Translations under genes and position numbers: made by a program
The notes under the pieces: model-generated
Told to the model about the DNA's origin: nothing
What the model saw: the letters and a program-made list of their open reading frames with translations, nothing else
Database searches by the model: none
DNA from: Natronogracilivirga saccharolytica
GTDB lineage: Bacteria > Bacteroidota > Rhodothermia > Balneolales > Natronogracilivirgulaceae
DNA length: 64,000 nucleotides
Direction: 5' to 3'
Assembly (NCBI RefSeq): GCF_017921895.1
Contig: NZ_JAFIDN010000002.1
Coordinates: 124,001-188,000 of the forward strand
Shown here: piece after piece, positions 1-64,000 of the stretch
How positions within the stretch are numbered: position 1 is the stretch's first letter
Layout of the letters: the number at the start of each line of letters is the position of its first letter

Positions 1-1809
1 ACCTCTGACTACCAGGTCAATTTTCACACCGTTTTCTGCAGCTGCATACAATTCTTCAATAATACCCGGGTCTTCCAGGCTGTTCATTTTTGCAATAATT
101 TGGGCCTTAAATCCTTTGGCTGCCAAATTTCTTTCATGTCTGATGCGCTTTGTCATTTCCATCCGCAAATAGTGAGGTGCCACCAGCATCGTGCTGTATG
201 TCTGGCCCGGGGAATAGCCTGTCAGAAAATTGAACAGATTGGTCGCATCTTTACCGACCTGATCATCAGCGGTGAAAAGGCCCAGATCTTCATAAAGCTG
301 AGCTGTTTTGGGGTGATAATTACCCGTTCCAACATGCACATATCTGCGGATAACATCCGCCTCCCGTCTGACAATTACTGTCAGCTTTGAGTGTATTTTC
401 AGCCCGGCAAGTCCATAGGCAACATGAGCACCGGCCTTTTCAAGCTTATGTACCCATTCAATGTTTCTCTGTTCATCAAAACTTGCCTTCAACTCAACCA
501 GAACGGCAACCTGCTTGCCGTTTTCTGCAGCACGTATAAGCGCATGCATGTGTGGTGAATCATCGGATGTCCGGTACAGTGTCTGCTTTATCGACAGTAC
601 CTCAGAGTCATCTGCCGCTTCATGGACAAACCGCTCCACCGAGGTTGCAAAGCTATGATAGGGGTGATGTACGAGGATGTCTGACTCTCTTATGGAATCA
701 AAAAATGACGAAGTATCGTTTTCCGCTTCACGGCTGAAAGCAGGATGGGTAACCGGTGTCCAGGGTTCATACCTGAGGTGATCAAATCCTTCGATATCAG
801 CAAGTTCCGTAAACTCCGAAAGCCCTACAAGTCCGTCTGCCTCAAAAATATCATCATCCGAAATATTAAGATTATCAGTGAGCAGGTTTTTTATATGATC
901 CGGTGTCTTTCGCTCAACTTCCAGGCGTACGGGTTGTGCAAACCGCCGTTCCCGCAACTCCTCCTCAATCATTTCAAGGAGATCTTCAGCATCTTCCTTG
1001 TTTTTTTCAATATCTGAGTTCCGTGTAACTCTGATTACATGCGATGAAATGATTTCAGCTCCTGTAAAAACTTCCTGAAGGCGGCAGCGTATCAGATCTT
1101 CCAAAGGCAAAAGCACCGCCTCTCCTTCCCGGTCCTCTGTTTCCCGTCTCATATTGCCAGGTATACGAATCCAGCGGGAAATATTGTCGGGCACCTTTAC
1201 TCTTGCAAACAATTGTTCATTTGTAGCCGGGTTTTGAAGCTCAACAATCAAAGAACGGCTTTTGCTGGAAATAAACGGAAACGGGTGAGACTCATCAATA
1301 GCCAGCGGCGTCAGCACCGGATAGACTTGCCGGTAAAAAAAATCGTCGGCATACTTTTTTTGTCCGTCATCCAGATCATCAAAAGAAACAATGAAAACAC
1401 CATTGTCCTGCAGTTTGGGGAGCAACTCTTTTTCGAAAGTTTTTCTTATAACCTTATCCAGGCCCTTAACCTGTTTGCTGATCATCTTCAGCTGACTGGC
1501 CGGAGTTTTTCCATCCAGGGATCGTTTATAAACCCCTGCCATCACCTGGCGTTTCAGTCCCCCCACACGCTTCTGATAAAATTCATCCAGATTACTGGAA
1601 ACAATACCTATAAAGCGAACCCTTTCAAGCAGCGGGTTTCTGCTGTCAAGTGCTTCATTCAAGACCCTTTTGTTAAACTGAAGCAAGCTGAATTCGTAAT
1701 TATGAAAAAGGTCGGGGTCTCTTTTCAGTCTTTTTTTATTCTTGCCCTTGCCATTTTTTTTAATGACAACTGACTGGCTGCTTTCCGGCAAATTCGTGTC
1801 TTCGGCCAT
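1..1809 (-). CDS. ppk1: Polyphosphate kinase 1 (N-terminal 603 codons; 3' end outside window)
   Basis: Catalyses reversible transfer of the ATP gamma-phosphate onto polyphosphate chains. I translated the minus strand from the ATG at 1809; the frame stays open to base 1, so the C-terminal part is missing. The N-terminus is Lys-rich, followed by the PPK N-domain (FHNYEFSLLQFNKRVL, FIGIVSSNLDEFYQKRVGGL) and the middle domain (YPVLTPLAIDESHPFPFIS). Further on are the catalytic parts SIKQTLYRTSD, LKIHSKLTVIVRR with the His expected to be phosphorylated, and HVGTGNYHPKTA. PPK1 proteins are usually about 690-740 aa, so roughly 100 residues lie beyond the edge. It is divergent from ruvB across about 200 bp. 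No phosphatase partner (ppx) is visible. Family identity is secure from motifs. Confidence 0.95.
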   Translation of the reverse strand, partial: MAEDTNLPESSQSVVIKKNGKGKNKKRLKRDPDLFHNYEFSLLQFNKRVLNEALDSRNPLLERVRFIGIVSSNLDEFYQKRVGGLKRQVMAGVYKRSLDGKTPASQLKMISKQVKGLDKVIRKTFEKELLPKLQDNGVFIVSFDDLDDGQKKYADDFFYRQVYPVLTPLAIDESHPFPFISSKSRSLIVELQNPATNEQLFARVKVPDNISRWIRIPGNMRRETEDREGEAVLLPLEDLIRCRLQEVFTGAEIISSHVIRVTRNSDIEKNKEDAEDLLEMIEEELRERRFAQPVRLEVERKTPDHIKNLLTDNLNISDDDIFEADGLVGLSEFTELADIEGFDHLRYEPWTPVTHPAFSREAENDTSSFFDSIRESDILVHHPYHSFATSVERFVHEAADDSEVLSIKQTLYRTSDDSPHMHALIRAAENGKQVAVLVELKASFDEQRNIEWVHKLEKAGAHVAYGLAGLKIHSKLTVIVRREADVIRRYVHVGTGNYHPKTAQLYEDLGLFTADDQVGKDATNLFNFLTGYSPGQTYSTMLVAPHYLRMEMTKRIRHERNLAAKGFKAQIIAKMNSLEDPGIIEELYAAAENGVKIDLVVRG

Positions 1810-2010
1810 ATTCCTTCAATACATTTCAGTTTCTTAATTGCAAATTACAATATACCAACAGTATACCAATGGGTGTATCTTTTCGTAATACTGCCCGGCA
1901 AACTTGCAGACAGACATTAAACGTTAGTCATAAAAACGAATTATGGCAATTGTACCCCTGCGCTAGTTATTTTACGACCGTCAATCAATAACACCGAAAA
2001 CCGAAAAAGT

Positions 2011-3021
2011 GTGGCAAACCCCCTTCTGAATGCAAACGACCGGGATTCCGGTTTCGAACAACAGATACGCCCATCCAGGCTTCAGGATTTCATCGGTCAG
2101 AAAAAAATCATTTCCAATCTGGAAGTATTCATCAAGGCCGCCCGGAACCGCGGTGACGCCCTTGACCATGTGATCCTTTCCGGTCCCCCGGGACTCGGCA
2201 AGACCACCCTGGCTCATATCATAGCAGAAGAAATGGGGGTTCAGATTAAACCCACAACAGGTCCTGTACTTGAAAAACCGGGTGATCTGGCAGGAATGCT
2301 GACCAATCTGGAAAAAGGAGATGTCCTTTTTATCGATGAAATCCACAGGCTGAACCCCATAGTTGAGGAGTACCTGTATTCAGCAATGGAAGACTTTAAG
2401 CTGGATATTGTAATAGACTCGGGACCAAGTGCCCGCAGCGTTCAAATCGATCTGATGCCTTTTACACTGATTGGCGCCACTACCCGAAAAGGATTGCTGA
2501 CATCTCCGTTGCGTGCCCGCTTCGGAATCGATTTAAGGCTGGATTACTACGATACAGAACTGCTTCAGCACATTGCCGTACGATCTGCCGGGATTCTCGG
2601 TCTGAACATTACAGACGAAGGCGCCTATGAGCTTGCCAAAAGAAGCAGAGGAACTCCCAGAATTGTAAACCGGTTGCTGCGAAGAACCCGGGATTTTGCC
2701 GAAGTAGACGGCAAAAGCAAAATTGATGACAAAATTGCCGACAAAGCATTGAACGCTCTTGATGTTGACCCCCGGGGACTGGACGAAATGGACATCCGGA
2801 TTCTGAACAGTATCATCGAAAACTACAAAGGCGGGCCTGTGGGACTCGGTACCCTTGCTGTAGCCGTCGGTGAGGACAAGGGTACGATAGAAGAAGTATA
2901 TGAACCATTTTTGATTCAAGAGGGTTTTCTGCAGCGTACACCAAAAGGGCGGATCACCACTCAAAAAGCCTTTGAATACCTCGGTATTTCCCTGCCCGGC
3001 AGAAACGATTTATTCCAGTAA
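2011..3021 (+). CDS. ruvB: Holliday junction branch migration helicase RuvB
   Basis: The hexameric AAA+ motor that drives branch migration of Holliday junctions together with RuvA. At 336 aa it has normal family length. Walker A is [11 protein letters not shown] (about residues 55-65), Walker B is LFIDEIHRL, sensor 1 is LIGATTRKG, and the arginine-finger segment is SPLRARFGI. The C-terminal winged helix ([27 protein letters not shown]) is complete. The start is GTG at 2011, followed by [23 protein letters not shown], which matches the usual RuvB N-terminus; no upstream ATG fits. ruvA and ruvC are not next to it. metK follows after a 108-bp gap that carries its own promoter-like element, so ruvB is probably monocistronic. 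Confidence 0.97.
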
Positions 3022-3046
3022 CAGGGCCGGCTTCATTAAATGGCGC

Positions 3047-3079
3047 TTTTTAGAATAGCCGCTCTTTTTTGTATCTTTG
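3047..3079 (+). promoter_or_regulatory. Putative metK promoter (TAnnTTTG type)
   Basis: TATCTTTG at 3072..3079 is a full match to the -7 element TAnnTTTG used by Bacteroidota-type primary sigma factors. A T-rich stretch at 3047..3051 lies about 20 bp upstream, where the poorly conserved -33 element would be. Transcription would begin near 3085, leaving an untranslated leader of about 45 nt. That is too short for the large SAM riboswitch classes, and none is recognisable. Confidence 0.5.
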
Positions 3080-3129
3080 GCAGCTAATCAACAATAATCA
3101 GCAACCACGTACTTTTTCGATAAAAGCCC

Positions 3130-4269
3130 ATGAAAAAACTTTTTACTTCTGAATCGGTATCCGAGGGACACCCGGACAAAGTTTGCGACCAAATTTCCGA
3201 TGCCATTCTTGATGCCATGCTTGAGCAGGATCCCGATTCACGAGTGGCGGTTGAAACCCTTGTAACAACCGGTTTGGTGGTGGTGTCCGGCGAAGTTACC
3301 ACAAAAGCATATGTTGATATACAGGAACTGGTCAGGGATGTCATACGTGAAATCGGTTATACAAAACCGGGGTACCGGTTCGATGCGGAATCTTGCGGCG
3401 TGATGGTCACCATTCACCAGCAGAGTCCGGATATTGCCATGGGGGTAGATAAACTTGGCGCCGGTGACCAGGGTATGATGTTCGGTTTTGCCACCAAAGA
3501 AACTGACACCTTAATGCCCATGTCGCTCCAGTATTCACACAATCTGGTCCGCGAACTGGCAGAAATCCGGAAAAAAACAGATCTGATGCCCTACCTGCGT
3601 CCGGACAGCAAAAGCCAGGTAACAGTCGAGTATGACGAAAATAACCATCCGCTTCGCGTGCATACCATTGTCGTCTCCACTCAGCATGATGATGATATCA
3701 CCCAGGATAAAATTAAGGAAGACATCAGGAAACACCTTATCCCAAGAGCAATCCCGGGTAATCTTGTGGACGATGAAACCATTATTCATGTGAACCCCAC
3801 CGGAAATTTTGTCATTGGTGGGCCGCATGGTGATACCGGTCTGACCGGCCGCAAAATTATTGTAGACACTTATGGTGGCCATGGAGCACACGGTGGCGGT
3901 GCCTTTTCCGGAAAGGATGCTTCCAAAGTGGACAGAAGTGCCGCATATGCCGCCCGTCACATTGCAAAAAATATTGTTGCAGCTGACCTGGCTGATGAGT
4001 GCCTTATTCAGCTCGCTTATGCCATTGGAATTGCCGAACCAGTCTCCATTTCTGTAGATACTTTTGGTACAGGAAAAATCAGTGATGTCAAACTGACAAA
4101 ACTGATCAGAGATAACTTTGACTGCACACCAGAAGGAATCATTAATCGTTTCGGATTAAAGAGACCCATTTTCAAAAAATCGGCTGCCTACGGTCATTTC
4201 GGGCGTGACGAGTTTCCATGGGAGAAACTTGATTACGTCGATAAACTGAAGGCACAGGCAGCTTCCTGA
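3130..4269 (+). CDS. metK: S-adenosylmethionine synthetase
   Basis: Makes S-adenosylmethionine from methionine and ATP in the cytoplasm. The 379-aa protein starts directly with the family signature [19 protein letters not shown], where the ATP-binding His is in EGHPDK. It contains [12 protein letters not shown] (signature 1), [21 protein letters not shown] and [22 protein letters not shown] (signature 2 and the catalytic Lys/Asp cluster). The C-terminus ([15 protein letters not shown]) is complete. A TAnnTTTG promoter-like element precedes it. The rtcB-like gene begins 20 bp after the stop and may be cotranscribed. Confidence 0.98.
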
Positions 4270-4289
4270 TCTGAAACCTTTTTTCATAA

Positions 4290-5594
4290 ATGCTGCAGTA
4301 CATAAAGGGTTATCCGGTTTACGGTGTTCATGATGACAATACCATCCGGCAATTTCTTGATGTGGCAAGCCGGGCTGAGTATGGTGCATTAATGGCCGAT
4401 GGTCATGTGGGCTATGTGATGCCCATCGGCGGTGTTGCTGCCTACAAAAACAAGGTCTCACCTGTTGGCGTAGGTTTTGATATCGGTTGCGGCAACCTTG
4501 CCGTACGGCTGGACTTGCACGTGAACGATCTCAGCCTCGATCCTTTGCTGGATCGCATCGAGAAGCATATTTCTTTTGGTCTTGGTCAAAAAAACCCGGA
4601 TGCACCGAAAGATCATCCGCTTTTTGACAGCGATGACTGGAAAGCGTACGGACCGGAATCCCGCATTGCCGATCTCAGGAAACTGGCCAGAGAGCAGCTT
4701 GGTACGGTCGGTTCCGGGAACCATTATGTTGATATCTTTTCGGATGAGGACGGCAGGGTATGGATCGGCGTACATTTCGGAAGCCGCGGACTGGGTCACA
4801 AAACAGCTACGGGATTCATAAACCTGTCCCAGGACCGCCCCTGGGATGTCAGAGCCGTTGAGAAAGAGGTCCTTCTGGATCTTGACAGCGACCTTGGGGA
4901 TCGTTACTACCGTGCGATGCGTCTTTCAGGGGAGTACGCCAAAGCGGGGCGGGAATGGGTATGTGATGAAGTTGCAAAGCTCGCTGGCGCGAATATCACT
5001 GAAAAGGTGCACAACCACCACAATTATGCATGGAAAGAGAAGCATGCAATAGAAGACAAATCTGACCGCGATAGTAAAATTTCGCCTGTCCACGACCCGG
5101 AATCTGATAATCGCACAAACGGAAATCCGAAGCAATTCCGGACAAATATTCAAAAACAAAAATATGTGGTCATCCGAAAAGGAGCAACTCCGGCATTTCC
5201 GGGCCAGCAAAGCTTTGTAGGTGGAAGTATGGGCGATCCTTCCGTCATTCTGGAAGGAACGGACAGTGATGAGAGCAGGGGTGCATTGTACTCGACTGTT
5301 CACGGAGCCGGACGTGTCATGTCGAGGCGGAAGGCCGCCGGAAAGTACAGAGGCCGAGGTAAAAAGCGAAAACAGGTAAAAGCCGGAGAAGTCACTCCTG
5401 CCATGATGAAAGAGTGGTTGTCAAAAAAAGGCGTAAAACTGAGGGGCGGCGGACTCGACGAGTCACCGCATGTGTATCGCAGATTGACCGATGTGCTCAA
5501 TTACCATCAGAATACCATTCAGATCAAACACTGGCTCAAACCACTTGGGGTTGTTATGGCCGGTCCCGATGTTTACGACCCGTTTCGTGACTGA
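4290..5594 (+). CDS. rtcB: RtcB family RNA-splicing ligase
   Basis: RtcB proteins join RNA 2',3'-cyclic phosphate (or 3'-phosphate) ends to 5'-OH ends using GTP and Mn2+. The 434-aa protein shows ADGHVGYVMPIGGVAAY, the metal-binding VGVGFDIGCGNLAVR, EQLGTVGSGNHYVDI, VHFGSRGLGHK, VHNHHNYAWKE, IRKGATPAFPGQQSFVGGSMGDPS and the segment VHGAGRVMSRRKA that holds the guanylylated His. A Lys/Arg-rich insertion (GKYRGRGKKRKQ) follows that site. No RtcA cyclase, RtcR regulator or archease gene adjoins it. A 2H phosphoesterase gene lies about 13 kb away without obvious linkage. Whether its role is tRNA repair or recovery from rRNA damage cannot be told from the sequence. Confidence 0.93.
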   Translation: MLQYIKGYPVYGVHDDNTIRQFLDVASRAEYGALMADGHVGYVMPIGGVAAYKNKVSPVGVGFDIGCGNLAVRLDLHVNDLSLDPLLDRIEKHISFGLGQKNPDAPKDHPLFDSDDWKAYGPESRIADLRKLAREQLGTVGSGNHYVDIFSDEDGRVWIGVHFGSRGLGHKTATGFINLSQDRPWDVRAVEKEVLLDLDSDLGDRYYRAMRLSGEYAKAGREWVCDEVAKLAGANITEKVHNHHNYAWKEKHAIEDKSDRDSKISPVHDPESDNRTNGNPKQFRTNIQKQKYVVIRKGATPAFPGQQSFVGGSMGDPSVILEGTDSDESRGALYSTVHGAGRVMSRRKAAGKYRGRGKKRKQVKAGEVTPAMMKEWLSKKGVKLRGGGLDESPHVYRRLTDVLNYHQNTIQIKHWLKPLGVVMAGPDVYDPFRD

Positions 5595-5739
5595 TCAATT
5601 TTCTCTTGATTAACAGCATTTATTGTTTTACCAATTACCTTCGGGATTCACAGGTCATATTTCACCACCTTAACTACGTAACTGTGTTCAATTACGTATT
5701 TGCACAACGTGTTGAAAACGGTGTCAACTCCATCAAAAC

Positions 5740-7398
5740 ATGTCCGTTTTAGCCATTGTTGCCGGTACCGCTGCCATTTTATTAAGTGCATACAGGTTTT
5801 ACGGTGCATTCATATCCCGCAAGCTCGGGATTGACAACAAAAACACCACACCCGCTCACAAACAAAAGGATGGCGTTGACTATGTACCAAGCAACCGTTT
5901 TGTGGTACTTGGACATCATTTCGCTTCAATTGCCGGTGCAGGACCCATCGTTGGTCCCGTAATAGCTGTTTCATTCGGCTGGATGCCGGCACTGATCTGG
6001 ATTATTATCGGGGGGATATTTTTTGGTGCCGTCCATGACATCACCTCCATGGTTGCATCACTGCGTCACCGGGGCAAATCAATCGGTGAAATTATCCAGG
6101 AATACATCGGCGATACAGGCAAAAAACTATTCCTCGTCTTTGCATTTGCGACTCTGCTTCTGATAATCGCCGTATTCATGGATATCGTTGCCCGGACCTT
6201 TGTTACCGTACCCGGCGCAGCCTCAGCATCCGTCTTTTTTATATTACTGGCACTTCTGTTTGGAATAGTAATCAACAAAACAGGCGTCCCGTTGTGGATG
6301 AGTACGGGAATCGGTGTCGGGCTTCTCTATTTTTTCGTATATCTTGGCGAAGTCGTTCCCCTTGAAATCGGTTACGGATACTGGATTGCCATTCTTGTGG
6401 CCTATATTTTTCTCGCTGCAGTCACCCCGGTCTCCATTCTTCTCCAGCCTCGTGATTTTCTGAATTCCTTTCTGCTTTACGGGATGATACTTTTCGGGGC
6501 GGCCGGAATCCTGGTTGGCAATCCGAGAATTGAAATGGGTGCTTCCGTACACTTCCAGGTAGATCAGCTTGGTTACCTGTTTCCCGTTTTATTTGTGACC
6601 ATCGCCTGTGGTGCTATCTCCGGTTTTCACTCGCTGGTTGCATCCGGAACCACATCCAAACAAATAAACAGGGAAGAAGATGCCAGAATGATCGGTTTCG
6701 GTGGTATGCTCATTGAAACCCTTCTTGCTGTCATAGCAGTCATGGCTGTTGCCGTCATGACAAGGGCGGATTTCATAACCAGGCTTGCCGATGTGGGTCC
6801 GGTTACTTTGTTTTCTGAAGGGCTTGGAGGATTCATCTCATCGCTCGGAATACCGGCAGAAGTTGCCATCGCTTTTGTTGCATTAACCGTATCAGCATTT
6901 GCTCTTACAACACTTGACACCTGCACACGGCTGGCTCGTTTCGTGATTCAGGAGTATGCTGAAGATCTGAATGAATCCACAGTCCGGCACTTTTTCATGA
7001 ATCGGTTTTTTGTCACTTTTCTGGTAGTTATAATGAGCGGCATGCTCCTTTTCAGCGGTCAGTTTGAGCAGCTTTGGCCCATATTCGGCTCTGCCAATCA
7101 GCTGCTGGCCGCCCTTGCCCTGCTGGCCGGTACCGTATGGCTTGCAAAGATGAACGTCAATCCAATTTTCACGGTCATACCAATGATATTCATGTTCCTG
7201 GTCACCCTGCTTTCGCTCCTGGTTTTTGCCTGGAATCAGTATCAGCAGCAAAGCTGGTTCCTGAGTGTGCTGTCCATCGCTTTGTTTGTCCTCGCTATCG
7301 TCCTGGTAATCATGGCACGAAACAGTCTCAGACAATTCTACCGGCAGGAGCGTCATGATGAAACCAAAGCAGGTGTTAAAACCGTTTCAAATAAGTAG
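5740..7398 (+). CDS. cstA: CstA family carbon-starvation/peptide transporter
   Basis: An integral membrane protein of 552 aa with about 14-16 hydrophobic segments. Family hallmarks are PSNRFVVLGHHFASIAGAGPIVGPVIA near residues 50-75, GAVHDITSMVASLRHRGKSIGEI, and the later GFHSLVASGTTSKQINREEDARMIGFGGMLIE. CstA proteins import peptides or pyruvate under nutrient limitation; the substrate here is not determinable. It is shorter than E. coli CstA (about 700 aa) and resembles the compact form found in many FCB bacteria. The ATG at 5740 opens the first transmembrane helix without a long leader. The hemolysin III-like gene begins 33 bp downstream. Confidence 0.9.
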   Translation: MSVLAIVAGTAAILLSAYRFYGAFISRKLGIDNKNTTPAHKQKDGVDYVPSNRFVVLGHHFASIAGAGPIVGPVIAVSFGWMPALIWIIIGGIFFGAVHDITSMVASLRHRGKSIGEIIQEYIGDTGKKLFLVFAFATLLLIIAVFMDIVARTFVTVPGAASASVFFILLALLFGIVINKTGVPLWMSTGIGVGLLYFFVYLGEVVPLEIGYGYWIAILVAYIFLAAVTPVSILLQPRDFLNSFLLYGMILFGAAGILVGNPRIEMGASVHFQVDQLGYLFPVLFVTIACGAISGFHSLVASGTTSKQINREEDARMIGFGGMLIETLLAVIAVMAVAVMTRADFITRLADVGPVTLFSEGLGGFISSLGIPAEVAIAFVALTVSAFALTTLDTCTRLARFVIQEYAEDLNESTVRHFFMNRFFVTFLVVIMSGMLLFSGQFEQLWPIFGSANQLLAALALLAGTVWLAKMNVNPIFTVIPMIFMFLVTLLSLLVFAWNQYQQQSWFLSVLSIALFVLAIVLVIMARNSLRQFYRQERHDETKAGVKTVSNK

Positions 7399-7431
7399 AT
7401 TTATTCATTCATCATTTTTTTTAATTCGCAG

Positions 7432-8100
7432 ATGAACACAATAGCAAAAATATTCAGCAAAGTCCGGGAACCGGCCAATGCCTATACGCACCTGGCCGGG
7501 GTTTTGCTTTCCATACTGGGTCTGGTACTGTTGCTGCACAGATCGGTCATGTACGGACATCCTGTTCACGTCATATCGTTTACCATATTCGGAAGCAGTA
7601 TGATTCTGTTGTATCTGGCAAGCACCCTCTATCACATGCTTCCACTATCTGACAGGGGAATCCGTTTCATGCGCCGGATTGATCATATTATGATCTATGT
7701 CATGATTGCAGGAACCTACACACCAATAACACTGATAGTTCTGGAAGGTTATCTTGGCTGGGCGCTGTTTACCATCATATGGGCTGTAGCCGTACTTGGC
7801 ATACTCTTTAAACTGGTTTGGTTCAACGCCCCGAAATGGATATCCCTGCTTATTTACCTGTCGATGGGATGGCTCGCACTTGCCGTATTTCCCGCACTAT
7901 GGGATGTATTCTCCCTCAGTGCCATTTTGTGGATTTTCCTGGGAGGACTGGCTTACACCATCGGAGCCGTTATCTATGGATTCAAATGGCCTAACCCGTC
8001 ACCTGTTCATTTCAACTTTCACGCTATCTGGCACATTATGGTGATGATCGGCAGCTTCTGCTTTTTCTGGCTGATGTATCAATATGTCGTATATTACTGA
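7432..8100 (+). CDS. Hemolysin III / PAQR family membrane protein (YqfA/TrhA-like)
   Basis: A small polytopic protein of 222 aa with seven predicted transmembrane helices. It keeps the conserved polar residues of the PAQR/hemolysin III family: N-terminal EPANAYTHLAGVLLS, STLYHMLPLSD, the RRIDHIMIYVMIAGTYTPITL block, and the C-terminal HFNFHAIWHIMVMIGSFCFF with two His spaced to bind zinc. Despite the name, bacterial members are thought to affect membrane homeostasis and not lysis. It closely follows cstA and precedes a large secreted peptidase-like gene by 51 bp. Confidence 0.88.
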   Translation: MNTIAKIFSKVREPANAYTHLAGVLLSILGLVLLLHRSVMYGHPVHVISFTIFGSSMILLYLASTLYHMLPLSDRGIRFMRRIDHIMIYVMIAGTYTPITLIVLEGYLGWALFTIIWAVAVLGILFKLVWFNAPKWISLLIYLSMGWLALAVFPALWDVFSLSAILWIFLGGLAYTIGAVIYGFKWPNPSPVHFNFHAIWHIMVMIGSFCFFWLMYQYVVYY

Positions 8101-8151
8101 ATGAAAGCTGCTGATTTTCCTTCCATGACCGCTGTTTTATCATAATTTCTC

Positions 8152-10986
8152 ATGCGGTTTCAAAAATTGTACTTCATACCCGTTATTATCACCATTTTGC
8201 TGGTTGGTGATATCGCATCCGGCCAGGTATATGATAATTTTTACCGCCCGTCCCGGCCCGCCTGGCAGCAGCTTGAAACCGATCATTTTCGGATACTCTA
8301 TCAGAAGGGTGAAGAATCCGCAGCCATACAGACAGCTAATATCCTGGAAGATCAATATTCCGTGGTGCAGTCACTGGTCGGCGGCTCACTTTCAGACATG
8401 CCGGTTGTTCTTAACAGTCAGAATGAGCGTTCAAATGGATATGTGACCACTTTGAATTTCAGAATAGAGGTTGAAATACCCAGACTGAAAGGAAAGACCA
8501 TGAATCCGCGTGACGGCAACTGGCTTCTGACCGTAATGCCCCACGAACTTGTCCATGCCCTCCATTTGAATGTTATTCCAACGGCGGGGGTTTCCGGTTT
8601 CATCCGCCCATTTTCCCCTGATGCCGCCAGGACCATGCATATGGCCGCCCCTCTTGGTATGATTGAGGGAATTGCCGTTTTTCACGAATCACACCGCCAT
8701 TTCGGAGTGAGCGGCCGTGGAAATCACCCCTATTTCAAGCGGCAGTTTCACTCCATTTTTGACAGCCGCAAAAGATGGTCTCTGGATCAGATGATGATGA
8801 ATCCGGCCCGGACTTTTCCATTTGACCGTCACTACAGCGGCGGACATGAGTTTATCCGGTGGCTGCAATATGAGTACGGCATGGAGACAACCAAAAACAC
8901 GATTCGTTTTGTATCGCGCTGGCCATTTCTCGGTTACGGGACAGCATTATGGTACCATACCCGAAAGCGGCCTTCCACGCTTTACAAAGAATTTGAGGAA
9001 GACCGGAGCAAATATTACAAACCGGATCCACAGAAGAATAAAACCATATTTGAATCCCCGGATGCGGTTAAAATGAAACAAATAAGAAGGCCCTTCTGGA
9101 TTTCCGATGATGTACTGGTTTTCCATGCGCGATCATATGGCGACAGGCAGGGGTTTTACAGTTACAATTTTAAAAATGACCGGACTTCCCTTTTTTATGA
9201 GACCGGAACAGTGGAAGATCATGTCATATCATCACACCCTGATGGTAAAAGCTTCCTGTATTCAAGGTATCACCGCCACCCCTACTACAATAATTACGAG
9301 AGAATGAGGGTGCATGAAATTACACATGACGGAAGCTCTTTTCTATCCGCCCGCCCTGTTTCAAAAAAAACTGACCGCCTGCACGCTCCTTCCTATGCTT
9401 CAAGTAACAAAGTTTGGGGACTTCAGACACATCACGAGAGAAACCAGCTCATACAATTGAGTGATGAACAGACCGATACACTGTTTGTACCTGAAAAAGG
9501 ACATATGGTGGAAGTGGCTTTCCATCCCGGCTCTCCCGATTCCCTGGCACTCCTTGCCAATCGAAACGGGATACAGGGCTTGTGGCTTCTCCACCGGGAC
9601 CAAATTCACAAATGGCAGTCAGAAAAAGCCGATATTTCTTTTAATAATGCTTCTGTTTACGATCCGGTCTGGCATCCGGATGGTGACCGATTGTTATTCA
9701 CTTCTGATTTCAAAGGAATATTGAACCTGTATGAATACGACATCCGGAAAAACAGACTGCACCGGCTTACTAATCACAAATACGGCATTATGGAGGGCCG
9801 TTTCGACCCGGACGGAAACAGAATAGCAGCTGTTCAGTTTCTGGAAAACCGGTTTGAGCTGGTAATTCTGGGAAGAAAAGATATTGATCCGGTACCGGTG
9901 GATGATAAGGAATGGAAACGGGTTGACCGGACTGAGCCATCGCCACCTGCCTCTGCGGATCCTGATTCCATGCCTGAAAACTGGACCATGTCTTCTTACC
10001 GAACCGGTTTGGGATGGCTTCGTCCAAGGGCTTTTTTTCCGTACTGGGAAAACGAAACACGCGACATTGGGCATCGCTTCGGTTTGACAATGTCGAGTGG
10101 TGATGTCCTCCGGAAAAACAGCTATTTCGCAGAAGTGAGTACGTCGAACAGCCGGTTATGGTATGATCTGGAGTATCAGTACAGCGGATTTTTTCCAGGA
10201 TTTCGCCTGAAGGGATATCAGCGGCCGGTTCAGACCACGGCCGGCCTGATCGACAGACAGGGATTCGGGGTGGACATTCCGATACGGCTTCAGATTGACC
10301 AGAATACAAGATTTTCGGCTTTTACAGTCATTCCCGGAGTGGATCATCTGCGCCAAAGGCAAATTGATACAGACGGACAGGCACTGGGTCCCTGGTTCGA
10401 CAGAACCACAGCCGGATTATTCGCCTCGTACCAGCACCGTATTCAGCAAAATATCGGGGATGTTCAACCCAATACCGGATGGCTTCTGTTCGGTGAATAC
10501 GAGCAGGATATACAAACAGATCTGACGCAGCAACTTTCAGCACTTAGGGCCGGATTGTATAAATTCACCACACTCAGCACCAGAAGCAACCAGTCACTGC
10601 GTATAGGGACAGAGTGGGTGACTCAGAATCTGCCTTACTTTGACATCAGCGGATTCTTTTCAAGAGGGTTTGATGACAATATCCTTGATGGCGTAAATAA
10701 TTCATCCCGGTTTCATACCCGTTATACCATTCCGCTGCATCGCGGTGACCGGGGAAATGTGCTCTTCCCGGTATTTTACGATATTATGTATGCAACATTA
10801 TTCAGCGACACCATTATACCGCTTACCGGCAGCAACACATCTGAGCTCATCGGGAACTCACGTACACTATATGGAGTCGGAATCCGGTTTCAAATGCGCT
10901 TGTTTAACATTCCGGTCGACATGGGAGTAGCCTTTGCATATGAACCAACCAGGGAAAATGCATCCATGCTGCTGGGGTCATTCTGA
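8152..10986 (+). CDS. Exported HELVH metallopeptidase-like / TolB-propeller / outer-membrane barrel protein
   Basis: A 944-aa exported protein of compound architecture. A signal peptide covers residues 1-24 (cut near ASGQ). Next is a gluzincin-like peptidase region with HELVH at residues 131-135 inside MPHELVHALHLN and a probable third zinc ligand in GMIEGIAVFHE. Residues about 310-590 contain WD40/TolB-like repeats such as VYDPVWHPDGDRLLFTSDFKGILNLYEYD and GRFDPDGNRIAAVQF. The last 300 residues are rich in alternating aromatic/polar strands ending in F, like an outer-membrane beta-barrel (GVGIRFQMRLFNIPVDMGVAFAY). Similar proteins in FCB genomes are usually called biopolymer transport or peptidase MA-like proteins. 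The substrate is unknown. It is convergent with purM, separated by only 3 bp. Confidence 0.75.
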   Translation: MRFQKLYFIPVIITILLVGDIASGQVYDNFYRPSRPAWQQLETDHFRILYQKGEESAAIQTANILEDQYSVVQSLVGGSLSDMPVVLNSQNERSNGYVTTLNFRIEVEIPRLKGKTMNPRDGNWLLTVMPHELVHALHLNVIPTAGVSGFIRPFSPDAARTMHMAAPLGMIEGIAVFHESHRHFGVSGRGNHPYFKRQFHSIFDSRKRWSLDQMMMNPARTFPFDRHYSGGHEFIRWLQYEYGMETTKNTIRFVSRWPFLGYGTALWYHTRKRPSTLYKEFEEDRSKYYKPDPQKNKTIFESPDAVKMKQIRRPFWISDDVLVFHARSYGDRQGFYSYNFKNDRTSLFYETGTVEDHVISSHPDGKSFLYSRYHRHPYYNNYERMRVHEITHDGSSFLSARPVSKKTDRLHAPSYASSNKVWGLQTHHERNQLIQLSDEQTDTLFVPEKGHMVEVAFHPGSPDSLALLANRNGIQGLWLLHRDQIHKWQSEKADISFNNASVYDPVWHPDGDRLLFTSDFKGILNLYEYDIRKNRLHRLTNHKYGIMEGRFDPDGNRIAAVQFLENRFELVILGRKDIDPVPVDDKEWKRVDRTEPSPPASADPDSMPENWTMSSYRTGLGWLRPRAFFPYWENETRDIGHRFGLTMSSGDVLRKNSYFAEVSTSNSRLWYDLEYQYSGFFPGFRLKGYQRPVQTTAGLIDRQGFGVDIPIRLQIDQNTRFSAFTVIPGVDHLRQRQIDTDGQALGPWFDRTTAGLFASYQHRIQQNIGDVQPNTGWLLFGEYEQDIQTDLTQQLSALRAGLYKFTTLSTRSNQSLRIGTEWVTQNLPYFDISGFFSRGFDDNILDGVNNSSRFHTRYTIPLHRGDRGNVLFPVFYDIMYATLFSDTIIPLTGSNTSELIGNSRTLYGVGIRFQMRLFNIPVDMGVAFAYEPTRENASMLLGSF

Positions 10987-10989
10987 ACG

Positions 10990-11991
10990 TCAGGTAACAT
11001 ATCCTATTTCAAAAAGATCGAACTCCTTCACCGGATGATCATCAATAAGCTGTTTTGCCGTGTCAGGAGAAACAATAACCGTCAGTCCCACACCAAGATT
11101 AAATGCCTGCTTCATATCTTCATCCGGAACCTTTCCGAGTCTTTGTATAAGCTTGAAAATGGGAGGCCATTTCCAGCTGTTCCATGCTATATCGGGCTTT
11201 AGTCCTTCCGGGACAATCCGGTTGGTATTTCCTGCAATGCCGCCACCTGTAATATGCGCAAACCCGCGGATGCCTACTTTGCTTTTCAGATTCCTTATCA
11301 CATCAAGATAGGACGGATGCACACGAAGAAGGCTTTCAGACACAGACATACCAAGCTCATCCACATGATCATGAATGTCAAAGTGTTCGAACAGTACCTT
11401 CCTGGCAAGGGAATATCCGTTTGTGTGCAGACCAGTACCCGTGATCCCCAGGATGACATCCCCCTTTTGAGTCTTTGAACCGTCCAGAATGTGCTCCCTG
11501 TCCACTACTCCGACAACCGTTCCGGCCAGATCGAATTCACCATCTGCATAAATATCCGGCATTTCAGCTGTCTCGCCTCCGATCAGGGCACAACCATTTT
11601 GCCTGCAGGCAATGGAAAAACCTTTGACAACATCGTAACCAACATGCTGCTCAAGGCGTCCTGTTGAAAAATAATCAAGAAAAAAAAGTGGTTCAGCTCC
11701 GCAAACGGCGATATCATTGACGCAGTGATTGACAAGATCCTGTCCAACCGTATCGTAAACCTTTGCTTTAAAAGCCACTTTCAGCTTGGTCCCCACACCA
11801 TCCACGCTGCTAACCAGCACAGGCTGTTTCATTCCGGAAAAGTCCGGCTGAAACAATCCACCGAAACCTCCGATTGAATCAATGACTTCCGGCCGGTGGG
11901 TCTCAGCTACCAGTTTACCTATGGAAGAGACGAAGGTGTTCCCGGCATCAACATCAACACCAGCTGATTTGTATGTTTTTTTTTCTGTCAT
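10990..11991 (-). CDS. purM: Phosphoribosylformylglycinamidine cyclo-ligase (AIR synthetase)
   Basis: Fifth step of purine biosynthesis: closes the imidazole ring of FGAM to give AIR with ATP. Motifs include YKSAGVDVDAGNTFV at the N-terminus, PVLVSSVDGVGTKLKVAF, NDIAVCGAEPLFFLDYFSTG, GCALIGGETAEMPDIYADGEFDLAGT and HITGGGIAGNTNRIVP. The frame could open upstream at 12039, but the family N-terminus begins with the ATG at 11991 (MTEKKTYKSAGVD), giving 333 aa. No other purine gene adjoins it. Upstream lies the AT-rich gap at 12.0-12.5 kb. Confidence 0.95.
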   Translation of the reverse strand: MTEKKTYKSAGVDVDAGNTFVSSIGKLVAETHRPEVIDSIGGFGGLFQPDFSGMKQPVLVSSVDGVGTKLKVAFKAKVYDTVGQDLVNHCVNDIAVCGAEPLFFLDYFSTGRLEQHVGYDVVKGFSIACRQNGCALIGGETAEMPDIYADGEFDLAGTVVGVVDREHILDGSKTQKGDVILGITGTGLHTNGYSLARKVLFEHFDIHDHVDELGMSVSESLLRVHPSYLDVIRNLKSKVGIRGFAHITGGGIAGNTNRIVPEGLKPDIAWNSWKWPPIFKLIQRLGKVPDEDMKQAFNLGVGLTVIVSPDTAKQLIDDHPVKEFDLFEIGYVT

Positions 11992-12482
11992 CGTGATGGA
12001 ATCAATTATCTGAAAAATGTGTATCGGAAAGAGAAGCACGAATCCGGTTTGAGCACTTCAAATTTTGAAACATTGGGAATGAAAACCAAACAGTGAATCC
12101 TTTTTTTTTCCACAGGGTTTTTCTGTTAATAGTTAGTTTTTATATAAAATTCGTTTTAGCATTAGTACCTGTGGATATGTGGAAAAGAAAGTTTTCAAAT
12201 TTAAAAGGCCTGGCACGGGAGTATTGTTGGTAAAAATGTTGATATCATTCCGATGAATAACAATTACATAAGATTTTTTTTTGTGATTTGTCAACGCAAT
12301 ATATAAATCACACATTATTCACCTCACAAGATTCCAACAGGAAAGATTGATGGCAAGGAATGTTAATTCGGGAAGCCGGAAGGTGTGCAATTCCTTATTT
12401 TCTCAACATTCAAAAAAAACGGTACCTGTTTGAACATGGTATCCGGGGGTTATCCCCATACTTGTGAACAAAAAAAAGTGTT
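11992..12482. other. AT-rich intergenic region with several DnaA-box-like words
   Basis: A 491-bp gap between divergent purM and dtd. It is markedly more AT-rich than its surroundings, with long T/A runs at 12101-12109, 12131-12150 and 12271-12280. Words one mismatch from the DnaA box TTATCCACA are TTTTCCACA at 12106..12114 (+), ATATCCACA at 12170..12178 (-), TTTTCCACA at 12178..12186 (-, directly adjoining) and TTATCCCCA at 12450..12458 (+). No RNA gene or credible ORF was found. It could be an origin-like region or simply a double promoter region. Flanking gene orientation does not show the divergence expected at an origin. Confidence 0.35.
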
Positions 12483-12923
12483 ATGAAAGCAGTAGTTCAA
12501 CGTGTTTCAGAAGCAAAAGTAGAAGTGGACGGCTCGGTAACGGGAGAAATTGACAAGGGATTGCTGGTCCTTGCAGCTGTTCATGAAGATGACAGTATGA
12601 ACGAGGTGACATGGGTTGCTGACAAATGCCGCAAACTCCGCATTTTTGAAGATGAAAAAGGGAAAATGAATAAAAGTGTCGAGGATGTGGGCGGGGAAAT
12701 TCTGCTGGTTTCACAGTTTACACTTTACGGCGAAGTTAAAAAGGGAACCAGGCCGAGTTTTATTGCATCAGCGGGACCGGAGAAAGCAGAATCGTTGTAT
12801 AATGAGATGAAATCTTACCTGAATACACATTTGCCGGGAAAAATCCAGTCCGGAGTTTTTGCAGCAAAAATGAATGTTTCACTGGTAAATGACGGCCCTG
12901 TTACCATTATAATCGAACGCTGA
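12483..12923 (+). CDS. dtd: D-aminoacyl-tRNA deacylase
   Basis: Hydrolyses D-aminoacyl-tRNA (and mischarged Gly-tRNA-Ala), recycling tRNA in the cytoplasm. The 146-aa length is standard. Both active-site motifs are present: LLVSQFTLYGEVKKGTRPSF (the SQFTL motif) and the C-terminal NDGPVTIIIE (cross-subunit NxGPVT motif). The N-terminus MKAVVQRVSEAKVEVDG is canonical. Its stop overlaps the start of the next gene (TGATG at 12921..12925), so the two are translationally coupled. Confidence 0.96.
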   Translation: MKAVVQRVSEAKVEVDGSVTGEIDKGLLVLAAVHEDDSMNEVTWVADKCRKLRIFEDEKGKMNKSVEDVGGEILLVSQFTLYGEVKKGTRPSFIASAGPEKAESLYNEMKSYLNTHLPGKIQSGVFAAKMNVSLVNDGPVTIIIER

Positions 12924-13825
12924 TGTCCCTTATTTTTCTTTTTGTAGATGGAATAGGACTTGGTGAGGATGGACAAAGCAATCCATTTACATTGAACCGC
13001 TTGCCTGCATTTGAATGGCTGACGGGTGATCAGCCGTTCACGGCTTCATCGCGTCCGTTTGAAAAAGAGGAGCATGTGTTTACTTCGCTTGACGCCTGTC
13101 TTGGAATGGATGGTTTGCCGCAAAGCGGGACCGGTCAGGTTACCCTGTTCACGGGAGTAAATGCGGCTGCAGAACTGGGAAAACATTTCGGCCCATTTCC
13201 CCACTCGAAAATCCGGCATCTGCTCAACGGCAAAAGTATTTTTAACCGGCTTCATGAAAAAAAAGCTTCATGTTACTTCATGAATGCTTTTCCTCAGGTC
13301 TTTTTTGATTACGCCGAGCAGAAAAACAGGTGGTCAACAACGACTCTTATGACCAGAAATGCCGGATTACAATTGAATTCCATCAATGAGATACTCCGGG
13401 AAAAGGCTGTCACCGCTGAAATAACCCAGGAAGCCTGGCGGGACCGTTTATCACTGGATGTCCCGGTCATTTCAGAAGAAACTGCAGCAGATAGAGTTAT
13501 AAATGCTGCGGATAAATATGACTTTGTTCTTCTGGAATACTATTTAACTGACAAAGCCGGCCATGACAGGAAACCTGATTTTGCTTCTGAGGTGCTTGAT
13601 AAACTGGACCGTTTGCTGCTTTCACTGATTAAGAGTGCTGGGCCGAAAGGACATACCTTGCTGCTTACCAGTGATCACGGAAATCTGGAGGATTTATCAA
13701 CCCGCAGTCATACCCGGAACAGAGTTCCGTTTTTCGTTACAGGAAAAGGGTCAGCAATATTCAGTAAAGCCGAAACTATTCAGGACGTGACACCGCTCTG
13801 CATGGAATGGTTAGAATTATTTTGA
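12923..13825 (+). CDS. Alkaline-phosphatase-superfamily metalloenzyme, function unassigned
   Basis: A 300-aa protein of the phosphoglyceromutase/phosphopentomutase-like metalloenzyme fold. The metal site is recognisable: FVDGIGLG (first Asp), the nucleophile loop GLPQSGTGQVTLFTG, YYLTDKAGHDRK (Asp/His), LLLTSDHGNLEDLS (DHGN) and SHTRNRVPFF (His). It is far shorter than cofactor-independent phosphoglycerate mutase (about 510 aa), lacking the inserted transferase domain, so mutase activity is unlikely. A phosphatase or phosphodiesterase role is possible but unproven. It overlaps dtd by 1 nt and, tail to tail, adk by 9 nt. Confidence 0.7.
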   Translation: MSLIFLFVDGIGLGEDGQSNPFTLNRLPAFEWLTGDQPFTASSRPFEKEEHVFTSLDACLGMDGLPQSGTGQVTLFTGVNAAAELGKHFGPFPHSKIRHLLNGKSIFNRLHEKKASCYFMNAFPQVFFDYAEQKNRWSTTTLMTRNAGLQLNSINEILREKAVTAEITQEAWRDRLSLDVPVISEETAADRVINAADKYDFVLLEYYLTDKAGHDRKPDFASEVLDKLDRLLLSLIKSAGPKGHTLLLTSDHGNLEDLSTRSHTRNRVPFFVTGKGSAIFSKAETIQDVTPLCMEWLELF

Positions 13826-14377
13826 AGGCAACGCAGAGAGCGCCCGTTCAAATATTTCATCTATTGTACCGGTCCCGTCGATAGACCGAAACATCCCGGC
13901 CTGCTGGTAGTGGTCCATTACCGGTGCAGTTTCTTTTTTATAGACGTCGAGTCGGGTTCTGATTTTTTCCTCTGTATCATCACTTCTTCCCTCACCTCTT
14001 GCAAGAAGTCTCTTTACCAGCTCTTCATCGGGAACATGCAATGACAAAAAAGCATCGATGGATTCATTGCGACGCTCAAGCAAATTGTCAAAAGCGACAG
14101 CCTGTTCAACGGTTCTGGGAAAACCATCAATTATATAACCACCGTTATATTCTTCTTTATCGATTGTTTCCTCAACAAGATCAACTACGGTCTGGTCTGG
14201 TACCAAATGACCTTGATCTATGATGGATTCAACAAGTTTTCCGAGTTCCGTACCCTGGCTTATGGCTTCCCGGAACATGTTTCCGGTTGAGAGATGGCTG
14301 ATATTGAAATGCGCTGCAATTTTTTTTGCCTGGGTCCCTTTGCCTGATCCGGGCGGGCCAAATATAATAATTCTCAT
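13817..14377 (-). CDS. adk: Adenylate kinase
   Basis: Interconverts ATP + AMP and 2 ADP. The P-loop is GPPGSGKGTQAKKIA at residues 7-21, the AMP-binding segment is HLSTGNMFREAI, and YIIDGFPRTVEQAVAFD holds the conserved DGFPR. At 186 aa it is the short form: the LID is reduced to LLARGEGRSDDTEEKIRTRL and carries no Cys4 zinc site, as is usual in the FCB group. ATG at 14377 directly precedes RIIIFGPPGSGKG. The 3' end overlaps the convergent upstream-strand gene by 9 nt. Confidence 0.97.
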   Translation of the reverse strand: MRIIIFGPPGSGKGTQAKKIAAHFNISHLSTGNMFREAISQGTELGKLVESIIDQGHLVPDQTVVDLVEETIDKEEYNGGYIIDGFPRTVEQAVAFDNLLERRNESIDAFLSLHVPDEELVKRLLARGEGRSDDTEEKIRTRLDVYKKETAPVMDHYQQAGMFRSIDGTGTIDEIFERALSALPSK

Positions 14378-14579
14378 TTTTTGAATGATATTGCTTTATT
14401 GTCCGGCTTGATTGATTTAATGAAAGCATAAATATATCAGTTACAAAAATAAAGGCAAACCAAATGAACATTTTGGATGTTTAATCCGTATAATTTAACG
14501 CACCGCGTAATAAAATATAATGCGGAGCGTTATCACGGTTAAAAATCACAGAATTTCAATTAACCTACATTCCGGGCCT

Positions 14580-15005
14580 ATGGAAGAGCGATTAATTAAG
14601 CGGTACGCCAATCGCAAGATGTACGATGTGAAAGAGAGCAGGTATGTCTCGCTTGGTGAGCTTGCTGAAATTGTCAGATCCGGCGCTACAATCCGTGTGA
14701 CAAATAAAAATGAAGATGAAGATTACACGGCTCAGATTCTGCGCCAGATCATACTTGAACAAAGCAGGCAGGCGGATGAATCCTCTATTCCTACTTTGCA
14801 TGAATGGGTGAGAATGGGTGGAAATTTTATCGACCGGCAGTGGGATGATATCCGGAAAGGAATGGAAGGATGGATTAAGAACAGTACCGACCGGTTACTT
14901 AAAGGTATGAAAAGGGAAGATTTTGCTGCACTCAAGAAGAAAATTGAGTTGCTGGAAAAGAGGATTGAAGATTTTGAAAACAAGCAGGTAAACAATAAAA
15001 AATGA
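14580..15005 (+). CDS. PHA-regulator-like (PhaR N-domain) DNA-binding protein
   Basis: A 141-aa protein. Residues 5-65 match the DNA-binding domain of polyhydroxyalkanoate accumulation regulators: LIKRYANRKMYDVKESRYVSLGELAEIVRSG and later YTAQILRQIILEQSRQ. The remainder is helical with a coiled-coil tail (KKKIELLEKRIEDFENK). In PHA-producing bacteria this domain represses phasin genes and is released by binding polymer granules. I take the ATG at 14580 because the domain begins at once. An upstream in-frame ATG at 14520 would add 20 residues unlike the family. The next gene is a phasin-like protein whose reading frame touches this stop (ATGA). Confidence 0.78.
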   Translation: MEERLIKRYANRKMYDVKESRYVSLGELAEIVRSGATIRVTNKNEDEDYTAQILRQIILEQSRQADESSIPTLHEWVRMGGNFIDRQWDDIRKGMEGWIKNSTDRLLKGMKREDFAALKKKIELLEKRIEDFENKQVNNKK

Positions 15006-15013
15006 GGATAACT

Positions 15014-15439
15014 ATGAGTGAAAAGAAAAAGCAGGAAAAAAAGAAACAACCGGAGTGGAATGAAAAAGCCAAGGAAATCTGGCTGGCGGGACTCGGAGCG
15101 CTGTCAGCAGTAGAAGAAGAGGGAAGCAAATTATTTCGCAGCCTGGTTGACAGGGGAAGTGAATTTGAAAATAAGCGCAAGGAGCAGATAGATGAATTGT
15201 GGGAGGATATATCCGAGCGTTACAAAACAGCTGAAAATCGTTTTGGCGACAAATTTGATGAAGTAGAAGAGACAGTTGAATCAAACGTAAAATCAATTGT
15301 CTCAAGGATGGGCATACCCAGCCGTTCAGAAGTTGAGAAACTATCGAAAAAGGTGGACGCTTTGAACGAAAAACTGGAGAAACTTGAAAAACAGCAAAAA
15401 CCATCCGGTTCGGCCAAGGGTGGTAAAACGAAATCGTGA
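15014..15439 (+). CDS. Phasin-like (PHA granule-associated) protein
   Basis: A 141-aa, highly charged helical protein. The segment EIWLAGLGALSAVEEEGSKLFRSLVDRG matches the amphipathic core of PhaF/PhaI-type phasins, which coat polyhydroxyalkanoate granules. The rest is coiled coil (ELWEDISERYKTAE, VEKLSKKVDALNEKLEKLEKQQ) with a Gly/Lys-rich C-terminus. The ATG at 15014 has an AGGA about 6 nt upstream. An in-frame ATG at 15002 overlaps the previous stop. Pairing with a PhaR-like gene supports the call, but no PHA synthase (phaC) is in the window. Confidence 0.7.
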   Translation: MSEKKKQEKKKQPEWNEKAKEIWLAGLGALSAVEEEGSKLFRSLVDRGSEFENKRKEQIDELWEDISERYKTAENRFGDKFDEVEETVESNVKSIVSRMGIPSRSEVEKLSKKVDALNEKLEKLEKQQKPSGSAKGGKTKS

Positions 15440-15494
15440 AATAGCGGAACCGTCAGATTGATTTCTGAAACAAGAACGAATGGCTTTGTAAGAC

Positions 15495-15536
15495 AAAGGG
15501 ACAGAAAGCGGTGTATCAGTCGTTTTCTGTCCCTTT
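15495..15536. terminator. Bidirectional terminator hairpin, 13-bp perfect stem
   Basis: AAAGGGACAGAAA at 15495..15507 is perfectly complementary to TTTCTGTCCCTTT at 15524..15536, with a 16-nt loop. The A- and T-rich stem ends allow use in both directions. It lies between the phasin-like gene and the convergent acyltransferase gene, whose last codons form the right arm. Confidence 0.7.
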
Positions 15537-16691
15537 AGCCACCGACCAGATGTATTTTCCTTCTTTTTTGATTTTCTGATCTTTTGACAACCCCCTGCTG
15601 CCATAAGGGTGCTTCCTGAGCTTGCGCACAATGGCCAGAAATATCCATCCCAGTGGCAGGTAATAACCAATAATATCCCAATCGCGCAACCATCGGCTGT
15701 TGGTTCTGCGGCTATTTGCCGAATCATAATAGTCACGATAGTGTCGGGTAAACAACAAGGGCCATCCAAAGGGGCTCATCAACCACCTTTTGCCCCGGTT
15801 TATTTTAAAAGACCTGATCAGTGTCGAAACATCATAAGGTTTTTGCCCGTATTTCCCGACCAGGCGATCCAGTTCCCCCTGCATATTTTTTTGTATTTCA
15901 GATGCCGCTTTTTCAGATTCCTCCCTCCCTGGATCTTCCGGACGGGCACAACCACCGGACTGCAGCAGTTTTCGCACATCAATCGGTGATCCGGCAACAA
16001 ATTTCATATTGCAGGGGAATCCGAAGTAAAAGAAAAAGGGAAAGAGTAGCGCCAGCAAGGCAAGCGGCAGAGGAATAAAAGGTATTCCGAGTAACCGGGA
16101 AAAAATCCGGTCCATCCATCTGAAAGTGAGACTTGCAGGATTAATCCATTCTGCATTTATACCATAAACAGGTACGACAGGAACATCATAACGGGCTGAA
16201 AGTTTTATGAAACTGGGCTGAAAAGGCTGAAGCCGGTACTTTCTGTTGAAGCCCTTTCCAATGCCCGGAATGCCTTCCGGATAGTATATTACACGTTTTC
16301 CGCGGGCCAGTACCCGGTCGAAATTGATATATGTCTGATCGATAGCTCCGAATAACCGCCACCAGTTATCAAGTCCAAACGGGCGCATCCACCAGTTCAC
16401 GGCAAGCTTTGGCGAATAAAGCGGCCGGATTTTTGAATCTTTCGGAAAATTTCCGCTTCTCCAAAGCAGCTGATCCAGTACAAAAGAATCATGAGGAAAG
16501 GCATTCCCGCTGTGGTTGGATGCGATTACTACCGGGCCCTTTTCGGGAATGTTTTCAAAACCGTGCAGCTCTGCCCTGTAATAATTGTCAATAATCAGAG
16601 AGGATACACTCTTGTAGAGGCTATCCAAATATCCAAAATCAACAGGATCATCACCTGCTGTAACATTTGTATATCTGTGACTAGTGATCAT
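15516..16691 (-). CDS. PlsC-like 1-acylglycerol-3-phosphate acyltransferase family protein
   Basis: A 391-aa membrane-associated acyltransferase. The catalytic HX4D-type block appears as VVIASNHSGNAFPHDSFVLD. It is followed by a PlsC-like substrate motif (RVIYYPEGIPGIGKGFNRKYRLQPF) and VPVVPVYGINAEW. A hydrophobic stretch (LPLALLALLFPFFFYFGF) lies near residue 230 and another near residue 350. Spacing in the first motif (H to D five residues apart, NHSGNAFPHD) differs from the textbook NHxxxxD. The start is set at 16691 because its ATG overlaps the upstream kinase stop (TAATG), implying translational coupling; a longer frame would run into that gene. The acceptor lipid is not predictable. Confidence 0.78.
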   Translation of the reverse strand: MITSHRYTNVTAGDDPVDFGYLDSLYKSVSSLIIDNYYRAELHGFENIPEKGPVVIASNHSGNAFPHDSFVLDQLLWRSGNFPKDSKIRPLYSPKLAVNWWMRPFGLDNWWRLFGAIDQTYINFDRVLARGKRVIYYPEGIPGIGKGFNRKYRLQPFQPSFIKLSARYDVPVVPVYGINAEWINPASLTFRWMDRIFSRLLGIPFIPLPLALLALLFPFFFYFGFPCNMKFVAGSPIDVRKLLQSGGCARPEDPGREESEKAASEIQKNMQGELDRLVGKYGQKPYDVSTLIRSFKINRGKRWLMSPFGWPLLFTRHYRDYYDSANSRRTNSRWLRDWDIIGYYLPLGWIFLAIVRKLRKHPYGSRGLSKDQKIKKEGKYIWSVAKGTEND

Positions 16692-18484
16692 TATTTGCTG
16701 TTGAATGCATAAAAGAGAACGCCAAGGGCAAAGAGACCGGCCCACAACGGCCATGGCCCTCCCTGCACAACAGCAAGGGTCCCTCCGAGAACGCAGGAAC
16801 CACTGAGAATGCTGCTGTTCAGTCCCTGAATAGGATCGGGCTTCGGACTGCGGTCTGTAACGGTTTCTTCAAGGTAGTTGAGCGTGTCTGAAGTTATGCG
16901 GGGTAATCGCATCAGTGCATCAACAAGTTCCGGTGTCCCCCTCCAGATTTCCCGGGCAATGCTGGCAGGATGAAACTGATCCTGAAAGATGTTTATGGCA
17001 TGTTTTCTGGACACGGACGGAATGTCAATCCTGGGATCCAGCATTTTTCCAACACCTTCATAAGTAACAAGCGCTTTGGTCATTAAAGTCATTTCCACAG
17101 GAAAGAAAACACGGTGACGCGCACCAACCGCCAGTGAATTGATAATAAGCTCACCAATACTGAAATCACCAATTGAAGAGTGCTGATAGAATTTTCTAAG
17201 CAGGTCGGACACGGATCTTCGAAAGCCGTGAGGATCGCCGTTTTTTCCAATCCGGGCCATGGCTGTCAGATTGCGGGTTGCGCCCTCAATGTCACCTGAA
17301 ACCAGGGCATGAAAGTAATACAGCATACGTCTTCGGGTGGTTTCCTCGAATCTGCCGACCATACCGAGATCTATAAAGCCGATCTTGTCATTTTTCATAA
17401 TGAGCAAATTGCCCGGATGCAAATCAGCGTGAAAAAAACCATCCTTATACAGCATACGGATAATTGCTTCAGCTCCCCGGTCAATGATCTTGCTTTTGCG
17501 TTCGGCTTTGATATCACGGGAAGCAAACATGTCCGGTTTTTCACCATCCATAAATTCCATGCACAGTACATCCCTGCTGCTATAGTCGCGGAAAATTTTC
17601 GGAAACAGAATATGCGGATGGTCATGAAAGTTTGCACTGAACACTTCGGCATTGTCCGCTTCATTCTCCAGATCCACCTCCCTGATGGTATAGGAACAAA
17701 ACTCGTTAATCAGCCTTTTGGGCTGGTATTGCGGGATTGTCCAGTGAAGAAAATGACCGAGCCATTTCAGCAGGATAATATCCGTTTCAACGGTGTCACG
17801 GATGCCGGGCTTTATCACTTTCAGCGCGACGACTTTGCCATCCAAAGTCACAGCCCTGTGGGTTTGGCCTATAGATGCCGAACCCAGGGGTTTTTCATCG
17901 ACAGTTATAAAAATGCTGTTTATATCATCCCCAAGATTCTTCTCAATGATTTCACGGATATTTTGAAACGGGACTTCGGGCAGGTTGTAAAGCAGTTTTT
18001 TCAGCTCATTGGTAATAATCCTGGGAAGAATATCCTCCCTGAGAGAAAGAATCTGGCCAAGTTTGATGTAGGTAGGTCCAAGAAGTTCAAGTCTTCGGCG
18101 CAGCTGCAGCGGAAACGGCAGATTTCGTAATTCCCGTTTTACGAAAGGCCTGACCAAAAAGGCAAGGAACCGGGAGGGAAAGGAACGAAGCCCTTTTTTT
18201 CTTTCACGGGACAGCGAAGCCACATAGGCGATGATTCCCCCCATAAACAGTCCCGTAACATGGCGGTGAATTTGAAAAAAACGGCGCACTACTCCCTTGT
18301 AGGGAGCCAGCGGATCAAAATTTTTTGTGCGCCTTGCTTCCTTCGTTACTGTCTCTTCCGGTTCGGAAAGCGGATCGGTTCTTGAATTGTCCCGGGAATC
18401 GTCAGTGGTCATCCGGATATCATCATTTCTGGAGTATTGGGAAGTAAGATACGCCGAACTCAGCAAATACAAACTAAAGATCAA
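16691..18484 (-). CDS. ABC1/UbiB-type atypical protein kinase-like protein
   Basis: A 597-aa protein of the ABC1 (AarF/UbiB/ADCK) family, atypical kinases with ATPase activity tied to isoprenoid quinone or lipid metabolism. Seen are the invariant KxGQ helix (LGPTYIKLGQILSLRED), the ASIGQ-type nucleotide loop (PLGSASIGQTHRA), VALKVIKPG, the catalytic FFHADLHPGN and the metal-binding IGFIDLGMVGR. The C-terminus has a hydrophobic membrane segment (LWAGLFALGVLFYAF). ATG starts at 18484 or 18412 (MTTDDSRD) are both possible; the first 24 residues of the longer form are weakly supported. It is coupled to the downstream acyltransferase, suggesting a shared membrane-lipid role. Confidence 0.85.
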   Translation of the reverse strand: MIFSLYLLSSAYLTSQYSRNDDIRMTTDDSRDNSRTDPLSEPEETVTKEARRTKNFDPLAPYKGVVRRFFQIHRHVTGLFMGGIIAYVASLSRERKKGLRSFPSRFLAFLVRPFVKRELRNLPFPLQLRRRLELLGPTYIKLGQILSLREDILPRIITNELKKLLYNLPEVPFQNIREIIEKNLGDDINSIFITVDEKPLGSASIGQTHRAVTLDGKVVALKVIKPGIRDTVETDIILLKWLGHFLHWTIPQYQPKRLINEFCSYTIREVDLENEADNAEVFSANFHDHPHILFPKIFRDYSSRDVLCMEFMDGEKPDMFASRDIKAERKSKIIDRGAEAIIRMLYKDGFFHADLHPGNLLIMKNDKIGFIDLGMVGRFEETTRRRMLYYFHALVSGDIEGATRNLTAMARIGKNGDPHGFRRSVSDLLRKFYQHSSIGDFSIGELIINSLAVGARHRVFFPVEMTLMTKALVTYEGVGKMLDPRIDIPSVSRKHAINIFQDQFHPASIAREIWRGTPELVDALMRLPRITSDTLNYLEETVTDRSPKPDPIQGLNSSILSGSCVLGGTLAVVQGGPWPLWAGLFALGVLFYAFNSK

Positions 18485-18697
18485 AATATTTCAGGCTCTT
18501 TTGACATGCAATTGCCTGCAAGGCGGTTATTGACGGACAGATAATCAGAGTCACAAAAAGAGTCAGCACATAAGGAATGGATGATAATGCTCTGTGAAAA
18601 TAATAGGCGCAGAATATTGACTTAGATGGCTACTATCATCAATTTAGATCACAGCATCACATACCTTATTCAATTTATCCTCCAATTTATCTGAAAA

Positions 18698-19237
18698 ATG
18701 TCTGTCAAAAGAGAAGCTGAACAGACCAACCCTCAGCGGTATGCTCTCTGGCTGAAGCCGGAAAACGAGGTGTACGGCGTTCTGAAACGTATAATTGACG
18801 ATCTTGCAAGCGAATACAACGCCCCGGCTTTTGAACCTCATATCACGGTGGCCGGAAGCATAGACCGGCCGGAAGCGGAGCTGAAAGATCTTGTAACAGA
18901 TCTGGCCAGAGAGAGTGAACCAATGACACTGCACCTGAAAGAGACGGATTTCCGGGATTCACTGTACCGTGCCCTTTTTGTGCACATTGCTCCGAATGAT
19001 ACCCTTCTCTCCCTTCGGGAACGATGTCTTACCCGTCTGAAGAAAGAACATGAGCCGTACATGCCCCATGTCAGTCTGATGTATAAAGAGATGGAGGCCG
19101 ACCGGAAAAAAGAGATTATTGAACGCGTGGGAGAACGTTTTGATCTGGTGTTTATCCCGGACAAATTGTATCTGGTTCGGACTGTCGGCGGGCCCGGAAC
19201 CTGGAAGGAAATTATGCATGCTTCATTGAAGAGTTGA
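18698..19237 (+). CDS. 2H phosphoesterase (LigT/CPDase-like)
   Basis: A 179-aa protein with the two diagnostic H-x-[ST] motifs of 2H phosphoesterases: PHITVAGSI near residue 48 and PHVSLMYKE near residue 124. These enzymes act on 2',3'-cyclic phosphates or 2'-5' linkages in RNA or nucleotides. The length fits the compact CPDase-like group. Both His are intact, so activity is expected, but the substrate cannot be assigned. It stands alone between the UbiB-like kinase (divergent) and glutamate dehydrogenase. Confidence 0.85.
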   Translation: MSVKREAEQTNPQRYALWLKPENEVYGVLKRIIDDLASEYNAPAFEPHITVAGSIDRPEAELKDLVTDLARESEPMTLHLKETDFRDSLYRALFVHIAPNDTLLSLRERCLTRLKKEHEPYMPHVSLMYKEMEADRKKEIIERVGERFDLVFIPDKLYLVRTVGGPGTWKEIMHASLKS

Positions 19238-19255
19238 GTTTTATATGATTTTTAT

Positions 19256-19337
19256 AATTATTGATAAATAATGTTACATTGAAGTGGTTGGCTCACAAAT
19301 AATTCCTTTTTTACTTATTCATTAAATTATTGATAAA
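19256..19337. repeat. Perfect 13-bp direct repeat upstream of glutamate dehydrogenase
   Basis: AATTATTGATAAA occurs at 19256..19268 and again at 19325..19337, 69 bp apart. The second copy ends 9 bp before the dehydrogenase ATG. The region is AT-rich, so chance is possible. The pair could be operators for the regulator of the downstream gene. Confidence 0.4.
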
Positions 19338-19346
19338 CTATTGGTT

Positions 19347-20750
19347 ATGGCCCCATTTAAATTTTTCAAACAGGTAAACAAGAATTTTGACAAAGCGGCT
19401 GAATTTTTGAGTGTTGACAAGGGGATGCTCAATCAGATCAAGGCTTGCAACAGTACTTATCATGTGACGTTCCCGCTTCGCCGGGATGACGGCACCGTGG
19501 AGGTGATTCACGCCTGGAGGTCGGCACACAGCTCCCATAAAGCACCGACAAAAGGAGGTATCCGTTACGCCATGGAGGTTAACGAGGATGAGGTTAACGC
19601 CCTGGCAGCCCTTATGACCTACAAATGTGCCGTTGTTTCGGTGCCCTTCGGCGGAGCCAAGGGTGGTGTGAAAATTGACCGGTCGAAGTACTCTGAAGCG
19701 GAAATAGAGCGCATCACGCGCCGGTTTACCTTTGAGTTGATAAAAAAGAACTTTCTCGGTCCCGGTGTTGATGTACCTGCTCCTGACTACGGCACCAGCG
19801 AACGGGAGATGGCCTGGATTCTGGACACTTATCGAAGTATGGTCAGTTCTTTGGACAGTGATGGTTGTGTTACGGGAAAACCGATTCACCAAAGCGGTAT
19901 CAGCGGACGAACCGAAGCAACCGGACGGGGAGTATTTTTCGGATTGCGGGAGGCCTGCAACGTTAAGGGAGACATGGATAAACTTGGACTTTCAACCGGC
20001 CTGGAGGGCAAGCGGGTAATTGTCCAGGGTCTTGGCAATGTCGGATATTATGCGGCAAAATTTTTGCGACAGGAAGGAGCTCTGATAACCGGTGTGGCCG
20101 AGGCACATGGCGGCATCCTGGATGAAAAGGGTATCGACATTGAAAAGCTCAAAAACCATATCACCGAGACCGGATCCATAGCCAATTATCCGGAGGGCAC
20201 CTTTATTGACCAGTCCCATAAACTTCTTGAAGAGCATTGTGATATTCTGATACCGGCCGCGCTTGAAAATCAGATCAATTCCGGAAATGCGGCTAATATA
20301 AAGGCAAAAATTATCGGTGAGGCGGCAAACGGCCCGCTAACCAGCGATGCCGATCAGATTCTTCAACAAAAATCCGTGCTGATTGTCCCCGATATCTATC
20401 TCAATGCCGGGGGTGTGACGGTATCCTATTTTGAGTGGATCAAAAACCTATCGCATATCCGGTTTGGCCGGATGGACCGCAGGTACGAAGAAAACGCCAT
20501 GGGCAGACTACTCAATGCCATTGAGGGACTGACAGGGACAGCATTCAAACCTGAGGATGTGAAGAAAATCGGGAAAGGACCGGAAGAATGGGATATTGTT
20601 GACTCCGGTCTGGAAGACACGATGGTCCTGGCATATCATATGCTGCACCAAAATGCGCGTTCATATGACACGGATCTGAGAACAGCGGCATATATCAGCG
20701 CAATTAAGAAGATTGCCCTGTCCTATCAGCAGCTCGGTATCTTTCCTTAA
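19347..20750 (+). CDS. gdhA: Glutamate dehydrogenase (Glu/Leu/Phe/Val dehydrogenase family)
   Basis: Oxidatively deaminates glutamate to 2-oxoglutarate, or the reverse, linking carbon and nitrogen metabolism. The 467-aa protein has the substrate loop [14 protein letters not shown], the catalytic Lys region [43 protein letters not shown] and the Rossmann loop [16 protein letters not shown]. The C-terminal segment has a family-typical insertion ([21 protein letters not shown]). The start is the ATG at 19347; a TTG six bases upstream is also in frame. Cofactor preference is not readable with confidence. A short winged-helix regulator gene lies convergent 9 bp beyond the stop. Confidence 0.93.
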
Positions 20751-20759
20751 GCGGACAGA

Positions 20760-21065
20760 TCAGCCGATAAACGGCTCGATGTCCATGATGTACCGTGCAA
20801 ATGCCGTCAGGCCTTTTTCCGTGACAGAATATCTTGACTCCGTCTTGTTACCCTCAGTAATTTTTTCTACCTGAATGTACCCGGCTTCTTCAAGTCTGGA
20901 CAGATGCGTACTCAGGTTGCCATCGGTTGCGTTGACAGATTTCTTGAGTTCGTTGAAACTCAGGTCATCAACCCGGGTAAGTACGGACATCAGGGCAAGG
21001 CGTATCCTCGAATGGATCAGATTGTCCAGTTTGCGGTAATCCAGGTATATCGGTTCTGATGCCAT
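20760..21065 (-). CDS. Small winged-helix transcriptional regulator
   Basis: A 101-aa single-domain winged-helix protein of the type that combines ArsR/MarR-like features (HTH_34-like): IHSRIRLALMSVLTRVDDLSFNELKKSVNATDGNLSTHLSRLEEAGYIQVEK, where helix 3 is DGNLSTHLSRLEEAG. The wing is EGNKTESRYSVTEKG. There are no Cys clusters, so metal sensing is not indicated. These proteins commonly act as homodimeric repressors. Its convergent position next to gdhA suggests but does not show a link. Target unknown. Confidence 0.8.
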   Translation of the reverse strand: MASEPIYLDYRKLDNLIHSRIRLALMSVLTRVDDLSFNELKKSVNATDGNLSTHLSRLEEAGYIQVEKITEGNKTESRYSVTEKGLTAFARYIMDIEPFIG

Positions 21066-21208
21066 TACCAGTGGATTTTTATGATGATCAGCTTATGTTG
21101 GTTTTATGCAGACCGGAATCCTATATTCTGCATTTATGACAGTATAAACAATTTGCCAAAATTCTGTTGTACGTTGGAGTTAAAAATTCAAAGTAATCGA
21201 AAACCGGA

Positions 21209-21925
21209 GTGAAATCACAAAAAGAAGCAAGCGGACGGAAAGCCGCCAAATCCGGCAAAAAACCGCCTCTGCCCCGGAAAACACCGGATCAGAAAAAAAG
21301 AGCACAGAAACTGCTGTCTGAACTGTATCAGCACTATCCAAATCCGCATTGTGCACTGAATTTTACCAGCCCCTTTGAGTTGCTTGTAGCGACTATTTTG
21401 AGTGCACAGTGCACCGATGTACGTGTTAACATAGTCACGGAAGATCTTTTCAGGATGTGGCCTGAACCGAAGGATATAGCCGAAGCGCCGATTCAGGAAA
21501 TCGAGGAAGCCATCCGGACCACCGGATTTTACAGAAACAAAGCTAAATCAATCAAGGAATCAGCAAAAAAGATAGTCGAAGAGTTCGGGGGCGATGTTCC
21601 GCAAACCATGGATGAGCTGCTTTCGCTGAGGGGGGCCGCCCGCAAAACGGCAAATGTTGTTCTCGGCAATGCATTTGGCATTAACGAAGGAGTTGTCGTG
21701 GATACGCATGTGAAGCGTCTTGCCAACCGGTTCGGACTAACCCGCCATCAGGATCCGGTCAAAATTGAGCGCGATTTGATGGCTTTGTTTCCAAAAGAGG
21801 AATGGACAAATTTATCTCACCTGCTGATTGCACACGGAAGAGCTGTATGCAAGGCACGCTTTGCAGAAAATCCGGATCATCCCGTATGCAATACTTATGG
21901 CATTAACTGTATTTGTAATAAATAA
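21209..21925 (+). CDS. nth: Endonuclease III-like DNA glycosylase with non-canonical cysteine loop
   Basis: Base-excision repair glycosylase/AP lyase removing oxidised pyrimidines. The 238-aa protein starts at GTG 21209 with a basic tail (residues 1-30). The core has the family motifs FTSPFELLVATILSAQCTD, RTTGFYRNKAKSIKE, the helix-hairpin-helix with catalytic Lys (LRGAARKTANVVLGNAFG) and the catalytic Asp (VVVDTHVKRLANR). Two departures are seen. The hairpin reads LRGAARKTA where LPGVGRKTA is normal. The C-terminal cysteines are spaced C-x12-C-x6-C-x-C instead of the usual C-x6-C-x2-C-x5-C that binds the 4Fe-4S cluster. The enzyme is still likely active because Lys and Asp are kept. Confidence 0.9.
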   Translation: MKSQKEASGRKAAKSGKKPPLPRKTPDQKKRAQKLLSELYQHYPNPHCALNFTSPFELLVATILSAQCTDVRVNIVTEDLFRMWPEPKDIAEAPIQEIEEAIRTTGFYRNKAKSIKESAKKIVEEFGGDVPQTMDELLSLRGAARKTANVVLGNAFGINEGVVVDTHVKRLANRFGLTRHQDPVKIERDLMALFPKEEWTNLSHLLIAHGRAVCKARFAENPDHPVCNTYGINCICNK

Positions 21926-21936
21926 CCCTGAAACGG

Positions 21937-23241
21937 ATGGATAACCAAAACCTGGATTCCCGACAGAAAGAGCTTCTTGTATCCCGGACAGATATGAATC
22001 TTCCTCCTATACGATCCGATGTGGAAATGATTCCGGTTACACATGAGAACAATGAGCTGATTTATTTCCATGACCCGCAGGGATATATGGTAAATCCATT
22101 TGTACTGGACCGTCAGATAGCCGCACTGCTTCCCCTTCTCAATGGCAACTATTCGATTGATGAGATCCTCACCGAGCTTAAACGCTACGGAAGCGATGTT
22201 GACAAGGATCAGCTGCTTGCTTTTATAAGGCAGCTGGATGAGGCGAGGCTGCTGCTCTCGCCCTGGTTCCGGTTTTACAAAACCGAAACGGAAAAAAAGT
22301 TTGAACAGGCGGATGTCAGACCTGCGGTTTGCACCGGAAATTCCTATCCGGCCGGAGAGGAAGAACTTAAAGATTTTTTGAAGAACGCATTTGAAAAATT
22401 CTCAAAAACCGAATTACAAAGAGGCGGCAACGGCGAAGATACCGGAAGCAATGAGAACAGGATCAAGGCATTATTTGCGCCGCACATAGATCCGAGGGTG
22501 GGGATGATGTCTTATGTTCCTGCCTTTGAGCCACTTAAGGAAATTTCACCACGCCGTATTGTGATGCTTGCCACCTCTCATTATGCCGGAATGCACTATC
22601 CGCTTTATGACGGAAAGCCCTTTATAGCAACAAGAAAAGCGTTCGAAACACCTCTGGGCAGGGTTGATGCAGATAACGAGGCCATGGACATTCTTGAAAA
22701 GCACTCCGAGGCAACCGGATGTTCGTTCAGTGACCGGGCTCACAGAAATGAGCACAGCATAGAGCTCCATCTGATTTTCCTGCAATACCTTTGGTCACAT
22801 TCTTTTGAGATTGTCCCGCTGCTGGTGGACTCCTTTGAAGAGCTTTACTATAAGCCGGATGGCGATACGGGCAAAAAAGTTGACAATATGGCGGCGCTTC
22901 TGGCAGAACAATTTGACGATGATGACACATTGTTTCTGATATCCGGAGACTTGTCACATATCGGCAAGAAATTCGGAGACAGCGAACCGGCCTCAGGGCT
23001 GTTCGACAAGGTCAGGCAATTTGACAGGCATTTTCTGGACCATGCCTGCAATGCCGAAAAAGAGAAACTGCTCAGGCTGGTTGGCGAAGACTATGATCCG
23101 TACCGTATTTGCGGTTTTCCTCCATTATACACCGCACTATCGTCACTTCAGGGAATAAAGGGGGAAAAAACGAGCTATGAACTATGGGATGAACGGGAGC
23201 GTGACAGTGCAGTTACATTCGGGTCAGTGTTGTACCGGTAG
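21937..23241 (+). CDS. Memo-like (AmmeMemoRadiSam protein B family) protein with N-terminal PqqD-like domain
   Basis: A 434-aa protein. The C-terminal two thirds (from about residue 130) is a Memo domain: CTGNSYPAGEEELKDFL, LFAPHIDPRVGMMSY, VMLATSHYAGMHYPLY, RNEHSIELHLIFLQYLW and LISGDLSHIGKKFGD, with the His residues of the metal site. Memo proteins bind metal, and eukaryotic Memo1 handles copper; a bacterial enzymatic role is unclear. Residues about 40-115 (FVLDRQIAALLPLLNGNYSIDEILTELKR, LLAFIRQLDEARLL) look like a PqqD-like winged helix. No AMMECR1 or radical-SAM partner gene is adjacent. It follows nth by 11 bp, so it may be cotranscribed. Confidence 0.78.
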   Translation: MDNQNLDSRQKELLVSRTDMNLPPIRSDVEMIPVTHENNELIYFHDPQGYMVNPFVLDRQIAALLPLLNGNYSIDEILTELKRYGSDVDKDQLLAFIRQLDEARLLLSPWFRFYKTETEKKFEQADVRPAVCTGNSYPAGEEELKDFLKNAFEKFSKTELQRGGNGEDTGSNENRIKALFAPHIDPRVGMMSYVPAFEPLKEISPRRIVMLATSHYAGMHYPLYDGKPFIATRKAFETPLGRVDADNEAMDILEKHSEATGCSFSDRAHRNEHSIELHLIFLQYLWSHSFEIVPLLVDSFEELYYKPDGDTGKKVDNMAALLAEQFDDDDTLFLISGDLSHIGKKFGDSEPASGLFDKVRQFDRHFLDHACNAEKEKLLRLVGEDYDPYRICGFPPLYTALSSLQGIKGEKTSYELWDERERDSAVTFGSVLYR

Positions 23242-23262
23242 TCTTCCGGCTTCACGCATGCA

Positions 23263-23631
23263 TCAGGTGACTTCTGCAAGAGCCGAAACAAGGGTTTTTT
23301 TGCGGACAGGTTTACGGAAATAACCGTTCACCTTGTCATCTATGCCGAACCCGGCAAACTGCTGCTCATCAAGTCCGCTTACTACGAACACCGGTACGGA
23401 ACTGCAATCGGGCAGCTGCTTTATTTTCTGAACCAGTGTTGCTCCGTCTCCGTCGCCTTCAAGGTTCAGATCCAGTAGAATGACATCAACCTGCTCCGAT
23501 TCCAGAAACCGCAATGCTTCTTCAGCTGAATACGCCGGAATGAGTTCATATGGTTCATTTTTCAGAAATAATTTGAACAACGTCTGGTTAGACGGATCAT
23601 CTTCTATGATCAGCACTTTTTTACTGTCCAT
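23263..23631 (-). CDS. Stand-alone response-regulator receiver protein
   Basis: A 122-aa CheY-like receiver with no output domain. The acidic pair is EDD at residues 10-12, the phosphoacceptor is Asp54 in VILLDLNLEGDGD, the switch Ser is in VFVVSG, and the conserved Lys is in YFRKPV. It probably relays phosphate to, or competes for, a partner kinase not present in the window. It is the last gene of a minus-strand run lon, rluD-like, gldC, receiver. Confidence 0.9.
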   Translation of the reverse strand: MDSKKVLIIEDDPSNQTLFKLFLKNEPYELIPAYSAEEALRFLESEQVDVILLDLNLEGDGDGATLVQKIKQLPDCSSVPVFVVSGLDEQQFAGFGIDDKVNGYFRKPVRKKTLVSALAEVT

Positions 23632-23678
23632 ACCGCAAAAAAATAATTTTTAATGAGACCGGAGTTGGTTAAAAGGTA

Positions 23679-24014
23679 TCAGGAGTCCGGTTTTTCTGCA
23701 ATATCCATTTTTTCTGCGAAATAGGCGCAGAAATCTCGCATGTCACCGGCAATTCTTTCGTCGTCGATCGACCGCTCCAGTGTATCGGCCATTGTTTTGA
23801 GTGTTTCGTAAAAGAAAATCTTCATTTCATCCCTGCTCATGTCTTTGGTCCAGAGATCCAGGCGCAAAGTGTCTTTATTATTGTGATCCCACAAGCCCAT
23901 CAGCAGTGCCCGTACCGGCATGTCACGGATATTGGAATCATCGGCATTCCAGATAATTTTTTCAGGGACATTCTTGTCATCCAAAGATACGTTGATTTTG
24001 ATTTCTTTTTCCAT
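23679..24014 (-). CDS. gldC: GldC-like gliding motility protein
   Basis: A 111-aa soluble protein matching GldC: an N-terminal strand pattern EIKINVSLDDKNVPEKIIWNADDS followed by LLMGLWDHNNKDTLRLDLWTKDMSRDEMKIFFYETLKTMADT. In Bacteroidota GldC sits in the gldB/gldC gliding locus and is an accessory component, while many non-gliding relatives keep it. No gldB is visible here. Its presence is consistent with the type IX sorting signals elsewhere in the window. ATG at 24014; 47 bp separate it from the receiver gene. Confidence 0.82.
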   Translation of the reverse strand: MEKEIKINVSLDDKNVPEKIIWNADDSNIRDMPVRALLMGLWDHNNKDTLRLDLWTKDMSRDEMKIFFYETLKTMADTLERSIDDERIAGDMRDFCAYFAEKMDIAEKPDS

Positions 24015-24113
24015 AATTCTGGTACAACTGGCTTTTATGAGTGTTTTGACGATCTTTTCAGGATTATTAACAGCAGGAAAAATCTGTTTGAAGCGATGGT
24101 TTATTATAAAAAG

Positions 24114-25145
24114 TTATGAGCAATATTGATCAAGCTTTTCAATGACATTTCGCATGTCATCCGGTATTTCCGACTCAAACTGAAACCAGTCGCCGGATGC
24201 CGGATGCTCAAATCCGAGCGAACGTGCGTGAAGGCACTGCCGTCCCAGAACAGAGAAAATGTTCTGGAACATGGATTTCCGGCTGCCGGTATTCGGACCG
24301 TACCGAACAGCGTTTCCGCCGTAAACAGGATCTCCAAGCACAGGATGACCCATCCAGGAAAAATGAACCCGGATCTGATGGGTTCTGCCTGTTTCAAGAG
24401 CCACGTCGAGCATGGCCAGGTGATCGTACCGCTTCAGAACTTTGTAGTGGGTCACTGCGTTTTTGCCCTTGCCTTCCGCTACAACCGCCATTTTCTTTCT
24501 GTCTGAAGGGTCTCTTCCCAGAGGCTGGTCAATAACACCGGTATCCTTCTGAGGCAAACCCCAGACGACAGTCTGGTAGGTTCTTTCGACGGTCTTTTCG
24601 GCAAACTGTTTTGAAAGCTTGTGATGGGCGATGTCATTTTTGGCAACGACCAGCAAACCACTGGTATCCTTATCCAGGCGATGTACGATTCCGGGCCGCA
24701 GCTCACTATCCTCAGTGGTTTTGGAAAGCTTGCCGGCATGATGCATCAGTGCATTGACAAGTGTTCCGGTCCAGTTTCCGTAGGACGGATGGACAACCAT
24801 TCCTGCCGCTTTGTCGACAACAATCAGATCGTCATCTTCATGCACGATGGTAATTGGAATATCTTCTCCGGCAACTTCGGGAGGCGGGCTTTTTGGAATG
24901 ATGATGACGATTTCATCTCCGGGCTGAACGCGGTATGAGGCTTTTTCCAGCAATCCGTTTACACGGACCCAGCCCTGCCTTATCCCTTCCTGAACCTTGT
25001 TTCGGGTAGCATTCTGTATAAACTGGGTTATGTATTTATCAAGCCGGAGCTGCTCATGGTGTCCTTCCGGAACCAGCAGGTCATATCTTGTAAAATCATT
25101 CCGCTCTTCTTCTTCCAGAAAAGCCGGTTCTGTTTCGGTTGTCAT
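24114..25145 (-). CDS. RluA/RluD-type 23S rRNA pseudouridine synthase
   Basis: Isomerises uridine to pseudouridine, most likely in 23S rRNA. The 343-aa protein has an N-terminal S4 domain (LRLDKYITQFIQNATRNKVQEGIRQGWVRVNG), then the synthase domain with catalytic Asp in HRLDKDTSGLLVVAKND, and the closing motif ETGRTHQIRVHFSWMGHPVLGDPVYGG. The arrangement S4 plus RluD-like core suggests RluD (helix 69), but target sites cannot be proven by sequence. It is followed by gldC on the same strand. Confidence 0.92.
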   Translation of the reverse strand: MTTETEPAFLEEEERNDFTRYDLLVPEGHHEQLRLDKYITQFIQNATRNKVQEGIRQGWVRVNGLLEKASYRVQPGDEIVIIIPKSPPPEVAGEDIPITIVHEDDDLIVVDKAAGMVVHPSYGNWTGTLVNALMHHAGKLSKTTEDSELRPGIVHRLDKDTSGLLVVAKNDIAHHKLSKQFAEKTVERTYQTVVWGLPQKDTGVIDQPLGRDPSDRKKMAVVAEGKGKNAVTHYKVLKRYDHLAMLDVALETGRTHQIRVHFSWMGHPVLGDPVYGGNAVRYGPNTGSRKSMFQNIFSVLGRQCLHARSLGFEHPASGDWFQFESEIPDDMRNVIEKLDQYCS

Positions 25146-25440
25146 TTCCTGTTTTGTTCTGGTACTGTTGATGCCTGGATAAGTAACGGCTTCAGACGTG
25201 ATAAATGCATGTTGTCATGATATTTCACTTCGTGACCTTCGGTTCATTTGTCATTTTAAATCGGAAATTCTAAAAAAGATGAAAAAAAAGTGTAAGGATT
25301 ATCCGGCATCGTACTCTTATACACAACTATTACTGAGAGAATAACCCGGAATAGCAGTATATGTCCGACATATTCAGCTGTCAGTATTCAAGAACCGGGC
25401 ATTGGCAACATAAACGATGCCGGAGTGAGGATTCATTTCC

Positions 25441-27894
25441 TCATTCTCCGGCCGTTTTTTTCCTGCCGGCAGCAGCGGTGGTGTTACCTGTATCCTTCTG
25501 ACCATCAAAACCCGGAAAAACAGATGACCGGAAAACAAAAGGAAACGACTCCGAAATATGGTCTATGCCGGTGATTTTCAACCCTTCGGTAACCTTGGAC
25601 GGTATTTCCTCAAGGTCGGGAAGGTTTTCTTTGGGTATGATCACGCGGGATAAATTTTTTCGCCTGGCCGCAAGCAGCTTCTCGTTAAGTCCGCCAACGG
25701 CATACACCTCACCGCGCAACGTGATCTCGCCGGTTACAGCAACATCATGCCGCACAGAGGTGTCTGTAAGAAGTGATATCATGGCCAGTGCAATTCCCAT
25801 GCCCGCACTTGGACCGTCTTTCGGAATGGCTCCTTCCGGAATATGGACATGCAGCTCATTTTTTTCGAAAAAGTCTTCTGACAGACCCAGATCACTGGTG
25901 TGGGAACGGACATAGGTCAATGCCGCCTGCGCAGACTCCTTCATGACATCCCCCAGTTTGCCGGTCAGGATCAGCTTGTTTTTCCCGAACATCCGGGCGA
26001 CATCAAGCTGCAGGATACTGCCGCCGGTACTGGTCCAGGCAAGACCGTTTACACTGCCCACTTTGTCCTTTTTTTCCAGCGACCGGTCCTTGTATTTGGG
26101 AACTCCCAGGAATTCACGGACCCGTTTTTCGTTGATCGTTATCTGTGACGGCTTTTTCCCATCCTTTTTCTGCTTTACCGTCAATTTAGCCACTTTGCGA
26201 CACAAAGAGGCGAGGTTTTGCTCAAGAACACGGACACCCGCCTCGGCAGTATAAGATCGGATAACGGTTCGAATGGCATCATCTTTGAACTTTACGCGGG
26301 ATGGTGTGAGTCCGTGCGATGAGAGAAGCCGTGGAATCAGATGGCGTTTCGCAATTTCCACCTTGTCGTGTTCCAGGTAGCCATGGAGAGAAATGACCTC
26401 CATTCTGTCGAGCAGCGCCGGCTGGATGTGACCGGCAACATTGGCCGTGGTAATGAACATGACCTGGGACAGATCAAAATCCAGATCCATGTAATGGTCG
26501 TTGAACGTGTCATTCTGTTCCGGGTCGAGTACTTCAAGAACAGCCGATGACGGATCGCCGCGCATATCCTTCCCGAGCTTGTCAATCTCATCCAGAATAA
26601 TGACGGGATTCATAGTGCCGGCTTTTTTGATGGCCTGAATAATCCGGCCGGGCATCGATCCGATGTATGTTTTACGGTGGCCCCTGATTTCCGCCTCGTC
26701 ACTCACCCCACCAAGCGAGATTCGTACCATCTGGCGGTTCATGGCGTCAGCGATGGATTTGGCGAGGCTGGTTTTGCCCGTGCCCGGGGGGCCTTCAAAG
26801 CAGAGTATCTGACCTTTGATTTTGTTGACCAGGTTCAGGACGGCGATGTACTCAAGTATCCGTTCCTTTGGTTTTTCAAGTCCGAAATGGTCCTTTTCAA
26901 GAGCTCCGTGAACAGCGGTGATGTCAAGCCGGTCTTCCGAATATTTTCCCCATGGCAGGGCAAGTATCCAGTCCAGATAGTTGCGCGAAACACTGTAGTC
27001 TGGAGACATGGCCGGAGTTTTCTTAAGCCGCTCCAGTTCTTCATTCGCCTTGGCGCGGGCCGCATCCGGAAGGGCCAGCTTGTCCAGCTCTTCCTTGATG
27101 CGGGCAAGCTCTGGATCGGAATATCCGTCCTCATCGAGTTCATCCTGAAGGATTTTAATCTGCTCCTGGATGTAGAATTTTCGTTGTGTTTCCTGAATTT
27201 CGTCCTGGACCTTCTCGTTGATTTCGTTTGAAACGGCAAGCAGCTCCAGCTCACCGGTGAGATGCGTGAGGACCTTCCGGTATTTGTTCTCAATGTCCGG
27301 ATCTTCCAGAATCTGCTGCTTTTCATCAATATCCAGGTCCAGATAAGATGCCATGAAGTAAAGCAGGTTCTCCGGATTGTAGTTCTGTTCGAAGCCCAGC
27401 AGCACTTCTTCAGGCAGATTCTGGTTCAGGATGACGAGCCGCTCAAAACCCTCCTTGGTTTTCCTGATCAGCGCTTTGAGCCGCGCTGTCATGGTAACGG
27501 ACTTTGCTTCCTGAAGACTGATTTTTGCAGTCAGGTAGGACTCCTGCTCGTCGAATGAATCGGCTTCTGCAATCCGGATGCCGCTGATCAGGACTTTAAG
27601 CAGGTCGTTCGGCAGATGGAGTACCTGAATGATCTGCGCGAGTGTACCTTTTCTGTGGAGGCTGTCGGGTCCGGGATGTTCCTCTTCCGGATCTGTTTGA
27701 GCGCATAGCAGAACATATTTGTTGCCTTCAACAGCAGTGTTAACTGCTTCAATGGTTGCTTTGCGGCCGACGAGGATCGGAAACATCGTGTTCGGAAAAA
27801 TTACAGTGTCCCGCAGCGGAATCACGGGAACCTGTTCCGGCGCATCGGGAATCTGCTGATCCCGGGGGGATTTTTTTTGCTTATGTTTTTTCAT
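25441..27894 (-). CDS. lon: ATP-dependent Lon protease
   Basis: Cytoplasmic AAA+ serine protease for regulatory and damaged proteins. With the ATG at 27894 (MKKHKQKK) it is 817 aa, the usual size; an upstream in-frame start at 27972 would add 26 residues unlike the family. Domains in order: LON N-domain (VPVIPLRDTVIFPNTMFPILVGR), coiled-coil linker (RKFYIQEQIKILQDELDEDGYSD), AAA+ with Walker A CFEGPPGTGKTSLAKSIA and Walker B PVIILDEIDKLG, and the protease domain with catalytic Ser in PKDGPSAGMGIALA and Lys in GGLNEKLLAARR. It is divergent from recN. No HrcA/CIRCE element was seen upstream. Confidence 0.97.
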   Translation of the reverse strand: MKKHKQKKSPRDQQIPDAPEQVPVIPLRDTVIFPNTMFPILVGRKATIEAVNTAVEGNKYVLLCAQTDPEEEHPGPDSLHRKGTLAQIIQVLHLPNDLLKVLISGIRIAEADSFDEQESYLTAKISLQEAKSVTMTARLKALIRKTKEGFERLVILNQNLPEEVLLGFEQNYNPENLLYFMASYLDLDIDEKQQILEDPDIENKYRKVLTHLTGELELLAVSNEINEKVQDEIQETQRKFYIQEQIKILQDELDEDGYSDPELARIKEELDKLALPDAARAKANEELERLKKTPAMSPDYSVSRNYLDWILALPWGKYSEDRLDITAVHGALEKDHFGLEKPKERILEYIAVLNLVNKIKGQILCFEGPPGTGKTSLAKSIADAMNRQMVRISLGGVSDEAEIRGHRKTYIGSMPGRIIQAIKKAGTMNPVIILDEIDKLGKDMRGDPSSAVLEVLDPEQNDTFNDHYMDLDFDLSQVMFITTANVAGHIQPALLDRMEVISLHGYLEHDKVEIAKRHLIPRLLSSHGLTPSRVKFKDDAIRTVIRSYTAEAGVRVLEQNLASLCRKVAKLTVKQKKDGKKPSQITINEKRVREFLGVPKYKDRSLEKKDKVGSVNGLAWTSTGGSILQLDVARMFGKNKLILTGKLGDVMKESAQAALTYVRSHTSDLGLSEDFFEKNELHVHIPEGAIPKDGPSAGMGIALAMISLLTDTSVRHDVAVTGEITLRGEVYAVGGLNEKLLAARRKNLSRVIIPKENLPDLEEIPSKVTEGLKITGIDHISESFPFVFRSSVFPGFDGQKDTGNTTAAAGRKKTAGE

Positions 27895-27998
27895 TGCAAC
27901 AAAATAGCCATTTTTCATCCAAATCGGCACTGTAAGCCCCGGTAATTTCTGTTGTCTTGTCATTGAACACAAGACTCCACAAGTATGAAAAATAGTTC

Positions 27999-28006
27999 TA
28001 TCTTTG
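27999..28006 (+). promoter_or_regulatory. Putative recN promoter -7 element
   Basis: TATCTTTG is a full match to TAnnTTTG. It lies about 50 bp upstream of the GTG at 28057, so a transcript would start near 28013, after the longer in-frame ATG at 27985. This argues for the shorter RecN start. No convincing -33 TTTG is present at the right distance. Confidence 0.4.
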
Positions 28007-28056
28007 CAGTAAGAAAAAACGGTGCCAACACTTCAAAAAACGAAGATCGTGGAGCA

Positions 28057-29769
28057 GTGATTAAGAGTCTTTACATCAAAAATTATGCGTTGATTGATGA
28101 GCTGGAAGTGTCTTTCGGTGCCGGGCTTAATATTCTTACAGGTCAGACTGGTGCCGGGAAATCGATAATAATCGGGGCGCTGAATGTTGTTCTGGGTGAC
28201 CGGGCCGACACGGATACGGTACGCGAGGGCACCCGCAAGGCTGTGGTTGAAGCGGTGATTGGAACCGGCGGCAGACCGGATCAGGTTGTGGGCCGGCTGA
28301 TGGATGAAAACGAAATAGACCGGAATGAGAGTGAATTTATTCTCAGACGGGAGATCCGTCCGACCGGAAGCCGCGCTTTTGTGAATGACACACCGGTGAA
28401 CTTGTCTGCCCTGCGAATCATCGGGGACCGGCTTGTCGATCTTCATGGCCAGCACGATCATCAGCTGCTTCTGAAGCAGGACCATCACCGTGAGGTTATT
28501 GATGACCTGCCGGCGGTTCGGCCGGCTGCTTTGACTTACAAAAAACAGTTTGAAAAGGTCAAAAATCTGCGTTCAGAGCTGAATCGGCTTCAAAGACGCG
28601 AGCGCGAGCTGCAGGAAAAAATGGAACTGTACCGTTTTCAGCTTCAGGAGCTCGAGGCTGCTGATCTGGATCCTGATGCATTTGAGGAGCTTGAATCTGA
28701 AATGAAGCGGCTGGATCATGCCGAAGAACTGGATGAAAAAGCGGCACTGGTAAACTATCTGGGCTCCGAAAGCGAACACAGTCTGATGGACCTGATGACC
28801 CGCATTGAAGAAGCTATTCAGGACATGGCCGGTATGGATGAGGAGTTCGGGACATACCTGAATGAGTTGCAGACGGCAAAAGTAAGTGTGCAGGAGCTTC
28901 TTTCCTACGCTGAGCAGTACCGGTCCAGAATTGAGTTCAACCCGGACCGGCTGGAAGAGCTGAGAAGGAAACAGGCGGAAATAAGGCGTCTGGAGAAAAA
29001 GTATGGCCTGGAATTGTCTGCTCTTGCAAAATACCGGGAAGAGATAAGGGAGTCGGTAAATCTGGCTGAAAACTTTGATCTTGAACTTGAAAAGAAACAA
29101 AAGGAAGCTGCTGAAGCTGCCGGTGTGCTCAGAGATTGTGCCGAAAAACTGCACGGGGCCAGACTCGAAGAAGGTGCTGAACTGGGAAAAAGAATTTCCG
29201 ACACACTTCGACAGCTTGGAATTCCGAATAACCGGTTTGAGACAAAAGTTGCATGGCGGCACGACAATGAAGGATGGATCGAGATTGATGGCCGGCCGGT
29301 AGCCTGTGGCAGTGACGGTCCGGACGATGTGATTTTTTACATCAGTACAAACAAGGGGGAATCGCCCAAACCCCTGGCCAGTATTGCCTCCGGTGGTGAA
29401 ATATCGCGTGTGATGCTGGCCATGAAATCCGTTATTGCCAGAGAGCAGCATCTGCCGGTTATGATATTTGATGAAATTGACACCGGAATTGGCGGTGCGG
29501 TTGCCGAACAGGTTGGCAAAACCATGCATGACCTGTCGAAACACTGTCAGATCATCGCCATTACCCATCAGGCCCAGATCGCCGGTCAGGCAGATCACCA
29601 CTTCAGCGTGGAAAAGCGGGAATCTGATGACAGAACCGTAACCAGGATTATTGAGCTGGATGATGAAGCACATATCCGGGAGGTTGCGTCACTGATGAGC
29701 GGAAGCGAAATCAGCGAATATGCGCTGGCAAGTGCCAGGGAGCTGGTGGACAGGGCAAAAGGACGATAA
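28057..29769 (+). CDS. recN: DNA repair protein RecN
   Basis: SMC-like ATPase for double-strand break repair. The 570-aa form starts at GTG 28057 (then IKSLYIKNYALIDELEVSFG, the standard RecN N-terminus), with GGAG just upstream at 28051. A longer frame from 27985 adds 24 atypical residues and includes the promoter-like element. Walker A is LTGQTGAGKSIIIGAL. The central coiled coils span about residues 150-370. The signature is PLASIASGGEISRVMLAMKSV, and Walker B is MIFDEIDTGIGGAVAEQVGK. All catalytic parts are intact. It is divergent from lon. Confidence 0.94.
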   Translation: MIKSLYIKNYALIDELEVSFGAGLNILTGQTGAGKSIIIGALNVVLGDRADTDTVREGTRKAVVEAVIGTGGRPDQVVGRLMDENEIDRNESEFILRREIRPTGSRAFVNDTPVNLSALRIIGDRLVDLHGQHDHQLLLKQDHHREVIDDLPAVRPAALTYKKQFEKVKNLRSELNRLQRRERELQEKMELYRFQLQELEAADLDPDAFEELESEMKRLDHAEELDEKAALVNYLGSESEHSLMDLMTRIEEAIQDMAGMDEEFGTYLNELQTAKVSVQELLSYAEQYRSRIEFNPDRLEELRRKQAEIRRLEKKYGLELSALAKYREEIRESVNLAENFDLELEKKQKEAAEAAGVLRDCAEKLHGARLEEGAELGKRISDTLRQLGIPNNRFETKVAWRHDNEGWIEIDGRPVACGSDGPDDVIFYISTNKGESPKPLASIASGGEISRVMLAMKSVIAREQHLPVMIFDEIDTGIGGAVAEQVGKTMHDLSKHCQIIAITHQAQIAGQADHHFSVEKRESDDRTVTRIIELDDEAHIREVASLMSGSEISEYALASARELVDRAKGR

Positions 29770-29871
29770 ATGCGCATCTGGTAAAAACAATGACTGCTTT
29801 GTTTTTCAGAGCGGAGCTAAAAACAGCCTGAAATCAATAGTTTAGGTAAAAAGATTAAACAGAATAATTCG

Positions 29872-30678
29872 GTGACAGAAGAAGGCAAATCCGTATTTAC
29901 GTATCGGGATATCCCGGTGACCTATTACAAAGTTGGCCAGGGACGGCCACTGCTTTTGCTGCATGGCTGGGGAAGCAGGGCCAGCGTCATGATGCCGCTG
30001 GCCGGGGCACTTGGTGATATCAGGACCTGCTATATTCCGGACCTTCCAGGATTCGGAGACACCCCTGCCCCCGGCAGGCCCTGGAATGTTGACGATTATG
30101 CCGATATGGTTACTGCCTTTGCATCACTTGCCGGAGCCGGCGCTATAGATGTTCTCGCACATTCATTCGGTGGACGAATTACACTGAAGTGGGCTGCAAG
30201 AGAACATGCGGACATTGCTCCGAAAAAGGTGATTATCACCGGCGGGGCCGGAATGAAGCCCCGGCGTACGTTCTCATTTTACCGCCGCCGGGCCCTTGCA
30301 ATGATACTGAAGCTCCCTTTTCAGTTACTGCCGCAAGGTTTAAAAAGCAAAGCGCTCTCCTGGTTGCGTGAAACCCGTATATGGAAGTCTCTGGGGTCAT
30401 CCGACTATCGCGAACTTGACGGTGTGATGCGGGAGACATTTGTAAAAACAGTGTCGGAACATCTGGAAAGCTGTCTGTCACACATAAATCAGGAAGTACT
30501 TCTGCTTTGGGGCAAGGATGATCCCTATACGCCCTGGTATCAGGCCGGCCGAATGGAAAAAGGCTTGAAAAACGGTGTGCTTGTGGGAATCGATAATGCC
30601 GGACACTATGCTTTTCTGGATCAGCCGGGTCGTTTCACGAGGATATCAAAGGCATTTCTGGAACCGGATGGCAGCTGA
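29872..30678 (+). CDS. Alpha/beta-fold hydrolase
   Basis: A 268-aa serine hydrolase without signal peptide. The oxyanion region is LLLLHGWGSRASVM, the nucleophile elbow is VLAHSFGGRI (Ser near residue 98), the acid is in LLWGKDDPYTPW and the His is in NAGHYAFLDQPGRF. A basic, hydrophobic cap (FYRRRALAMILKLPFQLLPQGLKSK) covers about residues 140-180. The start is GTG 29872. Many such proteins are esterases or C-C hydrolases; the substrate cannot be inferred. It is convergent with the ENPP-like gene (14-bp gap). Confidence 0.85.
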   Translation: MTEEGKSVFTYRDIPVTYYKVGQGRPLLLLHGWGSRASVMMPLAGALGDIRTCYIPDLPGFGDTPAPGRPWNVDDYADMVTAFASLAGAGAIDVLAHSFGGRITLKWAAREHADIAPKKVIITGGAGMKPRRTFSFYRRRALAMILKLPFQLLPQGLKSKALSWLRETRIWKSLGSSDYRELDGVMRETFVKTVSEHLESCLSHINQEVLLLWGKDDPYTPWYQAGRMEKGLKNGVLVGIDNAGHYAFLDQPGRFTRISKAFLEPDGS

Positions 30679-30692
30679 CCTGTAAGATCCGC

Positions 30693-31931
30693 TCACCTAA
30701 GAATGTGTTTTAATTTGTCAGAATCTCCATCATTTTCATAAGGCTCTATGCTCAGCAACTGGCACATTAATTCATAAATATGAACCAGTTCAAAAGCGCG
30801 GATGGTCTTTCCGGTTTTGAAATCGGGGCCATGTGCAAGAAAAAAAGCCTGCATTTCATAGGCCAGGTTATCATATCCATGAGTACCGGAAGTAATGCCG
30901 AATGATTCCATTCTATCTCTGCTGGTGATTGTATATCCGACATCGGCGATAACAATAATTTCCGGAACTCTGTGGTGGTTTTTGAAGTGAAATCTGTCAG
31001 GAATATTCTCTTTTCTGAATACCTTGTAATTTTCCTGGCTGTTTTTTAGAGCACGATAAATCTGTTCCGTACTGTTTTGAAGCGGTTGAATCATGGCTAC
31101 GGGGTCCCAGTCCCGGACTTCCGCATCACCAAGTGATATAATATCATCAAGCATGATAACACGATCTTCAGATGTGGCAGCCATACCATGATCGGAAACG
31201 ATTATGATATTTGAAGATTCACGAAGGCCATGTTTGTCAAGTTCACTGATTAAATAGTCAAGTGTACTGTCTGTTTTCTCCAGAGCTGCAGTAACGGAAT
31301 CAGAATCCGGGCCAAACCAATGACCATAACTGTCAACAATGCTGAAATAAAGTGTATTCAACAGGGAATACTCATTATCAGGAAGTGTCATCCAGTGAAT
31401 TAATGAGTCAACGCGATCCTGATGAGGCATATCCTGATTATAGGAAAGCCAGTATGTAGCCTGAGTATCCTTGATCGGAGCCTCTGATCCTGGCCAAAAA
31501 ATAGTAGCAGAAGTGATTCCCTGGATTTCGGCAGTAACCCATACAGGTTCTCCCCCGTACCAGTCAGGGTTAGTTACCGCATTTCTGTCGCTCAGGCTGA
31601 AGCTGGCATCAAGTACAGGGTCATACATATTATTTGCAATAATACCTGTATTTTCTGAATACCGGCCGGTGGCAATAGAATAATGATTCGGAAAGGTTTT
31701 TGTAGGAAATATCGGAATCAGATTTTCTGCAATGACTCCTCCGGAAGCAAGACTGTCCAGCACGGGTGTATGTGCGCGGGAAAGATAGTCAGGATGCAGG
31801 CCATCGATAGATATCAGAATAAGCCTGTTGGGTTCTGGAAACGTATTATCTGATAATTCAAATAATCTGCTTTTTATCCCTAAAGCAGCTATAACAAGAA
31901 ATGCGATAAGTGCGGCAGAAAAAAACTTCAT
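30693..31931 (-). CDS. ENPP-type phosphodiesterase / alkaline phosphatase superfamily protein
   Basis: An exported enzyme of the nucleotide pyrophosphatase/phosphodiesterase family. Metal site and nucleophile: LILISIDGLHPDYL (Asp), FPTKTFPNHYSIATGRYSENTGI (Thr nucleophile in PTKTFPNH), SIVDSYGHWFGPDS (Asp/His), NIIIVSDHGMAA (Asp-His) and ITSGTHGYDN (His). All six ligands appear present. The start at 31931 gives 412 aa with a hydrophobic N-terminal signal (KFFSAALIAFLVIAALG). A longer frame to 31976 would run into the terminator at 31958..31988. The substrate may be nucleotides or phospholipid headgroups. Confidence 0.88.
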   Translation of the reverse strand: MKFFSAALIAFLVIAALGIKSRLFELSDNTFPEPNRLILISIDGLHPDYLSRAHTPVLDSLASGGVIAENLIPIFPTKTFPNHYSIATGRYSENTGIIANNMYDPVLDASFSLSDRNAVTNPDWYGGEPVWVTAEIQGITSATIFWPGSEAPIKDTQATYWLSYNQDMPHQDRVDSLIHWMTLPDNEYSLLNTLYFSIVDSYGHWFGPDSDSVTAALEKTDSTLDYLISELDKHGLRESSNIIIVSDHGMAATSEDRVIMLDDIISLGDAEVRDWDPVAMIQPLQNSTEQIYRALKNSQENYKVFRKENIPDRFHFKNHHRVPEIIVIADVGYTITSRDRMESFGITSGTHGYDNLAYEMQAFFLAHGPDFKTGKTIRAFELVHIYELMCQLLSIEPYENDGDSDKLKHILR

Positions 31932-31957
31932 TGAATTTGCAATCAGCGTTATAAAAA

Positions 31958-31988
31958 CGAAAAAGGCTCCGGTCAAGAGCCTTTTTCG
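31958..31988 (-). terminator. Rho-independent terminator of the TonB receptor gene
   Basis: A perfect 12-bp stem: CGAAAAAGGCTC at 31958..31969 pairs with GAGCCTTTTTCG at 31977..31988, with a 7-nt loop. On the minus strand it is followed by a T-run (TCGTTTTTAT). It sits 70 bp past the receptor stop at 32058 and separates it from the ENPP-like gene. Confidence 0.8.
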
Positions 31989-32057
31989 TGTTAGGTTGTG
32001 GGTTCAGGTGTGTTGCTCAAGCGGCCTGCTGGAATAGAACTCTTTGTGTTTTAGCAA

Positions 32058-35000
32058 TCAGTTAAAAAGATACCGGACTCCGAACAGCATACGCCATCTG
32101 GAACTGCCGCCGTCAATATCATACCGGTCAACACCGGTTTCGCCATCCCTGAATGTAAACTCAGGAGTGGTGCCATCTTCTGCATATCCTTCAAAATTAT
32201 ACAGATAGTAATTGTTGAAATCTCCGGGGATGGCATAATTCGTACCCCATTCGCTGTTCAGCAGATTACCAACATTTTGAATATCGGCGGAAACCTGGAA
32301 ACGATGCATCTGGCCGCCCATCAACAAACCGAACTCCTGCCGGATGCCAACATCAAATAAGGCAGTAAACGGTCCCCATGCGCCATTTTTTTCAGCATAT
32401 TGACCACGGTTGTTTCTGAGATACCGGTCATCTTCGATCAGGTTGTCCAGTCGTTCCCACTGCTCCGCTGCGGTAATTGTCTGTCCGTTTGATTCGTAAT
32501 CAACAAGGTTAATGTCGCCAAAAGACCCAGGAATGTAGGCCAGTGAACGATTTCGGCCCGTGCTTCCGGTTTCATTATTCAGGTTTCTCGCATCAAATCC
32601 ACCTATGACATAAGAGTGGGGAATTCCGGACTGGGCATTCATAAACAAAGAGAATGTAGTGCTCATACTTCCGGAATTGGTCCACTGGTGCCTGTATGAA
32701 AGAGCACTGATAAAGCGATGCCCGGCAGCAAAATCCGATCTGCCGTAATCAGGATTATTCCGCCCGTCTACATTAACCTGCCCTCGCCACTGGGATGAAT
32801 TCTGTGATGATGTTCCTTCTGACAGTGCTCTGGCATCACCGTAAGAGTAAGCCAGGGTGGCATTCAGTCCGAAGTCAAAATTTTTGGCGAAGGAAGCAGA
32901 CAAGTTGTATGTATATCCTTTTGAGGTGTTGCTTGCAAGATATACCGCGTTATAAGTCGGATCTATGCTTTCGCCGACATAAACAGGCCTGTTATCTGCA
33001 CTTCCGGTCCAGTTGAAGTCAACAGTTGGATCAGAGTTGACATTTGTGTAGGTGATATTGTTGATGGTTTTGGTATAAATAGCCTCGAGCGTTGTTGTTA
33101 TATCACCTGGAAGAGTAAAGTCGGTTGCCAGATTGGTTCTGAAAATCTGGGGATACTTGAAATCTTCGACAAAGAGATCCATCTGACCCGACGGAGTGAC
33201 AAACTGTGGGTTGGTCGGCTGACCGTCGGGATCGGCAATGAATCGGAAATCATCATCAAGATCACTCAAACTCACTCCCCCTGCAGTCAGTCCATTATTT
33301 GTGAACATGGCTCCGGGCCAGACAAACGGGATTCTGCTGGTAAACAGTCCCAGGCCACCGCGAATGACGTTGTCAAATCTGCTTCCGGTTGCATACTGGA
33401 AGCCCAGTCGTGGTGAAAACATAAGCTGCCCGTCAGGGGCGCTGCCGGCACGGGTGTTTTCGGCGATATCATAGGCCTCCTGAATTGCGGGAAGCGCAGT
33501 GTTGTTGAAGTAACTGTCTTCAACGGGATCATCAAGAATGTAAGGCAGGTCAAGTCTCAGCCCGGCGGTAAGTGTCAGGTTGTCGTTTACCATCCATTCG
33601 TTCTGTGCATACAGACCAAACTGAATGGCATTAAAGTCTGCTGCGCCGTCACCGTCCAGTGCGTAAGTCCGGGTATAGAAGCTGGGAGCTTCATTATTAA
33701 TGAAATCATCGATGCTGTCAAACTCATAATACCCGAAGTTTTGTCTGAGGAACAAATTGTAAATGCTGTAAAACTCATTATGAGTGCCAAGGGTTATCGT
33801 ATGGTTGCCCCGGAAAATCTGGAAATTGTTGGTCAGGGTGAATATGTCCTGATCCAGTTGGTTGGCGGTGGAAAATTGTTCAGAGCCAAATTCAATTGAA
33901 CCTCCTCCGCCGTCAGCGATACTGACATACGGAAAACGGTCTCCAAGTGTGCCGCGGTCGTCTCTTACTCTTACATAGCTCAAAGTCAGATTGTTTGAGT
34001 GATTTTGGCCGAAAATGGAATTAAGTTCAATGGCCGAAGAATTGGTTACACTCGGGAAGTAAACACCGTTATTAGAAAAGTTGATTCTGGAGCTGCTGCC
34101 GGCTCTGCGGCTGAATTGTTCAGCCTTGGTATACTGATGGCGCAGAGTCAGAAAGTGGTTCGGACTGATGTTAAAGTCCAGCTTACCGAAAAACTTAAGT
34201 CCGTCCAGGTCTCTGGAAGTGTTTCCGAATGTTCCCGGATCGTAGTCATAGGTATTTAAAAGATGTTCTCTGAGACGATCAAGATCACCTGTACTGGCGC
34301 GTTCATCATGAGAGGTGTATTCCTGAACATTGAATGGTGCCGGCGTAGCATCCCTCTGGACTTCTACGTTTGTAAAGAAAAATAACCGGTCCTCAATGAT
34401 CGGACCACTGGCAGAGACTCCGAACTGCCTTTCGGTGAAGTCTTCAACCTGTTCAGGGTCAACGCCAAGCCGGTCAGCCTGTACCCGGTTGGTTTTGCCG
34501 ACCAGATTTTCATTTCGAACATAATTGTAGGCGGATGCCGAAAATGTATTCGTACCCGATTTCGTAACGGCATTAATTCCTCCACCGGCAAAGCCTCCCA
34601 TAGAGACATCATAAGGAGAAATTACGGTCTGAACCTGCTCTACAATGTCCAGGCTGAATGGGGAAATCCCGGTTTGTCCTCCGTGGGTTCCGGAGGCAGC
34701 AAGTCCGAAAACATCATTATTCACGGCCCCGTCAATATAGAGTGCATTATATCGGTTATTCATGCCGGCAAAAGTGATTCCGCTGCCACCGTAAGCACTT
34801 GATTGTGGAGTAAGTCGCAGGAAGTCGTTCAAGCCCCGGTCCAGGGTGGGCAGATCTTCAAGATTGCGAGATGAAATTTGGGTGCTGGTCCCGGAGTTTT
34901 GCCCGGCTGACCCGGCAGTAGCCGTTACAGTAATGGCATCCATATCAATAATTTGTTCTGAAAGCTCAAAGTTGCGGCGTTCTGTTTCACCGAGCCTTAA

Positions 35001-35285
35001 GGACAGGTTTTCCAGTTCGTATGAGCTGTATCCGGTATAGGAAACACGAACGTTATAGGGACCGCCGACACGCATGCCGGGAATTCGGAAATGCCCGTTG
35101 CGGTCTGTAGCTGCTCCATATTGTGTTCCTGATGGGATATGTGTGGCAAGGACTGTTGCTCCAATTAAAGGTTCCTGATTGTCATCAGTTACTGTCCCCG
35201 ACATAGCGGAGGTAGTTACTCCCTGTGCCAACAGATAGCACGGAATAAATGTTAAAAAGAAGACTGTAAGTAGAATGTGTTTCAT
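32058..35285 (-). CDS. Oar-like TonB-dependent outer-membrane receptor
   Basis: A 1075-aa outer-membrane protein. Signal peptide residues 1-21 (LTFIPCYLLAQG), then a carboxypeptidase-regulatory-like domain (SGTVTDDNQEPLIGATVLATHIPSGTQYGAATDRNGHFRIPGMRVGGPYNVRVSYTG). The plug domain (NDFLRLTPQSSAYGGSGITFAGMNNRYNALYIDGAVNNDVFG) is followed by a long barrel ending in RMLFGVRYLFN with terminal aromatic Asn. The order matches Oar/CarbopepD_reg receptors typical of FCB bacteria, which import or display peptides or other ligands. No SusD partner is adjacent, so polysaccharide uptake of the SusCD type is not indicated. Its upstream region holds tandem repeats. Confidence 0.88.
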   Translation of the reverse strand: MKHILLTVFFLTFIPCYLLAQGVTTSAMSGTVTDDNQEPLIGATVLATHIPSGTQYGAATDRNGHFRIPGMRVGGPYNVRVSYTGYSSYELENLSLRLGETERRNFELSEQIIDMDAITVTATAGSAGQNSGTSTQISSRNLEDLPTLDRGLNDFLRLTPQSSAYGGSGITFAGMNNRYNALYIDGAVNNDVFGLAASGTHGGQTGISPFSLDIVEQVQTVISPYDVSMGGFAGGGINAVTKSGTNTFSASAYNYVRNENLVGKTNRVQADRLGVDPEQVEDFTERQFGVSASGPIIEDRLFFFTNVEVQRDATPAPFNVQEYTSHDERASTGDLDRLREHLLNTYDYDPGTFGNTSRDLDGLKFFGKLDFNISPNHFLTLRHQYTKAEQFSRRAGSSSRINFSNNGVYFPSVTNSSAIELNSIFGQNHSNNLTLSYVRVRDDRGTLGDRFPYVSIADGGGGSIEFGSEQFSTANQLDQDIFTLTNNFQIFRGNHTITLGTHNEFYSIYNLFLRQNFGYYEFDSIDDFINNEAPSFYTRTYALDGDGAADFNAIQFGLYAQNEWMVNDNLTLTAGLRLDLPYILDDPVEDSYFNNTALPAIQEAYDIAENTRAGSAPDGQLMFSPRLGFQYATGSRFDNVIRGGLGLFTSRIPFVWPGAMFTNNGLTAGGVSLSDLDDDFRFIADPDGQPTNPQFVTPSGQMDLFVEDFKYPQIFRTNLATDFTLPGDITTTLEAIYTKTINNITYTNVNSDPTVDFNWTGSADNRPVYVGESIDPTYNAVYLASNTSKGYTYNLSASFAKNFDFGLNATLAYSYGDARALSEGTSSQNSSQWRGQVNVDGRNNPDYGRSDFAAGHRFISALSYRHQWTNSGSMSTTFSLFMNAQSGIPHSYVIGGFDARNLNNETGSTGRNRSLAYIPGSFGDINLVDYESNGQTITAAEQWERLDNLIEDDRYLRNNRGQYAEKNGAWGPFTALFDVGIRQEFGLLMGGQMHRFQVSADIQNVGNLLNSEWGTNYAIPGDFNNYYLYNFEGYAEDGTTPEFTFRDGETGVDRYDIDGGSSRWRMLFGVRYLFN

Positions 35286-35632
35286 GGTTGTGTCTTTATT
35301 TTTGATTAACCGTTATCGATTCCTGACCGGAAATGATACACTTGTGTTTACCGGTTTAAACTTCATGCGGGTTTTACTGCATCAGGTTTTACTGCATGCT
35401 AGGTTTTACTGCATGCTGGCTAATGAAAGCTACCCGATTGTATATTTCCGAACAGTTACCAATAGGTCATCAAAATGTTACCATGAAATTCCCATGACAG
35501 GCCGCCATTTCTGACATGCAGGCGCATGTTTAAAAATGCCATAGTCTTACGTCTGTCATTATGGAGAAGAGATTTTTAAAGACGCAATACCCTCTTGCCG
35601 CGGATCATGTGATCAAGGCCTTCTGAAGTGTA
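35286..35632. other. Intergenic region upstream of the TonB receptor
   Basis: A gap of 347 bp between the receptor start and the end of the lipoprotein gene. It holds the three short tandem repeats listed separately. I see no RNA gene, no good TAnnTTTG promoter on the minus strand, and no credible protein. Confidence 0.5.
35370..35417. repeat. Three tandem copies of a 13-16 bp unit
   Basis: GGTTTTACTGCAT occurs at 35370..35382, 35385..35397 and 35402..35414; copies two and three extend to GGTTTTACTGCATGCT. Spacing is 15 and 17 bp. They lie about 85-130 bp upstream of the TonB receptor start and could be operator sites or slipped-strand duplications. Confidence 0.6.
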
Positions 35633-36208
35633 TCAGAAAAAGGCAGCCCTGAAATCACTCCATGTGAAATCGCTGCCGTCGGAGGCATCTTCCCAGGAAA
35701 TAATCTCCCAGATGCCGTCTTCTTCCCGGCTGATCTGCAATCTCATGGTTCCCCGGGCCTCAGTGGGCAGGCCCTGCCGGTTGTGTTCGACAGTAAGGGT
35801 GTAATCCGCCTGAAACTCCTCAATATCCGAGTCGACCCGGACCTGAGACCTGTTTTGAAGCTCAATATCGTGACCGCTTAATCCCTCGGCTTCGGACCTC
35901 ATGTTGTTGAAGTAGGTCTCTTCTTCTGAAAAACCCCACCCATGCCAAAGGTCGGGATTGCTGCTTTGGGCCTCGGATGATGGTTCATATTGAAACAGCT
36001 CCTGAGAAAGACTTCGTCTGTAATTGTCCAGATTCATTGCCCGGATAGCATTTTCAAGATTTTGAACAACATCCTGCGGCCGGTCCGGCTGTATGAATAC
36101 CGGTACCGTAGTCGATCCGGGTTCATCCGGCTCACGCGTATCAAAAATACTGCATGAACTCATCATCGATGCAATAAAAACCAGGCCTATGACATTGCGT
36201 AGAATCAT
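35633..36208 (-). CDS. Putative lipoprotein of unknown function
   Basis: A 191-aa protein with a lipoprotein signal: a hydrophobic stretch NVIGLVFIASMMSS and Cys19 in a SMMSSC lipobox. The mature part is acidic: DRPQDVVQNLENAIRAMNLDNYRRSLSQE resembles the helical start of NTF2-like/SnoaL lipoproteins, and the C-terminal strands EARGTMRLQISREEDGIWEIISWED would fit that fold. I do not recognise a specific family. It lies about 350 bp upstream of the TonB receptor gene on the same strand, so the two may be separate transcription units. Confidence 0.65.
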   Translation of the reverse strand: MILRNVIGLVFIASMMSSCSIFDTREPDEPGSTTVPVFIQPDRPQDVVQNLENAIRAMNLDNYRRSLSQELFQYEPSSEAQSSNPDLWHGWGFSEEETYFNNMRSEAEGLSGHDIELQNRSQVRVDSDIEEFQADYTLTVEHNRQGLPTEARGTMRLQISREEDGIWEIISWEDASDGSDFTWSDFRAAFF

Positions 36209-36332
36209 ATTGAAACTTACTGCTATCCGGCCGTAAAGGCAAAATTGTGAGCAGATGAGTTGCTGAACCGAAGGTGATAAATCCTGGGAGCAACGTTATG
36301 CATTCAGGTTTTGCATCCAGGCTGCATTTGGG

Positions 36333-37328
36333 TTAAAAATGTAAACCATCGGGCCGGGAGAAAAAGTCAAATAGATTGCAGTCCAGGGATAAATCCGGAA
36401 AGTGAAGTCTGTAATGAAGCAACGAAATACCGGTGTTCTGGATTGCGTCTGCTGAGTTCTCTCCGTGATTATTTTGCGCTGAGCAGGGTCCGGATGAATT
36501 TTCAGGGTTGCTGATGCCGGTTCCGAATCCGTAAACGGGGTCGTCCGCAACCGGATGTCCCCACTCACGAAGGTGGAGCCGTATCTGATGCGTACGTCCG
36601 GTCACCGGCGTACATTTTACAATGGATGTACTGGCGCCGCGTTTGAGTACTTCAAAATGAGTTTGTGAAGGCTTTCCGTCCGCCGAAATTTTAAACCGGA
36701 ATCCGTGGCTTCTTCGCACCGGCCTGTCAATGGTTATCCGGTCCTGATCCGGATTGCCGGAGACAACACAGAGATAGGATTTGGTTACAGTGCCGAAAGC
36801 AAAAGCAGACTGAATGTTCCTTGCAAAGGTGTTATTCAGTCCGAAAAGGATGATGCCGGATGTGACCGCATCAAGCCGGTGCAATATTTTCGTCCGGCTT
36901 TTTTGATACCCGAACCCTTCAAGTATGGAAGTGAGTGTATTTCTGTTATAACGGCCGCCAGGATGCACCGGCATCGGGGCCGGTTTGTACACAAGCAGAT
37001 AGTCCTTTGATTCTTCGAGTACAACTGTTTCATCCGGGACGGATGGTTCTGTATATGACGGCGAGAAAAAAGTCAGATGGGGATTGGCGGCAATCTGGTC
37101 GCCGGGCCGCAGTATGCGTCTGCCCTGGGAAACCGAATCGCTGAGCAGCCTCTCAATCCACTGGTCGCGGGATCGAAAAGGAAACCTGAGTCTGAGAAAG
37201 CGGATAATTTCAAGACCCGCCTCATGGCTTTTTACACGACAGGTCATATAGCGGCGATAGGGAGCTGCTATTCTCACTTTGCGAAACAAACCGTCAGTGA
37301 ATGGAATGATTCCGTTCTCACTGTCCAT
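36333..37328 (-). CDS. RluA-family pseudouridine synthase (second paralogue)
   Basis: A 331-aa pseudouridine synthase. The catalytic Asp is in LHRLDAVTSGIILFGLN (the family norm is HRLDxxTSG), and the substrate loop is VTGRTHQIRLHLREWGHPVADDPVYG. The N-terminal part (residues about 30-95, HEAGLEIIRFLRLRFPFRSRDQWIERLLSDSVSQGRRIL) is a diverged S4-like region. The C-terminal 50 residues are Asn/Ser-rich and end in FDFFSRPDGLHF. The start is set at 37328, where it overlaps the upstream trhO stop by 11 nt; a longer frame would overlap trhO by 122 nt. The modified RNA is unknown. Confidence 0.85.
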   Translation of the reverse strand: MDSENGIIPFTDGLFRKVRIAAPYRRYMTCRVKSHEAGLEIIRFLRLRFPFRSRDQWIERLLSDSVSQGRRILRPGDQIAANPHLTFFSPSYTEPSVPDETVVLEESKDYLLVYKPAPMPVHPGGRYNRNTLTSILEGFGYQKSRTKILHRLDAVTSGIILFGLNNTFARNIQSAFAFGTVTKSYLCVVSGNPDQDRITIDRPVRRSHGFRFKISADGKPSQTHFEVLKRGASTSIVKCTPVTGRTHQIRLHLREWGHPVADDPVYGFGTGISNPENSSGPCSAQNNHGENSADAIQNTGISLLHYRLHFPDLSLDCNLFDFFSRPDGLHF

Positions 37329-38283
37329 CAGCTCTGCTCTTGAACGACCTGTCGAAATAGTGATACCACCGGCGAAACGGGGCATATGCTTTTTCGGGAT
37401 CGAAAGGCCGCTTATGCGGATGCCGGCGGCAAGCTTCACTGCAGCATCCTTCCATCAGCGCGGCGCCCTTCTCAGAGCAGATGAACAGCCTGTTACACTC
37501 CATGTTGGCGCAGTTGATGTACATATCGCAGGGCTCGCCGGTAATATCGCAGTAGCTTACGGGATCCTGCTCCTCCGGATTCACGGGCACAACGAGACGG
37601 TCGTCAAAAACAAAGCACTTTCCGCGAAAATGTTTTCCTCCCTCTTTTCGGGCATAATTGAGGATTCCGCCATGCAGCTGATTCACGTCGCTGTACCCAT
37701 TCTTTTTCATCAGGACCGAAAACTTCTCACAGCGAATCCCGCCGGTACAGTACATCAGGATTTTTTTATCCTTTTCGATGCCGGATTCATCCAGCCATTT
37801 CGGAAAATCATAAAACTGGTCGACTTTTGGTTTCAAAGTGCCTTCAAAATGACCTATTCTTGATTCATATTGATTCCGGACATCAATCATCACATACTCT
37901 TCGCCGGATTCCATCAATCGCCGCCACTCTTCCGGCTGCAGGTGATTGCCTCCGTCAGTAACCGGATCCAGCTCTGTGCCGGCATGCAATGAGACGATTT
38001 CCGGACGATATTTGACACTCAGCCGCGCAAAGGGTATGTGGTCACATTCATCTTCCTTAAACACGGTATCTTCAAATCCTTTTTTAGACCAGAGAAAATG
38101 TTTATAGGCAGAGATATGCTCCGTTGTTCCGCCAAGTGTACCGTTGATCCCCTCTTCGGAGATATAAACCCGTCCCTTAAGGCCATGATCACGGCACCAC
38201 TCCCTGTGCTCAGCCACCCAGTGCTCCGGCTCAGCGAGGCTGGCAAATTTGTAATACAGTATAACCCGATATTGCTGCTGCAT
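37318..38283 (-). CDS. trhO: tRNA uridine(34) hydroxylase, rhodanese-type
   Basis: Oxygen-dependent hydroxylation of U34 in tRNA to ho5U (TrhO/YceA). The 321-aa protein starts at the ATG at 38283 (MQQQYRVILYYKF), as in family members. An upstream in-frame ATG would add 24 unmatched residues. An N-terminal acylphosphatase-like domain (GLKGRVYISEEGINGTLGG) is followed by a rhodanese domain (EYVMIDVRNQYESRIGHFEGTL) with catalytic Cys in MYCTGGIRCEKFSVLM. A Cys-rich C-terminal segment (CDMYINCANMECNRLFICSEKGAALMEGCCSEACRR) is typical. It is coupled to the pseudouridine synthase gene, giving an RNA-modification pair. Confidence 0.92.
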   Translation of the reverse strand: MQQQYRVILYYKFASLAEPEHWVAEHREWCRDHGLKGRVYISEEGINGTLGGTTEHISAYKHFLWSKKGFEDTVFKEDECDHIPFARLSVKYRPEIVSLHAGTELDPVTDGGNHLQPEEWRRLMESGEEYVMIDVRNQYESRIGHFEGTLKPKVDQFYDFPKWLDESGIEKDKKILMYCTGGIRCEKFSVLMKKNGYSDVNQLHGGILNYARKEGGKHFRGKCFVFDDRLVVPVNPEEQDPVSYCDITGEPCDMYINCANMECNRLFICSEKGAALMEGCCSEACRRHPHKRPFDPEKAYAPFRRWYHYFDRSFKSRADGQ

Positions 38284-38450
38284 TGTTCCGAGGTGCGTTG
38301 GTTCGAAAAAAGTTTGAAAGTATACAAGGTCGTAAGAAGTGGAAAGATAACGCATTACAAATCAGATTGGTACAAGGGGAAAAATGTCATAATTGCCGGT
38401 AAATTTAGTAATTTAAGTTCCATCTCTACTGTTAATTCATCGCTTTCCTC

Positions 38451-40184
38451 ATGCTTTCATTCATATCGGGTTTAGTTTTGCTGGTTTTGTCCGGAGGATG
38501 GAGCAGCGACCACGTACGCCAGGAACAACAGTCCGCCCGGAAAAGCCCTCAGATCGGTCCCGGAAAGGAAATAAGTGCGGAGCCGGTGAAATGCATGACA
38601 CCTTATATCCTGCTTCAGGAGGAAGATCCCGGACGAACTGATCCTGCATTGAGCGAGGAGCCCGGCAAAACGGTTCCGGCAGATATGCTGCAGGATCTTG
38701 AGCTTTATTACTCAAAGTCGGGCAGGTTCCGGATTGAATACCTGACAAGCGGCTTCAGTGCGGTCCCGGCGGAGGATCTTACAGGAACGGGAGTTCCGGA
38801 TTTTGTGGAATGGACGGCCGATTACGCCGACTATGCTTTTGAGCGCCAGGTGGTGGATATGGGCTTTGTTGACCCCACTCGCAACCACGGCGAAGAGTGC
38901 GGCAACCGGTCCGGCGCCTGGCAGGACACCGTTATCACCATCAGGTACCGAAGTTTCAACGCCTATGGCGAATTCAATCCAAATACGCCTTTTCAGTTTA
39001 CCGTTCACAACAACTTTGAGGGGTTTCCGGAAAATACGGATCCGGACGGCAACGTGAAGGGCGCCCTGAAAGCGACAGTTGCACATGAGCTCAAGCATGT
39101 CATTCAGTATGCGACCAATTGCCTGCAGGGAGATGCCGGCAGTTTTGACTGGGTGGAAATGGATGCCACGATGATGGAAAACGTCGTATTTCCTGAGGTG
39201 AATGATTACTACAACTATATTGGCGGAACATCCGGCATATTCGGCAATCCGCGGCGGTCGACGCCCGTCGCCTACAGCCACGTCACCTGGTCGCTTTTTT
39301 ATGCGGAAGAGCTCGGCATTGATTTCTGGGTCGATACCTGGGAAATCATCCGGGATGAACCCCTGAGCCCCATGATACGGGCAATGCGCATGGCGATGGC
39401 GGATGATAGTTACAATAATAACCGTGCACAGGACATGCCGGTCCGCACAGAAAGCGGCGATTTCCTTACCCTGTTTATCAGAAATCATCTCTGGCACGCG
39501 GCGTCAGGGGCCCGGACATCGCCTGACTACGGTTTTTCAGAGTCCGTCGATTATCCGGATGCTTCTGTAACAGAAAACCGGGGACCTGTCCCTGAGCCGT
39601 ACACCGGCACAGGCAGTCTTGATCGCCTGTCCGCAACATACAGCATGTTCTATCCGGCATCGTCACAAACAGGTAACCTGCAGATCACGGCGGAACACGG
39701 CAGTGGGAATATGGGGGTGGGAGTACTGGCCTACAAGGAAGACGGCAGTACTGCAGAATGGCTGATTCCGTCAGGTTCAGAAACCACAACCGGGGCTGTT
39801 TCGCCATTTCTGGCATCCAACACGGATTCGTTTTTAGTGGCGCTGGTTAATGCCGATCCGGAACAGGCTTTGAATTATGAAGTTGAGCTGAGTATCAAAA
39901 CCGTCCCCGAAGAATTTGCTCTGGAATCAAATTATCCCAATCCGTTTTCGACTTCGGGCAATCCGGGGACAAACATTGTATTTCTTCTTCCCGAACGGGA
40001 GCATGTAACCATAACCGTTTATGATGCCGCCGGCCGGAAGGTAGCTGTTCTTTTTGATGATGAAGCGGATCCGGGGCGGCATGTTGTTTCCTTTGAGCCG
40101 CGCAATCTTGCAAGCGGCGTTTACATATACAGGGTGCATGCCGGTCCGGTCAGAAAAAGCGGCAAAATGACGTTTATTCGCTGA
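38451..40184 (+). CDS. Exported HELKH metalloprotease with type IX sorting domain
   Basis: A 577-aa secreted protein. A short signal peptide (SFISGLVLLVLSGG) opens it. The catalytic region carries the zinc motif HELKH at residues 212-216 (VAHELKHVIQYATNC) and a likely third ligand Glu in WVEMDATMMENVVFPEVNDYYNYI. This layout resembles the MXAN_6640 family of putative metalloproteases. The C-terminal 80 residues are a type IX sorting domain: SNYPNPFSTSGN, VTITVYDAAGRKVAVLF, ASGVYIYRVHAG. The next gene is a paralogue with the motif at the same residue number. Substrate unknown; surface or extracellular location expected. Confidence 0.8.
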   Translation: MLSFISGLVLLVLSGGWSSDHVRQEQQSARKSPQIGPGKEISAEPVKCMTPYILLQEEDPGRTDPALSEEPGKTVPADMLQDLELYYSKSGRFRIEYLTSGFSAVPAEDLTGTGVPDFVEWTADYADYAFERQVVDMGFVDPTRNHGEECGNRSGAWQDTVITIRYRSFNAYGEFNPNTPFQFTVHNNFEGFPENTDPDGNVKGALKATVAHELKHVIQYATNCLQGDAGSFDWVEMDATMMENVVFPEVNDYYNYIGGTSGIFGNPRRSTPVAYSHVTWSLFYAEELGIDFWVDTWEIIRDEPLSPMIRAMRMAMADDSYNNNRAQDMPVRTESGDFLTLFIRNHLWHAASGARTSPDYGFSESVDYPDASVTENRGPVPEPYTGTGSLDRLSATYSMFYPASSQTGNLQITAEHGSGNMGVGVLAYKEDGSTAEWLIPSGSETTTGAVSPFLASNTDSFLVALVNADPEQALNYEVELSIKTVPEEFALESNYPNPFSTSGNPGTNIVFLLPEREHVTITVYDAAGRKVAVLFDDEADPGRHVVSFEPRNLASGVYIYRVHAGPVRKSGKMTFIR

Positions 40185-40297
40185 GACTGACCTTATTTGT
40201 TTGTATTTTCAGATTTAACGACCATTTGCAACTCCCGTTGCAGACTGGTACAGCCACCAGACACCCGCGTCGGTATCCATATGCGGTAACCTGCCAG

Positions 40298-42826
40298 ATG
40301 AAAATCTTTATCGCAATCATAATCGTCACTTTTCTCTCCGGAATCACGGTATCACCGGTATCAGGCCAGGATGTTGTCCGTTGTCTTACACCGGTTTTTC
40401 TGGACGAAGCAGATCAGAAGCCGGATCATGCAGCCATGTCTGCATCCTTTCGGCATGAAACCATGGCCGGACTGAAGGAGATGCAGTCCCGCATGGCTGC
40501 ATTTGACGATCATGTCTACGAGTCGGAGTCCGGCATCTTCCGGCTTCATTACCAGACGGAAGGCGCCGACAGTGTCTGGAGTGATGAAACCGGCATCGGT
40601 CCGGAGGGGGTGCCCGACTATATTGTAAAAGCTGCCCAGTACGCCGATTCCTCTTACCGGTATCAGGTGGAGCAACTCGGTTATGCAGATCCGCTCGATC
40701 AGTCCGTATGCGGAGACTCGATTTTGCCCCGGATGCATCTTCGTTTTGGTGATATCAGAGACGGATCGGGAAACAAAGTGTTTGGTTACTTCAACCCGTC
40801 ATCGCCGGACACGCTGTTCATCAACAGCACCTTTGACGATCCCGGATTCCAGAATAACGACAACGAGGAATCATCATATAAGGGCACGATCAAGAATGAA
40901 ATACTGGGCGCCCTGAAGGTTACCATCGCGCACGAACTCAAGCATGCCATCCAGTACGCCACAAACTGCCTGAGCGGTGACGCCGGATCCTTTGAATGGA
41001 CGGAAATGGACGCAACCATGATGGAGGATGTCGTATTTCCGAATGTCAATGACTACCGCAACTACATTCAGGGCTCAGCGGGAATTTTCGGTAATCCGCA
41101 GACCAAGTTTCCTGTCGAATACAGCCATGTCACTTTCATGCTCCACTATCATGAGTATTTTGGACCCGGCTTCTGGGTGGATGTCTGGGATGTGATCGGC
41201 CGGGCCTATCCGGGAAAAAACATCGCCATGACGTCAGCCATGAGTGAGGTTATTGAAGCTCATAATAACGGTTTTGGCGACGGGCAGACCAGCCTCGAAT
41301 CCACCCTGATCAGAAACTACCTGTGGCACATGGCATCCGGCAACCGTGCCGCAGAGAGCGGAGGGTACGGATTTGCCGCCTCCGCTGAGTATCCCGATCC
41401 TGTATTTTTCGGCAGTTTTGACTCCATCCCGCATATGCCCTATAACCAGGCTACGGTTCCGCATCATGCCGGACGCTTTTTCGAATTTCATGCCGGTGAA
41501 TTGCATGTTGCCGGACAAGTTGCCCTGGCGCTGTTCAACAGTGACACTCCGCTCGGAATCGGGCTGCTCGCAAAAAAGAAGTCCGGCGAAATTACCGAGC
41601 ATATTGTGACTCCGGAGGATTCCACCCTGCAAAAACTGGCACTGCCTTTTCACTGGCAGGATCTTGAATGGCTGGGCATGGCAGTGATCAATCTGAACAG
41701 TTCGGCACCGCTGAACCGTTTTGAGCTGCTTGCCGGAACGGATCCGGATGGAAGCGGCCCGGTCATCGAGCGCCTCATATACGGCGATCTTTCCGGCGAC
41801 GGCGAGCTGACGGATGAAGATGCCCTGCTGATGCTTGAAAATGCGTTGCATCCGGCCGACCTGCCGGTTTCCGCCTATTTCCAGAACGATCTTTCCAGAA
41901 GCGGCCGCATCGGCCATTATGATGCGGGCAAGGTTTTCCGCTTGCTTGACAACCGGATTCGTGGATTTCCGATGGATGAAAACCGCAACGGATTGGGTCC
42001 GGAGTGGTCCCGGTTCACTCAGCACGAACCCGGCGATAATGATCTTGTCACGGCTGGCCGGGAAATAAAGGCGCTTACAGAAGATACCATCACCGCTGCG
42101 TTGAATATTGATACGGACCTCCTGTTTCTGGACCTGGAGGCGGATATGGTTTTATCCGTTTCCGGAGCCCGTGACGAGGCGATACACTCGCTCTATCTGG
42201 AGCTGGCTATCGATTATCCGCCCGAAGGAGGAGGTACGGGAAAAGGTGATCCGATACAGCTTGATATTGTGGATATATTCGGAAACAGCCTGTCTGGCGG
42301 ACGTGATGGCTGGAGGTATGAATGGAATGAAGAAAAGCTGCGGCTGGCTTATGCCTCATCGGAACCCCTGGAAGACCCTCTTAACCCGGGAGATATTCTC
42401 AACATCAGGTTTGTGCCCGAAAATGAGGGTTACATTCATTTTCGCATTGATGAGCTTCGTATTGATGAGCATCAGTATGCTATTAATCACGAGGGAATGG
42501 ATACCATCAGAGTACTGGACCCGGTGGGCTCGGAAACAGAAGACCAGCTGCCTTCCCGGGTTGTCCTGCATCAAAACTACCCCAATCCGTTTAATCCGGA
42601 GACAAAAATTGAGTTTGACCTCCCGGAATCCATGCCGGTGAGGCTCCGGGTTTATGACGTTACCGGCCGCCTGCTGACTACCCTTGTGGATGACTATTTG
42701 CAGGCCGGAAGGCACAGAACACGGTTGGACATACGCGATCATCCCGGTCTTGGAAGCGGAGTCTATTTATATCACCTTCAGGCAGGAAGCAAAACCATTA
42801 CCCGCAAAATGACACTGGTGAAATGA
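40298..42826 (+). CDS. Exported HELKH metalloprotease with dockerin-like and cohesin-like domains and type IX sorting domain
   Basis: An 842-aa paralogue of the preceding gene. The start at ATG 40298 gives a clean signal peptide (KIFIAIIIVTFLSGITVSPVSG) and puts HELKH at residues 212-216 as in the paralogue; an in-frame upstream start at 40226 lacks a signal. Zinc motif IAHELKHAIQYATNC and EWTEMDATMMEDVVFPNVNDYRNYI. Residues about 495-550 form a dockerin-like pair (GDLSGDGELTDEDALLML and NDLSRSGRIGHYDAGKVFRLL). Residues about 590-715 resemble a cohesin fold (NIDTDLLFLDLEADMVLSVSGA, NPGDILNIRFVP). The C-terminus is a type IX sorting domain (HQNYPNPFNPETKIEFDLPE). It overlaps the next gene by ATGA. 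Confidence 0.78.
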   Translation: MKIFIAIIIVTFLSGITVSPVSGQDVVRCLTPVFLDEADQKPDHAAMSASFRHETMAGLKEMQSRMAAFDDHVYESESGIFRLHYQTEGADSVWSDETGIGPEGVPDYIVKAAQYADSSYRYQVEQLGYADPLDQSVCGDSILPRMHLRFGDIRDGSGNKVFGYFNPSSPDTLFINSTFDDPGFQNNDNEESSYKGTIKNEILGALKVTIAHELKHAIQYATNCLSGDAGSFEWTEMDATMMEDVVFPNVNDYRNYIQGSAGIFGNPQTKFPVEYSHVTFMLHYHEYFGPGFWVDVWDVIGRAYPGKNIAMTSAMSEVIEAHNNGFGDGQTSLESTLIRNYLWHMASGNRAAESGGYGFAASAEYPDPVFFGSFDSIPHMPYNQATVPHHAGRFFEFHAGELHVAGQVALALFNSDTPLGIGLLAKKKSGEITEHIVTPEDSTLQKLALPFHWQDLEWLGMAVINLNSSAPLNRFELLAGTDPDGSGPVIERLIYGDLSGDGELTDEDALLMLENALHPADLPVSAYFQNDLSRSGRIGHYDAGKVFRLLDNRIRGFPMDENRNGLGPEWSRFTQHEPGDNDLVTAGREIKALTEDTITAALNIDTDLLFLDLEADMVLSVSGARDEAIHSLYLELAIDYPPEGGGTGKGDPIQLDIVDIFGNSLSGGRDGWRYEWNEEKLRLAYASSEPLEDPLNPGDILNIRFVPENEGYIHFRIDELRIDEHQYAINHEGMDTIRVLDPVGSETEDQLPSRVVLHQNYPNPFNPETKIEFDLPESMPVRLRVYDVTGRLLTTLVDDYLQAGRHRTRLDIRDHPGLGSGVYLYHLQAGSKTITRKMTLVK

Positions 42827-45800
42827 TCGATAGGGGCGGCTTTCCGGTAATGATGGTGTTCATTCTGCTTTTTTCGGTGGCCATGAGTTCCCTGGCTCTG
42901 GATCATCAGTCTGCCTATGACGGAGTAGCGGGTGAAAGGTCTGATCGGCAAAGTCATGGTGAACATGCTCACGGGCATCACGGGCTTGATGAACCGGCCC
43001 ATGGTCAATATGATGGTGCCCGACAGAATCAAAATGTCCGGATAAACGAATTCATGTCATCCAACAATCTGACCGCCAGTGATGAGGACGGCGATTTTGA
43101 GGACTGGATTGAACTGGTTAATACCGGCAGCGAACCCGTTTCAACAGAACATCTGGCACTTTCTGATGACCCGGAAGACCCGTGGCGATGGATGCTTCCG
43201 GACACGACCATTGCTCCGGGAGATTTTCTGCTGATCTGGGCGTCGGGGAAAGACCGCACCGAACCGGGCAGGCCGTTGCATGCCAATTTTGCGATTAACC
43301 GTCTTGGAGAGCCGCTGCTTCTCAGCCATGTGATTACCGGTGAGCGGATCGATTCCATCCCGCCGGTACATCTGAACAGCGATCACTCCTTCGGCCGCAA
43401 GCCGGACGGAACCGGCGAATGGTATTTTTTCCGCGAGGCAACACCGGGCGCCCCCAATACCACCGAAGCCTACCGCGACCGGCTGGGTCCACCGTCGTTT
43501 TCACACCCTCAAGGGTTTCACACGAGCGCTTTTAAACTTGAAGTGGCGCATAATGATCCTGAGGCCACTATTTACTACACTTTGAATGGGGACAGTCCGG
43601 ACAGCTCGTCGAAGAAGCTGGAGCCCGGCCAGGAAATCCCCATACGTGACCGGTCTGATGATCCCAATGCATTTTCCACTATCCGCACGACCGAGATGGA
43701 CGGTCATAACCTTCATTTCACAAAGCCGGATCATCCTGTTGCCAAGGGGACCGTGCTGCGGTTCCTTGTCACTCGACCCGGTTACCTGCCAGAAGAAATC
43801 ACAAAGACCTATTTCGTATTTGACGAAGGCGCAGAAAGGTACTCCTTTCCGGTAGTTTCGGTGGTATCGGACAGTATGAATTTTTTCGGGCATGAGGAGG
43901 GCATTTATGTCCCGGGCATTCACTATGAAAAAGATCCCCGTCCGGGCCACGGCAATTACCGGATGAGGGGGCGCGACTGGGAGGCCCCATCGCATGTCAC
44001 CATGTTTGAAGGAGACGGCAGTGTCGCATTTGATCAGGGCGCGGGCATCCGCATTCACGGCGGATTTTCCCGCCAGGGCCCGCAAAAAAGCCTGCGCCTT
44101 TACGCCAGGACGGAATACGGCGACGACCGTTTTCACTATCCGGTATTTCCGGATCAGGATTATTATTCATACAACCGGCTGCTGTTGCGCAACTCCGGCA
44201 ATGACTGGGTTGAAACCATGTTTCGCGATGCCGCTTCCCAGACTGTGGTGCGCCACATGAATTTCAAGACCCAGGCCTACCGGCCGGCACTTGTATTTAT
44301 CAACGGAGAATACTGGGGCATCCAGAACTTCCGCGAAAGGTACGACCGGCACCTGATCGGCAGGGTTGCCGGCGTGGATGAAGAAAATATTGACCTGCTT
44401 GACGACCATATGCGGCCCAAGGAGGGCGACAGCCTGCATTACCGTGAAACCAGGGATATTTTTGTAAAAGAGGATATGTCGGATCCCGAACAGTACCAGA
44501 GGATTCTGAAGCGGATTGATATGGATAACCTGCTGGACTATTACACGGCTCAGGTCTGGTTCGGAAACGACGACTGGCCTCACAACAACATCGATTTCTG
44601 GCGGCTCAGAACGGAGTACCGGCCTGATGCGCCGGCAGGTCATGACGGCCGCTGGCGATGGATGCTTGTTGATACCGACCGGTCCATGGCTCTGTTCAAC
44701 TATTTTGCCCTTCCGAACTACGATCTTCTTGACTGGCTCCTGCGAGAGGTCAATCCCCGTACGGGGGAAGCCTGGCCCAACGAACTGCTTCGCAATCTTC
44801 TTGACAGCCCTGAATTTCACAGGAAATTTGTCAACCGCATGGCCGGACATCTGAACACAACCTTCCGTCCGGAAAGAGTAAAAGAGATAGTCAGCAGTAT
44901 GGCCGATGTGGTCAGACCTGAAATCGAAGAGCATATCGGGCGGTGGGAACGGCCACAAAGCAAAGAAAGCTGGCAGGGAGCTGTTGGGAATATGCTTTCT
45001 TTTGCAGATTTGCGCCCGGACCACGTTCGCAATCACATCAAGGAGCATCTCGGAACCGGCCCCACTGTAACCCTTACGGTGGATGTGAGCGATGCCGGCA
45101 GCGGCTATGTGCAGGTTGAAAGCATTGATCTTTTGCCGGAGACACCGGGGGTTGTACCGCCATCCAACCAGTCGGCAGGAGCCGGCAATGAGCAACTTTA
45201 TGATACAAAGCGCCAGCGCAGGCTGCCTGTGGATGATGTTGGTTCCGAAGCAGATGTATATCCGTGGGATGGCGTATATTTTGAAGAGGTTCCTGTGAAA
45301 CTCGTTGCCAGGGCCTGGCCCGGGCACCAGTTCTCCCACTGGGAGAAAAAAGAAAATTCCGGAGATTATACAGAACCGCAGCATACTGACACGCTGATGC
45401 TTTCTCTTTCAGGTGATGCTGTGACGGAGGGCGAGGTGCATGTAAAGGCGGTGTTCGAGCCCGATAATGATCAGGTTATTGAGCCGAAACCCCATGTTCT
45501 TGCCTCGGGGGAATACCGGTTTGAGGAATGGCCTGCCGATACAACCGCAGGCGCACATCCACCCTCCCTGGCGTTTGTATACATGGATCACAAAGAGCCC
45601 CGGCTGGATGCTGAGATTGAGGGTGAGACATCCGGTTTGTTTCATTTGCAATCACGGACAAGGGTGACCGGTCACGGATCGGAGGGCTTCGCGTTCATAA
45701 ACACCTCTCATCCGGACGGAAATGAAGGCTACCCCGGCAGACGCCTGGGAGGCGCGTTGCTTAATCTGGATACGCGCGATGTGGAGGAAAACACCGTGTC

Positions 45801-46428
45801 GGTGTCCTGGACCGGCCTGACTCATGCGGAAAATTCGAGAAGATACCACCTCAGGCTTCAGTACCGCATCGGCGATTCCGGGCCGTTTCATGATGTCACT
45901 GACGCGGAGGGCGATCCTGTGACTTACAAACCGCAGGCTGACGGCGAATCCGCAAAGATGGGTCCTCATTATCTTCCCGGACATCTCATCGACAAACCGC
46001 TTGTACAATTATTCTGGCGCTATTATTACTCGGGGAAGCGGACGGATCCGGTTGACGGGTCACGGTCATGGCTGGGTGTGTCAGACATATCGGTACAGCC
46101 CGACAGACTTACGGGGGCGGATCCTGATGGGAAAGATCCCGAAGGACCGGATTCAGAAATTCCGTCCCGGGTAGAGCTTAAGCAAAACTATCCCAACCCA
46201 TTCAATCCGGTAACGGTCATTTCTTACCGTCTGCCCGAGGAAACAAATGTCCGGCTTTCCGTCTACGACTCCATCGGCCGCCGGGTTGTCACGCTGGTTG
46301 ACGGCAAGCAGACCGCAGGGAGTCATGACGTTACTTTTGACGGAACGGGGCTGGCAAGCGGGGTTTATATTTATCACCTCGAGGCCGGGGATGTTGTCAG
46401 GTCCGGAACCATGACACTTCTGAAATAG
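42823..46428 (+). CDS. Exported CotH-kinase-family protein with lamin-tail domain and type IX sorting domain
   Basis: A 1201-aa secreted protein, overlapping the previous stop (ATGA). Signal peptide at residues 9-27. Residues about 68-170 are a lamin-tail domain (VRINEFMSSNNLTASDEDGDFEDWIELVNTG). A chitobiase-like module follows (EVAHNDPEATIYYTLNGDSPDSSS). The CotH region spans about 385-690: GAGIRIHGGFSRQGPQKSLRLYAR, VFINGEYWGIQNFRERYDRH, and WRWMLVDTDRSMALF with the DxD expected for kinase activity. CotH proteins can phosphorylate secreted proteins. The tail is a type IX sorting domain (KQNYPNPFNPVTVISYRLPEE). Coupling suggests coexpression with the metalloproteases. Confidence 0.82.
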   Translation: MIDRGGFPVMMVFILLFSVAMSSLALDHQSAYDGVAGERSDRQSHGEHAHGHHGLDEPAHGQYDGARQNQNVRINEFMSSNNLTASDEDGDFEDWIELVNTGSEPVSTEHLALSDDPEDPWRWMLPDTTIAPGDFLLIWASGKDRTEPGRPLHANFAINRLGEPLLLSHVITGERIDSIPPVHLNSDHSFGRKPDGTGEWYFFREATPGAPNTTEAYRDRLGPPSFSHPQGFHTSAFKLEVAHNDPEATIYYTLNGDSPDSSSKKLEPGQEIPIRDRSDDPNAFSTIRTTEMDGHNLHFTKPDHPVAKGTVLRFLVTRPGYLPEEITKTYFVFDEGAERYSFPVVSVVSDSMNFFGHEEGIYVPGIHYEKDPRPGHGNYRMRGRDWEAPSHVTMFEGDGSVAFDQGAGIRIHGGFSRQGPQKSLRLYARTEYGDDRFHYPVFPDQDYYSYNRLLLRNSGNDWVETMFRDAASQTVVRHMNFKTQAYRPALVFINGEYWGIQNFRERYDRHLIGRVAGVDEENIDLLDDHMRPKEGDSLHYRETRDIFVKEDMSDPEQYQRILKRIDMDNLLDYYTAQVWFGNDDWPHNNIDFWRLRTEYRPDAPAGHDGRWRWMLVDTDRSMALFNYFALPNYDLLDWLLREVNPRTGEAWPNELLRNLLDSPEFHRKFVNRMAGHLNTTFRPERVKEIVSSMADVVRPEIEEHIGRWERPQSKESWQGAVGNMLSFADLRPDHVRNHIKEHLGTGPTVTLTVDVSDAGSGYVQVESIDLLPETPGVVPPSNQSAGAGNEQLYDTKRQRRLPVDDVGSEADVYPWDGVYFEEVPVKLVARAWPGHQFSHWEKKENSGDYTEPQHTDTLMLSLSGDAVTEGEVHVKAVFEPDNDQVIEPKPHVLASGEYRFEEWPADTTAGAHPPSLAFVYMDHKEPRLDAEIEGETSGLFHLQSRTRVTGHGSEGFAFINTSHPDGNEGYPGRRLGGALLNLDTRDVEENTVSVSWTGLTHAENSRRYHLRLQYRIGDSGPFHDVTDAEGDPVTYKPQADGESAKMGPHYLPGHLIDKPLVQLFWRYYYSGKRTDPVDGSRSWLGVSDISVQPDRLTGADPDGKDPEGPDSEIPSRVELKQNYPNPFNPVTVISYRLPEETNVRLSVYDSIGRRVVTLVDGKQTAGSHDVTFDGTGLASGVYIYHLEAGDVVRSGTMTLLK

Positions 46429-46433
46429 TATCA

Positions 46434-47600
46434 TTATGAAAGCAGTCTGAGTGTAATGCTGTCGGCAACAGCAAATCCGCTGTCAGTAAGACGCAGCGTG
46501 TTTCCCGGCTCCATCAGGCCTTTTTCACGAAATTGTCCGATGCATTCCCACTGCGCTTCCGACAGGTCATAGCCGTATCTGTCATACAAAGTCCCGGGCT
46601 CCACACCGTCAGTAGTTCGCAACCCGACCATAATACGCTCCTCTGCAAGTTTTTCGCCGGAGAGCTTTTCACATTCGGCCGGCTGCCTCCAGTTGTGAAT
46701 ATCCGGGGGGTGCTGCCAGCGGAGTGCTTCATCCTGCCAGCCGGGCAGGAAAAACGAGTGAGCGGACGGACCCAGTCCGAGGTAATTTTCGTGACTCCAG
46801 TAGGATGAATTATGGACGGCCCTGTGGCCGGACGCTGCGAAATTACTGATTTCGTACCGGTGTATGTTCCGGTCGGCAAGAGCGGATGTGATAAACCGAT
46901 ACTGTTCATGGACGTCATCGCCTTCGGCAGGCTGCAGCCGGCCCAGTTCGTACTGTTTTCCGAGCCGCGTTTTCGGTTCGATGGTAAGCGAGTATGCCGA
47001 TATGTGAGGCGGCTCGTGACGAAACAGCTGATTCAGGTCTTCTTCAAGCTGCCGTCGTGTTTGTCCCGGACTTCCATATATGAGGTCTGCGCTGAACGAA
47101 TCGAAGTTTGCTTCGGCAATCAATTCCAGCGCACGGTGCGCTTGCTCTGAAGAGTGCGCCCGGTGCATGAACTCCAGCAACTCAGGCCGGAAAGACTGAA
47201 TACCGACACTTAGCCGCGTGACCCCCGCCTGCCTGGCCCCCTCAAGCCAGTCACGGTCAATGTCCTCCGGATTGACCTCAATGGTAAACTCCTGCAGCGC
47301 AGACAGGTCGAAACGGTCCCGGACGGCATCCACTATGCGCTCAAATGAAGCTGTGTCAAGCCGGGAAGGAGTGCCGCCGCCAAAGTAGAGCGTTTTCACC
47401 GGGGTGGAAAACCAGTAATCGCGGATGATATCAGAGAGATTCTTTGAGGAAGCACCGGTTTCCGGGACTGAGGGATGGCGGATTTCATCAACAAGTTCAT
47501 CGACAAAAGCAGGGATCAGCCGGTCCCGCGTCACAAAAAAGAAATCACAATACGAACAGGCCTGCCGGCAAAAAGGTATGTGGATGTAGATTCCGGACAT
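46434..47600 (-). CDS. hemW: Heme chaperone HemW (radical SAM, HemN-like)
   Basis: A 388-aa radical SAM protein. The cluster motif is CxxxCxxC in IHIPFCRQACSYCDFFF, followed by KTLYFGGGTPSRLD, FTIEVNPED and GVTRLSVGIQSFRPELLEFMHRAHS, as in HemW/HemN. The N-terminus begins directly with SGIYIHIPFCRQ, lacking the extra N-terminal residues that oxygen-independent coproporphyrinogen oxidase HemN needs, which favours the heme-chaperone function. ATG at 47600; a TTG at 47606 is also in frame. It follows the flippase-like gene by a few bases on the same strand. Confidence 0.9.
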   Translation of the reverse strand: MSGIYIHIPFCRQACSYCDFFFVTRDRLIPAFVDELVDEIRHPSVPETGASSKNLSDIIRDYWFSTPVKTLYFGGGTPSRLDTASFERIVDAVRDRFDLSALQEFTIEVNPEDIDRDWLEGARQAGVTRLSVGIQSFRPELLEFMHRAHSSEQAHRALELIAEANFDSFSADLIYGSPGQTRRQLEEDLNQLFRHEPPHISAYSLTIEPKTRLGKQYELGRLQPAEGDDVHEQYRFITSALADRNIHRYEISNFAASGHRAVHNSSYWSHENYLGLGPSAHSFFLPGWQDEALRWQHPPDIHNWRQPAECEKLSGEKLAEERIMVGLRTTDGVEPGTLYDRYGYDLSEAQWECIGQFREKGLMEPGNTLRLTDSGFAVADSITLRLLS

Positions 47601-47606
47601 CGGCAA

Positions 47607-48524
47607 TCAGTCGGGGATGGGTCGCCACAGGGATCGTGCGACATGGGCGGCATTTCCAACAACAAAGAGAAACGCCTCTCCGAACAGAAACCAGAGCCGC
47701 GATGCCAGGGCGATGGTGGTGGCTTCGGCAACGCTGATGCCAAGCTGGTTCAGATAGATTACGATCATGGTTTCCCGGATGCCGATACCGCCGGGGGCGA
47801 AAAAAGCCAGCACCCCGATGTTGGCGGCCAGCGGAAAACAGAGTCCCGTAAGCAGCGGAACATCATGCGGAACCAGGGCCTGAACGAGGAAATAAAACCC
47901 GATCCCCCAGATACTCCAGTTGAGCAGGCTGTAGGGAATAACCCGCCGGATCATGTGCCAGTCAAGCGGAGTAATATTCACCTCCCGCTTCATGACTCTG
48001 GTCATGACCTTATTTACGATATCAGGCAGATAGGAGCTGAAAATCAAGGGGGTGATCCCAAGCAGCACGAGCATGCCGGTTATGCCCCCGGCTGAAAAGT
48101 TGCCGGCCAGATTGTATCCGATCAGCCCGAGGAGAAATCCGACCCAAATGCTGATGATTTGCTCTTTGAATGACAGCAGTGACAGCTTGCCCAGTTTGTG
48201 GTCACTGTGCTTTTCTATATAGGCAGAACGGCCCAGCAGCACCCAGAGCCTTCCGGGAATATATTTGCCGAAAATGGTGAGGCCGGCGCTGGCCATAACG
48301 GTGCGGTTGCGGATATCCGTCACTTCTGATCCGAGCACCTTGCCCCAGCAGACGCTGTAAATCAGAAATCCGGCCCAGAGGAAAAGCACCGAGTAGAAAA
48401 GGAACAGGTAATCATGCACCTTCGGCTTGATCAGGTAATCTGCATAATAGAGTCCGACCAACAAAAAGATCAGAGAACCATAGATTATAATCTTGCTCAG
48501 GTGTTTTGAAAAAAAAGAGCGCAC
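47607..48524 (-). CDS. Polytopic membrane protein, LPG-synthase-TM/UPF0104-like
   Basis: A 305-aa integral membrane protein with about eight hydrophobic segments. It resembles the transmembrane domain of lysylphosphatidylglycerol synthases/flippases (UPF0104): SAGLTIFGKYIPGRLWVLLGRSAYIEK near residue 90 and FFAPGGIGIRETMIVIYL near residue 250, with the family GxxGIRE motif. No cytosolic aminoacyl-transferase domain is attached, so a lipid-flipping or undefined transport role is more likely. The start is GTG at 48524, directly before RSFFSKHLSKIIIYGSLIFLLVG. It adjoins hemW without a functional link. Confidence 0.75.
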   Translation of the reverse strand: MRSFFSKHLSKIIIYGSLIFLLVGLYYADYLIKPKVHDYLFLFYSVLFLWAGFLIYSVCWGKVLGSEVTDIRNRTVMASAGLTIFGKYIPGRLWVLLGRSAYIEKHSDHKLGKLSLLSFKEQIISIWVGFLLGLIGYNLAGNFSAGGITGMLVLLGITPLIFSSYLPDIVNKVMTRVMKREVNITPLDWHMIRRVIPYSLLNWSIWGIGFYFLVQALVPHDVPLLTGLCFPLAANIGVLAFFAPGGIGIRETMIVIYLNQLGISVAEATTIALASRLWFLFGEAFLFVVGNAAHVARSLWRPIPD

Positions 48525-48673
48525 AGTGTATTGTGTTGGTGGAAAACGGGAGAGAAATTAATTTTTCGAAAGCCGCAAAATAAAGATTACCCAACGAATG
48601 GTAATATAAGAAAGTTGCACTACCTGTACATCAGAGGACCGTATGCGGCCTGTCAGGAGGTGCAGCCAGAATA

Positions 48674-49216
48674 CTATCTGCTGTAAAACGGATTGGATTC
48701 GTACTGGTCTTTTTGCTGATATGCACGCATATAGGTGACATAGTTGTCGGCGTGCCGGATCAGTGAGCTGCGTTCGCTGTCTGTAAGTTTCCTGACAGGT
48801 TTTGCCGGAGAGCCAAGACACAGATAACCGGAAGGCATGGTTTTTCCAGGTGTGACCAGGCTGCCGGCACCGATCATGCAGTCCGGCTCGATGACAGCAT
48901 CGTCCAGAATTACAGAGCGAATACCCACCAGCACTCGGTCGTGAATGGTGCAGCCGTGAATTACGGCGCTGTGTCCTATCGTAACCTGATTTCCGATGAT
49001 GGTGGGTGCGGTCTGATTGGTAACGTGCACGCAGACATGATCCTGGATATTGGTCCGGCTTCCGATATCAATGTAATTTACGTCGCCGCGCACGGTGGCA
49101 TGGAACCAGATGCCCGACTCGGTGCCCATCCGCACGTCCCCGATTACATCCGCACTGGGTGCAACAAAACAGGTTTCGTCAAATTCCGGCCGCGCATTCA
49201 GAAATTCATATATCAT
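48674..49216 (-). CDS. Gamma-carbonic-anhydrase-like hexapeptide protein
   Basis: A 180-aa left-handed beta-helix protein of the gamma-CA/PaaY/YrdA group. Seen are GIWFHATVRGDVNYIDIGSRTNIQDHVCVHV (Arg/Asp plus first metal His) and VTIGHSAVIHGCTIHDRVLVGIRSVILDD (two further His), giving the usual three-His site between subunits. The C-terminal helix is ALMRAYQ-like (HADNYVTYMRAYQQKD). Carbonic anhydrase activity is possible but uncertain in this group; some members are acyl-CoA thioesterase-associated. ATG at 49216. It is divergent from the symporter gene. Confidence 0.85.
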   Translation of the reverse strand: MIYEFLNARPEFDETCFVAPSADVIGDVRMGTESGIWFHATVRGDVNYIDIGSRTNIQDHVCVHVTNQTAPTIIGNQVTIGHSAVIHGCTIHDRVLVGIRSVILDDAVIEPDCMIGAGSLVTPGKTMPSGYLCLGSPAKPVRKLTDSERSSLIRHADNYVTYMRAYQQKDQYESNPFYSR

Positions 49217-49337
49217 AAAACAATGTGTGTAACTGGTTGATAACGCCTTTTATTAGTCTTTTGGTTGAGTGAAAATAATGCTTTTGCGCAAATGAGAATC
49301 AATAGTTATTATAGTCAAATTCAAAAACAAATGGTTT

Positions 49338-50762
49338 ATGTCAGCTTTTCTTGAATGGTTTGAAAAAATTGCGGTAGCATTTGCCGATGCGGCCTGGGGC
49401 CTTCCCTTGCTGGCCCTGCTCCTCGGAGGGGGTATCTTTTTCCTTATTTTTTCACGGTTTGTACCCTACCGCCACTTTGGGCACGGGCTGGAAATTCTGA
49501 CGGGGAAGTACGAGGATCCAACTGCTCCGGGCGACATCAATCATTTCCAGGCGCTGTCCAGTGCGCTTGCCGCCACGGTAGGGATGGGAAACATTGGCGG
49601 TGTGGCTATCGCGATTGTCATGGGCGGACCCGGTGCCCTGTTCTGGATGTGGATAAGTGCGATCGTGGGGATGGCGACCAAGTTTTTTACGTGTACACTC
49701 GCCGTCATGTACCGGGGCAAGGACACTTCGGGGAAAGTACAGGGCGGACCGATGTACTTCATCACCGAGGGTCTCGGTAAAAAGTGGAAACCGCTTGCCG
49801 TATTTTTTGCCATTGCAGGTCTGATTGGTTGTGCTCCGATGTTTCAGTCCAATCAGCTCACACAAATCGTCCGTGACGAAATCATGATTCCCGCCGGCAT
49901 GGTTGCCGAGCAGGCGACATTCTGGGGCGATTTTACGCTCGGGCTCATTATTGTCGGCGTCGTTTCGCTGGTGATTTTCGGCGGCATTAAGCGGATCGGG
50001 CAGGTCGCTGCCAGCCTTGTACCGCTCATGGTCTTCATTTATGTCGTTTCGGTGCTCTATATTATTCTCAGCAATATCACCGAAGTTCCTTACTATCTGA
50101 CGCTCATCGTAACGGATGCTTTTACCGGTGAGGCTGTTGCCGGAGGAGCCGTCGGTACGGTAATCATCACTGGTATACGCCGCGCTGCGTTTTCAAACGA
50201 AGCGGGAATCGGGCTGGAAGCGATGGCGCACGGAGCGGCAAGGACCCGCGAGCCGGTCAGGGAAGGACTTGTAGCCATGCTTGAACCCCTCATCGATACC
50301 ATCATTGTCTGCAGCATGACCGCTTTGGCCATTCTGATGACAGGTGTCTGGCTGACCACCGACGCCGACGGGGTAACCCTTACTGCCCAGGCATTTTCCG
50401 AGGGAATTCCCTACATCGGCGTCTATGTTCTGATCCTTTGTGTCATCATTTTCAGCATTACCACGATGTTCACCTACTCGTATTACGGCACAAAATGCCT
50501 CGGCTTCCTGCTTGGCGCCGAGCGGCAGCATTACTACAACTACTTCTACATTTTTTCCATACTTCTGGGTTCTGTTGCTTCTATTACGGCAGTCATCAGC
50601 CTGATTGACGGAATGTTTGCAATGATGGCCATCCCGACCATGACGGCCTCCATCCTGCTCTCCCCAAAAGTCTACCGGGCAGCCAAAGACTATTTTCAGC
50701 GCATGCGGGATGAGGAGCTTGCGGGTTATGATGATGACGACGATGATGATGATGATGTGTAG
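49338..50762 (+). CDS. Alanine/glycine:cation symporter (AGCS family)
   Basis: A 474-aa transporter taking up alanine or glycine with Na+. Family signature HFQALSSALAATVGMGNIGGVAIAIVMGGPGALFWMWISAIVGMATKF near residues 55-110; GGPMYFITEGLGKKW and TGIRRAAFSNEAGIGLEAMAHGAART follow. About ten transmembrane helices. The C-terminus is unusual: a run of nine Asp residues before the final Val, encoded by GAT/GAC repeats at 50731..50757. This acidic tail may be a cytosolic charge tag or a result of triplet slippage. The M14 carboxypeptidase gene begins 23 bp later, suggesting peptide or amino acid use together. Confidence 0.9.
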   Translation: MSAFLEWFEKIAVAFADAAWGLPLLALLLGGGIFFLIFSRFVPYRHFGHGLEILTGKYEDPTAPGDINHFQALSSALAATVGMGNIGGVAIAIVMGGPGALFWMWISAIVGMATKFFTCTLAVMYRGKDTSGKVQGGPMYFITEGLGKKWKPLAVFFAIAGLIGCAPMFQSNQLTQIVRDEIMIPAGMVAEQATFWGDFTLGLIIVGVVSLVIFGGIKRIGQVAASLVPLMVFIYVVSVLYIILSNITEVPYYLTLIVTDAFTGEAVAGGAVGTVIITGIRRAAFSNEAGIGLEAMAHGAARTREPVREGLVAMLEPLIDTIIVCSMTALAILMTGVWLTTDADGVTLTAQAFSEGIPYIGVYVLILCVIIFSITTMFTYSYYGTKCLGFLLGAERQHYYNYFYIFSILLGSVASITAVISLIDGMFAMMAIPTMTASILLSPKVYRAAKDYFQRMRDEELAGYDDDDDDDDDV

Positions 50763-50785
50763 TGCTGTTATGTGACTTGTGATAA

Positions 50786-51796
50786 ATGACCCGGACCATC
50801 ACACCCGATCTAATGTGGAACTATGACAGGTTTCTGAAAGAGCTTGACCGGACCCGGCCCAACGTTCATGAAAACGAAATTGGTAGAAGCGAACAGGGGA
50901 AACCGATTTTCGGATTTGTTTTCGGCGAGGGTGACCTGAAGGTGAGTCTTATGGCCGGTGCCCATGCCGATGAGCCGGTTGGTCCGAACACGCTGTACAA
51001 AATGACCCTGGGCATGCTTCAGCATCCCGGAAAGTATCACAGCCTGTTCCGTTCTTTCCGTTTTATCATCATTCCGCATATCAACCCTGATGGCGATCAG
51101 GCCAACAGCGCCTGGATGCACAGATGGCCGGATTTCCCGGCGTACTTTCAGCATGCAAAACGCGAGAAGCCCGGCAGGGACATCGAGTTCGGTTATCCTG
51201 AAATGCGGCCGGAAAACTGTGCAGCGACTGATTTCTGGAACAGTACCGGCGGAGCGGATATCCATTTCAGCCTTCACGGTATGGCATACTCCGAGGGATA
51301 TTTGCTGCTGATTAATGATCAATGGGAGCAGGACACTCGGCCATGGAGGCAAAAGTACGATCGTCAAATGGCCCTGCACGGTTTGCTTCCGCATGATTAT
51401 AACCGCAACGGTGAGAAAGGGTTTAATTATTTCGGCCCGGGATTTTCTTCTACTCCCAAAGGTTCGGCCATGCGGGATTTTTTTCTTCAGAAAGGCGATG
51501 AAGAAACCTCATCCCTGTTCCACGACAGTTCCATGGAGTTCCATCTGAAAATGAATCCGGATGCGCTGTGCATGGTTACGGAGCTGCCGCTTTTCCTTGT
51601 CAACCATTCCGGCAATTCCGAAAAGCCGCTGAACTATCTTGCGCTTAAGGAAGAGCTGGAGGAACTCAGGGGCGCCGGAAAATGGGAGGGTATTGAAAAT
51701 GTGGCAGCCCGGTATGGACTGCGCCCCTTTCCGTTGTCACTTGCCATGATGCTCCAGCGCTATACCATCGGCTCGGCACTGGAGTTGATTCGCTGA
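50786..51796 (+). CDS. M14 family zinc carboxypeptidase-like protein
   Basis: A 336-aa protein with the M14 zinc site: HxxE in MAGAHADEPVGPNTLYK, the conserved Pro-Asp-Gly in IIIPHINPDGDQANS, third ligand His in IHFSLHGMAYSEGYL, and catalytic Glu in CMVTELPLFLVN. No signal peptide, so it is probably cytoplasmic. The N-terminus (TRTITPDLMWNYDRFLKELDRTRPNV) includes the substrate-side helix. It follows the amino acid symporter closely. Its 3' end lies just ahead of the arginine attenuator region. Substrate unknown: peptides, or peptidoglycan or amide-linked compounds. Confidence 0.82.
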   Translation: MTRTITPDLMWNYDRFLKELDRTRPNVHENEIGRSEQGKPIFGFVFGEGDLKVSLMAGAHADEPVGPNTLYKMTLGMLQHPGKYHSLFRSFRFIIIPHINPDGDQANSAWMHRWPDFPAYFQHAKREKPGRDIEFGYPEMRPENCAATDFWNSTGGADIHFSLHGMAYSEGYLLLINDQWEQDTRPWRQKYDRQMALHGLLPHDYNRNGEKGFNYFGPGFSSTPKGSAMRDFFLQKGDEETSSLFHDSSMEFHLKMNPDALCMVTELPLFLVNHSGNSEKPLNYLALKEELEELRGAGKWEGIENVAARYGLRPFPLSLAMMLQRYTIGSALELIR

Positions 51797-51808
51797 AAAA
51801 TCATGCCA

Positions 51809-51839
51809 TTGACATTTTGCCGATTTATTCAGTTCTTTG
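51809..51839 (+). promoter_or_regulatory. Candidate promoter of the arginine leader
   Basis: TTG at 51809..51811 and GTTCTTTG at 51832..51839 are spaced 20 bp apart, fitting a -33 / TAnnTTTG layout with 6 of 8 matches in the -7 element. Transcription would start close to the leader ATG (51845), implying a very short or absent 5' leader before the peptide. Weak on its own. Confidence 0.3.
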
Positions 51840-51844
51840 ATTTC

Positions 51845-51943
51845 ATGTTAATTCAGATCACATATCCGCTAAACGACAGCAATCGCCGTCGTCGCCGTAT
51901 TCGCCGCCGCAGCCCGGACGGTACGTGTGGAGATTGTGTCTGA
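51845..51943 (+). CDS. Arginine-rich leader peptide of the arginine operon (attenuator peptide)
   Basis: A 32-codon ORF from ATG 51845 to TGA 51941..51943, followed by a terminator and then argG. Residues 14-18 and 20-22 are all arginine, interrupted only by Ile19: eight Arg codons (CGC/CGT) within nine codons (51884..51910). The N-terminal part is MLIQITYPLNDSN and the C-terminal part SPDGTCGDCV. No protein family is expected. By analogy with his, trp and leu leader peptides, slow decoding of the Arg run when charged tRNA-Arg is scarce would hold the ribosome just upstream of the RNA segment that forms the antiterminator. The peptide itself probably has no function. No strong Shine-Dalgarno is seen, as is usual for this group. 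Confidence 0.82.
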   Translation: MLIQITYPLNDSNRRRRRIRRRSPDGTCGDCV

Positions 51944-51986
51944 ACAGCAACAGAATGTTTGTAAATCAAAAGGCAGAGTCTTCACG
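51926..51986 (+). promoter_or_regulatory. Antiterminator pairing of the arginine attenuator
   Basis: Segment 51926..51941 (TGTGGAGATTGTGTCT) pairs with 51971..51986 (AGGCAGAGTCTTCACG) at 15 of 16 positions, four of them G-U; the only mismatch is G51936/G51976. The second segment is the 5' arm and loop of the terminator, so the structures exclude each other. The first segment ends at the first base of the leader stop codon. A ribosome at that stop would cover it and let the terminator form; a ribosome held on the Arg run (ending at 51910) leaves it free. Confidence 0.72.
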
Positions 51987-52004
51987 GGTTCTGCCTTTTT
52001 TTTT
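51968..52004 (+). terminator. Attenuator terminator of the arginine operon
   Basis: AAAAGGCAGA at 51968..51977 pairs perfectly with TCTGCCTTTT at 51990..51999, with a 12-nt loop and a T-run to 52004. It lies 25 bp after the Arg-rich leader ORF and about 120 bp before argG. It could also end transcription from the upstream M14 gene. Confidence 0.85.
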
Positions 52005-52123
52005 GGTATTTTCACAGATAACTGATTTGACTTGCCTTGATGCGTGCGGCCTTTGATATCAGCAGTGATGTTGCGACATTACAGGTTCCCTAGTGACGTT
52101 ATAAATCGAATATTTTTAACACA

Positions 52124-53329
52124 ATGAAAAATCAACCCAAAGATCCTATCGTACTGGCTTACAGCGGAGGTTTGGATACCAGTTTCTGCATTCCCTATCT
52201 CAAAGAGAAATTCAAAACGGATATTCATGCCGTGATTGTGGACTGCGTCGGTTTGTCCAGACCGGAAAAAGAAAAGATCCAGAAACGTGCACTCTATCTT
52301 GGTGCGGCCGAATTCGCGTGTGTTGATGGCTTTCCTCCGCTATATGACCGCATTCTCTCTTATCTGATCAAAGGGAATGTGCTGCGTGACCGCACCTATC
52401 CGCTTTGTGTCGGATCCGAACGGTACATTCAGGCGGAAATGATTCTGGAATACGCCAGAGAGCAGGGAACCAGGCGTATTGCCCACGGATCAACCGGAGC
52501 GGGGAACGACCAGGTCCGGTTTGATGTGGCCCTTCAGACGGGCCTTGAAAATGTGGAGATCATCACACCAATACGGGATGAGGGACTCACAAGGGAAGAC
52601 ACCACAGCTTATCTGGCAAAGCGCGGATTTGACATTCCGTCAAAAACGACCTCATACTCCATAAATGAAGGGATCTGGGGAACAAGCATCGGCGGAGCCG
52701 AGACGCTGACCAGCGATCAGGCACTCCCCTTTGAAGCATTTCCCTCACTCAAACCACCGCACGAGCTTGATGATGAACCCGAGGAGTTAACCATTGATTT
52801 TGCCAATGGACTGCCGGTCGCAGTAAACGGTCATCATATGGATGCGTCCGCGCTGCTGGAAGCCTTGCGCGAATTCGGAAGGTATCACGGCATCGGAATG
52901 GGAATGCACCTTGGCGATACCATCCTCGGAATCAAGGGCAGGATAGGATTTGAAGCGCCGGTAGCAGCTATCCTCTATATGGCTCACCGGGAGCTTGAAA
53001 AACTGGTGCTCAGTCAGGACCAGCGCCAGCTCAAGGATAATCTGGCAGACCAGTACGGCGCCATGCTGCACGAAGCAAAGTTTTATGACCCGGTCATGCG
53101 CGATATCGAGAATTTTTTCAACTCAACACAGGCGCGGGTTACCGGTGAGGTAACCCTGTATGCATGCCGAGGCAATCTGTTTCCGCTAAAGGCGGCATCG
53201 TCGCACAGTGTGATGGACAATAAAGTAGCAAGCTATGGAGAAGAAGCCGGCGGTTGGGATGGCAATGAAGCCAGGGCATACTCCAAGCTCTACAGCATTC
53301 GAACACAAATCTATAACAAAACCCGGTAA
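52124..53329 (+). CDS. argG: Argininosuccinate synthase
   Basis: Joins citrulline and aspartate using ATP to give argininosuccinate. The 401-aa protein has the PP-loop IVLAYSGGLDTSFCIPYL at residues 9-26, LCVGSERYIQAEMI, IAHGSTGAGNDQVRFD (substrate loop) and YSINEGIWGTSIGGAE. It is of the form found in Bacteroidota, where argG heads the operon. A 327-bp leader with the attenuator precedes it, and the only strong terminator upstream is the regulated one. The next gene starts 28 bp after the stop. Confidence 0.97.
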   Translation: MKNQPKDPIVLAYSGGLDTSFCIPYLKEKFKTDIHAVIVDCVGLSRPEKEKIQKRALYLGAAEFACVDGFPPLYDRILSYLIKGNVLRDRTYPLCVGSERYIQAEMILEYAREQGTRRIAHGSTGAGNDQVRFDVALQTGLENVEIITPIRDEGLTREDTTAYLAKRGFDIPSKTTSYSINEGIWGTSIGGAETLTSDQALPFEAFPSLKPPHELDDEPEELTIDFANGLPVAVNGHHMDASALLEALREFGRYHGIGMGMHLGDTILGIKGRIGFEAPVAAILYMAHRELEKLVLSQDQRQLKDNLADQYGAMLHEAKFYDPVMRDIENFFNSTQARVTGEVTLYACRGNLFPLKAASSHSVMDNKVASYGEEAGGWDGNEARAYSKLYSIRTQIYNKTR

Positions 53330-53357
53330 CAGTAAGATACTTAGTGATTCAGAACAT

Positions 53358-54434
53358 ATGGGACTTAAAGAAATAAACGCGGACATCATCGCTTCAAGTT
53401 CGGCTTCAGTAAAGCTGGACCAAACGGTGAAGCTGGCACCAAATATTGTAGCTGAGGAAGGATATCTTGTTGCTGTCAAAACACTTGATGTTAAAGATCG
53501 CTATAATAAAATCGAAACCAGCGAGGGTGCCATCATTCCCTACGGAAAAGATCAGATTGTGATCGGGGCCCTTGGAGAAAGACAGGCGCTGCGGGGCTAC
53601 AGCGGTATTATACCCCGTTCCGTCAAGAAGGGGGACACCCTGCACATACTGAATATGGGAGGTATTGTCGGGCATTGCCAGTCGCCCCATCCGGACCACG
53701 GACCCGCCATGCGGGTTGAGGTGCTCGGTGCCGTCATGATTCCGGATGAAGAAGACCAGGGCATGTTCAAACACGCTTGTATCCAGGATTACGCCATAGA
53801 ATGGGAGTATCAGCTCACCGAAAGCGTGCCGCTGATAGCCGTTACCGGAACCTGTATGCATGTGGGGAAAACCATGGCGGCAACCATGATCGTGCGCCAA
53901 TTGGCGGCGCAGGGATACAAGGTCGCCGCTGCCAAGCTCACCGGGGCCTCACTCATGCGGGATACGCGTGAAATGAAGGAAAACGGAGCCATTGCATCCG
54001 CACATTTTGGTATGGCCGGACTCGTGTCCACCACCGGAAAGAATATCCTGCCGATGGCCAAAGGCCTGATCAAACACCTGAACAGTTTTAATCCGGATGC
54101 AATCATTCTGGAGTTTGGGGACGGCATCATCGGAGCGTACGGTGTGGACAGCCTGCTTATGGATAAGGAAATGATGCAGTTCACCCGGACCCATGTGGTT
54201 GCCGCGCAGGATTTCATGGGATGCTGGTCGGCCGATCATTTTTTCCGGAAACGGTACACCAGCGCTATCTCTATCATCACTGGTCCGGTTACCGATAACC
54301 TGGTTGGTGTCCAGTTTATCCAGAACACCCTTGGAATACGCGCTGTGAATGCGGTTGCCGAGCCCCAAAAGCTTGGTGACATGGTATCCGAAATCACTTT
54401 TGCTGCTCCAACAAAAAAAGAGCCGTTCATATGA
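53358..54434 (+). CDS. P-loop NTPase-fold protein of unknown function in the arginine operon
   Basis: A 358-aa protein, placed between argG and argC. The start is the ATG at 53358 (GLKEINADII); an in-frame ATG at 53235 would overlap argG by 95 bp. Residues about 1-150 are a beta-rich domain (GYLVAVKTLDVKDRYNKIE, HILNMGGIVGHCQSPHPDHG). Residues about 165-350 are a nucleotide-binding domain with Walker A VTGTCMHVGKTMAATMI and Walker B-like AIILEFGDGIIGAYG. The loop GTxxxVGKT recalls dethiobiotin synthetase and DUF1611-type SIMIBI enzymes. It occupies the place where an acyltransferase often stands in related operons, but it has no GNAT features. It overlaps argC by ATGA, so coexpression is certain. 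The function is not known to me. Confidence 0.72.
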   Translation: MGLKEINADIIASSSASVKLDQTVKLAPNIVAEEGYLVAVKTLDVKDRYNKIETSEGAIIPYGKDQIVIGALGERQALRGYSGIIPRSVKKGDTLHILNMGGIVGHCQSPHPDHGPAMRVEVLGAVMIPDEEDQGMFKHACIQDYAIEWEYQLTESVPLIAVTGTCMHVGKTMAATMIVRQLAAQGYKVAAAKLTGASLMRDTREMKENGAIASAHFGMAGLVSTTGKNILPMAKGLIKHLNSFNPDAIILEFGDGIIGAYGVDSLLMDKEMMQFTRTHVVAAQDFMGCWSADHFFRKRYTSAISIITGPVTDNLVGVQFIQNTLGIRAVNAVAEPQKLGDMVSEITFAAPTKKEPFI

Positions 54435-55495
54435 GTCAGGAAAAAGCACAAGTATCCGTCGTAGGTGCCAGCGGCTATGCCGGCATGGAGGCTGTACGAA
54501 TCCTTCACGGTCATCCAAACGCAACCATCACCAGACTCTACGGAGCCAGTTCGGCCGGGTCATCCCTGCCCGATCACTATAAAGGAATGGACTCGCTTGT
54601 CGATCTGCCCATTTCCGGGTTTGATGAACTGCAAACGGACAGTTCTGACGCCATCTTCCTGGGACTCCCCCACGGAAAGTCGGCAGAAGTGGTACAGATT
54701 CTGCTCAAAGCCGGATACAAAGGCCGGATCCTTGACATGAGTTCCGACTTCAGACTGAAATCGGCAGAAGCGTATGAGAAATGGTACGGGTGGACCCATC
54801 CCTGTCCGGAAAACATCCCCTCTTTCGTTTATGGTCTGACCGAGTGGTTTCGAAGTGAGATCCGGCTTGCCGGTCACATCACAAATCCGGGTTGCTTTGC
54901 CACAGCCATGCAGCTGGGACTGTTGCCGTTCGTCAAAGAGGGGCTGATTACATCCTGCGATGCCACAGGCATTACTGGATCGTCCGGATCGGGCGCCTCC
55001 CCGTCAGCCGGGACCCATTTTTCAAGCCGTTTCGGAAACGTAAAAGCCTACAAGGTCTACCGTCATCAGCACATCGCAGAAGTGATGCAAAGTGTGGCTG
55101 CAGTCGTTTCCGGTGACGGAAAAGCAGGAGGATCTGCGGATTCCTCCGGGCTGCCGGATGTCCGCTTTGTGCCGGTGTCCGGGCCCTTCGTGCGTGGAAT
55201 CTGGATGACGCTTGCCATGACTCTCAATGAGGAAGCCCATGCCGGAAATCTGCTTGAGGAAGAATATTACAATGCCCCGCTTGTCCGCCTTCAGGAAGGA
55301 CTTCCGGAGCTGAAGCAGGTTGCCGGCAGTGCATTCGCGGATATCGGATGGGTTCAGGACGGACGAAATATCGTAATCGGCGTTGCCATCGACAATCTGA
55401 TGAAGGGCGCCGCCTCGCAGGCTGTGCAAAACTTCAACCTGATGATGGACTGGCCGGAAGAAACGGGCCTGATGTTTCCCCCGACAATATTGTAA
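54431..55495 (+). CDS. argC: N-acyl-gamma-glutamyl-phosphate reductase
   Basis: NADPH-dependent reduction of N-acyl-glutamyl phosphate to the semialdehyde, third step of arginine synthesis. Rossmann loop VSVVGASGYAGMEAVRIL at residues 8-25, LGLPHGKSAEVV, active-site Cys in HITNPGCFATAMQLGLLPF, and the substrate-side block ITGSSGSGASPSAGTHFSSR. The C-terminus (DNLMKGAASQAVQNFNLM) is complete at 354 aa. The start overlaps the upstream P-loop gene by ATGA. Whether the acyl group is acetyl or succinyl depends on the pathway variant. Confidence 0.95.
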   Translation: MSQEKAQVSVVGASGYAGMEAVRILHGHPNATITRLYGASSAGSSLPDHYKGMDSLVDLPISGFDELQTDSSDAIFLGLPHGKSAEVVQILLKAGYKGRILDMSSDFRLKSAEAYEKWYGWTHPCPENIPSFVYGLTEWFRSEIRLAGHITNPGCFATAMQLGLLPFVKEGLITSCDATGITGSSGSGASPSAGTHFSSRFGNVKAYKVYRHQHIAEVMQSVAAVVSGDGKAGGSADSSGLPDVRFVPVSGPFVRGIWMTLAMTLNEEAHAGNLLEEEYYNAPLVRLQEGLPELKQVAGSAFADIGWVQDGRNIVIGVAIDNLMKGAASQAVQNFNLMMDWPEETGLMFPPTIL

Positions 55496-55513
55496 CACTG
55501 AAATCACAGGGTG

Positions 55514-56539
55514 ATGACCTCAGACAACAACAGAAACTTTATTCATTTATCGGACTGGGATGATGACAGCATTTCCGCCATCCTGAAAAAAGCCGGAGCA
55601 TTGAAAGAGCAGGACTTCCGCGATCCGGTGGCCTCGGGAAAGGTGCTGGGGATGATTTTTTTCAATCCGTCCCTGCGGACACGCATCTCTTTTGAAACGG
55701 CGGCATATCATCTTGGCGCCGGTGCGTCCATCATACAACCCGGACAAGGTACGTGGACATTTGAAACACGCCGCGGCGTAATCATGGACGGCAGTCGTAC
55801 CGAGCATCTCAAGGAGGCCGTTCAGGTCATATCCCGCTATGTGGATGTTATTGGCGTGCGGGCATTTGCCGGTATGAAAAACCTTGACGAGGATCTGGAA
55901 GATCGTTTGATGCAGGAAATCGTCCAGTACGCTTCCGTGCCGGTCATCAACATGGAAAGCGCAAGGGAGCATCCCTGCCAGGCGCTTGCTGACGGCCTCA
56001 CCATGATGGAGCACTTTCAGGACAATCCGGCAGGGCGGAAATTTGTGCTGAGCTGGGCTCCGCACCCCAAACCCCTGCCCATGGCTGTTCCCAACAGCGC
56101 TCTCGAAATAGCTGCCCGGCTGGGAATGCAGGTCACCCTTGCCTGTCCGCCCGAAATGAAACTCGATGACCGGGTGCTCGATCCGGTCGGAAAGCATGCT
56201 GAAAAACACGGCAACGAGCTGCGGATAGAACATGATCAGCAAACGGCATTCAAGGACGCCGATGTGGTTTACGGGAAATCCTGGGCCGGGCCGATGGTTT
56301 ATACCGATCCGGAAAAAGAACAGAAGCTGCGAACGGAAACGTACGCCGGATGGACTATTGATGAGGCGCTCATGTCATCCACCCGTGCCGCTGCCTTTAT
56401 GCATTGTCTGCCGGTCAGACGAAATGTCGTGGTTACAGATGGCGTTCTGGACGGAGCCGGCGCGGTGCACATCGATCAGGCCGAAAACCGGATGCATGCC
56501 CAGAAGGCGCTTCTGATGAAACTATGGAACCTGTTTTGA
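55514..56539 (+). CDS. argF': N-acyl-L-ornithine carbamoyltransferase (acetyl-/succinyl-ornithine type)
   Basis: Transfers carbamoyl phosphate to an N-acylated ornithine, as in Xanthomonas (acetyl) and Bacteroides (succinyl). The 341-aa protein has the carbamoyl-phosphate motif FFNPSLRTRISFETAAYHLGAG, GVIMDGSRTEHLKEAV, FAGMKNLDEDLEDR, AREHPCQALADGLTMMEHF, WAPHPKPLPMAVPNSALEIAARLGM and MHCLPVRRNVVVTD. HPKPL is diagnostic for the N-acyl group over ordinary OTCase (HPTQ/DGxGxH types). Position T96 aligns with Glu92 of the acetyl enzyme and Pro90 of the succinyl enzyme. ATG at 55514; a GTG three bases upstream is also in frame. Confidence 0.92.
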   Translation: MTSDNNRNFIHLSDWDDDSISAILKKAGALKEQDFRDPVASGKVLGMIFFNPSLRTRISFETAAYHLGAGASIIQPGQGTWTFETRRGVIMDGSRTEHLKEAVQVISRYVDVIGVRAFAGMKNLDEDLEDRLMQEIVQYASVPVINMESAREHPCQALADGLTMMEHFQDNPAGRKFVLSWAPHPKPLPMAVPNSALEIAARLGMQVTLACPPEMKLDDRVLDPVGKHAEKHGNELRIEHDQQTAFKDADVVYGKSWAGPMVYTDPEKEQKLRTETYAGWTIDEALMSSTRAAAFMHCLPVRRNVVVTDGVLDGAGAVHIDQAENRMHAQKALLMKLWNLF

Positions 56540-56546
56540 GCGACAA

Positions 56547-57341
56547 ATGGATGCAATTGTAATCAAGATCAGCGGCAACGTGGTTGCCGATTTCAATGCG
56601 CTTGGAAATCTGTGCGAATATGTGAAAAAACGGAAGGGAGAAGGCCTCCGTATTGTGATGATACACGGTGGTGGCCGGCAGATTTCCGAGCTCAGCCAGA
56701 GGACGGACGTCCCTGTCCGGCAGGTGGCCGGCCGGCGGATTACCGACGAGGCCACGCGGGAAATCCTGCTTTATACCGTAGGCGGCAGGGCAAACCGGGA
56801 AATTGTCGCATTTTTACGCCGCAACGATATTCCGTCAGTGGGGATATCGGGTATAGACGGCGGACTCACCACGGCGCACCGGCGTCCGCCGATGGATATC
56901 GATGGCAATCCGGTGGATTTCGGGCTGGTAGGCGAGATCGACAGCGTTGACACAAAACTGCTTGAGCATCTGACGGACGGGGGATTTCTGCCGGTCGTAG
57001 GGTGCCTGACCTACTCAGAAGATGACGGTATTTTGAACATAAACGCTGATACCTTTGCCATCCGGATATCACTGGCATTGCAGGTCCGCGAGCTGGTTAT
57101 GCTGATGGATCCGCCGGCCGTCCTGGATGCCCGGAAAAAACCCATCGACACCATGAACCGCCGGGACTGGCAGCGCGGGCTGGAAGAGGGATGGATTACC
57201 GACGGAATGAAGCCGAAACTGCTCACCGCATTTGAGGCACTTGACAACGGAGTGCAATCGGTGCTTCTGACAAATGCCGGCACGCTGGCCGCCGGCGGCG
57301 GAACGCGGCTGGTGGCCGATGACAAAGAAACCCAATCCTGA
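56547..57341 (+). CDS. argB: N-acylglutamate kinase
   Basis: Phosphorylates N-acetyl- (or N-succinyl-) glutamate. The 264-aa amino acid kinase fold shows AIVIKISGNVVAD, the glycine loop IVMIHGGGRQISELSQRT, RRITDEATREILLYTVGG and GILNINADTFAIRISLA with the catalytic Asp. The substrate loop reads VPVRQVAGRRITD. Arginine feedback residues of the hexameric ArgB form cannot be judged. It starts 7 bp after argF' and its stop overlaps argE (TGATG). Confidence 0.94.
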   Translation: MDAIVIKISGNVVADFNALGNLCEYVKKRKGEGLRIVMIHGGGRQISELSQRTDVPVRQVAGRRITDEATREILLYTVGGRANREIVAFLRRNDIPSVGISGIDGGLTTAHRRPPMDIDGNPVDFGLVGEIDSVDTKLLEHLTDGGFLPVVGCLTYSEDDGILNINADTFAIRISLALQVRELVMLMDPPAVLDARKKPIDTMNRRDWQRGLEEGWITDGMKPKLLTAFEALDNGVQSVLLTNAGTLAAGGGTRLVADDKETQS

Positions 57342-58450
57342 TGCAAAAAATCACGGACATACCGGTAACAGAATTGCTCTTTGAGCTGATACGTTTTCCC
57401 AGCCTGAGTACTCAGGAGGCGGACCTTGCCGACTGGCTGGAAGAAAAAGTGTCGGAAACCGGGCTGTTTCAGACAGAGCGCCATGGTGATAACCTGATTT
57501 TCCACCTCGGCTCGGGAAGACCCTGGCTGCTGCTCAATTCCCACTCGGATGTCGTACCGCCGTCGGCCCGGCATGCCGGTGCACCGTTTGAACCGGTTCT
57601 GAAAAACGGCCGCATTTACGGCAGAGGCAGCACGGATGCTAAAGGTTCGGTCAGCTGTATGCTTATGGCCCTGATGAACCTGGCACGATCAGGCTATGAG
57701 CCGCCCGGACGGGTAAGTTTTGCCCTGACGGTGTGCGAAGAAAGTGCCGGACATAATAACGGGATGGCATTTCTCAGAAGCAAAATCAACAAGCCCGATG
57801 CAGCACTCGTAGGGGAGCCCACTCTGCTCCACCCGTGCGCAGCACAAAAAGGATTGCTGATTCTGAAGCTGGATGCCGAAGGAGAGGCGGGGCACGCCGC
57901 GCGGGTGAGCGGTCCCAATGCGATTTACGAAATGTCATCGGCCCTCGAAAAGCTCAAAACCATCCGTTTTCAGGAAGAAAATCCGTTCATCGGAAGCACC
58001 CGGATCACTCCGACGACGATCGAAGGTGGTACGGCAAAAAATGCCCATCCGGATTCGTGCTCTGTTTTTCTGGACATCCGCACCATCCCGGAAGTCCCCA
58101 ACGATCTGATTATCGATCGCCTCCGTGCTGATCTGGAAGTATCGGTTTCGGTATACAGCGACCGTTTTGTTTCCACGAGTACCGATCCCGGACACCCCGT
58201 TGCCCGGGCAGCGAAAGATGTGACCGGATTTGACTTTTTCGGATCACCGACGACATCCGACTGGGTGTTTCTGGCAGATGTGCCAACGATAAAAATCGGG
58301 CCGGGTGACAGCCGCGACTCGCATACGGCCAATGAGTCAATTGATGTGCATCAGCTCGAAGCCGGTGTGCCGGCATACGAAAACATCATCCGCGGGTATT
58401 TTGAATTGATCGAATCACAACAGGAACGTACCAACGCTGATATGAAATGA
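57341..58450 (+). CDS. argE: M20-family deacylase, ArgE-like
   Basis: Releases the acyl group from N-acylcitrulline or N-acylornithine in the arginine pathway. 369 aa. Metal ligands are visible in LLNSHSDVVPPS (His/Asp), GRGSTDAKGSVSCMLMALMNL (Asp), TVCEESAGHNNGM (catalytic Glu-Glu), LVGEPT and DSRDSHTANESIDV (His). In the N-acyl-ornithine variant the enzyme acts on N-acylcitrulline after the transcarbamylase. The start codon overlaps the argB stop. A gap of 92 bp precedes argH. Confidence 0.88.
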   Translation: MQKITDIPVTELLFELIRFPSLSTQEADLADWLEEKVSETGLFQTERHGDNLIFHLGSGRPWLLLNSHSDVVPPSARHAGAPFEPVLKNGRIYGRGSTDAKGSVSCMLMALMNLARSGYEPPGRVSFALTVCEESAGHNNGMAFLRSKINKPDAALVGEPTLLHPCAAQKGLLILKLDAEGEAGHAARVSGPNAIYEMSSALEKLKTIRFQEENPFIGSTRITPTTIEGGTAKNAHPDSCSVFLDIRTIPEVPNDLIIDRLRADLEVSVSVYSDRFVSTSTDPGHPVARAAKDVTGFDFFGSPTTSDWVFLADVPTIKIGPGDSRDSHTANESIDVHQLEAGVPAYENIIRGYFELIESQQERTNADMK

Positions 58451-58542
58451 GCATGACCGGGTTATTGCCGGGTCACACAGACTCATGATTGAACACGGTC
58501 ATGGAATTACCTCTGACCATATGAATCGAAAATTATAAACAC

Positions 58543-59937
58543 ATGCAAACGCTGTGGCAGAAAAAACACCCGGAATCGGGCCCCGGATCGCAGTCAGCTG
58601 CAGACCGCACCTGGTTCTATCGCTTCACGGCTGAAGAAGACCGCGAACTGGACCGGCAGCTCATACCGTATGACATACTGGTGAATCTGGCGCAGGCCCG
58701 GATGCTCAGGAAAATCGATGTGTACAGTGAGGATGGCTACAGGAAAGTTTTTGAGGCACTTCAGGAGGCATGGAATCTGTGGGCGGACGGACAGCTGGAT
58801 CTGGGTCAGGATGATGAGGATGTGCACTCGGCTACGGAGAAATTTGTGACGCAAAAAGCCGGACAGGACGGCGCGCGCATCCACACAGGCCGCTCGCGCA
58901 ACGACCAGGTGCTTGCCGATATGCGGATGTACATGAAAGATGCCATTTGTGATATCACCGGTGAGTGGATAGCCATCACAGAAAGACTGAAATCTCTTGC
59001 CGGGACCTATCAGGCGTTGTTTTTTGCCGGGCTGACGCACACCCAGCCGGCCATGCCCCACTCGGCTGATGCCTGGGCGACCGGGTATATGGATCTTTTC
59101 CTGTCAGACATTGCCGCGTTGCAGGAAGCTTACCGGCTTGCAGATCAGTCCCCGCTGGGCAGCGCGGCAGGATATGGCGTGCCGTATATTCCCGTCGACC
59201 GGCAGCTGCTGGCCGATGAGCTTGGCTTTGAGAGAGTTCAGCAGCCGGTTGCGGCGTCGCAGCTCTCGAGAGGGCGCATCGAGATGCAGCTTGTCGATGC
59301 ACTGGCCTACGGCGCCCTGACATGCAACCGCATGGCATCGGATGTTGTTCTGTTTATGCATCCCTCCTGGGCGCTTGTCACACTCAGCGAGGATCAGGTT
59401 TCGGGCAGCAGCATCATGCCCCAGAAGCGGAATCCGGATGCATGGGAGCTGATCCGGGGCGCATATCACGACTTCCAGGCTGCAAGAGCCCATCTTGCTG
59501 CGGTTCCGGCCAACCTGTCATCCGGATATCATCGTGATCTGCAGGTTGTGAAAAAAACGGTTATGGCGGCTGTGGAGAATTCGCGGCTGCTTGCGGAGGC
59601 GGTCAGAAAGGCGCTTGACGGACTGGAATTCAACCGTGAGGCGGCCTCCCGTACTCTCACTGCGGAAATATATGCCACGCACCATGCCAACAAGCAGGTA
59701 TCTGAAGGTGTGCCTTTCCGCGAAGCGTACCGGAATGTCGCCGAAATGATCGGTGAAGGTGAAAGCGGGATGGATTCCGGGCAGCTGGCCGAAAGTTACC
59801 GGCACAGTGGCGCTCCGGGTTCCGGGGTTTCGGGTCACGCTGTGAAACAGATGGAGCAGGCTGCAGCGTGGGCCGGTCAGAAGCGCAGACATTCGGAAGA
59901 GGTGAAAAAGCGCCTTCTTGGCGGCAGCTCTGCATAA
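58543..59937 (+). CDS. argH: Argininosuccinate lyase
   Basis: Splits argininosuccinate into arginine and fumarate, the last step. The 464-aa protein keeps RIHTGRSRNDQVLADMRMY, AGLTHTQPAMPHSADAWATGY and the signature GSSIMPQKRNPDAWELIRG, with the flexible loop Ser. The N-terminal TWFYRFTAEEDRELDRQLIPYDI is usual for Bacteroidota ArgH. The ATG at 58543 is preceded by an AT-rich 90-bp spacer that may carry a weak internal promoter. It ends the recognisable arginine operon; argD and the acyl-transfer step are not included. Confidence 0.96.
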   Translation: MQTLWQKKHPESGPGSQSAADRTWFYRFTAEEDRELDRQLIPYDILVNLAQARMLRKIDVYSEDGYRKVFEALQEAWNLWADGQLDLGQDDEDVHSATEKFVTQKAGQDGARIHTGRSRNDQVLADMRMYMKDAICDITGEWIAITERLKSLAGTYQALFFAGLTHTQPAMPHSADAWATGYMDLFLSDIAALQEAYRLADQSPLGSAAGYGVPYIPVDRQLLADELGFERVQQPVAASQLSRGRIEMQLVDALAYGALTCNRMASDVVLFMHPSWALVTLSEDQVSGSSIMPQKRNPDAWELIRGAYHDFQAARAHLAAVPANLSSGYHRDLQVVKKTVMAAVENSRLLAEAVRKALDGLEFNREAASRTLTAEIYATHHANKQVSEGVPFREAYRNVAEMIGEGESGMDSGQLAESYRHSGAPGSGVSGHAVKQMEQAAAWAGQKRRHSEEVKKRLLGGSSA

Positions 59938-60053
59938 CATCAGGGTTTAATGCATTATGGATTTATATAAGGAAACATAAAACTGCGGGACGGGCATTGT
60001 ATCCATCCCGGATTACAAGTATCATGTGAAACAACAGATGAATGGAGTGAATT

Positions 60054-60986
60054 ATGCCAGATATTAAAGACAGATTTAATGCCACCTGCCTTGGGGCAGC
60101 TATTGGTGAAGCCATAGGAATGCCGGCAGAGCAGATGACCCCGGAACAGGTTGCTGCTGAATTCGGCCGGATTGAGGGCTTCCGGGAGAGGCCGGCAAGC
60201 GGTGACTTCAGTTCTGTGAAGGCGGGCCATTCTGTCCGGCAGACAGAAGCGATGCTGTCGGTACTTGCGGCATCATCCCCCCTGCCCGATCTTCAGGAAT
60301 TTGCATTCACAATCAAACAGGCACTGAACAAGTATCCCGAAAAGTGGCCGCAATCCACAACCTTTGCCTGGCCGCCCTTTCCGGATGGCGGGCACTACAC
60401 CTTCTCATTTGCCATCCCTGCGGCGCGGCTTTTGAACGAAGAGCGGATAACGGTCGGCGAACTGACGGACTGGATGCGGACACTGACACCCTCATCTGTT
60501 GTATGGCAGCAAAGCATCTGGCTGTATCTGAGACTGCTGAATTATCTTTTTGATCAGACCACAAAAGATTTTGATCCGGATGAGTTTCTGGAAAAGGCTA
60601 CGGAGTATATAGTCGAAGCGGAGAAGCATTTTCCCGGTGACTACAAGATACGGCGACGAATGCAGGTAACTGAGCCGATGATGGATGAGCCGTTGGAGAT
60701 GATCGCCAAATCCTGCGGTGATGTCAGCAAACTGGCTGAAGACATGATCACTTTTGTGGGGGCCGTCTTCTACCGGCATCATAATGACTTTAAAAAAGCG
60801 TTATCAGAAGCAGCAAATCTTGGCGGTGAAAGCGAGGCCTCCTGTTTTTACCTTGGCAGTCTATTCGGAGCACTTGGAGGCAGCAGCGTACTGCCGCCGG
60901 ATTGGCTTGCAGGCTATGCCGAACGCGAACGTGTAGAACGGCTGCTTCAGAAGTTTGAGGAAAATATCAGTGAACGCATCGACTAG
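60054..60986 (+). CDS. ADP-ribosylglycohydrolase-family protein with degenerate metal site
   Basis: A 310-aa protein of the ADP-ribosylglycohydrolase (DraG/ARH) fold: RFNATCLGAAIGEAIGMPAE at residues 7-26 and the closing LGGESEASCFYLGSLFGALGG near residue 270. Active members coordinate two Mg2+ through TDDT and GGDxDT motifs. Here the first reads SVRQTEAML and the second GGESEA, so none of the usual Asp ligands remains, although two are replaced by Glu. It may be a pseudoenzyme or may bind metal differently. The RBS GGAG at 60044 lies 6 nt before the ATG. It lies 116 bp after argH, so it could still be in that transcript. Confidence 0.75.
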   Translation: MPDIKDRFNATCLGAAIGEAIGMPAEQMTPEQVAAEFGRIEGFRERPASGDFSSVKAGHSVRQTEAMLSVLAASSPLPDLQEFAFTIKQALNKYPEKWPQSTTFAWPPFPDGGHYTFSFAIPAARLLNEERITVGELTDWMRTLTPSSVVWQQSIWLYLRLLNYLFDQTTKDFDPDEFLEKATEYIVEAEKHFPGDYKIRRRMQVTEPMMDEPLEMIAKSCGDVSKLAEDMITFVGAVFYRHHNDFKKALSEAANLGGESEASCFYLGSLFGALGGSSVLPPDWLAGYAERERVERLLQKFEENISERID

Positions 60987-61003
60987 CACGTGCTTTTATT
61001 GAT

Positions 61004-61029
61004 CCGGGCTGTGTGACCGGCCCGGTTTT
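61004..61029 (+). terminator. Possible terminator after the ARH-like gene
   Basis: CCGGGC at 61004..61009 pairs with GCCCGG at 61020..61025, followed by TTTT. The stem is only 6 bp. It covers an in-frame GTG at 61013 and so supports the later ATG start of aat. Confidence 0.4.
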
Positions 61030-61039
61030 CATTTGTACG

Positions 61040-61684
61040 ATGCGTTCCGATGCCATTAAGCTGCAAAAAGTGACGGAGTACAGAAAAAGCGAAGGATATC
61101 CGGCCAACATCATTCCTCCGGAAATACTTCTGGAGGGATATGCCCAGGGAATTTTCCCGATGGCACGGTCACGCGATGACCAAAAGATCAACTGGTACAC
61201 CGCAAGCCGGCGCGGTATTATTCCGATCGGTTACTTCAAAGTGTCACGTAAAGTGAAGCGGCTCATTCGGAAAAAAGAGTATCGCTGGGCTGTAAACGAG
61301 GACTTTCGCGGGGTAATGGAAGGCTGTGCAGAGCGTGAGTCGACGTGGATATCCGGGCGCCTGATTGCCTCATTCGAAGTGCTGCACGAAATGGGTCACG
61401 CGCATTCCGTAGAAATATTCCGCGGTGACCGGCTGGTGGCGGGGCTTTACGGAGCAACCCTGAGATCCGCTTTTTTTGCGGAGTCCATGTTCCAGCGTGA
61501 GCCGGAAATGGGAAAAATTGCCCTGTACCACTGCCACGAACGGCTGAAGGGGCGGAAGTTCCGGTTGTGGGATACGCAGTTCTATACCCCTCACCTTGGT
61601 CAGTTCGGCTGCCTGGAGGTGGATTCGGAAGATTATGACAAGCTGCTCGAACGGGCACTTCGGTTTCATGCCCGGTTTGATTGA
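61040..61684 (+). CDS. aat: Leucyl/phenylalanyl-tRNA-protein transferase
   Basis: Adds Leu or Phe from aminoacyl-tRNA to the N-terminal Lys/Arg of proteins, marking them for ClpAP. 214 aa from ATG 61040; a GTG at 61013 would add nine residues lying in a hairpin. Family blocks: LLEGYAQGIFPMARSRDDQKINWYTASRRGIIP, WISGRLIASFEVLHEMGHAHSVEIFRGDRLVAGLYGATLRSAFFAESMF, KIALYHCHERL and LWDTQFYTPHLGQFGCLEV. FPM replaces the common FPW in the first block. ClpA/ClpS are not in the window. Confidence 0.92.
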   Translation: MRSDAIKLQKVTEYRKSEGYPANIIPPEILLEGYAQGIFPMARSRDDQKINWYTASRRGIIPIGYFKVSRKVKRLIRKKEYRWAVNEDFRGVMEGCAERESTWISGRLIASFEVLHEMGHAHSVEIFRGDRLVAGLYGATLRSAFFAESMFQREPEMGKIALYHCHERLKGRKFRLWDTQFYTPHLGQFGCLEVDSEDYDKLLERALRFHARFD

Positions 61685-61939
61685 GGGCTTCCGGACGAAG
61701 TCCCCGGTTGGGGCACAATCACGCAATAGTTACTCACACAATTTTTTTGTATCTTGTGCGCTTGCTACATGCTTATCACAAGCGGCCTTCCTTGCAGAGT
61801 GAGTTAGCTCAGGGTATTGCTTTACAGACAGAAGTATACACACAGGTAATTCAGAGATAAGGGAGCAGCCTGTCCGAAAAGCGGACGGGCAGACAGTGCT
61901 GCCCACTGTTATATTGAACATCATACCAAAGGTATACTT
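61685..61939 (+). promoter_or_regulatory. Structured 5' leader of the DEAD-box helicase gene
   Basis: A 255-bp gap. A weak promoter-like TATCTTGT lies at 61750..61757. Near the gene two hairpins exclude each other: 61868..61876 with 61882..61890 (nine pairs, one G-U, loop AAAAG), and 61887..61892 with 61899..61904 (GGGCAG/CTGCCC). A longer alternative pairs 61865..61874 with 61892..61902 with one bulge. Such alternative folds suggest an RNA-level control of the helicase. Confidence 0.4.
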
Positions 61940-63532
61940 TTGAAAACATATCTATTTACTGATCTCGGGATCAGTGCACCTGTTTTGCGTGCAATTGAAG
62001 AAATGGGCTATGAAACGCCCTCGAAAATCCAGGCTGAAGCTATTCCCAAAATAAGAACCGGTGTCGATCTTGCCGGACAGGCACAAACAGGTACCGGCAA
62101 AACGGCTGCTTTTGGCATACCGCTGCTGGAAAAAATCGATCTTTCATCCGGGGATGTGCAGGCCATAATTATGTGTCCGACCAGGGAGCTTGCCGTGCAG
62201 GTGACCGGCGAAATCATCAAACTCGCAAAGTACATGGACGGTCTGCGGGCGACTCCGGTTTACGGGGGGCAGCCCATCCAGCGGCAAATCAAACAGATCC
62301 GGAGCGGGTCGCAGATTGTCGTTGGAACTCCGGGCCGGGTCATTGATCATCTCAAAAGGGGAACGCTTTCCCTCTCCTCATTGAAAACGGTCGTTCTTGA
62401 TGAAGCCGATGAAATGCTGAATATGGGTTTCCGCGAAGATATCGAGGAGATACTGGGTTTTGCAGAAAAGGACGTTCCCAGGCAGACGGTCATGTTTTCG
62501 GCGACCATGTCAGGTGAAATCAAATCCATCATGAAACGATGGTTCAACAATCCGGAAATGCTGCGTGTGGAAGGAAAAGCAGCATCTGCGGACGGCATCC
62601 GGCAGTTTGTTGTTGAAGCGCGCGATTCCATGAGGACGGAAGGAATCAGCCGCCTGATCGATTTGCACAATTACAACCGGACGCTGGTATTTTGCAATAC
62701 CAAACGTACCTGTGATACACTCATCGCCGAAATGCAGTCCCGCGGGTTTTCCGCTGATGCGCTGCACGGTGATATGAATCAACCGGTGCGGGACAAGGTG
62801 ATGAACAAATTCCGGCAGGGCCGGATTGATCTGCTTGTGGCAACGGATGTTGCCGCACGCGGACTGGACGTTGACGATGTGGATGCGGTTTTCAACTATG
62901 ATATTCCCCAGGATCCGGAGTATTATGTCCACCGCATTGGCCGGACGGGGCGGGCCGGGAAAACCGGCGTGGCGTATACCTTTTCCTCCGGACGAAAGAG
63001 CAGAAGCATCCGGTTTATTGAAAACAAGCTCAAACTTAAGCTGGAGACCATTCCCCTGCCGTCCATTAGTGCGGTAGGCAGGTCAAAAATGGATGCCTTA
63101 ATGGCAGAAGTGAAAGAAACCATGGAATCGGGAGGGTTGCGTCCGTACATCGAACAGATTGAGGCGGCAATTCCGGACGGATTCACACCGATAGAAGTTG
63201 CAGCGGCGTTGCTGAAAATCAAGGAGCAATCGGGAGCCGGATCCAGGTATTCTGGCTATACCTCCGAATCACCGGAGTCTGAGCCGGAATCCGGGGACGG
63301 AGAATCATCCCGTAAGGGAAAGGGTTTCCGGGGGCGGCCGGACAAAAAAAGGAAATCCACGGTACGCGGTGAAGGAAAAAAGAAAAGAAAAAAGGACCCG
63401 GACTTTACCGCCGGGAAATCAAAAAAGAAGAAGAAAAAGAAAAAGCCTGAGCCGGAGCCTTTTTATGCTCCTTTTCTGAAAAAAGGCAAAGGAAAAGGTG
63501 AGCCCGGCCGCCGGAAGAAACCCAGCTCATGA
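61940..63532 (+). CDS. DEAD-box ATP-dependent RNA helicase
   Basis: A 530-aa RNA helicase. Motifs in order: Q motif (FTDLGISAPVLRAIEEMGYETPSKIQAEAIP), I (AQTGTGKTAAFG), Ia (CPTRELAVQV), Ib (VGTPGRVIDHL), II (VLDEADEML), III (MFSATM), IV (LVFCNTKRTCDTL), V (DVAARGLDVDDVDAVFNYDIP) and VI (YVHRIGRTGRAG). After about residue 435 there is a long low-complexity basic tail (KGKGFRGRPDKKRK, KSKKKKKKKKPEPEP), which is common in CsdA/DeaD-like helicases binding rRNA. The start is TTG 61940 (then KTYLFTDLGIS), with no ATG fitting the N-terminus. Likely roles are ribosome assembly or cold adaptation. Confidence 0.93.
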   Translation: MKTYLFTDLGISAPVLRAIEEMGYETPSKIQAEAIPKIRTGVDLAGQAQTGTGKTAAFGIPLLEKIDLSSGDVQAIIMCPTRELAVQVTGEIIKLAKYMDGLRATPVYGGQPIQRQIKQIRSGSQIVVGTPGRVIDHLKRGTLSLSSLKTVVLDEADEMLNMGFREDIEEILGFAEKDVPRQTVMFSATMSGEIKSIMKRWFNNPEMLRVEGKAASADGIRQFVVEARDSMRTEGISRLIDLHNYNRTLVFCNTKRTCDTLIAEMQSRGFSADALHGDMNQPVRDKVMNKFRQGRIDLLVATDVAARGLDVDDVDAVFNYDIPQDPEYYVHRIGRTGRAGKTGVAYTFSSGRKSRSIRFIENKLKLKLETIPLPSISAVGRSKMDALMAEVKETMESGGLRPYIEQIEAAIPDGFTPIEVAAALLKIKEQSGAGSRYSGYTSESPESEPESGDGESSRKGKGFRGRPDKKRKSTVRGEGKKKRKKDPDFTAGKSKKKKKKKKPEPEPFYAPFLKKGKGKGEPGRRKKPSS

Positions 63533-63567
63533 TGGCCGTTACTATCTGAACGGATCAGGAAAAGCAC

Positions 63568-63594
63568 GTCAGGCCGCCGGAAAAACGGCCTGAC
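63568..63594. terminator. Terminator hairpin between convergent genes
   Basis: GTCAGGCCG at 63568..63576 is perfectly complementary to CGGCCTGAC at 63586..63594, with a 9-nt loop CCGGAAAAA. A T-rich stretch (CGTTTTGTT) follows at a short distance. It lies between the helicase gene and the convergent peptidase gene. Confidence 0.6.
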
Positions 63595-63623
63595 ATGCCG
63601 TTTTGTTGGCAATTTCATGGCAT

Positions 63624-64000
63624 TTACCAGGGCAGACGCTGCGGCATATCGGCGACGACAAACGCCATAACGGCCACAGTGGCAACACATTCGGCCAGCT
63701 CATCGGCATCCAGCTTGTCCACGGTGTCTTTTGCCGAGTGGTGGTACCAGAAATATTCTTCGGTATCGACATCCAGACCCATGATCGGAACGCCTTCTCT
63801 GTGCAGCGGACCGATATCCACGGTTCCATAGGCTCCCTCGCGCAGATGCATGTCGCGCATCGGGTCCATGAGTCCGGCTATCGGTTCAAGCATCTCAAAA
63901 GCCTCTTCAGATCCGCGGAAGCCGTATCCGAGGGGTTTAAAAACGCCGAAATCAACTTCGAATGCGAGCTGGTGCTTTTCAATTTCGTTGCTTTCCCTGA
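63624..64000 (-). CDS. M28-family aminopeptidase-like protein (C-terminal part; 5' end outside window)
   Basis: The last 125 codons of a minus-strand gene whose start lies beyond base 64000. The sequence contains AYGTVDIGPLHREGVPIMGLDVDTEEYFWYHHSAKDTVDKLDADELAECVATVAVMAFVVADMPQRLPW. The segment ending YHHSAKDTVDKLD is the conserved C-terminal block of M28 zinc aminopeptidases, whose His is a metal ligand. Extent, signal peptide and other ligands cannot be seen. It is convergent with the helicase gene, with a hairpin between. Confidence 0.75.
   Translation of the reverse strand, partial: RESNEIEKHQLAFEVDFGVFKPLGYGFRGSEEAFEMLEPIAGLMDPMRDMHLREGAYGTVDIGPLHREGVPIMGLDVDTEEYFWYHHSAKDTVDKLDADELAECVATVAVMAFVVADMPQRLPW

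Follow-up and report, generated by a model that had tools for sequence, protein, structure and literature searches.

The window, a 64,000-nucleotide stretch of the 3.75-Mb genome of Natronogracilivirga saccharolytica, contains an arginine biosynthesis operon, argG-argC-argF'-argB-argE-argH, that lies behind a short ORF rich in arginine codons, as a preliminary description of this DNA had claimed. Relatives of its argG at 81-86% identity were found in Balneolales/Balneolaceae bacteria, including strain ANBcel3, and none was found in viral contigs. The features of the locus are as follows.

51809..51839, + strand: predicted promoter, with TTGACA at 51809..51814 and a -7/-10-like element, GTTCTTTG, at 51832..51839
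51845..51943, + strand: leader peptide ORF, 32 codons from ATG to TGA, encoding MLIQITYPLNDSNRRRRRIRRRSPDGTCGDCV
51852..51869, + strand: strand 1, pairing with strand 2 when the leader is untranslated (a predicted anti-antiterminator or pause-type hairpin, based on the MFE fold)
51884..51910, + strand: control codons, CGC CGT CGT CGC CGT ATT CGC CGC CGC, eight of the nine encoding Arg
51926..51941, + strand: strand 2, forming the 5' side of the antiterminator; its end falls on the leader stop codon, and it pairs at 15 of 16 positions with 51971..51986
51968..51986, + strand: strand 3, common to the antiterminator (51971..51986) and the terminator 5' arm (51968..51981)
51986..52004, + strand: strand 4, the terminator 3' arm and T-run
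52124..53329, + strand: argG, argininosuccinate synthase, first gene of the operon (TIGR00032, above cut-off)
53358..54434, + strand: conserved P-loop protein, second gene of the operon (weak CbiA/BioD-type nucleotide-binding matches only)
54431..55495, + strand: argC (TIGR01850, above cut-off)
55511..56539, + strand: N-acetylornithine carbamoyltransferase, argF' (NF003384, above cut-off)
56547..57341, + strand: argB, acetylglutamate kinase (TIGR00761, above cut-off)
57341..58450, + strand: ArgE/DapE-type deacylase of the M20 type (profile matches)
58543..59937, + strand: argH, argininosuccinate lyase (best match TIGR00838, just under cut-off)

The P-loop gene (53358..54434) adjoins argG in relatives too. 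Directly upstream, and in the same direction as argG, are genes for an AgcS-type amino acid carrier and an M14-type carboxypeptidase (49338..51796), which could supply amino acids.

Translation of 51845..51943 returned the 32-codon ORF, with Arg at eight of nine consecutive codons. No other nine-codon stretch on either strand of the window had as many as seven Arg codons, except for the reverse-complement echo of the leader itself, and 40 order-1 Markov shuffles of the window gave a mean of 0.1 stretches with at least seven Arg codons and none with eight. When the window was scanned generically for ORFs with an amino-acid run adjoining terminators, the leader before argG was the sole site returned. 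Further downstream, strand 2 pairs with 51971..51986 at 15 of 16 positions, with four G.U pairs counted and one mismatch, and the terminator at 51968..52004 (AAAAGGCAGA...TCTGCCTTTT) comprises 10 Watson-Crick pairs, or 14 with G.U pairs, closing a TCAC loop and followed by the T-run. The leader stop codon (51941..51943) overlaps the end of strand 2, and 15 nt separate the last Arg codon from strand 2. This spacing suits a stalled ribosome leaving strand 2 free and a ribosome at the stop codon covering it, the size of the footprint being general knowledge. Hence the ORF, the 15/16 pairing, the perfect 10-bp terminator, the overlap of the stop codon with the first antiterminator strand, and the order of parts from leader through mutually exclusive antiterminator and terminator to the argG operon, all put forward in the preliminary description, were confirmed in every part by translation, pair counts, and coordinates.

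Folding of 51845..52010, the check that had been proposed, gave an MFE of -52.7 kcal/mol (z -2.58) and a structure containing the terminator. The same fold held a third pairing, absent from the preliminary description, between the start of the ORF (51852..51869) and strand 2. Compared with shuffles, this 1:2 duplex was the stronger for the window and for most leaders of its family (f1), and it was also good in leader L016; no such excess over shuffles was detected in the leaders of families f5, g7, and f2. In f5 and g7 leaders, the pairing partner of strand 2 is instead the Arg run. With moderate confidence, we assign the 1:2 pairing to the state without translation. A T-box or known riboswitch was rejected, since Rfam returned no match for the leader region either at gathering or at E <= 1.

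We compared the window with 24 Balneolales genomes, namely those with an ArgG at least 53% identical to its own, and found the Arg-run ORF, the antiterminator strand, and the terminator before argG in 22, spanning the window's family (f1) and the families f2, f4, and f5. The Arg-run ORF, whose presence upstream of related argG genes had been proposed as a check, is therefore there in the window's family and its neighbours. One f5 leader (L019, genome G035) retained the antiterminator and terminator and had lost the Arg run, its peptide having one Arg, possibly through decay of the sensor or altered control, and a further Balneolales relative (L023) had a weak Arg run only. No such leader was found in the argG upstream regions examined in f3, a large Balneolaceae-like family whose ArgG is different and whose argG is preceded by an acetyltransferase-like gene, nor before argG in genomes with a 30%-identity ArgG.

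Among 11 f1 leaders, six anchored Arg codons differed at rates of 0.000, 0.000, and 0.394 at codon positions 1, 2, and 3, and the five codons of strand 2, mostly TGT GAA GAT TGT GTC, at 0.073, 0.036, and 0.036. Spacer codons drifted at every position (0.43-0.52), as did the N-terminal codons, the position differences of spacer and N-terminus together being 0.43-0.63. The Arg run, fixed at positions 1 and 2, is thus held as codons, and strand 2, fixed even at position 3, is held as RNA; the control codons are accordingly under selection as part of a translated frame. In the f5 leader L017, the stop codon precedes strand 2, so the strand-2 RNA lies wholly outside the ORF.

Both helices covaried. 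In an alignment of 23 leaders (A1), 93.9% of cells in the antiterminator helix were paired, compared with at most 54.9% for slid versions, and the exchanges included AU to GC, UA to AU, and UA to CG; the terminator helix had 96.7% of cells paired and double changes at 6 pairs. Double-change cells numbered 11 versus 4.0 in shuffles for the antiterminator and 16 versus 3.9 for the terminator, neither value being reached in 500 shuffles, where the relatedness of the leaders limits what shuffles prove and the slide control retains that relatedness. The compensatory changes that had been suggested as a check were thus found in both pairings. A covariance model (R1) built from the 23 leaders and run on 98 relatives and 395 genomes of the phylum scored Balneolales members at 61 bits or above and everything else at 46 bits or below. 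Most of the weaker matches were plain terminators, and the best outside match, at 46 bits before carA, was rejected as the coding end and terminator of rplQ. R1 did not detect leaders in other families of the class, which came instead from argG upstream regions.

A simpler reading is that the hairpin is just the terminator of the upstream carboxypeptidase gene (50786..51796), that argG has a promoter of its own further downstream, and that the Arg-rich ORF is accidental. The carboxypeptidase gene is indeed codirectional and stops 170 bases short of the hairpin, and 120 bases lie between hairpin and argG. However, in f5 the upstream gene diverges from argG, with a QueG-like start on the other strand, and leader and terminator are still kept; a plain terminator would moreover need no strand 2, which covaries with the terminator arm, and would not account for codon-level selection on the Arg codons. 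Given that the hairpin is retained where the neighbour is divergent, we rejected this reading and give it almost no credence.

Beyond Balneolales, in families of the class that are presumably Rhodothermales, 58 argG loci were sampled and 43 of them had the same device before argG. In a first sample, an automatic rule (a terminator and an ATG ORF with at least four Arg) was satisfied at 28 of 39 loci, and among controls by none of 190 reverse-strand and one of 585 shuffled sequences; in a second sample, leaders were found at 15 of 19 argG loci, all the misses belonging to family f13. Outside the class, 0 of 19 argG loci had a leader. Leaders outside Balneolales followed the same plan in a different sequence, for example MTTQTVHTTRARRRARRERRIRTRMDGIDALGTMA before AGGCGTTGGTTCC...GGAGCCGACGCC. 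Leaders paired best with the terminator arm of their own locus: pairing of each strand-2 region with that arm summed to -1190 kcal/mol versus -863 +/- 27.5 for permuted arms (0 of 5000 permutations), an excess that stems partly from closely related sequences; with foreign arms as the comparison, the mean z per family was negative in 17 of 18 families. The antiterminator was weak in families f7, f16, f17, and f19.

These comparisons also bear on a rival in which the signal would be a ligand, free arginine or some other molecule, detected by the nascent peptide instead of tRNA charging, as with TnaC or the fungal arginine attenuator peptide. An Arg-rich nascent peptide could contact the exit tunnel, but its sequence is unconserved outside the Arg run, as the spacer and N-terminal differences show, and peptides of the other families have the Arg run alone in common. 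The direction is also wrong, because a stall would lead to readthrough, and a stall on free arginine would raise biosynthesis at times of plenty. Peptide sensing of free arginine was therefore rejected for lack of peptide conservation beyond the Arg run and for its sign, and is scarcely credible here.

A restricted codon set was used in the Arg runs, CGU, CGC, and CGA making up 126 of the 138 Arg codons of the runs in Balneolales leaders and 188 of the 196 elsewhere in the class. The most frequent Arg codon in eight window genes was CGG. Normally, CGU, CGC, and CGA are decoded by a single tRNA-Arg with the anticodon ICG, and because the Arg runs consist almost entirely of this set, the leader may sense a single isoacceptor. 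Outside Balneolales (L134-L214), CGA was the dominant codon, accounting for 106 of 196 Arg-run codons in GC-rich sequence, where CGC or CGG would be expected. Inosine anticodons decode CGA slowly, which may raise the sensitivity of these leaders.

Upstream of the leader, a TTG hexamer was found 35-40 nt 5' of the leader AUG in 22 of 22 Balneolales leaders, and across 66 leaders the combined -35/-10 score was 8.4 of 12, whereas shuffles gave 6.4 and never more than 6.6; the -10 element ended a median of 8 nt before the leader AUG. In f1 leaders, the -10 element was not of the TATAAT type, and a consensus promoter scan of the single window did not list the promoter at 51809..51839. This geometry predicts leaderless transcripts, probably beginning on the leader AUG or only a few bases from it.

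ArgR is the usual arginine repressor. We found no match to ArgR (PF02863) in the window's genome, in 41 of 41 genomes in a first search of relatives, or in 195 of 196 genomes of the class, with 8 of 14 control genomes matching. The window's genome accordingly lacks the repressor gene that an ArgR-controlled operon would need. The sole ArgR genome among the 196 (G482, locus L175) encodes argR directly upstream of argG (bases ~500-960) and has no Arg leader, possibly a natural swap of the RNA device for a protein repressor or the reverse. Genomes of f3 and those with a 30%-identity ArgG (L031-L061) had neither ArgR nor an Arg leader. Conservation of the leader across the class, together with the near loss of ArgR, suggests that arginine is sensed via ribosome stalling.

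Taken together, the conservation of the Arg run, the compensatory changes, and the absence of ArgR support the preliminary description's claim of a ribosome-mediated arginine attenuator before the arg operon. We put the probability that the locus belongs to a class-wide, arginine-specific family of classical ribosome-mediated transcription attenuators, a reading built from sequence comparison, at roughly 0.93. Expression of the operon would then very probably be set by the charging of tRNA-Arg, perhaps of the one tRNA reading CGU, CGC, and CGA, and would respond to arginine. RNA polymerase would start at or next to the leader AUG, with a ribosome following. When Arg-tRNA is ample, the ribosome would pass the eight Arg codons, reach the stop codon at 51941..51943, and cover strand 2, whereupon strand 3 would pair with strand 4, form the terminator, and end transcription near 52004. 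When Arg-tRNA is short, the ribosome would stall on 51884..51910 with its leading edge just short of strand 2, which the 15-nt spacing would leave free to pair with strand 3; this pairing would block the terminator, and argG and the downstream genes would be transcribed. If the leader is not translated, strand 1 could hold strand 2, making termination the default, a state best supported in the window's family.

The same parts might instead, as at Salmonella speF orf34, exert their main effect on RNA stability, on argG translation, or through Rho-dependent termination; leader ORFs with Arg codons can work in such ways (PMC6386406, PMC13009471). Against this, covariation maintains a strong intrinsic terminator with a T-run in all confirmed Balneolales members, and the antiterminator uses the 5' arm of that terminator as its partner. 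The distance to argG also differs widely between leaders (about 30 to 250 bases), which makes direct occlusion of the argG start less likely. We consider such a main effect very unlikely.

On the transcription attenuator reading, we lean, with rather more confidence for than against, toward an ancestral event in which Rhodothermia (Balneolales and Rhodothermales) replaced ArgR with a leaderless, ribosome-mediated attenuator before argG that reads one tRNA-Arg isoacceptor. If so, and we hold this together with the ancestral replacement at the same leaning strength, classical attenuation would here be known for the first time at an arginine biosynthesis operon. In open-access full-text literature, we found no attenuator of arginine biosynthesis and none in Balneolota, so the novelty proposed earlier for Balneolota/Rhodothermota met no prior report there; the status of first arginine-biosynthesis attenuator is provisional, its literature basis being open-access full text. 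With the device spread class-wide in genomes without ArgR, and the sole genome with argR next to argG lacking the leader, ArgR and the leader would be a clear-cut example of a protein regulator and an RNA regulator taking each other's place. The approximately 65 leaders (22 from Balneolales and 43 from other families) form a natural series for the study of attenuation on leaderless mRNA and of isoacceptor choice.

Classical attenuators include those of trp and his in Escherichia coli and Salmonella, and of leu, thr, phe, and ilv in Proteobacteria. ArgR/AhrC-type control acts on the same genes in response to the same signal as the arg leader would, but through a DNA-binding protein repressor. 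Attenuators of trp are also described in Actinobacteria (PMC1262725), and the theory of classical attenuation has been set out (PMC1183508). The 2005 survey of Actinobacteria reported no RNA element before arginine operons, mentioning arginine for T-boxes only, and described related cys leaders without the classical terminator and antiterminator parts (PMC1262725). In Mycobacterium, the polycysteine uORFs (Canestrari et al. 2020, as cited in PMC9031893) are short and leaderless, as predicted for the arg leader, and have a codon run for the amino acid that the operon makes, but concern cysteine and Actinobacteria. Salmonella speF orf34 senses arginine by consecutive Arg codons followed by alternative RNA structures; it differs in having two Arg codons, in controlling ornithine decarboxylase rather than arginine synthesis, and in acting via Rho, RNase G, and translation without an intrinsic terminator (PMC6386406). 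In Staphylococcus aureus rbfL, leader-ORF Arg codons report tRNA-Arg charging, but the outcome is translational occlusion of a biofilm regulator, with the opposite sign and AGA/AGG codons (PMC13009471). The closest likeness of the arg leader is to the classical attenuators, with which it shares a run of control codons for the end product, a stop codon bordering strand 2, 2:3 and 3:4 helices that exclude each other, and an intrinsic terminator, its geometry being the same as that of trp and his; a 1:2 helix is predicted in many members. Unlike in those systems, where it lies over the control codons, strand 1 of the arg leader in f1 and f4 is at the very 5' end and precedes them. What appears to be new is the specificity for arginine, the occurrence in Balneolota/Rhodothermota, and the predicted leaderless start, in a leader whose defining features appear to be those of an ordinary classical attenuator.
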